Positions 1-35,933 of a stretch of DNA of 35,933 nucleotides are shown piece after piece (position 1 is the stretch's first letter; the number at the start of each line of letters is the position of its first letter). The position numbers and the translations under genes are program-made. The stretch lies in NCBI GenBank assembly GCA_937925815.1, contig CALAMQ010000136.1, positions 1 through 35,933 on the forward strand, written 5' to 3'. The notes beneath the pieces were generated by a model. It was not told the DNA's origin. It searched no databases and was given only the letters and a program-made list of their open reading frames with translations. The DNA comes from an uncultured Granulosicoccaceae bacterium (GTDB taxonomy: Bacteria; Pseudomonadota; Gammaproteobacteria; CALCKW01).

Positions 1-47
1 CACGCCACGCACAGTTAAATAGAGAGCAATTCTCGATATATCAGCAA

Positions 48-76
48 TTGATACACAGCAAAACTACCCATCAAAT
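48..76 (+). promoter_or_regulatory. Possible sigma70-type promoter for the DUF1552/DUF1592 module
   Basis: A TTGATA hexamer at 48-53 is followed by a 17-bp spacer and TCAAAT at 71-76. These match five and four positions of the sigma70 consensus. The site lies about 60 bp upstream of the first start codon in an AT-rich leader. AT-rich DNA yields such matches by chance, so this is a weak call. Confidence 0.3.
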
Positions 77-137
77 TTAGTCAATCCCGTAGTGATGTAT
101 TGAATCGGGCCCAATGCCAAATAAGAGGCTGTAAAAC

Positions 138-1544
138 ATGCACACTCAGCGAATGAAACGCCGGCAATTCATCAAACTCGCTTCTGGCCTCTTGGCCGCA
201 CCCTTTGCTTCTTTGACAGGTGGTGTCGCCGCTGCACAGGCCAACATCTCGCCACTTAGACTGTTGACCTTGGTCGAATCTTACGGCATCCCAACTTCGA
301 CCCGACGAGACATATGGGTAAGCAGCACAACTGGCGACTACCCACTGTCGGGTAATGAGCTAGGCACCATTCTGACCCCGCTTGCTGCTTACAAAGACAA
401 CCTATTGGTGTGCACCGGCAACAACATGGACAGCCTGAGCACAACTGGCAACAGCCGAACGCACCATCACATGGCGATGCACACCCTCGCTGCAAGTGCA
501 GCCATTCAAGGGGCAAACGCAAACGCCAAAATAAAACACGAATCGATCGACTACCGGATTGCGCAATATTTAAACAACGAGCGAGGTCTGGGGCGAGTTT
601 TCCCACACCTGTTCTTCACCAACGTATCCCAACCTAACGACACAACTTTCTGCTACAACGAATCCGGTGATCAAATTCGCTCGATGGCGAATCCAATCAA
701 CCAAGCGAACGCCATATTCTCAACCGATGCATCGATTGTGAACGCCCAATTCCAGAACGACACCCAGCAAAGCATTTTCTCTCTAGTGCACGACCAGGTG
801 GTTGCGCTGCGCGGTCAGCTCAACAGCGCGAGTTCCTCTGAAGTCATCGATGCATACCAATACAGTGTCAACGACTTAGCTGATCAAATTCAAAGAGGCA
901 GTGAGAAAGTCTGTGGATACCCGAGTAATTTCAGCGGTTACCCAACCACAAGTTTGGCACAGTCAACCGTCTCAACTCCGGCCATCTTCCAGAACATCAA
1001 GCAGGCTTTTGCCTGCGACCTGACATCAAGCCTCACGTATGCAATTGGTGGCGAGAAAATCAATCAGTTGAAACACGGAAGCTTGTACAGCGCGAGTGAA
1101 CACAATGACGCAACAGTCAATTCTTTGTTGTCCAAGAATCAACACGCCATGTCACACCAAGTGAGCGAAGCCGCTGACAAATCTCACGAAGTTGTGAAAG
1201 TACATCACATGGAGGAGCTGGCCTCGCTTCTAGATGAGTTGAGCGTTACACCAGATTCGGATGGAAATTCTCTGCTTGATAACACAGTCGTTTTTGCGAC
1301 GTCGGCAATGGCCAACAATACTCATTCTAAAAATGACTACTGCCAACTGATCGTGGCCGGCAAGAACACGAACTTCAGAGGCGGCTATCACTACGACCTC
1401 TCAGGTCACACCAACAACGATCTTCTCACAACTCTTGCACAAGGCATGGGACTCCCAGATGACAGCTTTGGTGGCCACAACAAAAGTGGCAACTACATTG
1501 CCAGTTTAAACAATGGCCCAATCACAAAAATGCTGTTGAGCTAG
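138..1544 (+). CDS. Tat-exported DUF1552 family protein
   Basis: Predicted secreted protein of 468 residues, function unknown. The N-terminus carries a twin-arginine signal: KRRQFIK at residues 7-13, then a hydrophobic stretch rich in Leu and Ala ending near an AAA-Q site. This suggests export of a folded, possibly cofactor-bearing, protein. The body fits DUF1552: an early LTPLAAYKDNLLVCTG block, a His-rich HHHMAMH segment, and a C-terminal run with DGNSLLDNTVVFATS and FGGHNKSG. DUF1552 is thought to be related to the DUF1501/alkaline-phosphatase-like group. It is typically encoded next to a DUF1592/DUF1588 cytochrome-like protein, as here, 80 bp downstream. The ATG at 138 was chosen because GAGG lies 9 nt before it; the ATG at 153 also keeps the Tat motif. 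Base composition is clearly more AT-rich than the rest of the window. Confidence 0.85.
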   Translation: MHTQRMKRRQFIKLASGLLAAPFASLTGGVAAAQANISPLRLLTLVESYGIPTSTRRDIWVSSTTGDYPLSGNELGTILTPLAAYKDNLLVCTGNNMDSLSTTGNSRTHHHMAMHTLAASAAIQGANANAKIKHESIDYRIAQYLNNERGLGRVFPHLFFTNVSQPNDTTFCYNESGDQIRSMANPINQANAIFSTDASIVNAQFQNDTQQSIFSLVHDQVVALRGQLNSASSSEVIDAYQYSVNDLADQIQRGSEKVCGYPSNFSGYPTTSLAQSTVSTPAIFQNIKQAFACDLTSSLTYAIGGEKINQLKHGSLYSASEHNDATVNSLLSKNQHAMSHQVSEAADKSHEVVKVHHMEELASLLDELSVTPDSDGNSLLDNTVVFATSAMANNTHSKNDYCQLIVAGKNTNFRGGYHYDLSGHTNNDLLTTLAQGMGLPDDSFGGHNKSGNYIASLNNGPITKMLLS

Positions 1545-1624
1545 ACGCTGAATCCCTATACCCATTTGCCAAGACATGCACACCCGCTGGAGTCGTCGCA
1601 TGCAGAGCATAGAGAAAATCCAAA

Positions 1625-3511
1625 ATGAGCATCAAAAACGAACTGGTTCGCGTCTCAGTATCTTTGCTAGTTGCTTTAATTCTAGCCGGCTGCGAAAGTG
1701 CTGTAGTGACTGACAGAGTCGATTCCAACGCGTCAGAATCAAACCAAAGCCCCGACGAACTCGCAACACCCGACCTGTTCAGGGGGGAAGCTAATTTTGA
1801 CGCCAACTGCACAACTTGTCATGGCGCAAATGGCGACAGCATATTCAACCCAATTGCGATCAACAGCTGTTTGACTGCTGATTGCAGCAGCATTGAAACG
1901 CTTTCTGAATACATCGATCAAAACATGCCACAAGGCAACGCCACGGCTTGCACGCTCAATGGCGAGGACAGCTGCGCACTGACTGTGGCTGCCTACATAT
2001 TCAATGGGTTCACAACCGACTCGCCAGATCCCATCATCAAAGCGACTGACGGCATCCAATCACCACTGGCCAGGTTAACAAACAACGAGTATGTCAACAG
2101 CATCAGAACGTTACTCGATCTTGATCAGGACTCTGCCAATATGGACGCCGCCGTCGGGACATTGGCGACAGATTCAGTTGTCAAAGGCCTAACAAGTGAC
2201 TCCAGCACACAATTGCTTACACAAATATCGATGTCGGGCTATGCCCTGATGGCAGACGCTGCTGGCGATGATTTTCTTGACCAAGTTGTGCTCGAAAATG
2301 ACCTGAAATCGAAGCTGGGCTGTGGAAATCAAAGTTCAATACAGGCCTGTGCAGAAAACTTTGGCACAGATCTCATCAGCAAAGCCTACCGCCGGCCTAG
2401 CACGGCAGACGACGAAGCAACTGTCACCAGCATCTACGAGACGTTCGAAGAACACAACGAGACACATGGACGACCGCTGTCAGATTTCGAACTGCAGCTC
2501 TCTACGGTCAAAGCCATTTTAAAGTTCGTTTTTCTGTCGCCGGAATTCTTGTTGATTGTGGAGAGCGGTGAGATCACTGCGGCCAATAGCAATGCGGCAT
2601 CAACCACGCTTACCGATTATGAAATCGCAACGCGGATGGCGTTATTTTTAGCCGGCACCCTGCCAGACGACGCCCTGTTGAACGACGCCAAGAACGGCAG
2701 ACTGAGCAACGCAAGCGTGCGCGCAGAGCACGCAGACCGTTTAATGAACAGTGATGTTGGCATCAATCAATTTAACACGCTCATTCTGAACTGGCTGGGC
2801 ATTGACCCGTCGTTGGCAGACGAGGCCAGCATCGCCGACATGACAGCCTTTATCGAAGACTGGTTTACCACTGAGGCCCCATTCAGCGATCTCTACCAAG
2901 CCCCCGTGTCAGTGGAGAATATCAACGGCTCGCGCACAGAGATGCCTGTTGGGGTCCTCGGCTTACAAGCTTTTGTGGCCTCACACACTAGCTTTCCAAC
3001 ACCGAGCTTTATCACCCGTGGTGTCTTTTTCGTTGAGCGCCTGTTGTGTGAAGCGCTCCCAGATGACATCCCAGCTGACGCGCTGGATGCGGGCGAGTTG
3101 ACCCCCGTAGAGGTGTTTTTTCAGCACGCCAATCAGGATTGTGCAACCTGCCACAAAGTCGTGGATAACTACGGCGCAGCATTTCAACAGTTCGACGCAG
3201 AGACTTCACTGTTCTCCGGGGCACAGGACTTCGGTACCAGCTTTGACCTGTACGATATCGGCGATGTCACCACCAGCGTCTCAACGCTAAGCGATCTGGG
3301 TCAAGTTGCGGGTTCCAGCAACCGCGCTTCAGGGTGCATGGCCGATCTTTGGTACCGCCATTCGCTGCGCAGAGACATAGACTCCAGCGGCAAAGACGAC
3401 GACCCACTGATTCAACTGCAACTCGCGTGGTTGGACTCCGGCGCCAAGAGCATGAAGGATTTGTTGCGCGCCATCGTGACGTCGGACAGATTTATCACGC
3501 TGTATTACTAA
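1625..3511 (+). CDS. c-type heme lipoprotein with DUF1587/1595/1592/1588/1585 domains
   Basis: Predicted envelope-anchored lipoprotein of 628 residues, partner of the preceding DUF1552 gene. The signal peptide ends in a lipobox, LAGC, with Cys23. A cytochrome c domain follows, with the heme site CTTCH at 62-66 and a candidate axial Met in QNMPQGN near residue 104. Then come the blocks of the Planctomycete-type multi-DUF proteins, in order: LTNNEYVNSIRTLL (DUF1587-like), KAYRRPSTADDEA (DUF1595-like), a stretch from LTDYEIATRMALFLAGTLP (DUF1592-like), GVLGLQAFVASHTS plus a second CATCH at 506-510 (DUF1588-like), and a C-terminal DUF1585-like segment with FRDIDS-type spacing. The second CxxCH is a conserved part of DUF1588 and may or may not bind heme. 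Function is unknown; the co-occurring DUF1552 protein suggests a joint extracytoplasmic redox role, which is inference. Confidence 0.85.
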   Translation: MSIKNELVRVSVSLLVALILAGCESAVVTDRVDSNASESNQSPDELATPDLFRGEANFDANCTTCHGANGDSIFNPIAINSCLTADCSSIETLSEYIDQNMPQGNATACTLNGEDSCALTVAAYIFNGFTTDSPDPIIKATDGIQSPLARLTNNEYVNSIRTLLDLDQDSANMDAAVGTLATDSVVKGLTSDSSTQLLTQISMSGYALMADAAGDDFLDQVVLENDLKSKLGCGNQSSIQACAENFGTDLISKAYRRPSTADDEATVTSIYETFEEHNETHGRPLSDFELQLSTVKAILKFVFLSPEFLLIVESGEITAANSNAASTTLTDYEIATRMALFLAGTLPDDALLNDAKNGRLSNASVRAEHADRLMNSDVGINQFNTLILNWLGIDPSLADEASIADMTAFIEDWFTTEAPFSDLYQAPVSVENINGSRTEMPVGVLGLQAFVASHTSFPTPSFITRGVFFVERLLCEALPDDIPADALDAGELTPVEVFFQHANQDCATCHKVVDNYGAAFQQFDAETSLFSGAQDFGTSFDLYDIGDVTTSVSTLSDLGQVAGSSNRASGCMADLWYRHSLRRDIDSSGKDDDPLIQLQLAWLDSGAKSMKDLLRAIVTSDRFITLYY

Positions 3512-3567
3512 GTCTTTTGAAGATCGCGGCTGCGGGAAGAACAACCCCAGCCGCGGTATTCAAGACT
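3511..3567 (+). terminator. Long imperfect hairpin right after the DUF1592 gene
   Basis: AGTCTT(TT)GAA at 3511-3521 pairs with TTCAAGACT at 3559-3567. Inside it, CGCGGCTG at 3525-3532 pairs perfectly with CAGCCGCG at 3548-3555, with a further GGG/CCC near the loop. It starts at the last base of the TAA stop. There is no downstream U-tract, so it is either a non-canonical terminator or an mRNA 3'-end stabilizing stem. Confidence 0.5.
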
Positions 3568-3977
3568 CACCTCGGTAAATTCAAGGCGGCAAAAAGCAAG
3601 CAAGGCACCATGCTCTCTTCTATGGCATGAGGTGTCCGCCGCGTCGAAGCTGTACGTCAAACCCCAAGTGGCGTCTTAACCACGCTGCACTCATCGGTTG
3701 ATCCACGCTCTGCACTGTTTTCAAAGACGCTGGATCCCTCAGATCACTCAGTCGCCGACACCGCAAATTCAGCGCCCACAGCTCTCGGTGTGCGACATCA
3801 AGCCGGTGATGCAACAGCACGGGGACAACGCAATCAGCTTTGCTTGGATGCGTCGTAGCGCAGAACCCATTCAGTCAGCAAAAGACTGCTCGGAGTTGGT
3901 GGTTCGAGCGCTATGCCCAAAGCGTCACACACAATTGCTGTACGTGAGCTGGGTTAAACAGAACACATCGCTCAAAC
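3568..3977. other. Gene-free stretch between the DUF1592 gene and tRNA-Thr
   Basis: About 410 bp in which I see no convincing gene. The open frames here are short, lack Shine-Dalgarno sites and recognizable motifs, and the longest one (3698-4099, plus strand) runs through the tRNA gene. A small stem, CACC-ATGC with GCAT-GGTG, can form at 3606-3634. No repeats of the tRNA 3' end were found by eye. Confidence 0.5.
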
Positions 3978-4009
3978 AAAAAAGGCCCAGCCTCGTGCGG
4001 CTAAGCCTT
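3978..4009 (-). terminator. Intrinsic terminator of tRNA-Thr
   Basis: On the minus strand an 11-bp stem (positions 4009-3999 with 3992-3982, two G-U pairs, loop GCACGA) is followed by a run of six T. It lies 10 bp past the encoded CCA. This is the only canonical U-tract terminator I found in the window. Confidence 0.85.
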
Positions 4010-4018
4010 AGATTTAAA

Positions 4019-4094
<76 letters not shown>

Positions 4095-4156
4095 ACTGAA
4101 ATGGATGAGAACCATTTATCGCCGCTATTGTAGGGCAACTGATCGCTGGCCGCAAT

Positions 4157-4903
4157 TCACGTGCGTTCTGCTGTCCACGCGGCGGCAATCCCGTCGAGCA
4201 CCAGCAGCGGTTCATGCACAACCTTATGCCGCATAAGCGGCAGCACCGCCTCCACGCCACCGCCAGTCAGGCAGCACAGCAGCTCGCCGCCCACTCGGTT
4301 CTGGGCCTCAGCACAGGCGCGCTCCACGGTGGCTGCAACCGACAACGCGGTGCCCGCGGCAATCGCGGATTCAGTGGTGTCGGTGAAGACGCTCTCGGGG
4401 CGTCGGTCGGTGGCAGGCAGTTGGGCTGTGCCCGCAGCCAGCGCCTGGCGCTGGGTGTCCACGCCGGCAAAGATGCAGCCGCCAAGATGCTGCCCGTTTG
4501 CGTCAATCAGGTCGGCTGTCCCGGCGGTGCCAAGGTCCACCACACAGAGCGCGCCTCGGTGACGCCGCCAGGCGCCGAGCATCGCAAACCAACGGTCAAC
4601 ACCGAGCTGCGCACGGTCGCGGTAACCACAGCTGAGCCCGAGCAGGTCGCGCGTTGTTTTGCGGTACACGGTGATGTCGGTACAACCGCTCTCCTCTAAG
4701 GCTGCATTTAGCAGCGCAAGTGGCTGTCCGCCAGCAACACTCGAGACCACGGCGGCAATAGGCAGGTTCGCGGCCATCAACTCATTCAAAGCACGCTCGG
4801 CGTCCGCACCGCGCCAATCCACCGCGCCGAGCAAGCGCATCTCACCGGGTGCACCTGCGCCGAGCTTAATGCGCGAGTTGCCAATATCAACCCAGAGCAT
4901 CAT
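4157..4903 (-). CDS. coaX: Type III pantothenate kinase
   Basis: Catalyses ATP-dependent phosphorylation of pantothenate, the first step of coenzyme A synthesis. The 248-residue length is normal for the cytoplasmic CoaX family (ASKHA fold). Visible motifs are the N-terminal phosphate loop VDIGNSRIK at residues 5-13, GVDRWFAMLGA at 101-111 with the conserved Asp, VVDLGTAGTADLID at 121-134, and HLGGCIFAG at 139-147. Its ATG overlaps the birA stop in the tetramer ATGA (4900-4903), so the two are probably translationally coupled. The order birA-coaX is common in Pseudomonas-like gammaproteobacteria. A second Met directly follows the first, so the true start could be 3 nt later. Confidence 0.95.
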   Translation of the reverse strand: MMLWVDIGNSRIKLGAGAPGEMRLLGAVDWRGADAERALNELMAANLPIAAVVSSVAGGQPLALLNAALEESGCTDITVYRKTTRDLLGLSCGYRDRAQLGVDRWFAMLGAWRRHRGALCVVDLGTAGTADLIDANGQHLGGCIFAGVDTQRQALAAGTAQLPATDRRPESVFTDTTESAIAAGTALSVAATVERACAEAQNRVGGELLCCLTGGGVEAVLPLMRHKVVHEPLLVLDGIAAAWTAERT

Positions 4904-5697
4904 GCCGCACGCACCGAGACTTCACCGGCATTCACACGCGTCTCTATGCCGTCCCGCTCCACGCGCAAGCTGCCATCCGGCGCGATACCGACCACTCGGC
5001 CCTGCCACTGCGTGGCACCTTGCAGGACATTGACGTCCGCGCCATGCAAAGCGTCGCGCTGGTGCCATGAGTCAGCGAAGGCTGCAAATCCCTCCGCGAC
5101 AAAGCGCGTGCGCGCGGCGCGCAAACCCGACCACAAGCTCGCAGCCAAAGTGGCAAGCGACGGGGTGAAGTCGCCGAGCTGTTCTCTTAAGGATGCGACC
5201 GGTTGGCCAACGTCAGCGGTCATTGACTCGACGTTGATGCCCACCCCCACTACGACACGTTGCGTGCTGTGCGTGTGCGAGAGGCTAGGCGTTACCGGCG
5301 GCAGTTCGAGCAAAATGCCCGCGATTTTTCGGCCGTCAACCTGCACGTCGTTTGGCCACTTGAGCCGCACCCCTGTGACACCGGCGTCTTCAAGTGTCTC
5401 GGCCACGGTGCAGGCCACCGCCAAACTAAAAGGCCCAACCGCACTTGGGCTTGCGTCAATCGCAAGCGACGCCGAGCCGTAAAAATTGCCAAGTGGCGAT
5501 TCCCAACCCTTGCCACGGCGCCCGCGTGCGCTGCGCTGTTGCAAGGCGAGGCAAAAGTGGTCCTGCGTGCCGCTCGGCTGCGCATCGATCAACCATTGGT
5601 TGGTCGACCCCACCTCGTCGAGCACCGTCACAGAGCACGCCGGCAGAGCCGGTTCAATCAGGGCTTGTATGGCGAAAGCGCCAAGCTGTTCAGGCAT
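4900..5697 (-). CDS. birA: Biotin--[acetyl-CoA carboxylase] ligase (monofunctional, no DNA-binding domain)
   Basis: Attaches biotin through biotinyl-AMP to the biotin carboxyl carrier subunit of acetyl-CoA carboxylase. The 265-residue protein has the catalytic core: GSTNQWL at 30-36, the biotinyl-AMP loop ARGRRGKGW at 57-65 followed by SPLGN, KWPNDV at 113-118, KIAGILLE at 124-131, and GVGINV. The N-terminal winged-helix repressor domain of E. coli BirA is absent: the first catalytic motif begins about 30 residues in. The frame stays open upstream to 5805, but that part lies inside the M61 peptidase gene. The ATG at 5697 overlaps that gene's stop by 8 nt (ATGCCTGA), which supports this start. 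Confidence 0.93.
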   Translation of the reverse strand: MPEQLGAFAIQALIEPALPACSVTVLDEVGSTNQWLIDAQPSGTQDHFCLALQQRSARGRRGKGWESPLGNFYGSASLAIDASPSAVGPFSLAVACTVAETLEDAGVTGVRLKWPNDVQVDGRKIAGILLELPPVTPSLSHTHSTQRVVVGVGINVESMTADVGQPVASLREQLGDFTPSLATLAASLWSGLRAARTRFVAEGFAAFADSWHQRDALHGADVNVLQGATQWQGRVVGIAPDGSLRVERDGIETRVNAGEVSVRAA

Positions 5698-7462
5698 GAC
5701 CCAAGAGCCATTGGTCGCGCCGGTCTTCAAATCCGGCCTTGCTCTCCAGTATACAGACGTCGGCCGGCGGCTCGGCCCGGCGCAGGGTGAGTTCGAGCAG
5801 CTCATTGTCTCGAAAAACGTGCACGATCACGGCCTCGCCGACCTCGCCCTCGGCCTCATTGACACTGGCTTCAAAACGCAGCCCCTGCCACGCGCACAGC
5901 TCATCATTTGGGCTCAGGCCAGCGCGCTGCGCCGGACTCGCCTCGTGCACCACCGCGACCGTTGCAGTGCCGGGCCGCAAGCTGAACCCAGTCCAGGCCA
6001 GCGGCGCATCCGACGCCCGCCAACGCATCGAGACGCCCTGCGCCGCAAGGTAATGATCGTAGGGCACCTCTTCGGTGCCGCGGACCGCTTGATCAAAGAA
6101 GGGTTGCATGTCTTCCGGCGCAATCGCCTGCACCAATGCTTCAAAATCACCTTCGGCGAGCGAGTCAGTGCTGCCGTCTGAGACGCCTTGCCAGAGCTTG
6201 CGCATAACCGTGTCGAGGCTGAGGACGCCGTCGCTGCGCTGGCGCAAGCTCAGGTCCAAGCACATCGCCACCAGTGCGCCCTTTGCGTAGTAGCTGACAA
6301 TCGCGTTTGCGGCGTTCTCGTCCTGCTTATAAAAACGTGTCCAGGCGTCAAAGCTCGACTCCGCCAGGCTCTGCTTGCCGCGGCCGCTGCCGCGCTGCAC
6401 ACGCGTGAGCAATTTGGCCAACCGCTCAAGGTACTGCGCAGCACTGAGCACACCAGCCCTAACCAGCGCGAGTTCATCGTAATAGGATGTGATGCCTTCA
6501 AATACCCAAAGCATCTGGGTGTAAGCCTCGCGGTCGAGCGAGGCCTCGGCGAGCGCGCGCGGGCGAATGCGTTTGACCAACCACGCGTGAAAATACTCGT
6601 GGCTCGCAAGGCTCAGGAATTCGGTGTAGTCCTCACTGTCTGGCGCGCCTTGCAGTTGCGTCCGCGGCACACTCAGCACAGTGCAGTTGCAATGCTCTAA
6701 CCCGCCGGCGCGTTCGCCACCGGCGAGCACCATAAACACGTAGCGCGGCATAGGTGGCGGTTCACCAAAGAGCTGCACATGACATTCACACACCGCTTTG
6801 AGGTCGCGCGCGATGCGCTTGCCATCGAGCTGCACACGCCCTGACACCACCACCTCGTGCGTGACGCCATAGACGTCAAAATCATAGCGCGTGAGCTTGC
6901 CCGCCATCAGCGGGTTATCAATTAACTGCGCGTAGTTCTCAGCACAAAACACCTGCGCCACGGCTGTGTCTGCGTGATTTGAGTCGAGCGTGGTGACCAG
7001 TGACCAATCCGCACTGAGCGCCGCCGGCTCAACTTGCACGCGGTGCGGTACACACGTCGCCTCCTCGCAGCTGAGAAACACACAAACGCCGTTTGCAAAC
7101 CAACGCGTGTGGTCAACAAAGGCACCGCGCACTGATTGATCAAAGGCGTACACGGTGTACCGCAGGCACACATCTCCGCGCGCATTGGCCAAACGCCAAC
7201 GGCTCTTGCTCTGCTTTTCCAGTGCGACCGGCTCGCCGCTAACGCTCGCCTCCAGGGTCACGATGTGGCGTGCATAGTCGCGGATCAAGTAACTGCCGGG
7301 GATCCAATCGGGCATGCTGAAATGCAACACGTCCAGCTCGCTCGAGAGCCGCAATTCGACGTGGAACAGGTGCTGCTCCGGCGCCGGTACGGCGAGGTGG
7401 TAGTGAATGGCAGTTGGCGCGTTCAGGCTGGGGTTCACGTGCAGTGTTTCGTTCGTGTGCAT
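5690..7462 (-). CDS. M61 family metallopeptidase (glycyl aminopeptidase type) with PDZ domain
   Basis: Predicted zinc peptidase of 590 residues. From the N-terminus there is a peptidase M61 beta-sandwich region with HLAVPAPEQHLFHVEL and MPDWIPGSYLIRDYARH. The zinc site HEYFH falls at about 288-292, followed by KRIRP and the third ligand Glu in LWVFEGITSYYDEL near 322. A C-terminal PDZ domain includes VVHEASPAQRAGLSPND. M61 enzymes are known to act as aminopeptidases with preference for Gly or Ala. No signal peptide is seen from this start. The frame extends upstream to 7660, but the ATG at 7462 begins the conserved region and gives the usual length. It leads the birA-coaX run and diverges from the transglycosylase gene with 121 bp between them. 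Confidence 0.92.
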   Translation of the reverse strand: MHTNETLHVNPSLNAPTAIHYHLAVPAPEQHLFHVELRLSSELDVLHFSMPDWIPGSYLIRDYARHIVTLEASVSGEPVALEKQSKSRWRLANARGDVCLRYTVYAFDQSVRGAFVDHTRWFANGVCVFLSCEEATCVPHRVQVEPAALSADWSLVTTLDSNHADTAVAQVFCAENYAQLIDNPLMAGKLTRYDFDVYGVTHEVVVSGRVQLDGKRIARDLKAVCECHVQLFGEPPPMPRYVFMVLAGGERAGGLEHCNCTVLSVPRTQLQGAPDSEDYTEFLSLASHEYFHAWLVKRIRPRALAEASLDREAYTQMLWVFEGITSYYDELALVRAGVLSAAQYLERLAKLLTRVQRGSGRGKQSLAESSFDAWTRFYKQDENAANAIVSYYAKGALVAMCLDLSLRQRSDGVLSLDTVMRKLWQGVSDGSTDSLAEGDFEALVQAIAPEDMQPFFDQAVRGTEEVPYDHYLAAQGVSMRWRASDAPLAWTGFSLRPGTATVAVVHEASPAQRAGLSPNDELCAWQGLRFEASVNEAEGEVGEAVIVHVFRDNELLELTLRRAEPPADVCILESKAGFEDRRDQWLLGHA

Positions 7463-7583
7463 GGCGTTGTACCCGGTTATATGTAGCACGCCACCCCAAA
7501 GCCACACGCTGATTCGACGTCCGTATTCGAATGAGCACAAAGTTTGCAGAGACAGATCAGCCCCCCACACGTCCGACAAACGC

Positions 7584-8273
7584 ATGACGCGCGCAACACG
7601 ACGGTTGTTGTTACCCCTAGTACTGCTGGCAGCCGCCATCGGCCACGCCAGTGCTGGCACTTACCTCTACCGCCAGGACGACGGCACACTGCTGCACACC
7701 GACATCCCACCCGCACAGATAGACTCTGACAGCGTCACGCTGTTGCGCGTGATCCGCGAAGCCAAAAGCCACCGCAAGCAGAACAGCTTCGTCAGGCGTC
7801 AGTACGACACCGACAAAAACGTCAAACCAGTCTTCTCGCACTGCACGGGTGTTCAAAGTGACGCCATGCAGGCGCGCGCCAACGCCTACGCCGACACCGT
7901 CGCCGCGCTTGCACGCGAACACCGCGTCAGCAAACATTTGGTGATGGCGGTGATCGCAGCAGAATCGTGCTTTGATCGCTTTGCCGTCTCGAAAGCCGGC
8001 GCTGCCGGTCTGATGCAACTGATGCCCGCCACCGCGCGCTCGCTCGGAGTTGAAGACCCCTTCAACCACATTCAGAACCTGCGCGGCGGCATCCGCTACC
8101 TCAGCAAACTCTCCAAGCAGTTCGACGATCAAAAGTTGGTGCTCGCGGCCTACAACGCCGGGCCTGGCAACGTGCGCAAGTACAACGGCATCCCACCCTT
8201 CCCCGAGACCCGTCAGTACGTCACGCGGGTGATGGCAAACTACCTACACTACCTGCAAAAACAAGGGCAGTAG
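7584..8273 (+). CDS. Periplasmic lytic transglycosylase (SLT domain) with DUF4124-like N-terminus
   Basis: Predicted 229-residue exported murein hydrolase that cleaves glycan strands to 1,6-anhydro products. The ATG at 7584 gives a clean signal peptide (MTRATRRLLLPLVLLAAAIGH, cleavage near ASA-G); the frame is open further upstream but without sense. A short YLYRQDDGTLLHTDIPP segment looks like the DUF4124 domain. The SLT domain has the catalytic Glu in VIAAESCFD, then GLMQLMPATARSLG, and AYNAGPGNVRKYNGIPPFPET. It resembles the soluble Slt/MltE-like family 1 enzymes. It is probably transcribed separately from glnS, 80 bp downstream. A short stem, GGGCA/TGCCC, encloses its TAG stop (8265-8279). 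Confidence 0.9.
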   Translation: MTRATRRLLLPLVLLAAAIGHASAGTYLYRQDDGTLLHTDIPPAQIDSDSVTLLRVIREAKSHRKQNSFVRRQYDTDKNVKPVFSHCTGVQSDAMQARANAYADTVAALAREHRVSKHLVMAVIAAESCFDRFAVSKAGAAGLMQLMPATARSLGVEDPFNHIQNLRGGIRYLSKLSKQFDDQKLVLAAYNAGPGNVRKYNGIPPFPETRQYVTRVMANYLHYLQKQGQ

Positions 8274-8309
8274 ATGCCCCGTCGGCTGTCGGCGGCTCCG
8301 CCCACCCCG

Positions 8310-8315
8310 TATACT
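8310..8315 (+). promoter_or_regulatory. Possible -10 element of glnS
   Basis: TATACT lies 38 bp upstream of the glnS ATG in the 80-bp gap and matches five of six consensus positions. No good -35 hexamer is present at 16-18 bp upstream, so confidence is low. Confidence 0.3.
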
Positions 8316-8353
8316 TACCAGCTGATTCCAACCACCGCCAACCGTAGGTAGCC

Positions 8354-10012
8354 ATGAGCGATTCCGAGGCCGCGCCCGCCAACCATTTCATCCGCCAAAA
8401 AGTCCGTGAGGACCTTGAGCAAGGTCGGGTGGAGGCGCCAATTCGCACGCGCTTTCCGCCTGAACCCAACGGCTACCTGCACATTGGCCACGCCAAATCG
8501 ATCTGCCTGAATTTCGGTATTGCAGCCGAGTTTGGCGGCGAGTGCAATTTGCGCTTTGACGACACCAATCCCGAAAAAGAAGACACCGAATACGTCGAGG
8601 CCATCGCCGACGACGTGCGCTGGCTCGGCTTCGAGTGGGCCAACACCTGCTTCGCTTCAGATTATTTCGAGCAACTCTACGCTTTCGCGCTGCAATTGAT
8701 TGACGCAGGCCTCGCCTACGTTGACGACCAAGACGCCGACGCCATCCGCAGCAACCGCGGCTCGCTGACAGAGCCGGGCCAAAACAGCCCTTATCGCGAG
8801 CGCAGCCCGAGCGAAAACCGCAGCCTGTTTGAAGCCATGCGCGCCGGTGAATTTGCCGACGGTGAAAAAGTGCTGCGCGCCAAAATCGACATGGCTGCGC
8901 CCAACATCAACTTGCGCGACCCGCTGCTGTATCGCATTCGCCGCGTCGCGCACCACCGCACCGGTGACGCCTGGTGCCTCTACCCGCTCTACGACTTCAC
9001 GCACGGCTTGTCAGACGCCATCGAAGGCGTTACCCACTCGTTGTGCACGCTGGAATTCGCCGATCACCGCCCACTTTATGATTGGTTGATCGCCAACGTC
9101 GACGCGCCGGCAACCCCAAAACAAACCGAGTTCGCGCGTTTGAAACTCGAACACACCGTTGTCAGCAAACGCAAGCTCGCAGCCCTGGTTGAGCACGGTG
9201 TGGTCAACGGCTGGGACGACCCGCGTATGCCAACCCTGCGCGGGCTGCGCCGCCGTGGTTACCCCGCCGCCGCCGTGCGCACCTTTTGCGAGCGCATCGG
9301 TGTCACACGCAAAGACGCGTGGATAGATTTTGAACAATTTGAAGTCTGCGCGCGCGACCACCTCAATCAACACGCCGAGCGACGCCTCGCGGTGCTCGAC
9401 CCCATCAAAGTTCGCTTGAGCAATTTGCCAGCTGAGGCTGCAGTAACCCTCTCGATCGCCAACCACCCGCAAAACCCAGACTGTGGTGAGCGGCCGGTCA
9501 GCACCAGCGACACGCTGTGGATCGAGCGCGACGACTTCGCCGAGGTGCCACCGTCAAAATGGAAAAGGCTCAAGCCTGGCGGTGAAGTCCGCTTGCGCGG
9601 GGCTTGGGTGATCCGCTGCGACGAGGTCATCCATGGCGATGACGGCCGCGTGGCAGAGCTGGTGTGCAGCGTTGACCTCGACACGCTTGGCAAGAGCCCA
9701 GAGGGGCGCAAAGTCAAAGGCGTGATTCACTGGGTGGACGCAGCCACCGCGTGCGCCGCCGAAGTGCGCGCCTACGACCGCTTATTTGCCGTGCCAAACC
9801 CCGCCGCTGAAGCGGACATGATGGCTGCACTCAACCCAGACTCGCTAACCATCTACCCCGACGCGCAAGTCGAGGCATCGCTCGCCACAGCAGAAGCCGG
9901 GACAGTCTTGCAATTTGAGAGAATCGGGTACTTCTGTGTCGACCCAGACAGCAACGACGAGCGACGAGTGTTCAACCGCACCGTCGGCCTGCGAGACACC
10001 TGGGCGCGCTAG
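8354..10012 (+). CDS. glnS: Glutamine--tRNA ligase
   Basis: Class I aminoacyl-tRNA synthetase that charges tRNA-Gln; 552 residues, as expected for proteobacterial GlnRS. The ATP-binding HIGH motif is HIGHAKSICLNFG from residue 43, preceded by PPEPNGYL. The KMSKS equivalent is VVSKRKL near 269-275. The GlnRS-specific LEFADHRPLYDW and CTLEF segments are present, and the C-terminal anticodon-binding barrels end in RVFNRTVGLRDTW. The direct GlnRS route agrees with a gammaproteobacterial host. Its TAG stop shares the tetramer CTAG with the stop of the convergent OmpA-family gene. Confidence 0.97.
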   Translation: MSDSEAAPANHFIRQKVREDLEQGRVEAPIRTRFPPEPNGYLHIGHAKSICLNFGIAAEFGGECNLRFDDTNPEKEDTEYVEAIADDVRWLGFEWANTCFASDYFEQLYAFALQLIDAGLAYVDDQDADAIRSNRGSLTEPGQNSPYRERSPSENRSLFEAMRAGEFADGEKVLRAKIDMAAPNINLRDPLLYRIRRVAHHRTGDAWCLYPLYDFTHGLSDAIEGVTHSLCTLEFADHRPLYDWLIANVDAPATPKQTEFARLKLEHTVVSKRKLAALVEHGVVNGWDDPRMPTLRGLRRRGYPAAAVRTFCERIGVTRKDAWIDFEQFEVCARDHLNQHAERRLAVLDPIKVRLSNLPAEAAVTLSIANHPQNPDCGERPVSTSDTLWIERDDFAEVPPSKWKRLKPGGEVRLRGAWVIRCDEVIHGDDGRVAELVCSVDLDTLGKSPEGRKVKGVIHWVDAATACAAEVRAYDRLFAVPNPAAEADMMAALNPDSLTIYPDAQVEASLATAEAGTVLQFERIGYFCVDPDSNDERRVFNRTVGLRDTWAR

Positions 10013-10015
10013 CGC
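10006..10015. repeat. GCGCTAGCGC palindrome joining two convergent stop codons
   Basis: A perfect 10-bp palindrome. Its central CTAG provides the TAG stop of glnS (10010-10012, plus) and of the OmpA-family gene (10009-10011, minus). It has no U-tract on either side. Confidence 0.6.
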
Positions 10016-11073
10016 AGCGACAATATCCGAAACTGCACGCGGCGGTTGAGTTCGGCCTGCAAGACATCAGCGACCGGCCGGCTGGCCGCGTAGCCTGACA
10101 ACTGCAAGCGCTCGCTGGCCACGCCGCGTTGCACCAGTGCCCGCGCCACCCGGCGTGCACGGTCGGCCGAGAGCGCGAGCTCTGTACCGCCCCACTCGGC
10201 GCGGTCGCTGTGACCCTGAACTTCGAGCACCAGGCCGGGATAGCGGCGCATGCGCTCGGCCAATTGGTCGAGCTGAGCCAGCGCCACGTCAGTTAGAAAG
10301 CTTGAATCGCGGTTAAACCGGAGGTCGGCAAACTGCGCTATCGCATCCGAGGCCGGCGCAGGTGCGGTCTCAGTGGTGGGTGTTGCCTCGGGCTCAGCTT
10401 GAACCGCCGCCGTCTCTTTGGCTGCCGCGCTGAGTCCACTTACCGCAGTCGCAGCGAAGCGCTGCGGGGTGTTGAAGCCACAGTCCGATGCCGCGCCAAA
10501 GCCTTTGATCAAGGTGGCGCTCAGCAGCCGCGTGTCGCTGTCGAAATGGTCGTACTGCGCACGCGCAGAGATTCCACCACCGAGCTGAACACTCGCGCCC
10601 ACCGCCGCAAAAGCTACGATCTCAGACGGCGACGCCAGCGGCGTGACCTCACGGTAATTTGAACGAATCCGCGCAACGCCAACTGCAGCGTCCAAACCAA
10701 AGGACAGCCCGGCAACGCAGGGGGATTCAAAGAGTGCCGCGCGACCGAGCAGGCCAGTGACCTCGCGATCAAGCTGCCCAACCGGGCCGAGTTCAACATC
10801 ACTGAACCGCGCGTGAAAGGCTTCATAGCTGAACCGTTCAGTGGCAAATCCCACCACCGCGTTCCAAGGGAAGCGAGATGTCGGGCGGCTGGGGTGATCG
10901 GTGTCATGGACCGCAGTTGCTGGGGTCGTCGCGGTGTCGAGCTGAGCGGAACCGGAGCCGAGCCCGACGTACCACTGCGACCACACAGGCGTCGAAAACG
11001 AGGCCGACAAGCACAATACGGCGGCGGGCACCGCGGCCTGCAAAACTCGACTTAACTGCGTAATGATGATCAA
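10009..11073 (-). CDS. OmpA-family outer membrane protein with peptidoglycan-binding C-terminus
   Basis: Predicted outer-membrane protein of about 355 residues. A signal peptide (hydrophobic AAVPAAVLCLSASFS, cleavage near VWS-Q) is followed by an OmpA-like beta-barrel region starting WYVGLGSGSAQL. An Ala/Pro/Glu-rich linker then leads to an OmpA C-terminal domain with VLEVQGHSDRAEW, LSADRARRV and NRRVQF; the Asp and Arg that usually grip diaminopimelate are present. No ATG or GTG lies at a sensible place upstream of the signal peptide. TTG at 11073 was chosen because it directly follows GGAGG, although only 2 nt away. TTG at 11124 (with GGGAG upstream), or an ATC/ATT start at 11067/11064, are alternatives. 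It diverges from the small lipoprotein gene. Confidence 0.85.
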   Translation of the reverse strand: MIIITQLSRVLQAAVPAAVLCLSASFSTPVWSQWYVGLGSGSAQLDTATTPATAVHDTDHPSRPTSRFPWNAVVGFATERFSYEAFHARFSDVELGPVGQLDREVTGLLGRAALFESPCVAGLSFGLDAAVGVARIRSNYREVTPLASPSEIVAFAAVGASVQLGGGISARAQYDHFDSDTRLLSATLIKGFGAASDCGFNTPQRFAATAVSGLSAAAKETAAVQAEPEATPTTETAPAPASDAIAQFADLRFNRDSSFLTDVALAQLDQLAERMRRYPGLVLEVQGHSDRAEWGGTELALSADRARRVARALVQRGVASERLQLSGYAASRPVADVLQAELNRRVQFRILSLR

Positions 11074-11100
11074 TTCCTCCAAACAGCACGCGTGATCGGC

Positions 11101-11120
11101 TGTCTGCCGCGCGGCAGATA
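11101..11120. promoter_or_regulatory. 20-bp dyad in the OmpA-lipoprotein divergent region
   Basis: TCTGCCGC and GCGGCAGA form a perfect 16-bp palindrome (11103-11118), extended by a G-T and a T-A position to 20 bp. It lies about 28 bp upstream of the TTG at 11073 and 119 bp upstream of the lipoprotein ATG. Its place suggests an operator shared by both genes, or a leader hairpin of the OmpA mRNA. If the OmpA gene starts at 11124 the dyad would be coding. Confidence 0.4.
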
Positions 11121-11238
11121 GCAACGGCGGCTCCCTGTTGGGACGGCTGCGCGCTCAAGTGGGATGTTCAACCGTTTACCGACTTCAGCGCAAGCGGCTA
11201 CACTGTCCAACCTCATCAAACACCCTCGGAGTCCCCGC

Positions 11239-11586
11239 ATGCGTATCAGCAAGGGAACACTTATGGTGGCCGTGGCCGCCTTGGCCGTGTCCGCCTGCAC
11301 GCAGGAGACGCAGAATCAAATCGGACGTGCCATGCAAAACTGGACAGGCACCAACGGTGTGCTTGAAGTCTACAGTGGCGGCACACTGGTGCGGCGCTTC
11401 ATGAACATCGACAAAATGACCACCGCCTCGGGTACCGAGACCGGCGTACCGCGCGCCTACCGGTTCGGCTACGGCAACCTCGACGCCAACCTCGATGGCG
11501 AGATCGACAACTCAGAGCAGAAAAAGGTCTACTTCGAAGTGTCGGACTACTCCACAGAATACGTGTTCTACGAGAACCCGAACTGA
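11239..11586 (+). CDS. Small lipoprotein with a canonical EF-hand loop
   Basis: Family not recognized. The 115-residue protein has a short lipoprotein signal with lipobox VSAC (Cys20). Residues 82-93 read DANLDGEIDNSE, which fits the 12-residue EF-hand calcium loop: Asp at 1, Asn at 3, Asp at 5, Gly at 6, Ile at 8 and Glu at 12. The remainder is rich in aromatic residues (YRFGYGN, YSTEYVFYEN) and looks like a compact beta domain. A single EF-hand loop on an envelope lipoprotein suggests calcium binding in the periplasm or outer membrane; this is inference. The frame is open back to 11164, but the ATG at 11239 starts a proper signal peptide. The gene ends in a 9-bp stem hairpin. Confidence 0.75.
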   Translation: MRISKGTLMVAVAALAVSACTQETQNQIGRAMQNWTGTNGVLEVYSGGTLVRRFMNIDKMTTASGTETGVPRAYRFGYGNLDANLDGEIDNSEQKKVYFEVSDYSTEYVFYENPN

Positions 11587-11607
11587 GTTGGCACCCCAGC
11601 CAACTCA
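11584..11607 (+). terminator. Perfect 9-bp hairpin at the lipoprotein stop codon
   Basis: TGAGTTGGC (11584-11592) and GCCAACTCA (11599-11607) form a perfect 9-bp stem with loop ACCCCA. The stem begins with the TGA stop. No U-tract follows. It separates the lipoprotein gene from bolA, 21 bp further on, and may partly terminate or protect the transcript. Confidence 0.5.
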
Positions 11608-11628
11608 CCCCACCAGACTGGACCTCAC

Positions 11629-11865
11629 ATGCAATTTGAAACCATGAACCAAGCCCTTGCCGACGCCTTCCCCGGTGACAGTGCTGTACTCGAGGGCGAC
11701 GGCTACAAATTCCAGGCAACGGTGGTTAGCGAACAATTTGCCGGCAAGCGCACACTCGCTCGGCACAAGATGGTTTATGCAGCGCTCGACGCCTTCATCA
11801 AATCAGGCGAGCTGCACGCATTGACCATTGTCGCGCGTACACCGGACGAAGCCCCCGCCGAATGA
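11629..11865 (+). CDS. BolA/IbaG family protein
   Basis: Small cytoplasmic protein of 78 residues with the BolA fold. Known BolA/IbaG proteins pair with monothiol glutaredoxins in iron-sulfur cluster handling; IbaG is also linked to acid stress and envelope lipid transport. Visible hallmarks are YKFQATVVSEQFAGKRTLARHKMVYAAL split over residues 25-52, with the conserved RH..VY stretch, and GELHALTIVARTP at 60-72. The short length and ending resemble IbaG/YrbA more than BolA itself. No glutaredoxin gene is nearby. It lies 42 bp after the EF-hand lipoprotein and converges on the VWA gene. Confidence 0.88.
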   Translation: MQFETMNQALADAFPGDSAVLEGDGYKFQATVVSEQFAGKRTLARHKMVYAALDAFIKSGELHALTIVARTPDEAPAE

Positions 11866-11890
11866 CAAGCCTATCGCCCGACCGGCGTTC

Positions 11891-13027
11891 TCAAATAATC
11901 TCTGAGAAGACGTCAGAGAGCGCATCGAGAGAATGCGCGGGCACGATGCGGTCGATGCTCTGAGCCGCCATCCGCAGGCAGGGATCAAGCGGCGCGCCAT
12001 GCTCGCGCGCAAGCAAAGGATGCAACCACAACACCCGCTTCACCCTGGGGCGCAAGCGCGCGAGTTGCCGCGCCAGTTGCTCCGGCGGCGCGGTGTCATA
12101 ACCGTCACTGAGAAACAGCACCCGGCTGCGCGAGTTCAACACGCTGTTGGCGTGCTCGGCCATAAAGGCCTCCACCGCGTGCGCAATGCGGGTGCCACCG
12201 CGCCAAGCGACCGACTGCATTGCAGGCGGTAACGCGGTTCTCGCTGGGCGCACAAAATCGCCAAGCGCTATCAGCTCGGTGTCAAAGCCGTACACCTCGC
12301 AGCGCTCAAAGGCCCCGGCCAGACCCTTGGCAAACTGCAAAAAGAATCGCGAATAAGCGGCCATCGACTGCGACACATCCACAAACACCACAAGCTGCGG
12401 CAGGCGCCGTTGCGGCTTTGTGTGCACCAGTTTGAAAGGCTCGCCACCGGTGCCATGCGCGCGCCGCAACGTGCGCGAGAGCCGCACACGCGCGTGGCCG
12501 CCGCGCTGGTGACGCCGGCGTACTTCGCGCTTGAGGCGGCGCGTCAACGCGTCCATCCACGCGTCAATATCGCGCAGTGTGCGTGGGTCAAAGACGCGGC
12601 CCAGATCGAGGGACTGCAGCGCCTCATCACCGACCGCCGCGCCGCCACCGGTCACTGATGCATGTGCCAACTGACGGGCTGGTGAGTGCACCGACGCCTG
12701 GGCCAGTGCAGAGCGTGGCGCAACCCCTTGGATTGCAGTCTCGTCCTGGCTGTCCGCGTCCGCGCGCCCGGTAAACCAAGCATCAAAGAGCGGGTCGAAG
12801 CGCCGCCACTGCGCGCGGTCACGGCACAGCGCCGAGCGCAATGCCACGCGGCACCGCGTGCGATCCAAGGCGCCGGCACACTGAGCGGCTGTGACCGCCG
12901 CGAGTACTTCAGCAATGGAGACGGTGTACCCGTGCTCGCGCAACGCACAGCAAAACGCGAGCAACCGCCGCTCCAGCGCCCAGGCATCAGCCGTGTCAGG
13001 CACCTGTAGAGTCGGCGAACAGTGCAT
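11891..13027 (-). CDS. CoxE-like VWA domain protein
   Basis: Predicted cytoplasmic protein of 378 residues with a C-terminal von Willebrand A domain. The MIDAS metal site is visible as FVDVSQSM, a Thr in WRGGTRIAHAV and FLSDGYD. The N-terminal half contains LLAFCCALREHGYTVSIAEVLAA, as in VWA_CoxE proteins. In carbon monoxide dehydrogenase operons CoxE works with the AAA protein CoxD in active-site maturation, and MoxR-VWA pairs in general act as metal-insertion or assembly chaperones. The start is uncertain: ATG at 13027 overlaps the upstream MoxR gene by 32 nt, while a GTG at 13003 would overlap by 8 nt (GTGCCTGA). The longer frame up to 13150 lies inside the MoxR gene. It is the last gene of the tyrS-moxR unit. 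Confidence 0.85.
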   Translation of the reverse strand: MHCSPTLQVPDTADAWALERRLLAFCCALREHGYTVSIAEVLAAVTAAQCAGALDRTRCRVALRSALCRDRAQWRRFDPLFDAWFTGRADADSQDETAIQGVAPRSALAQASVHSPARQLAHASVTGGGAAVGDEALQSLDLGRVFDPRTLRDIDAWMDALTRRLKREVRRRHQRGGHARVRLSRTLRRAHGTGGEPFKLVHTKPQRRLPQLVVFVDVSQSMAAYSRFFLQFAKGLAGAFERCEVYGFDTELIALGDFVRPARTALPPAMQSVAWRGGTRIAHAVEAFMAEHANSVLNSRSRVLFLSDGYDTAPPEQLARQLARLRPRVKRVLWLHPLLAREHGAPLDPCLRMAAQSIDRIVPAHSLDALSDVFSEII

Positions 13028-13883
13028 CCCAATCGGTGTCGTGCAGACGTTGCCGATCGGCGCGGGTCTTGAGCAGGCAGACCAAAGTTGAGCGCACGCG
13101 TTCAGGCTGCGCGTCGAGCCGCGTGACACCGAGCGCAAACAGCGCCGCACACCAGTCGAGCGTCTCGGCGAGACCTGGCAGCTTGCTCAGATTCTCCTCG
13201 CGCAACTGCTGCACCACGCGCACGGCTTGCCGCGCGAGGGCGGGGTCAAGCGCGGGCAGCCGCGCTTGAACAATGCTGAGCTCGTGTTCGAAGCTCGGGT
13301 AATCGAGAAAGAAATACAAGCAGCGCCGACGCAAGGCATCTGAGAGTTCGCGCGTGCCGTTTGAGGTCAGGATCACGCGCGGGCGGTGGCGCGCGCTGAG
13401 CGTGCCGATCTCCGGCACCGTGACTTGAAAATCTGAAAGCAGTTCGAGCAGCAGCGCTTCGAATTCCTCGTCCGCGCGGTCGACCTCATCGATCAACAAC
13501 ACCGATTCAGACGGCTGACGAATGGCCCGCAACAAAGGGCGCTCGAGCAAATACGCCTCAGTGAAGAGGCCGCGAGTCGCGTCGGTTGCGTCGCCGCCGC
13601 TGCCGTGGCGCGCGGCCAGCAGTTGGCGCGGGTAGTTCCAGTCGTAGAGTGCCGCGCTTGCATCAACGCCTTCATAACACTGCAAGCGGATCAGCTCGAC
13701 GCCGCTCGCCTCTGCCAGCGCCTTGGCAAGCCCGGTTTTACCAACCCCAGCCTCGCCCTCGAGCAGCAACGGCTTTTGCAGGTTTTGCGCAAGGCTCGCG
13801 CAAGTGGCGAGCTCAGCGTCTGCAATGTACCCAGTCGATGCGAGTGCGGCATGCAACGCATCGACCGGATCGGCGTGGCTCAT
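12996..13883 (-). CDS. MoxR family AAA+ ATPase (CoxD-like)
   Basis: Predicted 295-residue AAA+ ATPase. Walker A is GEAGVGKT at 43-50, Walker B is LLIDEVDRADEEFE, followed by LLELLSDFQVTVPEIG. Sensor 1 lies in ILTSNGTRELSDALRRRCLYFFLDYP. These are the MoxR/CoxD hallmarks. It is translationally coupled to the upstream tyrS (ATGA at 13880-13883) and overlaps the downstream VWA gene, with which it is expected to form a remodelling pair. In Cox-type systems the pair matures a molybdenum-copper hydroxylase, but no such enzyme is encoded in this window, so the client is unknown. Confidence 0.9.
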   Translation of the reverse strand: MSHADPVDALHAALASTGYIADAELATCASLAQNLQKPLLLEGEAGVGKTGLAKALAEASGVELIRLQCYEGVDASAALYDWNYPRQLLAARHGSGGDATDATRGLFTEAYLLERPLLRAIRQPSESVLLIDEVDRADEEFEALLLELLSDFQVTVPEIGTLSARHRPRVILTSNGTRELSDALRRRCLYFFLDYPSFEHELSIVQARLPALDPALARQAVRVVQQLREENLSKLPGLAETLDWCAALFALGVTRLDAQPERVRSTLVCLLKTRADRQRLHDTDWDALFADSTGA

Positions 13884-15169
13884 GACCAGCGCAGCGCGTG
13901 CCAGTTTTTCTTGCCGCGACGCACCAGCACGGTCCGCCCGTGCAGGAGGTCGTCAGCGGTGAGCACTCGGTCTGCCTCGACCCGCTCGCCGTTCACGGAC
14001 ACCGCACCGTTTTGCAGAAATTCGCGGGCCTGACGGCGCGAGCTGGCAAGGCTGGTCTCAGGCAAGAGCTCAGCCAGACTCGCGTGTTCTCCACCGAGCA
14101 GGGATTTGTCGTGCTCGCTGTTGGGCACGTCGGCGAAGACCTCGTCGAGCAAACCCGCATCCAGCGCCCGCACGTCGCCGCCAAACAACGCCTCGTTGGC
14201 GTTCTCAACCGCGCGCAGTGCGTCCTCACCGTGCAACAGCGCAGTCATGTCTCGCGCCAGTGCGCGCTGCGCATGGCGGCGGTGCGGCTCACTCTCGTGG
14301 TCGGCGGCAATCGCCTCTATGGCCGCCTGATCGAGAAAAGTAAACCAGTGCAAAAATTTGATGACATCAGCGTCGTCGACGTTGAACCAGTACTGGTAGA
14401 AGGCGTAGGGCGAGGTGCGGTCAGCCGAGAGCCAGACCGCGTTGCCCGCCGACTTGCCGACCTTTTGGCCGTCACTCAGGGTGAGCAATTTGTTGGTCAC
14501 GCCAAAAGACGCGCCGTCGTCACCCTCACCGCGGTGGCGGCGGATCAAGTCCATGCCACCGACAATATTGCCGTACTGGTCAGAACCCGCGACTTGCACC
14601 GTGCAGCCAAGGCTGCGGTTGAGATGCATGAAGTCGTAGGCCTGGAGCAGCATGTAACTGAATTCGGTGTAGCTGATGCCCTGCTCGCGGTTATTCAAGC
14701 GCTCGGCGACCGAATCTTTCTTGATCATCGCGTTGACCGAGAAATGCTTGCCGACGTCGCGCAGGACATCAATAAACCCGAGCTTGCCGAGCCAGTCGTG
14801 GTTGTTCACGATCACCGCGCAATTGGGTTTGGCCGGGTCGAAATCGAGCAGGTGTTCGAGCACCTGGCGCTGGCGCGCGATGTTGCTCTCGATGGTGGCC
14901 TCATCGAGCAGCTGCCGCTCGCTGTCGCGGCCAGAGGGGTCACCAATGCGCCCTGTGCCACCGCCCATCAACACAATCGGCTTGTGGCCGGCACGCTGCC
15001 AGGTCATCAGCATTTTGATGGCGATGAAATTGCCCACCGTGAGGCTGTCGGCAGTTGGGTCAAAGCCGCAGTACGCGACCCGCCCTGGGGTTTGCAAGTG
15101 CGTGTCAACGCCCTGCCCGGCTGTCTGGTGCAGCATGCCACGCCAGCTCAATTCTTCTAGAAAATTCAT
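13880..15169 (-). CDS. tyrS: Tyrosine--tRNA ligase with altered HIGH motif
   Basis: Class I synthetase of 429 residues charging tRNA-Tyr. The nucleotide-binding segment is GFDPTADSLTVGN (35-47), so the usual HIGH reads TVGN. The KMSKS equivalent is KVGKS at 236-240, followed by AGNAVWLS. Tyr-binding elements YTEFSYMLLQAYDF and VQVAGSDQYGNIVGG are intact. The C-terminal S4 RNA-binding domain is SLASSRRQAREFLQNGAV and onward. Gene and length look intact, so this is presumably a working enzyme of a less common TyrRS subtype. It heads a unit with the MoxR and VWA genes. About 180 bp separate it from gspE upstream. Confidence 0.93.
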   Translation of the reverse strand: MNFLEELSWRGMLHQTAGQGVDTHLQTPGRVAYCGFDPTADSLTVGNFIAIKMLMTWQRAGHKPIVLMGGGTGRIGDPSGRDSERQLLDEATIESNIARQRQVLEHLLDFDPAKPNCAVIVNNHDWLGKLGFIDVLRDVGKHFSVNAMIKKDSVAERLNNREQGISYTEFSYMLLQAYDFMHLNRSLGCTVQVAGSDQYGNIVGGMDLIRRHRGEGDDGASFGVTNKLLTLSDGQKVGKSAGNAVWLSADRTSPYAFYQYWFNVDDADVIKFLHWFTFLDQAAIEAIAADHESEPHRRHAQRALARDMTALLHGEDALRAVENANEALFGGDVRALDAGLLDEVFADVPNSEHDKSLLGGEHASLAELLPETSLASSRRQAREFLQNGAVSVNGERVEADRVLTADDLLHGRTVLVRRGKKNWHALRWS

Positions 15170-15343
15170 GGTGTCAGTGGGTGCGAATCGAATGCGATCA
15201 TGCTACTGAGCTGCACCGGCGCGGGCAACCGCTGTGCCGTTGAATTTGTGTGTGTCCACGCGGCAGCGCGCGTCCGCCTGCACGCTCCACTTGGTTAATT
15301 GAAACACCCGCGTGGCTTTGACCGCACCAGCGGGCGGTAGCGC

Positions 15344-15357
15344 AGCGCTTTAAAGCG
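15344..15357. repeat. Palindrome CGCTTTAAAGCG at the gspE stop
   Basis: A perfect 12-bp palindrome whose centre contains the TAA stop of the GspE-like gene (minus strand, 15352-15350). It has no U-tract. It is one of several dyads in the window that coincide with stop codons. Confidence 0.45.
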
Positions 15358-17137
15358 GCGCCGGTGCCACCTTTATCACTTCAGCGACGGTGGTCAGTCC
15401 GTCCGCCACTTTCGCCGCACCGCCAAGGCGCAACGGTTTCATGCCGGTTTTAAAGGCCTGTTTTTTCATCGCTTCAACGTCGGCCCCGTCGCGCACCAAG
15501 GCGCGCATGGACTCGTCCATTTCCAGCAGTTCATAAATACCGACCCGCCCGCTAAAACCGGTCTTGCGGCACTCCAAACATCCAACCGCGTCGTGGGCAC
15601 GGCCGGGCGGCCCAGCCTTCCACGGCGCGATAAAATCTGTCCAGGTCGCACTGTCGACGCGGGCTGGCGCTTTGCAGTGCGGGCACAAGGTGCGCACTAA
15701 GCGCTGCGCCATAACCCCAACCAAGGTTGCGTTGATCAGGTAGTGTGGAATGCCGAACTCCGCCAAGCGCACCACCGCCGACGGCGCGTCGTTGGTGTGT
15801 AAGGTCGAGAGCACTAAGTGGCCGGTCAGCGCAGCCTGCACCGCCATCATCGCGGTCTCGGCGTCGCGAATCTCCCCAACCATGATGATGTCTGGGTCTT
15901 GTCTGAGCAGTGTGCGGATGCCGCTTGCGAAATCCACTCCAATGGCGGGCTGCACCTGCATTTGGTTAAACGCGGGTTCCACCAGTTCAATCGGGTCCTC
16001 GACGGTGCAGACGTTGACGTCGGACGTCGCGAGCATTTTCAAACTGGTGTAGAGCGTACTGGTCTTGCCGCTGCCAGTTGGACCTGTGACCAACACAATG
16101 CCGTTTGGCCGCTCGAGCATGCTGCGCCAGGCGCGCGACTCATCGCGGTTCAAACCGAGCGATGTCAAATCCCGCGCGGTGACATCCGGGCTGAACACCC
16201 GCATCACCAGCTTCTCACCAAAAACCGTCGGCATGGTCGACAGCCGCAACTCAATCTCACCGCCGTCGCTGTTGCGGGTCTTGATCCGGCCGTCCTGCGG
16301 CTTGCGCTTCTCCGAGACGTCCATGCGGCCGAGGATTTTCAGCCGACTGGTGACCGCGAGCCCAACCGAATCGGGCATGTCGTAGACGCTGTGCAGCACG
16401 CCGTCGATGCGAAAACGCACAGAGCAGCTCTCGCGCCGGGGTTCGAGGTGAATGTCACTCGCGCGCTGGTCAAAGGCGTATTGCAACAGCCAATCGACAA
16501 TGCTGACCACGTGTTGATCGTTGGCGTCGAGGTTGCCCTTGCGCCCAAGCTCCATGAGCTGCTCAAGGTTTTGCGCATTCGGCGCGGCCTCGTTTTGCTC
16601 TTGGCGCGCACCCTTGACCGATTTGGCGAGGCTGTAGAATTCGAGCGCGTGGCGCTTGAGCTGCGCGGGCTCGAGCAGCACGCGTTTGATCTCGCGCTGC
16701 AACAGGCGGGCGAGCTCCTCAACCCAGCCGGTCTCAAAGGGTTCGAAGGTCGCAAACACCACCTCGAGCGCGTTGACTTCAACCGCGAGGATGCCGTGCC
16801 GCTCGGCGTAGCTGTAAGACACTTGCTCGGTGACAGCCGCCACATCAATTTTGAGCGGGTCGACGTTGTAGATCGGCAGACCACTCTTAACCGACAGCCA
16901 GTGCAGCAGCCGCGCCGCGTCGAGCGGTTGGCCATCGGGGCTGGTAAACCGTTGCGCGGCGACAAACTCAATCGGGTGTTGACGGCTGTTGACGCTGATC
17001 GGTGCGAGCTTGATCAGCACGTTGGCCTGAGCGCCGTCGATCACACCGTCAGCGGCGAGCCACTCAGTCAGGCTGTCGAGTCGCAGCGGTCCGGCGGGAT
17101 AAGCCTGGAACACGGCCGTGCTCGATGTGTTGTCCAT
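15350..17137 (-). CDS. GspE/PilB-type secretion or pilus ATPase
   Basis: Predicted 595-residue hexameric ATPase that powers type II secretion or type IV pilus assembly at the inner membrane. An N-terminal GspE-N-like domain (about 20-160) is followed by SDIHLEPRRE near 227. Walker A is GPTGSGKTS at 352-360, an Asp box lies in TVEDPIE at 378-384, Walker B is PDIIMVGEIRDAETA at 415-429, and the His box is STLHTNDA. A tetracysteine zinc site is present as CPHC at 485-488 and CLEC at 520-523. No other gsp or pil gene lies next to it, so it could serve a system encoded elsewhere. GspE and PilB cannot be told apart here. Confidence 0.9.
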   Translation of the reverse strand: MDNTSSTAVFQAYPAGPLRLDSLTEWLAADGVIDGAQANVLIKLAPISVNSRQHPIEFVAAQRFTSPDGQPLDAARLLHWLSVKSGLPIYNVDPLKIDVAAVTEQVSYSYAERHGILAVEVNALEVVFATFEPFETGWVEELARLLQREIKRVLLEPAQLKRHALEFYSLAKSVKGARQEQNEAAPNAQNLEQLMELGRKGNLDANDQHVVSIVDWLLQYAFDQRASDIHLEPRRESCSVRFRIDGVLHSVYDMPDSVGLAVTSRLKILGRMDVSEKRKPQDGRIKTRNSDGGEIELRLSTMPTVFGEKLVMRVFSPDVTARDLTSLGLNRDESRAWRSMLERPNGIVLVTGPTGSGKTSTLYTSLKMLATSDVNVCTVEDPIELVEPAFNQMQVQPAIGVDFASGIRTLLRQDPDIIMVGEIRDAETAMMAVQAALTGHLVLSTLHTNDAPSAVVRLAEFGIPHYLINATLVGVMAQRLVRTLCPHCKAPARVDSATWTDFIAPWKAGPPGRAHDAVGCLECRKTGFSGRVGIYELLEMDESMRALVRDGADVEAMKKQAFKTGMKPLRLGGAAKVADGLTTVAEVIKVAPAPL

Positions 17138-17202
17138 AGTGGTCCCAAGTGCCCAAAGAGAATGCCTTGACCGAGTGTAGTGTCTGCGCCACGGTGCGCG
17201 CG

Positions 17203-17232
17203 TTCACAGCAGTCTACGCGCTGAGATACACT
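17203..17232 (+). promoter_or_regulatory. Candidate sigma70 promoter for wrbA
   Basis: TTCACA at 17203-17208 (five of six matches) is followed by an 18-bp spacer and TACACT at 17227-17232 (four of six). The start codon lies 27 bp downstream of the -10. It sits in the 122-bp divergent gap between gspE and wrbA. Confidence 0.4.
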
Positions 17233-17259
17233 GCTCTTTTATCAGGTGTCAGCCCCGCC

Positions 17260-17871
17260 ATGGTCCCCGTGCTCGTCCTCTACTACAGCCGCTCTGGTGG
17301 CACGGCGAAGATCGCGCAACACATCGCCCGAGGCGTCGAGTCCGTGCCCAGTTGCGAGGCCTGGCTGCGCACCGTGCCGAGTGTCTCGGCGGACACCCAC
17401 GCAAGTGCCGCCGCGGTGCCGAACGAGGGCTCGCCCTACGTCACTCCGACAGACATCGAACAGTGCGCCGGGCTCGCCTACGGCAGCCCCGCCTACTTTG
17501 GCAACATGTCTGCCAGCATGAAACACTTCTGGGACAGCCACGTCGACGTGTGGCTCGGCAGCGTGCTCGCAGGCAAACCTGGCGCGGTATTCACATCAAG
17601 TGGCTCGCTGCACGGCGGACACGAGGCGGCGCAGCTCTCGATGATGGTGCCGCTGTTGCATCACGGTATGTTTATTGTCGGCCTGCCCTATTCCGAGACC
17701 GCGCTCAACCACACCACTGGGGGCGGCACCCCCTACGGCGCGAGCCACATCAGCGGTGCCGGTGGCGAGAACAGCGTCGACGACATCGAGCTGCAGCTCG
17801 CACGCGCCCACGGTGCCCGCCTGGCAACCCTGGCTTGTACCCTCGCGCGCCATCCCTCGGCACGCTCATGA
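17260..17871 (+). CDS. wrbA: WrbA-like flavodoxin-fold NAD(P)H:quinone oxidoreductase
   Basis: Predicted 203-residue FMN-binding protein that carries out two-electron quinone reduction and limits redox cycling. The FMN phosphate loop is YYSRSGGTAKIA at residues 8-19. The WrbA segments YGSPAYFGNMSASMKHFWD, GAVFTSSGSLHGGHE, LLHHGMFIVGLPYS and GGGTPYGASHISG follow in order. The ATG at 17260 starts the flavodoxin fold and gives the family length; the frame is open upstream to 17149 without domain content. Its stop overlaps the next ATG as ATGA. The pairing wrbA-DUF2069 beside hda is a gammaproteobacterial arrangement, as in Pseudomonas. Confidence 0.92.
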   Translation: MVPVLVLYYSRSGGTAKIAQHIARGVESVPSCEAWLRTVPSVSADTHASAAAVPNEGSPYVTPTDIEQCAGLAYGSPAYFGNMSASMKHFWDSHVDVWLGSVLAGKPGAVFTSSGSLHGGHEAAQLSMMVPLLHHGMFIVGLPYSETALNHTTGGGTPYGASHISGAGGENSVDDIELQLARAHGARLATLACTLARHPSARS

Positions 17872-18257
17872 CACGGTTATCGATTGCTCGCTGGAGCGCG
17901 CTAGGCTGTCAGATCTTCGCGATCTTGTTGATCGCCAACTGGTTCACGTGGCTCTCCCCGCCTGAGAACGTGCCGCGCGCGTTGCTGCTGGTGATTCTCG
18001 GCGGGCCACTGTTGCTGCCGTTGCGGGGCATTTTGCACGGCCGGCCCAAGAGCCACATCGGGTTGAGCTTCGCCGCAATCTGGGAGTTCCTGGCCGGCAT
18101 CGATATCTACGCCAATATCCCGGTCTGGCGTCTGCCAGCGGCGCTGCTCACGTTGAGTGCGCTCGGCATGATTGTCGGCTGTTATTTTTATATGCGCGAC
18201 GCGCCCAGGCCACCCAAAAAAGACAAGCCGTCAGACGCCGCAGCAGAGAGCGACTGA
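17868..18257 (+). CDS. DUF2069 family integral membrane protein
   Basis: Predicted 129-residue inner-membrane protein of unknown function. Four hydrophobic segments can be seen: CQIFAILLIANWFTWL, ALLLVILGGPLLLPL, a stretch around FAAIWEFLAGIDIY, and LPAALLTLSALGMIVGCYFYM. A charged Lys/Asp-rich tail follows. The length, topology and position after wrbA fit DUF2069. Its ATG at 17868 overlaps the wrbA stop by 4 nt, so translation is likely coupled. It converges on hda with 22 bp between the stops. Confidence 0.85.
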   Translation: MTRLSIARWSALGCQIFAILLIANWFTWLSPPENVPRALLLVILGGPLLLPLRGILHGRPKSHIGLSFAAIWEFLAGIDIYANIPVWRLPAALLTLSALGMIVGCYFYMRDAPRPPKKDKPSDAAAESD

Positions 18258-18279
18258 AACCCAAGCTCCCGCCCGGCAA

Positions 18280-19002
18280 TCAGCCCGCGTGCTGGGCGAG
18301 AAATTGTGCGACCAGTCGCACCGTCACGTGGCGACGTTCGGCGAGCGAGTAGCGGTGCAAGGCCTCAGCGAGGGCTTCAAGGTAACCCGCGTCGCGCGAG
18401 CAATGCCGCATCACGTATTCCACCACATCCGTGTTCAGTCGCAGACCGTAGCGCTCGGCTTGCGCGGCAAAGTGGTGTTTGAGGGCGGTGTCATCGAGCG
18501 GGTCAATACGCAAGACGGGCCCCCACATCAAACGCGAGCGCAAATCCGGCAGGTCAAAGGCAATCTCTGACGGCGGCTGGCGCGCGGCGACCAACAACTG
18601 CGCACCGGCCGACCGCATTTCTTCGAACGCGGCAAAGAGCGCGCGCTCGGCATCTGCGTGACCGGCAATGCCGTCTACCCCGTCAACGCACAGCAGGTCC
18701 CACTCGGCACCCTCCTCGAGCGACAGCAATGCGGTGCCCTCGGTGTAAGCAGCGCGCCGCTGCTGCGCGGTGGCGTGGGCTGCGGCCGATTCGAGCAAGT
18801 GCGACTTGCCAGACCCTGCGGTACCCCAGAGAAAAATCACGGTCTCAGGTCGCGCTCCCGCGTGCACACCGTCGGTTGGGTAGCCTTCCGCGTGGGCGCG
18901 AATCAAGGCGACAACCGGGTCCGCCTCCGCGGCGCGGTAGTTCTCAAAACGCGCGGCGCGCTCGACGCGTAGATCGAGAGGCAATTGCGGTGTTTGGGGC
19001 AT
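18280..19002 (-). CDS. hda: DnaA regulatory inactivator Hda
   Basis: DnaA-related AAA+ protein of 240 residues. With the beta sliding clamp it stimulates hydrolysis of DnaA-ATP and so limits re-initiation of replication. The N-terminal QLPLDL at 6-11 matches a clamp-binding pentapeptide-type motif. Walker A is GTAGSGKS at 60-67, Walker B is LLCVDGVDGIAG, and the DLRSRLMWG segment holds the AAA+ arginine region. The short length without a DNA-binding domain IV separates it from DnaA. It lies 9 bp downstream of the DUF2066 gene and is probably cotranscribed with it, as in Pseudomonas, though the perM gene usual there is missing. Confidence 0.93.
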   Translation of the reverse strand: MPQTPQLPLDLRVERAARFENYRAAEADPVVALIRAHAEGYPTDGVHAGARPETVIFLWGTAGSGKSHLLESAAAHATAQQRRAAYTEGTALLSLEEGAEWDLLCVDGVDGIAGHADAERALFAAFEEMRSAGAQLLVAARQPPSEIAFDLPDLRSRLMWGPVLRIDPLDDTALKHHFAAQAERYGLRLNTDVVEYVMRHCSRDAGYLEALAEALHRYSLAERRHVTVRLVAQFLAQHAG

Positions 19003-19011
19003 CGCGCGTCC

Positions 19012-20202
19012 CTAGCGGACCAGCAGGTAATTCAAGTCGGACGCGGTCGCGACCGGTGCGGCGACTGGCACGATTGGCTCGACCTCGAGGTCACCAGCGG
19101 CCCCTGAGCCATCGTTGAGCACAATTCCATCGAGACTGTCGTTGAGGCTGTCTTCGGTAGTGCCAAATGCGGCGGGAAGGGCAACGGGCGTGGGTTCAGG
19201 CAACACAAACTGCAGCTGCTCAAGCGCGGCAATGCCCTGGGCCACGCCCGCGACATCGCCGCCAGAACCGCCAATCACAAACACCACCTCACCCTCCCCG
19301 ACCGAGACGGCTTTGACCGACAACCCCGGCAGCTTGCCGCGCAGGTTGCTGCTCAACCAGGCGTAATCGGACGGTGTGCCGACGCCGGCCACCGCAACCG
19401 TGATGTCACCGGGCACCGTGCCAAAGGCGAGCGGTGTGTCGGTGGCCTGCTCGAGCGCCGCCACACGGCCTTGATAGGCGGTTAAACCCACTTGGAGCAT
19501 GGTCGCGAGCGGACCCATGCTGGTCCACTGTTCACCCGAGCTGAGCAACGTCCAATTGCCGAGCCACTCATCGCCGTCGGCCTGCATCGAGAGCACCACC
19601 GTGTGACCTGCGGCGTAACCGCGAGAGGCGCTCTCTAGGCGTGTGACGTTGACGTTGCGGATGTCGTCAGCGCTCACCGTGCCGTCGCTCATCACCCCGT
19701 CTCGCGGGTAGACCAGCGGCTGTGCCAACGCTGTGGCAATTTGATCGAGGGTATCTGGCAACACGCCCTGCGCGCCCTCGGTCAGCATCAATTCCGTTGC
19801 GCCTTGGGTCACAATCAACCACAGCAGCGCCGGCTCCAGCCCCGCCACCGCATCGGGGGCGTCACTGAGCAACGACTGCACCCGCGCGTCAATTGCGCGC
19901 TCGTCGAACTGCAAGCGCAAAATAATTTTGCCATCGGCGTCGGTGAGATAGCCGTAGCGCTGCAAGAAATTGTTGGCGTCGCCGGAGATGTCGCGCCGCT
20001 GCGAGGCGCTCAACGGGTGATCCGGCGGGTAGCGCTCCTGCAGCAATTCAAACAGACCGAGGATAGCGCCACGCTGGCGCTCGGCATCGCCGCGACTGGT
20101 CACTTCGACGCGCGATTCAACGCTCTCGGCCACCGCGGCTGGCACGCAAAATCCGCAGGCGAGCACCGCGGCCAAGATGTTCAGGCGAATAAAACGCTTC
20201 AT
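19012..20202 (-). CDS. DUF2066 family exported protein
   Basis: Predicted 396-residue periplasmic protein of unknown function. The signal peptide is MKRFIRLNILAAVLACGFC with cleavage near AVA-E, followed by VESRVEVTSRGDAERQRGA. The latter resembles the DUF2066 N-terminal region. The middle part contains LVYPRDGVMSDGTVSADDIR and a Trp-rich strand GDEWLGNWTLLSSGEQW. The C-terminus is acidic and Val/Pro-rich. The ATG at 20202 starts the signal peptide; an in-frame ATG at 20220 would add six residues. Position between purM (divergent) and hda is the conserved location of DUF2066 genes in Pseudomonas-like genomes. Confidence 0.85.
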   Translation of the reverse strand: MKRFIRLNILAAVLACGFCVPAAVAESVESRVEVTSRGDAERQRGAILGLFELLQERYPPDHPLSASQRRDISGDANNFLQRYGYLTDADGKIILRLQFDERAIDARVQSLLSDAPDAVAGLEPALLWLIVTQGATELMLTEGAQGVLPDTLDQIATALAQPLVYPRDGVMSDGTVSADDIRNVNVTRLESASRGYAAGHTVVLSMQADGDEWLGNWTLLSSGEQWTSMGPLATMLQVGLTAYQGRVAALEQATDTPLAFGTVPGDITVAVAGVGTPSDYAWLSSNLRGKLPGLSVKAVSVGEGEVVFVIGGSGGDVAGVAQGIAALEQLQFVLPEPTPVALPAAFGTTEDSLNDSLDGIVLNDGSGAAGDLEVEPIVPVAAPVATASDLNYLLVR

Positions 20203-20250
20203 GTTCGATCTGAGATACACCGGTGCAACCGGCTAGACGGGCCCACAGTG

Positions 20251-20256
20251 TAGAAT
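20251..20256 (+). promoter_or_regulatory. Possible -10 element of the purM-purN unit
   Basis: TAGAAT (five of six consensus matches), preceded directly by TG, lies 33 bp upstream of the purM ATG in the 87-bp divergent gap with DUF2066. No clear -35 hexamer is seen. Confidence 0.3.
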
Positions 20257-20289
20257 AGCGCGCCTTACCGCTCCAACACGGAACTGCAA

Positions 20290-21330
20290 ATGGATGACAG
20301 GCGCGCAAACGCGTTGAGCTACCGCGATGCCGGTGTGGACATCGACGCGGGCAATGAATTAATTGAACGCATCAAGCCCGCCGTCAAGCGCACCCACCGC
20401 CCTGGCGTGCTCGGCGGCATCGGCGGATTCGGTGGTTTGTTCGAACTGCCAAGCGGCTACCAGCGCCCGGTGCTGGTCTCGGGCGCCGACGGCGTCGGCA
20501 CCAAGCTCAAGCTCGCACTGGACACCGGTGACCACACCGGTATCGGCACCGACCTCGTGGCGATGTGCGTCAACGACGTGCTCGTGACCGGCGCTGAACC
20601 GCTGTATTTCCTCGACTACTACGCCACCGGCAAGCTCGAAGTCGACACCGCCGCCACGGTGATAGAGGGCATTGGCCGAGGCTGTGAACTCGCCGGCTGT
20701 GCCTTGCTCGGCGGCGAGACCGCCGAGATGCCAGGCTTGTACTCAAACGACGACTACGACCTCGCGGGCTTTTGCGTCGGCGTGGCCGAGCACGACAAAC
20801 TCATCGACCCCGCGCGCGTGCAGATCGGTGACAAGCTGATTGGCTTGGCAGCCTCAGGACCGCACAGCAACGGTTACTCGTTGATTCGCAAGGTGCTGTC
20901 TGTAAGCGGCGACTCACTCGAGATGCCACTCGGTGACACCACCCTCGGGCGTGCGCTGCTCGAACCCACACGGATCTACGTGCGCAGCGTGTTATCGGTG
21001 CTCGAACACCATCCGGTGCACGCCATGGCGCACATCACAGGTGGCGGCCTGACCGAGAACATCCCGCGCGTGTTGCCAGAGGGCAGCTGCGCGCAGATTG
21101 CGCTCGACAGTTGGACCACACCGGCTGTCTTTGACTGGCTGGAACGCGCCGGTGGCATTGAACAAGCCGAGATGTTGCGCACGTTCAACTGCGGCGTCGG
21201 CTTTGTGCTGGTGGTGCCGGCAACGTCCGCCGATGCTGTGACCGCCGCGCTCGAGGCCGAGGGTGAGACCACCATCGCGCTCGGCGAGATCGTGGCGCAA
21301 ACCACCGAAGACCAGGTGCAGTTTGTCTGA
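20290..21330 (+). CDS. purM: Phosphoribosylformylglycinamidine cyclo-ligase
   Basis: AIR synthetase, the fifth step of de novo purine synthesis: closes FGAM to AIR with ATP. The 346-residue length is standard. Motifs are [15 protein letters not shown] near residue 14, [25 protein letters not shown] with the ATP-contacting residues, and [26 protein letters not shown] and [18 protein letters not shown] follow. It is cotranscribed with purN, whose reading frame overlaps its end by 8 nt. No PurR-like operator was recognized in the 87-bp leader region. Confidence 0.97.
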
Positions 21331-21967
21331 CCCACGCGCCGCGCTCGGCATCCTGATCTCGGGCCGTGGCTCGAACATGCAGCGCTTGCTCGACGCCGTC
21401 GACGCGGGCGAGATCGACGCCTCCGTGGCGTTGGTGCTCTCGGACAACGCCGACGCCGCGGGCCTCAGCCTCGCCGCCGAGCGCGGTGTCGCCACCTGCG
21501 CCGTCGCGCGATCAGACTTCTCAAGCAAACCCGAGTGGGAACACGCCGTTGACGCCGTCCTGCGCGACGCGGGCGCCAACTTGCTCGCACTTGCAGGGTT
21601 CATGCGCGTGCTCTCAGCAGATTTTTGCGCCAAGTGGCACGGCCACCTCGTGAACATCCACCCCTCCTTGCTGCCGCGCCACAAAGGACTGAACACTCAC
21701 CAACGCGCGCTCGACGCGGGTGAGTCAAATGCTGGCTGCTCGGTGCACTTTGTCACCGCCGAGCTCGACGGTGGCCCTGTGATCGCGCAGTCCGAGGTTG
21801 CCATTAACGTTGCTGACACCGCCGATACATTGGCCGAGCGCGTGCTCGCGAAGGAGCATCTGCTCTATCCTCAAGCAATCGGCTGGTGCGCGAGCGGGCG
21901 GGTCGCGCTCACCGGGAGCGAGGTCCAATTCGACGGTCGGAAACTGGATGGCCCAATCCGCGTCTAA
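21323..21967 (+). CDS. purN: Phosphoribosylglycinamide formyltransferase (10-formyl-THF dependent)
   Basis: Transfers the formyl group of 10-formyltetrahydrofolate to GAR, the third step of purine synthesis. Visible motifs are the GAR-binding [36 protein letters not shown] with catalytic Asn and His, and [10 protein letters not shown] with the catalytic Asp. There is no ATG near the domain start. TTG at 21323 is proposed because it overlaps the purM stop by 8 nt (TTGTCTGA), has AGG 5 nt upstream, and yields 214 residues, close to the E. coli length. A GTG at 21263 would add 20 residues lying inside purM. Confidence 0.93.
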
Positions 21968-22011
21968 GTACGCGAACTACCCTTGTTCATGACACACAGC
22001 GAGCGCGTGCC

Positions 22012-22740
22012 ATGCACCACAGACTGACAGGCTTAGTGATTGTCGCGGCAAGCGCGATCGCACTCTATTGCGGCGCGGTGCGCGCCGAGAGCAGCGCGCC
22101 CAGCCCATTCACGGCCGAGTACCGCGTGACCTATAAAGGCACCGTGGCCGGGCGCGCAACTATCTCGATGACCGAGACCGCGGGCCTGTGGGAGACGCGT
22201 CTGGTCACCGAAGCCAAGGGGCTTTTTTGGTTTCTCTCAAAATACATCAACAGCACCGAATCGAGCCGTTTTGACACCAACGAAGACGGCCTGATTACAC
22301 CGGTCAGTTACCAACTCGAACGACCCGGACAAAAGCGCGGGCGCAAGTTGTTACAAATCGACTTTTCAAATGACACCGTGACCGTCGCGCGTGACATCGG
22401 TGAACCGGTGCAACACACGCTGCCAGAGGACGGCGCCTGGGACCGGCTTTCGATGCTCTTCAGCGTGCAGGCGACTGTCGGTGACGACAGCGAAGGTGAA
22501 GTCCGCCTCAATGTTGTCAACCGACACGGGCCGACAGTCAAACGAATGGAATTGCTCGGGCGCGCCACCCTTGAGACCAAAGCTGGAACCTTTGACACCC
22601 TGCATTTGCGTTACCACGACAGCAAACGCACCGCCGACTACTGGCTCGCCACCCACGACGGCGGCTTTCCAGTGAAGATGCGTTACAGCGAAGACGGCGA
22701 CGACGCCGGCAGCCTCGAGATCACCAAGCTGCGGCGCTGA
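22012..22740 (+). CDS. DUF3108 family exported protein
   Basis: Predicted 242-residue periplasmic protein of unknown function. The signal peptide spans roughly residues 1-27 (MHHRLTGLVIVAASAIALYC, cleavage near VRA-E). The mature part starts PFTAEYRVTYKGTVAGRATISM, typical of DUF3108. It continues with alternating beta-strand-like segments and ends YWLATHDGGFPVKMRYSE. The family often follows purN in gammaproteobacteria, as here with 44 bp between them, so it may share the purMN transcript. The longer open frame back to 21886 overlaps purN and lacks a signal peptide. Confidence 0.87.
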   Translation: MHHRLTGLVIVAASAIALYCGAVRAESSAPSPFTAEYRVTYKGTVAGRATISMTETAGLWETRLVTEAKGLFWFLSKYINSTESSRFDTNEDGLITPVSYQLERPGQKRGRKLLQIDFSNDTVTVARDIGEPVQHTLPEDGAWDRLSMLFSVQATVGDDSEGEVRLNVVNRHGPTVKRMELLGRATLETKAGTFDTLHLRYHDSKRTADYWLATHDGGFPVKMRYSEDGDDAGSLEITKLRR

Positions 22741-22749
22741 ACGCGCCGC
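22731..22749. terminator. GC-rich hairpin between convergent DUF3108 and pmbA genes
   Basis: GCGGCGC (22731-22737) and GCGCCGC (22743-22749) form a perfect 7-bp stem. The 5-nt loop TGAAC contains the TGA stop of the DUF3108 gene. pmbA ends 15 bp away on the other strand. No U-tract is present in either direction. Confidence 0.45.
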
Positions 22750-22763
22750 ACGCACGGCAGGGC

Positions 22764-24113
22764 TCAGCCGCCGCTGGCGACGGTCATCTCTTCGACCAGC
22801 ATTGAGCCGTTGAGCAAGTTTGCCGTCGGGCAGGTGTCGCGGCCCACCGCAACGAGGTTGCGGAACATATCAGCGAGGTTGCCCGCCACCGACACGCCTT
22901 CTACCGCGTGCACAATCTCACCGCCCTCAACCCAAAAACCAGACGCACCGCGCGAGTAATCACCGGTCACGGGATTGCCACCGCTGCCCATCATTTCGGT
23001 GACATACAAGCCCCGCCCCATGGTCGCAAGCAACTGCTGGAAGTCTTGCTCGTTGCCGGTGACGCTGAGGTTGCACACGCCGCCCGCGTTGCCGGTAGTT
23101 TCTAAGCCAAGTTTGCGTGCGCTGTAGCTTGATAGCACCCAGCCGGTGAGCACACCACCATCAATAAGCTTGCGCGCGCTGCGGGCAACGCCCTCGCTGT
23201 CGACCGCCGCGCTGCTCAAAGCGCGCGGAATGAAGGGGTTCTCAGCGATGTCGAGAAAATCCGGGAAGACCTGCTCGCCGAGCGAGTCCATCAAAAAGCT
23301 TGCACGCCGATAGAGCGCGCCGCCGCTGATCGCACTGACAAAGGACTGAATCACGCCGCGCGCCATCGACGGCGAGAAGAGCACCGGGTAGTGGCCAGTG
23401 TCGATCGAGCGCGGCGACAGGCGCGCAACCGTGCGGTGCGCAGCCTCGCGACCGACCGCTTCGACATCTTGCATGTCCTCAGCCGCACGCGCGGTGGTGT
23501 ACCAGTGTTCGCGCTGCATTTCGCCACCCTCGCCGGCCACCAGCGAACACGCAACACTGTGCCGGGTGCCGACGCTGGTGTGGCTAAAGCCGTGGCTGTT
23601 GGCGTAGACGCTCTCACCGGCGTAACTCGCAACCGAGGCGCCGTTGGAATTGCTGATGCGCTGATCCGCCTCGCGTCCAGCAGACTCGCAGGCAAGCGCA
23701 GTGTCGATGGCCGAATCAACGTCAATTGCCCAGGGGTGATACAGGCTCAAGTCGCCGATCTCTTTGGCCATGAGTTCAGCATCAGCGAGGCCCGCACAAG
23801 GGTCTTCAGAGCCGTGGCGCGCAAAGCCACAGGCGCGCGAGACAACAGAATCGATGGCATCAGCCGAAAAGTCTGCTGTGGAGGCAGAACCCTTGCGCTG
23901 GCCGACGTAAACGGTCACGTCCAGATTGCGGTCGCGTTGCTGCTCTAAGGTTTCGACCTCCCCCAAACGAACTCCGACGTCTAATCCGAGTCCACGAGAG
24001 ACGTTGACATCCGCGCCCGAGGCACCGTGGCGCCGCGCGCAGTCGAGCACTTGCTCGGCGATTGAATTCAGCGCGACCGGGGTGTCGTGCTGCAATATAT
24101 CGATTGATTTCAT
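22764..24113 (-). CDS. pmbA: PmbA/TldE subunit of the TldD/TldE metalloprotease
   Basis: Non-catalytic partner of TldD; together they form a peptidase known for maturing microcin B17 and degrading the antitoxin CcdA in E. coli. The 449-residue length matches PmbA. Family features are SGADVNVSRGLGLDVGVRLGE near the N-terminus (split by a short gap in similarity), CGFARHGSEDPCAGLADAE, and the C-terminal TGDYSRGASGFWVEGGEIVHAVEGVSVAGNLADMF region, each only partly quoted here. The HExxxH motif of TldD is absent, as expected for TldE. It lies close to tldD but is separated by an oppositely oriented lipoprotein gene, instead of the usual yjgA/darP neighbour. Confidence 0.93.
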   Translation of the reverse strand: MKSIDILQHDTPVALNSIAEQVLDCARRHGASGADVNVSRGLGLDVGVRLGEVETLEQQRDRNLDVTVYVGQRKGSASTADFSADAIDSVVSRACGFARHGSEDPCAGLADAELMAKEIGDLSLYHPWAIDVDSAIDTALACESAGREADQRISNSNGASVASYAGESVYANSHGFSHTSVGTRHSVACSLVAGEGGEMQREHWYTTARAAEDMQDVEAVGREAAHRTVARLSPRSIDTGHYPVLFSPSMARGVIQSFVSAISGGALYRRASFLMDSLGEQVFPDFLDIAENPFIPRALSSAAVDSEGVARSARKLIDGGVLTGWVLSSYSARKLGLETTGNAGGVCNLSVTGNEQDFQQLLATMGRGLYVTEMMGSGGNPVTGDYSRGASGFWVEGGEIVHAVEGVSVAGNLADMFRNLVAVGRDTCPTANLLNGSMLVEEMTVASGG

Positions 24114-24161
24114 GGCTTATCCAATCACACTTATCTGTCTAATTTCGTGGTCCACACCGTG

Positions 24162-25052
24162 ATGCACCGCATCACGCTCTCTGCACTCTTGGCGGTGTTG
24201 CTGCTCGGCGCGTGCACCCGCATGCCCGAGGCGAGCCAACTGCAAGACCGTGGTTTGCGCGAGACCAGCGGGCTTGCGAGCACGCTCGCAGGTGCCGTGG
24301 GCTTCTGGGCACTGAACGACGGCGGCAACGGCGCCTACCTGTACCGGGTGAGCGACCGCGGCGAGACCACCCAACGCCTGCGCGTCAGTGGCGCGCGCAA
24401 TCGCGACTGGGAAGACCTCGCGAGCTTTCGCTGGCGAGACGAGAATTGGTTGCTGATTGCAGACATCGGCGACAACAGCGCGCGGCGTAACACGGTGCGC
24501 TTGCTGCTGCTGCGCGAACCGGACGCGAACGCGACCGCCGCGACCCCGGCGGCCACACTGCAAGTGCGTTACCCGGACGGCCCGCGCGACGCGGAAAGCC
24601 TGGCGGTCGACCCGAGCACCGGCGAGATCATCGTGTTGTCCAAACGCGACCAACCGAACCGGCTCTACCGCCTGTCGCTCACAGCATTTGACACACCGGA
24701 CATAGCCCACCAATTTGAAAGCATCGGCACCGTGCCGGCTGACACCTCGCCGAGTGTGCCTGCATTGCTGCGGCAACCGCAGTTGCTCGCCATCGGCGGT
24801 TTCTCGACCGCGCTCGACATCAGCGCTGACGGCCGCCACGCGGTGGTGCTCGGTTACCAGCGCGCACGCGTTTCCAAGCGCGAAGACGGCGAGTCCTGGC
24901 GCTCGGCGTTGCAGCGTTTGCAGCCCCTGCCAGACCACGGCCTGACCCAGGCCGAAGCGGTCGCCTTCGAGCGCAACGGGACCACACTTGTGATCACCAG
25001 CGAAGGCGAAAACGCGCCGCTCGTGCGCCAAGCTCGACCGCGAACGCCCTGA
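24162..25052 (+). CDS. Lipoprotein with predicted beta-propeller fold
   Basis: Family not named with certainty. The 296-residue protein has a short lipoprotein signal, MHRITLSALLAVLLLGAC, with lipidation at Cys18. The rest looks like a beta-propeller: WALNDGGNGAYLYRV, NRDWEDLASFRW, LLIADIGDNSARR, and RDAESLAVDPSTGEIIVLSK. These NDGG, DWEDLA and IADIGDN signatures recur in widespread uncharacterized propeller proteins. The ATG at 24162 fits the signal peptide; a GTG at 24147 would add five residues. It diverges from pmbA with 48 bp between starts and converges on tldD. No known link to the TldD/E peptidase; the placement is suggestive only. A long antisense frame (24117-25082) covers it but lacks motifs. 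Confidence 0.75.
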   Translation: MHRITLSALLAVLLLGACTRMPEASQLQDRGLRETSGLASTLAGAVGFWALNDGGNGAYLYRVSDRGETTQRLRVSGARNRDWEDLASFRWRDENWLLIADIGDNSARRNTVRLLLLREPDANATAATPAATLQVRYPDGPRDAESLAVDPSTGEIIVLSKRDQPNRLYRLSLTAFDTPDIAHQFESIGTVPADTSPSVPALLRQPQLLAIGGFSTALDISADGRHAVVLGYQRARVSKREDGESWRSALQRLQPLPDHGLTQAEAVAFERNGTTLVITSEGENAPLVRQARPRTP

Positions 25053-25089
25053 GTAAGACAAGTTGCCTGTTGGCGGATTCACGCGGTCG
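25035..25089. terminator. Inverted repeat spanning the convergent lipoprotein and tldD ends
   Basis: CGACCGCG (25035-25042) pairs perfectly with CGCGGTCG (25082-25089), and inside it CGCC (25045-25048) pairs with GGCG (25072-25075). The stops of both convergent genes lie between or within the arms. The 23-nt loop and missing U-tract make this a tentative bidirectional terminator. Confidence 0.4.
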
Positions 25090-26524
25090 CCGTGCCGCCA
25101 ACCGTGAGGCCGTCGACGCGAAGCGTCGGCTGCCCAACGCAGACCGGCACCGACTGACCCTGCTTGCCACAGGTGCCAACGCCTCGGTCGAGCGCGAGGT
25201 CATTGCCAACCATGCCAATGCGCGTCATCACCTCTGGTCCGCTGCCAACGAGGGTCGCGCCTTTGACCGGCGCCCCCACTTTGCCGTCCTCCACGAGGTA
25301 GGCTTCAGACGCTGAAAAAACAAATTTGCCAGACGTAATATCCACCTGCCCGCCGCCAAAATTGACCGCGTAGAGGCCCTTTTTGACTGACGCCAGAATC
25401 TCTTCAGGGTCCGCGTCCCCGGCTTGCATATAGGTGTTGGTCATGCGCGGCATGACAGTGTGGGCATAGCTCTGTCGCCGGCCGTTGCCGGTGGGTGCAA
25501 CCCCATTGAGCCTCGCGTTGTGCTTGTCTTGCATGAAACCCACAAGCACGCCGTCGTCAATCAACGTGGTGCAGTTGGTTGGCACGCCTTCGTCGTCGAC
25601 GTTGAGTGAACCGCGGTGGCCTTCGAGCGTGCCGTCGTCAACCACGGTCACGCCTTTTGATGCGACTTGCTCACCAACCCGACCGGAGAACACGGACGTG
25701 CCCTTGCGACTGAAGTCACCCTCGAGCCCGTGGCCAACCGCCTCGTGCAGCAACACACCCGGCCAGCCGTTGCCGAGCACCACCACCATTTCACCGGCCG
25801 GCGCGTCCACCGCCTCCAAGTTGACCAGCGCCTGGCGCACCGCTTCAGCTGCAAGCGCTTCGGGGTCTTGCCCTTCTGCGAGCTGCGCGAGGTCGTAGCG
25901 CCCGCCCATGCCAGAGCTCGCGGTCTCCCGGCGGCCGTTGCTCTCAACGTAGACCGTCACGTTCAACCGGACCATCGGCCGGATATCACCGGCAAGCGTG
26001 CCGTCACTGGCTGCTATCACCACGGTGTCATGGCTCGCTGCGACACTTGCAATAACTTGGGTCACGCGGGGGTCAGCTGCACGCGCGGCGGCGTCTGCGC
26101 GCCGAAGCAGTTCGAGCTTGGCCGGTTCGTCGAGTGAGCTGATCGGGTCAGCTGGGGTGTACAGCGAGCGCGGGCTCGCTTGTTTCCACGCCGCCACTTG
26201 GCCGGTCTCACCGGCGCGCGCAATCGCACGCGCGCTCTGGCTCGCCTCAAGCAAGGCCGGCATGATGATTTCATCGGAGTACGCAAAGCCGGTTTTCTCG
26301 CCGCTGATCGCGCGCACCCCGACACCCTGGTCGATGGAGAAGCCGCCCTCTTTAACCAAACCGTCTTCGAGCACCCAAGACTCACTCTGGCGCGCTTGAA
26401 AATACAAGTCCGCAGCATCAATGCCACGCGACATAACGGTCCCGAGCGCGCTGTGTAACTCAGCCTGTCCGATGCCGGCGGGTGCGAGCACCCGGTCACA
26501 CGCAAGCTCAAAGGTCGTTGTCAT
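25079..26524 (-). CDS. tldD: Metalloprotease TldD
   Basis: Catalytic zinc subunit of the TldD/TldE peptidase. The 481 residues equal the E. coli protein length. The metal motif HEAVGH (HExxxH) falls at 260-265 within [20 protein letters not shown]. Other family features are [21 protein letters not shown] near 64-84 and [37 protein letters not shown] and the C-terminal [19 protein letters not shown] follow. GGAG lies 11 nt upstream of the ATG. It is the last gene of the proA-to-tldD run, 51 bp after yhdP, matching the E. coli order yhdE-rng-yhdP-tldD. Confidence 0.96.
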
Positions 26525-26575
26525 GTTTCTACATTCTCCAAGGTTTCATCGACGGGGCGTTTCGGTGATCGGGGA

Positions 26576-29500
26576 TCACTGATCGGCATCGCCATTGAAC
26601 ACAATCAAATCCAATTCAGGGGAGTCAAAGTCGCCCGTCAAACTGTAATCCTGTCGCCCGAGTTGATTCACATCGACCCCAATGTTCCGCAGGATCTTGT
26701 CCGCCAGAAAAACGCTGGCAGCGGTCACAGGTCCACCGACAAAAGCACCGATCAACGGCAAACTGCCGCCAACATTGGGCAAGACCACGATGCGCTGGTC
26801 GTACTCGCGATTCATGTAGTCGATCACGCCGGCCACACTGACCACCCCAACCGGGCCTTCAAGCAGCATAGCTTTTGCGATGGCTTTGCCGTCGCGAAGT
26901 TCAAAGTCACCGGTTACGCGCTCGTAGCCAAGACCGTCGCCAAGGTCAGAGAAATCGAGCGAAAGTCGTTGCGGCAACGTTTGCAACGCCAACAACCCAA
27001 ACACCCGGCCCGCGCCCGGATCGACGTCATTGACCCGGCCGTCGGCCAGATTGAAGTTCAACTTCCCAGCCAAGCTCTCAAAGTCTGGCGCCCACAGCTC
27101 GCCACGCCAGCTGGTTGCAATGTTCAATTCAGCACTGCCACCGGTCAGCGTACCCACACGGCCCATGTCAGCGACCGCGAGTCCGATGTCATCGGAGCGA
27201 CCAAAGAGCTCCAACACGCTGGTGTCCACACCCGCGGCGTCTTGCGTCCACTGGCCGCTGCCCTGCGCGGTGTACAACGGCGAGCGCAACACAAAATCAC
27301 TGAGCGCCATGCCGTCAACGGTGGGCTGGGTTGTGAGGTAGATGTCTGTGAAACGCAAGCCGTCGAGTTTGAATTCGCGCACACTGATCTCGCTGCGCGG
27401 GTAGTCGCGCGGGTGCGTTGGTGGCACTTCGCTGATTTCAAATTCTGCATCTTTGAGCCGCGTGACATCGAGCCGCGTGAGGTCGGCTTGGACCAGAGCC
27501 GCATCGCCGTCCTTATAGCGAAAGCGGCCCTCAACGGTATCACCTGACACCTGCCCAAACAGCGCGTCACCGTCGTCTTGAAGTTGCAGATCAACTTTGC
27601 CCACAGGCGCGCCAAGCCACGTTGCGTTGTCAACCCGCAGGTACACATCAACACTGCCAGTGTCCTCTGCCTCGTCATCAATGCAGCAGCTGTCCAATGC
27701 GGTGTACCAGCGTTCTAGATCCGCGCTGTCGACGTCAATGCGCGCACGCACACCCCGCTCTGGCAACGTTGGCGCAGGCATACCAGCGCCGAGCGCAAGC
27801 GCTCGCAGCGCCTTATCACGGCTGACCATCGACAGGCTCAGGTCCTCGCCGTATCCGATCCGCCATTGATCGTCCGCGCCCTCGGCAAAGTCCGCGCGAA
27901 CACGCAGTGAGCTTGCCTCACTCGCTTCTTTTGCTAATGGATCGGGCGCTGTGACTTGCACGCCGATGAGATCGCTGTAAGCGTCAATCGAGAGTTGTGT
28001 GGGTTGTTCGGCCGTCGCCGACACAATGCCAACACTCAGATCCCACTCGCTCTCGCCATCAAACCAACTTGCCACCGGCACCCCGCGCTCGCCGAGCCAA
28101 GGGCCAAGGTCAATGCTGGTCGCAGCGTCGATGCGCACTTCGCGCTGATCTTCCGATGTTGTCACCACGGCGTTGACCGGCCGCCCGAGGTAGTTGCCAC
28201 TGACTTCGTGGTCAAGCACGCCTTTTTCATTGAATGGAATCTGCGATGCAACGTCTGTAAAAGACAAGTCAGGTCCGAGCAAATCGACCGCCGCACCGCT
28301 CAACCGGGCGGTGCCGCTCAAGCGGCCAGCCATGCCCGGCTTCAAGCCAAAATCTGGGGCCAGTCGCAGCGCGACAGGACCGCTGATCTCGACGTCCTGA
28401 AAATGCCGGCCAACTGACTTGGCGAGCGGCCCGTCACGCAACCAATTGAGCAGCACTGTGCTCTCGCCGCGCCACTGGCTGTCAAAATTCATGCGTGCGG
28501 CTTTAAAAGCCGGAATTTCCGCGGAGACGCTCTCCAGCGTCCCGCCGAGCACCTTGGCACGGCCCTCGTAGCTAACACCGATACCGTCGAGCACAAACTC
28601 CCCACTCATGTCTGACAACGCGGGCCAATCGGCGTGATAGCGCATGCCGAGATCCTCAACAGTCAGCCTGAGGTCCATGCGCCCGTTGTTGTCGCGAAAT
28701 GGGTAATCGGCGCTGTTGCCGGACAACAGCAATTCACCTTTGGTGTAACGTCCACCGAGCAAGCTCGCCTCTAACCAGGCTTGCAGTTCCCTGTTCATCG
28801 CACCGATGGGGTAGTAATTGCTCACATAGCGACCATCCAGATCTCGCATCGCAGCGCGAACATCCATATCGACGCCGCGCTGGTCGGATGAGGGCGCCAA
28901 GCTGATAGATGCGTTCATGCGAAAGTGTGGCGTGTCCGCGATGATGCTGTCGCTGTACAGCCAGCGCTCAGTCTCACGAATGTTGCCGTCAAATTGAGCA
29001 TTGAGTTGCTCAAATTCAATCGGCACGCGGAACACATCCGGCATATCAACCGTGCTGTCCACCCCCTCCAGTCGCACACTGAACCGACCGTCTATAAAGC
29101 GGATGGCGGCGTTGACGTTGTCGACCCCGGGGAGGCTCTCGAATCGTTGGTTTTTCCAATCGCTGAGCACCGCTTCAAAGCGAAGGCCTTCGGGCAAGCT
29201 GTACGCCGGTGTGCCTGGCGTTGCACTGTCCGCCTCGGCGTGACCGGGCTGCTCCAGCGGCAAACTCAATTTCCAGAGCGCGACCTCGCCCGAGGGCTGC
29301 GCGGCCTCAAACCACGCCGCCACATCAGCGAGCGCCGGGTCGCTGCGCCAGGGTTGCACCGCATCGCGCAAGGCGTCAACCCGCAACAGTTGCCCGCCCG
29401 CTATCAGCTCATCCGCGCGTTGCTCAACGGTTGTCAGCCCCGGCCGCCAAGCGACCCCGTCGCGCGCGAGCACAACGTCTGCGAGCCACGCCTGCCAGCC

Positions 29501-30466
29501 GCTCTCTGTGCGCTGCCAACCGGCCCCGCCACTGAAAAAATCAATATCCCATTGGCCTTCGCCAGCCGCATCTTTCAACGCCACCCGCTCGCCGGCCATC
29601 TGAACCTGAAAATTCTCGACTTGGCCGCTTCTGAGCAAGGCCCAGGCTTGCGTATCGCGTACCTCACCGTCCGGCATAATGCCCTTGGCACCGAGTACCT
29701 CGGCAAGAAAACCGAGCTCGACGCGGTCAACGCTGAGGTAGGTGCGGCCACTGACACCGTCCTCGGGATCAACCAGCAAAATCGCCACCGCGCGCAGGTG
29801 GCCACCAACGGCCTCGGGGAAGTCGGCGTCGAGCGACACCCGCGTCTGCCCGGTGCGGTTGTTGACCACAACGTTGATGTTGTCGATGCTGCTGTCTGTG
29901 CCGGTCTTGTCATCTTTTATGCGCAGCGACGCGTCTTCGATGTTGATCCAACCAAAGCGCGAGAGTGCGGCGAGGGTTGCATCAAGGCTCGCGCCCCCGC
30001 CCTGCTCAGAGCCAAAGGCGAGCTGCCAGCTTCCGTCCGCATCGCGTCGAATCTCAAAATTCACGCCGCGCAAGGTCACAGCGTCCACCACCAACTGCCG
30101 GTTTTGCAGCAGCTGGCGGATGTCTAAGCTGACCTCGGCTGTGTCGAGCGTAAGCGGTGCGCCGCCGCCTGCCACATCTAAGCGCAGCGAGGTCAACTGC
30201 AGGCTTGGGCCCCAGTGACTCCAGCGCAAGCGCGTCTCTTCGGCGGAGAGTTCCCCGCCAAGGTTCGCGCTCAGGGCGCTAACAAGCTCGCGCTGATTGT
30301 CTTCGACGTAACTTGGCAACCACCAGCGCGCGAGGCTGAGCACCGCAGCGAGGGTGCAGATGGATGCAAAGATAAACCACAGAAACGCCGAACGGCCGGC
30401 TTGCGCCGCACGGCGCACCCGACCACCGGTTTTGCTACGCGGCGCGTCAGAAGAGGACAACGTCAT
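26576..30466 (-). CDS. yhdP: YhdP family AsmA-like envelope protein
   Basis: Very large envelope protein of 1296 residues (E. coli YhdP is of similar length). YhdP, together with TamB and YdbH, is known to support phospholipid transport between inner and outer membrane and the outer-membrane barrier. A single N-terminal membrane anchor is visible (AFLWFIFASICTLAAVLSLA). A long series of beta-rich AsmA/DUF3971-type repeats follows, ending in GVIDYMNREYDQRIVVLPNVGGSLPLIGAF split across the conserved C-terminal block. The rest is periplasmic. The ATG at 30466 overlaps the end of rng by 20 nt; the frame continues to 30577 inside rng, but those residues have no merit. Gene order rng-yhdP-tldD is conserved in gammaproteobacteria. 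Confidence 0.93.
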   Translation of the reverse strand: MTLSSSDAPRSKTGGRVRRAAQAGRSAFLWFIFASICTLAAVLSLARWWLPSYVEDNQRELVSALSANLGGELSAEETRLRWSHWGPSLQLTSLRLDVAGGGAPLTLDTAEVSLDIRQLLQNRQLVVDAVTLRGVNFEIRRDADGSWQLAFGSEQGGGASLDATLAALSRFGWINIEDASLRIKDDKTGTDSSIDNINVVVNNRTGQTRVSLDADFPEAVGGHLRAVAILLVDPEDGVSGRTYLSVDRVELGFLAEVLGAKGIMPDGEVRDTQAWALLRSGQVENFQVQMAGERVALKDAAGEGQWDIDFFSGGAGWQRTESGWQAWLADVVLARDGVAWRPGLTTVEQRADELIAGGQLLRVDALRDAVQPWRSDPALADVAAWFEAAQPSGEVALWKLSLPLEQPGHAEADSATPGTPAYSLPEGLRFEAVLSDWKNQRFESLPGVDNVNAAIRFIDGRFSVRLEGVDSTVDMPDVFRVPIEFEQLNAQFDGNIRETERWLYSDSIIADTPHFRMNASISLAPSSDQRGVDMDVRAAMRDLDGRYVSNYYPIGAMNRELQAWLEASLLGGRYTKGELLLSGNSADYPFRDNNGRMDLRLTVEDLGMRYHADWPALSDMSGEFVLDGIGVSYEGRAKVLGGTLESVSAEIPAFKAARMNFDSQWRGESTVLLNWLRDGPLAKSVGRHFQDVEISGPVALRLAPDFGLKPGMAGRLSGTARLSGAAVDLLGPDLSFTDVASQIPFNEKGVLDHEVSGNYLGRPVNAVVTTSEDQREVRIDAATSIDLGPWLGERGVPVASWFDGESEWDLSVGIVSATAEQPTQLSIDAYSDLIGVQVTAPDPLAKEASEASSLRVRADFAEGADDQWRIGYGEDLSLSMVSRDKALRALALGAGMPAPTLPERGVRARIDVDSADLERWYTALDSCCIDDEAEDTGSVDVYLRVDNATWLGAPVGKVDLQLQDDGDALFGQVSGDTVEGRFRYKDGDAALVQADLTRLDVTRLKDAEFEISEVPPTHPRDYPRSEISVREFKLDGLRFTDIYLTTQPTVDGMALSDFVLRSPLYTAQGSGQWTQDAAGVDTSVLELFGRSDDIGLAVADMGRVGTLTGGSAELNIATSWRGELWAPDFESLAGKLNFNLADGRVNDVDPGAGRVFGLLALQTLPQRLSLDFSDLGDGLGYERVTGDFELRDGKAIAKAMLLEGPVGVVSVAGVIDYMNREYDQRIVVLPNVGGSLPLIGAFVGGPVTAASVFLADKILRNIGVDVNQLGRQDYSLTGDFDSPELDLIVFNGDADQ

Positions 30467-31928
30467 ACTGCTCGCGGGTGTAGATCGGTTCACCCTGCAG
30501 ACGGATTGGCACGCCGACAAAGGCTTCGAGCTCGGCGAGCACGTCGGATTGCTCATTCTGGAATTGCTCGACCACATCCTGCGACGCGATCACCGCGAGC
30601 GAGCGCACATCAAACTGCCTGACCTGGCGGATGATTTCGCGGGAGATTTCATAGCAGAGCGTCAAGGTGGATTTCACTTTGCCACGGCCATTGCAATTGG
30701 GGCACGGCTCGAGCAGCACACCCTCCAAGCTCTCGCGCGTGCGCTTGCGCGTCATCTCAACCAACCCGAGCTGAGAGACGCTGCACACCTTGCATTTTGC
30801 GTGGTCGCGGTCGAGCGCTTTCTCAAGCGCACGCATCACCTGGCGCTTGTGCTCCTCTTCCATCATGTCGATGAAATCAATGATGATGATGCCGCCGAGA
30901 TTGCGCAGTTTGAGCTGCCGGGCAATCGCCTGCGCGGATTCAAGATTGGTTTTGAAAATGGTCTCTTCGAGCGTGTGGTGGCCAACAAAGCCGCCGGTGT
31001 TGACGTCGATTGTTGTCATCGACTCGGTTTGATCAATGATCAAATACCCGCCCGACTTCAACGGCACCTTGCGCTCCAGCGCGCGCTGGATTTCGTCTTC
31101 GACGTTGTAGAGATCAAAGATTGGCCGCTCGCCGGTGTAGTGCTCCAGCCGCAACTCGGGGCGGTGTAGAAATTCTTCGGCAAAGGCGACCGCCCGGCTC
31201 AGGTTCTCGCGGGAATCAATGCGAATGCGCTCGACACTGTCGCTGTGGAGGTCGCGTAGCACGCGCAACACCAGCGGCAAGTCTTCGTGGATCACGGCAA
31301 CGCCCTGGGTGCGCTCGGCGCGGCGGCAGATGGCTTTCCACAAGCGCACGAGGAAGTCGCGGTCATGTTGAATCAGCTCACGGCTCTCGCCCTCGGCTGC
31401 GGTGCGCACAATAAAGCCTTCACTGATGGCCTTGCCGTCCGTTTGCGCCTCCAAGCTGCCGTCGCATATGATTGAGCGCAAGCGCTCGCGCTCGGTCTCA
31501 TCTTCAATCTTGCTCGACACGCCGAGCGTGTCCTCACGCGGCATGTACACAAGCAGGCGTGAGGGCAAAGTGAGATGCGTGGTCAGCCGCGCGCCCTTGG
31601 TGCTGATGGGGTCTTTGACCACCTGCACGAGCAGAAACTGGCCCTCTTGCAAGTGCTCTTGGATGGCTTTGGGTGGGGATTCAATGTCCCCTTCGGTGGA
31701 GTCGAGCGCAATATCCGAGACATGCAAAAAGGCCGCACGATCGAGCCCGATATCGACAAAAGCGGCCTCCATGCCCGGCAGCACGCGCACCACTTTGCCT
31801 TGGTAGATGTTGCCCACGCGTCCACGCCGGCTAGCGCGTTCAACCTGCAACTCGGTCAACACGCCGTTTTCAACCGTGGCGACCCGCGTCTCTTCAGGTG
31901 ATGCGTTAACCAGCAATTCTTCGCTCAT
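30447..31928 (-). CDS. rng: Ribonuclease G
   Basis: Endoribonuclease of the RNase E/G family, known for 5' maturation of 16S rRNA and mRNA decay. The 493 residues match RNase G and not the longer RNase E. An S1 domain begins RRGRVGNIYQGKVVRVLPGM. Catalytic aspartates lie in TTIDVNTGGFVGH and GGIIIIDFIDMMEEEH. The zinc-link CPNCNGRG is near the C-terminus, after LGLVEMTRKRTRESL. The start ATG overlaps the maf stop in ATGA (31925-31928) and is preceded by GGGAA. It sits between maf and yhdP as in E. coli. Confidence 0.96.
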   Translation of the reverse strand: MSEELLVNASPEETRVATVENGVLTELQVERASRRGRVGNIYQGKVVRVLPGMEAAFVDIGLDRAAFLHVSDIALDSTEGDIESPPKAIQEHLQEGQFLLVQVVKDPISTKGARLTTHLTLPSRLLVYMPREDTLGVSSKIEDETERERLRSIICDGSLEAQTDGKAISEGFIVRTAAEGESRELIQHDRDFLVRLWKAICRRAERTQGVAVIHEDLPLVLRVLRDLHSDSVERIRIDSRENLSRAVAFAEEFLHRPELRLEHYTGERPIFDLYNVEDEIQRALERKVPLKSGGYLIIDQTESMTTIDVNTGGFVGHHTLEETIFKTNLESAQAIARQLKLRNLGGIIIIDFIDMMEEEHKRQVMRALEKALDRDHAKCKVCSVSQLGLVEMTRKRTRESLEGVLLEPCPNCNGRGKVKSTLTLCYEISREIIRQVRQFDVRSLAVIASQDVVEQFQNEQSDVLAELEAFVGVPIRLQGEPIYTREQYDVVLF

Positions 31929-32530
31929 GCGTTCCCATTCTCAGCCGCGCCAGGCACCACCACACCGTGCGCCGCCAGCAGCGTTAACATCTCGAACAAA
32001 GGCAAACCGACCACTGTCGGGTAGTTGCCCTCAATGCGCTCGACAAAGGCCGCACCGATTCCTTGAATAGCATAGCCGCCAGCCTTGCCGGCAGGTTCAC
32101 CGGTTTGCCAATAAGCCTCGCGCTCGGCGCGCGTGGTGGCGCGCAGCCAGACCCGCGTCTCAGCTAATTTGCATGCAAATGACCCGCCGATCCGACCCAC
32201 CGCCACCGCCGTAAAAACACTGTGCTCGCGGCCGCTGAGACTGCTCAGCATGCGGATGGCGTCGTCGGCGTCCGCAGGCTTGCCGAAGATGTCGTCATCG
32301 AGCGCAATCACGGTATCCGCCGCCACCAGCACGGCGTCACAACCGCCGAGGCGCGCATCGACCGCCTTGGCCTTGCTCAGGGCCATTCGACGCGCGAAAC
32401 GTCCCGGGGTTTCGCGCGAGTGACGCGATTCGTTGATATCGGGCGCGAGCGCCTCGGCAGTCAGGCCGAGTTGGGACAGCAGCGCGAGCCGACGCGGCGA
32501 ACTGCTGGCGAGCACGATCTTAGTGGCCAT
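31925..32530 (-). CDS. Maf/YhdE-type nucleoside triphosphate pyrophosphatase
   Basis: House-cleaning enzyme of 201 residues that hydrolyses non-canonical or excess dTTP and UTP to monophosphates. The Maf loop LASSSPRRLALL is at residues 7-18, the catalytic Asp lies in VAADTVIALDDDIFGKP, and GKAGGYAIQGIGAAFVERI is the substrate-specificity region. That last block resembles YhdE (dTTP/UTP type), and not YceF. The neighbour rng agrees with the E. coli yhdE-rng order. It starts 3 bp after the rlmH stop. Confidence 0.94.
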   Translation of the reverse strand: MATKIVLASSSPRRLALLSQLGLTAEALAPDINESRHSRETPGRFARRMALSKAKAVDARLGGCDAVLVAADTVIALDDDIFGKPADADDAIRMLSSLSGREHSVFTAVAVGRIGGSFACKLAETRVWLRATTRAEREAYWQTGEPAGKAGGYAIQGIGAAFVERIEGNYPTVVGLPLFEMLTLLAAHGVVVPGAAENGNA

Positions 32531-32533
32531 GAT

Positions 32534-33001
32534 TCAGCCCGCCCGGTGGTAGGGGTGGCCGCGCAACAACGACACCGCGCGGTAGAGTTGCTCGGCGACC
32601 ACCACCCGCACCAGCGGGTGCGGCAGCGTCAGCGCCGAGAGCGACCAGCGCGCGTCACAGGCGCGCTCAAAAGCCGGGTTCAGCCCCTCCGGCCCACCGA
32701 CAAAAAACGCGAGCTCGCGGCCGTCGCGGTGCCACTCGGACAACTGCTCAGAGAGTGATTCCGTGCTGTGCGCGCGGCCGTCCACGGTGAACGCCACCCG
32801 GCGCGCACGCGCGGGCGCGGCCCGCTCCAAGCGACCGGCTTCGTCCTCAAGGATGCGGTCAGTGTCGGCGTGCTTGCCGCGCTTGCCCGCCGCGACCTCG
32901 TGCAGGGTCAAACTGAAATCCCCGCGCAAGCGCTCGGCGTATTCACGAAAGCCCGCATCCACCCAGGCGGGCATGCGGGTGCCAACGGCCGCAAGGTGCA
33001 T
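32534..33001 (-). CDS. rlmH: 23S rRNA (pseudouridine-1915-N3)-methyltransferase RlmH
   Basis: SPOUT-class SAM-dependent enzyme that methylates pseudouridine 1915 of 23S rRNA in assembled ribosomes. The 155 residues equal the E. coli length. The start MHLAAVGTRMPAWVDAGF gives the typical N-terminus; a GTG two codons upstream is possible. The knot region shows FFVGGPEGLNPAF and LTLPHPLVRVVVAEQLYRA, with the C-terminal HPYHRAG. The frame is open up to 33121 through the end of rsfS but has no domain content there. It follows rsfS by 13 bp, the classic pairing of ribosome-maturation genes. Confidence 0.95.
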   Translation of the reverse strand: MHLAAVGTRMPAWVDAGFREYAERLRGDFSLTLHEVAAGKRGKHADTDRILEDEAGRLERAAPARARRVAFTVDGRAHSTESLSEQLSEWHRDGRELAFFVGGPEGLNPAFERACDARWSLSALTLPHPLVRVVVAEQLYRAVSLLRGHPYHRAG

Positions 33002-33014
33002 GTGCACCGGCGGA

Positions 33015-33398
33015 TCAGTCCGGCGAGGCCGACTGCGAACGCCCGTCCGCGCCGACGCTCCAGAGCTTCTCGAGCGCGTAGAGGTCGCGGGTCTGCGCTT
33101 GCATGACGTGAACGAGTACATCGCCTAGATCCACCAACACCCACTCGCCGGCGTCAGTGCCTTCAATGCCGAGCGCGCGCAGTCCCTGCTCTTCGACCCG
33201 CTCGACAACCCGCTCAGCGAGCGACTTGACGTGGCGGCGCGAGCTGCCAGTGGCGACGACCATAAAATCCGCAATCGAGGTTTTGTCGCGCACATCCAGC
33301 GTTTGGATGTCGGTTGCTTTGAGGTCGTCTAGGGCCTCGACCGAGAGCGCGGCCAGCGCATCGGGCTCGGCTGCGGGTGAAGCGTTTGTGTCAGTCAT
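33015..33398 (-). CDS. rsfS: Ribosomal silencing factor RsfS
   Basis: Binds ribosomal protein uL14 and blocks joining of the ribosomal subunits when nutrients are short. The 127-residue protein has DLKATDIQTLDVRDKTSIADF, quoted here only up to the usual block, then VVATGSSRRHVKSLAERVVE and GEWVLVDLGDVLVHVM. The last is the family hallmark. The ATG at 33398 overlaps the nadD stop by 8 nt (ATGACTGA), and an Ala/Glu-rich 15-residue leader precedes the domain. The frame is open upstream to 33608 within nadD. nadD-rsfS-rlmH is a conserved order in many bacteria. Confidence 0.95.
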   Translation of the reverse strand: MTDTNASPAAEPDALAALSVEALDDLKATDIQTLDVRDKTSIADFMVVATGSSRRHVKSLAERVVERVEEQGLRALGIEGTDAGEWVLVDLGDVLVHVMQAQTRDLYALEKLWSVGADGRSQSASPD

Positions 33399-34044
33399 GA
33401 CAATCCTGATAGTCAGTGCGATCCAGCAGCAACGTGCGAACTGAATCGGGTACGAGAAACTGGGGGTCGCCACCGCGCGCAAGCAGCGCGCGAATGGCGG
33501 TCGATGAAACACGCAATTCCGTGGTGTCCACGCTGAGCAAGCACCCAGCTTGGGTCTGCAAAGCGCGCTCGGCGCAGGCGCCGTATTCCTCAATGAGCGA
33601 CGTGGCAAAGCCGTTGAGCGTGTGGCCAGGACGCCGCATCAGCACCAAATGCGATAAGGCGAACAGCTCGCGCCAGCGGTGCCAGCCGTCCAACCCGTTG
33701 AGGCTGTCGACGCCAAGCAAAAAATACAAGGCCGCCTCCGGCGCTTCCTCACGCATCGAGGCGAGGGTGTCAACGGTATACGACGGCCCCTCGCGTCGCA
33801 TTTCGCGCGGGTCCACGACAAAACCGTCAAGGCCATCTAACGCCGCCTGCGTCATGTCGGCGCGCAATGCCGTTGAGCGCGCCGGCTGTGGCCGGTGCGG
33901 TGTGAGGTGGCAGGGTACTAGGCGGATTTGATCGAGCGCCAGCGCAGATTTCACTTCCAGCGCCGGGCGCAGGTGACCGACGTGCACCGGGTCAAAGGTG
34001 CCGCCAAGCACGCCGATATTCAAGCGTGCGCCGCGCGCGCTCAC
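33391..34044 (-). CDS. nadD: Nicotinate-nucleotide adenylyltransferase
   Basis: Adenylates nicotinate mononucleotide to deamido-NAD in NAD synthesis. The 217 residues fit NadD. The nucleotidyltransferase signature GGTFDPVHVGHL is at 14-25. RLVPCHLTPHRP, YFLLGVDSLNGLDGWHRW and the C-terminal SSTAIRALLA (ATP-binding (S/T)xxxR element) are present. It starts with GTG at 34044, since no ATG occurs before the signature. It lies 15 bp after proA and overlaps rsfS by 8 nt. Confidence 0.95.
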   Translation of the reverse strand: MSARGARLNIGVLGGTFDPVHVGHLRPALEVKSALALDQIRLVPCHLTPHRPQPARSTALRADMTQAALDGLDGFVVDPREMRREGPSYTVDTLASMREEAPEAALYFLLGVDSLNGLDGWHRWRELFALSHLVLMRRPGHTLNGFATSLIEEYGACAERALQTQAGCLLSVDTTELRVSSTAIRALLARGGDPQFLVPDSVRTLLLDRTDYQDCHD

Positions 34045-34059
34045 AGTGCGCCAACCGGG

Positions 34060-35346
34060 TTAGGCACCACGCGTTTGCCCGTCTCCGTAGACAACGTATT
34101 TCTGCGTGGTCAGCCCGACCACTCCCACCGGGCCGCGCGCGTGCAGCTTGCCGGTGCTGATCCCGATCTCAGCGCCAAGGCCGTATTCAAAACCGTCCGC
34201 AAAGCAAGTGGGCGCGTTGACCATGACCGAGGCCGAGTCCACCTCGCGCACGAACTGCTCAATCTTCTTGTGGTTGTTGGAGACGATGGCGTCGGTGTGC
34301 TGCGAGCCCCACTGCCCGATGTGCTCAATGGCCTCATTGATGTCATCCACCACGCGCACCGCCAGCACCGCCGACAAAAATTCTTCTGCCCAGTCAGCGT
34401 CCGTGGCGGCAACCATGCCCGGCACCAGCGCGCAGCTGCGCGCGCAACCGCGAAGCGCCACGCCGTGCTCCGCAAAGCGCGCACCGAGCGTGTGCAGCAG
34501 GTCAGCCGCGATGCTCTTGTGCAGCAGCAGCGTTTCCATAGCGCCGCAGATGCCGTAGCGGTAGGTCTTGGCGTCAAAGGCGACGCGCTCAGCCATTTCA
34601 AGGTCAGCGTCGGCGTCGACGTAGACGTGGCAAACGCCGTCCAGGTGTTTCAGCACCGGTATCCGCGTGTCGCGCGCAACGCGCTCAATCAAACCCTTGC
34701 CGCCGCGCGGGATGATCACGTCCACCAGCTCGTCCTGCGCCAGCAGCGCGCCAACCGCCGCGCGGTCAGTGGTTTCAATCAGCTGCACCGCATCGCTTGG
34801 CAAGCCCGCGGTCTCCAGCCCCGCCCGCACCAAAGCGCCGATGGCTTGGTTGGAGTGATGCGCCTCTGAGCCGCCGCGTAATAAGGTGGCGTTACCGGCC
34901 TTGAGGCAGAGCGCCGCCGCGTCAGCCGTGACGTTGGGGCGCGACTCGTAAATGATGCCAATCACACCCAGTGGCACCCGCATCTGCCCGATGCGAAGCC
35001 CTGAGGGTTGCTCGCGCAGCGCGCTGATCTCGCCGATGGGGTCATCGAGCTGCGCCACCTGGCGCACGCCCTCGGCCATGCTGGCAATGCGGGCCGGGGT
35101 AAGTTCCAGGCGGTCCACCAACGCCGGCGCGAGGTCCCGCGCCCGTGCGGCCTCAACGTCTTGGCGGTTGCAGGCAACGAGGTCATCCGTGCTTGCGTCA
35201 ATGGCGTCAGCGATGGCCAGCAGCGCGGCCTGGCGGGCTCGCCCACCGGCACGTGCGATCACCGTGGCCGCGTTGCGCGCCGCGCGCGCCTGCGCGGTGA
35301 CGGCCGCAATCAGGTCTTGGTCGGTCTCAGTGGCGGATTCAGACAT
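34060..35346 (-). CDS. proA: Gamma-glutamyl phosphate reductase
   Basis: NADPH-dependent reductase of the proline pathway, converting gamma-glutamyl phosphate to the semialdehyde. The 428-residue protein belongs to the aldehyde dehydrogenase fold. [20 protein letters not shown] marks the nucleotide-binding region, [16 protein letters not shown] follows, and the catalytic Cys lies in [30 protein letters not shown] and [12 protein letters not shown] end the domain. It is the first gene of the eight-gene minus-strand run. It diverges from the Ldh2-family gene with 126 bp between starts. proB is not in the window. Confidence 0.96.
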
Positions 35347-35472
35347 GGCTCAGGTCGCTTGGCACACAAGCAATTGCGGTAAATTAGCCCACCATTATGC
35401 CTGTTGCAGCGCGCCTAGCCCAAGGGGGCCGCCCTGCTCCCCGACGAATTCAACCCCCCGGATACCCTCGCC

Positions 35473-35933
35473 ATGCCAACGCTCACCCTCGATGCCATCG
35501 AACAACTGTGTTTCGACGCCCTGCGCCGCGTTGGCGCCAGCGAACGCCAGGCCCACGCCGCCGCCCTGGAATTGCGCGATGCAGAGGCCGAAGGCATCCG
35601 CAACGTCGGCCTCGGGTACATCCACCTCTACCTCAAACACCTCGCCTGCGGGAAGGTGATCGGCGACGCCGAGCCTGAAATCGTGAAAACCAGCGCCAGC
35701 AGCACCGTGGTGGACGCCGGCCACGGCTTCTGCCACACCGCGTACCTGCACGGGGAAGCCCGGTTGATTGAGTGCGCGCGGGCCGAGGGCATCGGCTTGC
35801 TCGCGATCAACAACTCTTACTCTGCAGGCGTGCTCGGCTGGTTTGTGCGCCGACTGGCGCAAGAGGGCTTGGTGGCCTTGATGTTTGCCAACAGCTCCAA
35901 AGCCGTCGCCGCACACGGCGGCAAAGTGCCCTT
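35473..35933 (+). CDS. Ldh2/MDG2 family oxidoreductase, N-terminal part (runs off the window)
   Basis: First 153 residues of a predicted NAD(P)-dependent oxidoreductase of the Ldh2 family (malate, lactate, ureidoglycolate or Delta1-pyrroline-2-carboxylate-type enzymes). The N-terminal helix pair, the GKV segment at 60-62, and AINNSYSAGVLGWFVRRLA at 111-129 align with family blocks, as does FANSSKAVAAHGGKVPF at the edge (normally followed by GTNP). Two usual active-site histidines appear changed: the SHG motif aligns with NVG at 44-46, and SNHFG aligns with SYSAG at 115-119. This suggests a divergent subfamily with another substrate or mechanism. Divergent from proA; a role in proline-related metabolism is possible but not shown. 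Confidence 0.8.
   Translation, partial: MPTLTLDAIEQLCFDALRRVGASERQAHAAALELRDAEAEGIRNVGLGYIHLYLKHLACGKVIGDAEPEIVKTSASSTVVDAGHGFCHTAYLHGEARLIECARAEGIGLLAINNSYSAGVLGWFVRRLAQEGLVALMFANSSKAVAAHGGKVP

Follow-up and report, generated by a model that had tools for sequence, protein, structure and literature searches.

Cbp2D of the soil bacterium Cellvibrio japonicus, the best studied protein of a secreted electron-transfer module, has the layout CBM2-X158-FN3-X183-X132 and has Cbp2E as its partner. The X132 region, a CAZy definition made in Cbp2D, begins with DUF1587 (PMC8981238 Fig. 1 legend; PMC10916295), and both cbp2D and cbp2E are needed by C. japonicus for growth on insoluble cellulose (PMC12542752). 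X183 and X132 domains are also present in TERTU_2913 and TERTU_3803 of Teredinibacter turnerae, as they are in the protein described here. The planctomycete PSCyt3/PSD proteins (Rhodopirellula, Verrucomicrobia) contain the same domains under other names, in the order PSD3-PSD5-PSD4-PSCyt3-PSD2, and the position of PSCyt3 genes beside a conserved unknown family has already been reported (PMC5615132). In the literature on cbp2D/cbp2E and cellulose no mention of DUF1552 was found, and no demonstrated activity was found in the literature for any DUF1552 or X132 protein.

The window analysed here is the whole stretch of 35,933 nucleotides, whose contig begins 137 bp upstream of a DUF1552 gene. The gene pair, export signals, haem motifs, domain identities and the operon and fusion links described below were read from sequence, and the fold was predicted. 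The second gene of the pair encodes the cytochrome:

1625..3511, forward strand: lipid-anchored two-haem cytochrome with the X183 + X132 layout, 628 aa (Pfam, PDB matches, alignment)
1682..1693, forward strand: lipobox L20-A-G-C23 (sequence)
1781..2014, forward strand: X183-type cytochrome c domain (PDB matches)
1808-1822, forward strand: haem motif CTTCH, residues 62-66 (sequence)
2072..3493, forward strand: X132 block (Pfam, alignment)
2072-2269, forward strand: DUF1587, residues 150-215 (24.3 bits against a cut-off of 23)
2348-2563, forward strand: DUF1595, residues 242-313 (27.2 bits, below the cut-off of 34.2)
2609-2812, forward strand: DUF1592, residues 329-396 (profile positions 1-68 of 128; C-terminal half missing)
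2951-3199, forward strand: DUF1588, residues 443-525 (Pfam)
3140..3154, forward strand: second haem motif CATCH, residues 506-510, within DUF1588 (C506, C509 and H510 invariant in 29/29)
3275-3493, forward strand: DUF1585, residues 551-623 (Pfam)

An earlier note on this DNA had proposed a lipid anchor and haem motifs at residues 62-66 and 506-510, and the lipobox and both motifs were found at these positions. Along the protein the order is cytochrome c, DUF1587, DUF1595, DUF1592, DUF1588 and DUF1585, and X132 corresponds to the string of five DUFs that the earlier note had called a complete module. The profile searches recovered the cytochrome c domain, DUF1587, DUF1588 and DUF1585, and the domain matches do not reflect chance. 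The word complete could not be kept, as DUF1595 stayed under its cut-off and DUF1592 is short by 33 residues. The interval between W390 and R441 is 51 residues long, compared with 79-87 in 28 relatives, and this shortening removes a nearly invariant NxxLAxxYG stretch, so the domain cannot be counted as a full DUF1592.

Both elements that define X132, DUF1587 and one CxxCH, are present, as are those that define X183, since the CxxCH is accompanied by extra cysteines (82/87 and 109/117) at the same alignment positions as in solved X183 structures. Among PDB chains, the X183-type domain matched 8q1v (5.5e-6) and 8q1w (6.5e-6) best, which are deposited as 'putative lipoprotein' and which we take to be Teredinibacter X183 domains, presumably those of TERTU_2913; 7b21, the X183 of Cbp2D, matched more weakly (0.034). 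The electron-transfer role deduced earlier from the haem domain is well founded for the cytochrome. A fold search with the 628-aa model gave no Foldseek match with E <0.2 and a best VIA Z of 4.8; the model is long and partly of low confidence, so these weak matches do not count as evidence on a new fold.

The layout shared with Cbp2D, in which X183 precedes an X132 block that contains DUF1587 and a single CxxCH, makes the view that these families have no established function outdated for the cytochrome, given the requirement for Cbp2D on insoluble cellulose (PMC12542752). The window protein nevertheless does not have the marks of a Cbp2D orthologue. It is lipid-anchored, about 500 residues shorter, partial in DUF1592 and, by Pfam, devoid of CBM2, YceI/X158 and FN3 domains, and no Cbp2E or CBM2/YceI-like gene adjoins it in the window, which reaches only 137 bp upstream of the pair; the DUF1552 gene comes first here, unlike in the Cbp2D operons. 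TERTU_2913 likewise has no CBMs, but its X183 domains number three, against one in the window protein, and it contains an X122 jelly roll, which the window protein lacks. The planctomycete-like members encountered in this analysis have N-terminal cytochromes of the PSCyt1 type instead of X183. When X183 sequences were used to look for C. japonicus and T. turnerae, nothing near-identical was found in the genomes searched, the clear matches having 32-52% identity.

The module was found in 5 of the 369 genomes of a gammaproteobacterial sample, in 12/148 genomes of one family, apparently Cellvibrionaceae, in the Thiothrix family (15/63, one a weak partial match) and on one contig of the Myxococcota. 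The recurrence claimed earlier was thus confirmed for Gammaproteobacteria and, by a single contig, for Myxococcota; for Planctomycetes it comes from the literature, which reports the pair there and in Verrucomicrobia (PMC2754498, PMC5615132). At all loci examined, DUF1552 directly adjoins an X132/PSD (DUF1592-type) cytochrome, which bears out the co-occurrence of the two families and shows a conserved unit. Ten Cellvibrionaceae loci have the order cbp2E-like, cbp2D-like, DUF1552 (domain content verified by Pfam at four of them), so that Cbp2D-like operons in the family of C. japonicus run on into DUF1552; the genomes searched excluded C. japonicus itself.

In several relatives the cytochrome block is fused to carbohydrate-related domains: GH5 at one locus (L086), GH18 and CBM2 at the myxococcotal locus (L038), three CBM2 at two loci (L008, L009), and CBM26 with a glucose/sorbosone dehydrogenase at two more (L010, L087). 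At the Thiothrix-type loci a gene for a flavocytochrome c-type flavoprotein follows DUF1552. The pair had been called self-contained, which does not agree with its being joined in relatives to CBMs, YceI domains, glycoside hydrolases, a sugar-dehydrogenase domain or a flavoprotein. The substrate, earlier given as unknown, is not wholly so, because these fusions and operons point to carbohydrates.

The published idea for Cbp2D is the donation of electrons to LPMOs, and its isolated X183 can reduce two bacterial LPMOs, although slowly (PMC8981238). As a general role this is very improbable and has been largely refuted by our survey of AA10 LPMOs. None was found in the genome of the window (99% complete), or in 32/36 of the module-bearing genomes (four had AA10), among them seven of the ten with the cbp2E-cbp2D-DUF1552 arrangement, and because most module genomes are without AA10, LPMO reduction cannot be the general role; a side role is possible where an LPMO is present. 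In addition, deletion of lpmo10B has a milder effect than deletion of cbp2D/cbp2E (PMC12542752), and the results for the T. turnerae X183/X122/PQQ-like domains did not agree with electron donation to LPMOs, with no substrate found (PMC10916295).

The first gene of the pair is a member of the HXXSHH/DUF1552 family, with the following features:

138..1544, forward strand: HXXSHH/DUF1552 protein (PF07586), 468 aa (Pfam E 1.9e-25; predicted alkaline phosphatase/sulfatase-superfamily fold)
138..242, forward strand: Tat signal peptide, twin arginines R8-R9 (sequence; signal end approximate)
465..467, forward strand: His110, invariant, at the superfamily nucleophile position (Thr/Ser/formylglycine; homologue alignment, profile comparison)
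1143..1157, forward strand: H336-AMS-H340, the HxxSH part of HXXSHH (alignment)
1323..1325, forward strand: His396, invariant, after the strand that in the superfamily bears [S/T]DHG (alignment)

The PF07586 match (90.6 bits, curated cut-off 30) is not due to chance, and together with the N-terminal twin-arginine sequence MKRRQFIK, whose arginines are kept in 36/36 DUF1552 proteins compared, it upholds the earlier assignment as a Tat-exported DUF1552 protein. Five residues, H110, D138, H336, H340 and H396, are invariant in the same 36/36 proteins and are all kept in the window copy. The literal HXXSHH is replaced by HAMSHQ, with Gln for the final His; as that His varies in the family, where H336 and H340 alone are invariant in the motif, this is no fair ground for exclusion.

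A comparison of the DUF1552 sequence profile with the PDB returned only Tat-signal matches and noise, with no chain significant, and a fold comparison was therefore required. The AF2 model of the window protein (pTM 0.78) gave a VIA Z of 16.4 to PafA (5too) and 16.2 to Xac NPP (7mw8), and 14.8-16.4 to alkaline phosphatases, NPPs and sulfatases across 240-280 residues. A profile comparison with the superfamily gave E 1.9e-6, while the controls (reversed, column-shuffled or unrelated) stayed at 0.19-0.99. The fold predicted for DUF1552 is thus that of the alkaline phosphatase/sulfatase superfamily (PafA, NPP, choline sulfatase, iPGM), which the protein also resembles in the order of key elements. 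Its HxxxH lies 49-57 residues ahead of [S/T][D/E]x[G/A]-like motifs, as DxxxH lies 41-62 ahead of SDHG in the superfamily, and H336 and H340 are spaced like the metal-binding DxxxH of phosphodiesterase/iPGM-type enzymes.

DUF1552 could, although this is unlikely, be an ordinary hydrolase or transferase of this superfamily, for example in polysaccharide desulfation or dephosphorylation, and the cytochrome would then serve the same pathway of degradation through a redox task of its own. The fold match would fit this, as would a sulfatase gene close to DUF1552 at one locus (L092), sulfatases close to PSCyt genes in Verrucomicrobia (PMC5615132), and the richness of the window's genus in PF01663 superfamily matches (7 to 23 per genome). 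However, an invariant His110 stands where the superfamily has its Ser, Thr or Cys (formylglycine) nucleophile, strand 1 does not end in the usual Asp (mostly P-[NDG]-G instead), and His substitutes for Asp in HxxxH. Moreover, DUF1552 was beside a cytochrome at all loci examined, whereas ordinary sulfatases are not.

To our knowledge the superfamily contains no oxidoreductase, its members being hydrolytic rather than redox enzymes. With this predicted fold and the invariant His at the nucleophile position, DUF1552 is no recognised oxidoreductase; the earlier suggestion of one finds no basis in the predicted fold, and redox would be a new activity. The change from nucleophile to His on a predicted phosphatase/sulfatase-like shape could point to a new kind of enzyme.

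Next to the pair lies a tRNA gene:

4019..4094, reverse strand: tRNA-Thr(tgt), adjoining the pair (tRNA search, comparison with congeners)

The coaX-tRNA-Thr order is kept in three congeners, the sequence past the tRNA 3' end differs, and the pair was not found in these three genomes. The pair is present once in the genome and its GC content (50.1/52.4%) is below that of neighbouring genes (59-70%); it looks horizontally acquired. No att-like direct repeats around the pair were found in the window (the left end lies beyond the contig), promoter and terminator scans remained at chance level, and a plasmid search for the module found none. No close relatives of the pair were found in the collections searched, nor any relative of the window DUF1552 in a single-protein scan of genome contigs, and a diverse alignment had no stretch conserved enough for scanning. 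The window copy has the longest branch in the tree (2.7 changes per column), and its position there is unsure.

The long branch, the loss from DUF1592 of nearly invariant positions, the degenerate HXXSHH and LTG motifs and the lack of a match in three congeners would also suit a functionless, decaying remnant of an acquired island. We consider this improbable, as each ORF has its full length and is interrupted by neither a stop nor a frameshift. The Tat signal and the lipobox have also been retained, together with the two haem motifs, the two extra Cys pairs and the five DUF1552 His/Asp residues, which is unlikely without selection at ~25% identity.

Our main reading, to which we give a probability of about one half, is that the window pair belongs to a carbohydrate-linked 'X132 cytochrome + DUF1552' module that includes Cbp2D-type proteins, and that it is a compact and strongly diverged form gained by horizontal transfer. 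The module is most likely a carbohydrate-active redox module, of which the window copy is a stripped-down and possibly decaying version. For the latter, the 33-residue loss, the very long branch and the lack of a CBM make function by analogy weak.

For the working of the module under this main reading we infer the metal site, the redox activity of DUF1552, the direction of electrons and the substrate. DUF1552 would fold and take up metal in the cytoplasm before Tat export, and its His-rich site on the phosphatase/sulfatase scaffold would then attack a sugar or polysaccharide. Electrons could pass from DUF1552 to the X132-block haem, to the X183 haem and on to a periplasmic or surface acceptor. 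In relatives, a CBM or glycoside hydrolase fused to the chain would keep the module on the polysaccharide; the window cytochrome has no CBM and is anchored to the cell by lipid, so its substrate would probably be soluble oligosaccharides at the envelope. More tentatively, and with the odds against it, DUF1552 could be a redox metalloenzyme on an alkaline phosphatase fold (nucleophile changed to His, His-rich metal site) that has so far escaped notice as the catalytic component acting with Cbp2D-type cytochromes in an LPMO-free oxidative attack on polysaccharides.

Work on Cellvibrio has shown that Cbp2D/Cbp2E outweigh the LPMO on insoluble cellulose, and a new cleavage mechanism is suspected, to which no catalytic domain has been assigned. 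DUF1552, as a recurrent third gene, offers a concrete catalytic candidate with five invariant residues. The planctomycete PSCyt/PSD-DUF1552 pairs and the CAZy X183/X132 domains are also brought together, a link for which no earlier mention was found in the literature. If this is true, many 'unknown' planctomycete gene pairs would become candidate carbohydrate-redox genes.

Both genes that the earlier note had placed at 138-3511 were found there, adjacent and on the same strand:

138-1544, + strand: DUF1552 protein, 468 aa, opening with a Tat signal and scoring 90.6 bits against Pfam HXXSHH/DUF1552
1625-3511, + strand: cytochrome lipoprotein, 628 aa, with a lipobox and a cytochrome c domain, then DUF1587, 1595, 1592, 1588 and 1585 in order

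The claim of a DUF1552 protein with a Tat signal was borne out, and the lipoprotein has its two haem motifs, CTTCH (62-66) and CATCH (506-510), at precisely the residues that the note gave. The description of the module as complete held in part: all five DUFs are present in order, DUF1595 scores below the Pfam cut-off and DUF1592 matches its profile over the first half only. In the alignment, the lipoprotein lacks about 33 residues of its relatives from the W390-R441 interval, the nearly invariant NxxLAxxYG stretch among them.

The best PDB matches of the N-terminal domain of the lipoprotein were 8q1v (5.5e-6) and 8q1w (6.5e-6), both deposited as 'putative lipoprotein', with a weaker match to the X183 domain (7b21) of Cbp2D, a CBM2-X158-FN3-X183-X132 protein of Cellvibrio japonicus. 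Going by their length, their pattern of cysteines and the name under which they were deposited, 8q1v and 8q1w are taken to be the TtX183A/B domains of PMC10916295, and their extra cysteine pairs are also found in the lipoprotein domain. The string of DUFs in the C-terminal part is the counterpart of X132 in CAZy. The whole of X132 would be a PSD3-PSD5-PSD4-PSCyt3-PSD2 block, because Cbp2D carries a DUF1587 annotation and one CxxCH in its X132 (PMC8981238) and because of the Pfam layout of four Cbp2D-like proteins in our loci, in which PSD2 itself fell short of E 0.01. The legend of Fig. 1 in PMC10916295 has X132 begin with DUF1687, where the earlier Cbp2D paper (PMC8981238) has DUF1587; the former is probably a misprint. 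The N-terminal match and the C-terminal string together therefore make the window protein X183+X132, differing from Cbp2D in lacking CBM, YceI and FN3. We regard the identification of the pair as a module of X132 cytochrome and adjacent DUF1552 as firm (probability about 0.9); the window copy is a minimal variant of it.

DUF1552 and DUF1588 are each single copy in this genome. DUF1552 was not found in three genomes of the same genus, one of which is only 79% complete, and turned up in 5 of the 369 genomes sampled from the class. The pair sits between the contig end and tRNA-Thr, with a GC content of 50.1% and 52.4%, the other window genes lying at 59-70%. The order coaX-tRNA-Thr is common to the window and these congeners, and the genes beyond the tRNA differ where readable. 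This setting fits a pair gained by horizontal transfer into a variable site; a flanking attachment repeat could not be shown. Where the 3' side of tRNA-Thr(tgt) was readable (window 3512-4094, L143 and L145), it bears different genes in the window and congeners, a possible integration hot spot. The window copy stands at the tip of a branch with a length of 2.7 changes per column, its placement in the tree being unsure; it may be decaying, with low probability.

An AlphaFold2 model of DUF1552 built on 36 homologues (pLDDT 73.7, pTM 0.78) aligned in VIA-align with PafA (Z 16.4), Xac NPP (16.2) and many sulfatases (about 15) over 240-280 residues, and Foldseek concurred, its best match being a phosphonate monoester hydrolase (E 3.3e-4). 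Compared profile to profile with phosphodiesterase/sulfatase-type proteins of related genomes, DUF1552 gave E 1.9e-6, the controls giving 0.19 (reversed profile), 0.43 (PSD profile) and 0.75-0.99 (eight column shuffles). This predicted fold of the alkaline phosphatase/sulfatase superfamily, with an altered active site, is new to the literature searched.

The residues R8, R9, G50, H110, D138, T296, H336, H340 and H396 are invariant in all 36 DUF1552 proteins, and H110 aligns globally with the catalytic Thr of the superfamily. Sulfatases carry the motif CxPSRxxLLTG, and the HxxxxxxxxTG of the Thiothrix sequences has the same spacing. In the proteins found to have an [S/T][D/E]x[G/A]-like motif, HxxxH lies 49-57 residues ahead of it, whereas the comparison set has DxxxH 41-62 residues ahead of SDHG. 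Most DUF1552 proteins have P-[NDG]-G instead of the Asp that ends strand 1. The window DUF1552 protein retains all five His/Asp, with A390 where relatives have [D/E] and Gln for the last His of HXXSHH. As judged from these altered residues, standard superfamily catalysis by DUF1552 looks unlikely and a His-rich metal site is plausible; redox catalysis is speculative and the less probable case.

In every locus examined, DUF1552 directly adjoins a co-directional X132/PSD cytochrome gene, which comes first everywhere except in the window and L093. Ten loci, labelled Cellvibrionaceae from their named relatives (L080-L085, L106-L109), encode a CBM2+YceI protein of about 600 aa, then a CBM2+YceI+X183+X132 protein of about 1050 aa, then DUF1552. 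The first two match Cbp2E and Cbp2D, in that order, in domain content, verified in part by Pfam for L080, L081, L083 and L084 and for the rest deduced from length, N-terminus and similarity. Within the literature searched, DUF1552 is named in just two papers, neither of which concerns Cbp2D, and the DUF1552-Cbp2D/E link is new relative to that literature.

In C. japonicus, cbp2D and cbp2E belong to a set of six genes without which it does not grow properly on insoluble cellulose, and the authors of that work propose direct cutting by a new mechanism (PMC12542752). The isolated X183 domain can reduce LPMOs, slowly (PMC8981238), and the T. turnerae domains did not fit an LPMO-reducing role (PMC10916295). 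A search of 36 genomes that carry the module found an AA10 LPMO in 4 of them; none was found in the window's genome or in seven genomes with cbp2E-cbp2D-DUF1552-type operons (G881, G901, G928, G871, G847, G815, G967). This frequent absence is likewise new to the literature searched.

Other loci carry fusions, neighbours and variants of the module:

L086:10855-15801: one 1649-aa protein with three cytochrome c domains, PKD, GH5 cellulase and X132/PSD block, then DUF1552
L038:6133-9855: Myxococcota protein with CBM2, GH18 chitinase, cytochrome and PSD block, then DUF1552
L033:11286-12593 (equivalents in L032, L034, L035, L036): flavocytochrome c sulfide dehydrogenase-like flavoprotein gene after DUF1552, Thiothrix type
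L092:4784-6601: sulfatase gene, neighbour of a PSD/DUF1552 pair of PSCyt1 type
L007:924-2765 and L089:2796-3929: ankyrin-repeat protein genes, apparent signal peptide, straight after DUF1552 in two unrelated loci
L037:7889-9158 (Methylocucumis oryzae) and L112:10724-12048 (Cellvibrionaceae-type genome): DUF1552 broken into two reading frames, a frameshift or sequencing error

The cytochromes of Thiothrix and relatives are fused to three CBM2. Thiothrix-type sulfur oxidisers have such CBM2 cytochromes, and in them the flavoprotein's own cytochrome subunit does not adjoin it. Other cytochromes of the module are fused to CBM26 and a glucose/sorbosone dehydrogenase domain. These fusions and neighbours tie the module to carbohydrates and redox chemistry, and a role connected with carbohydrates is likely.
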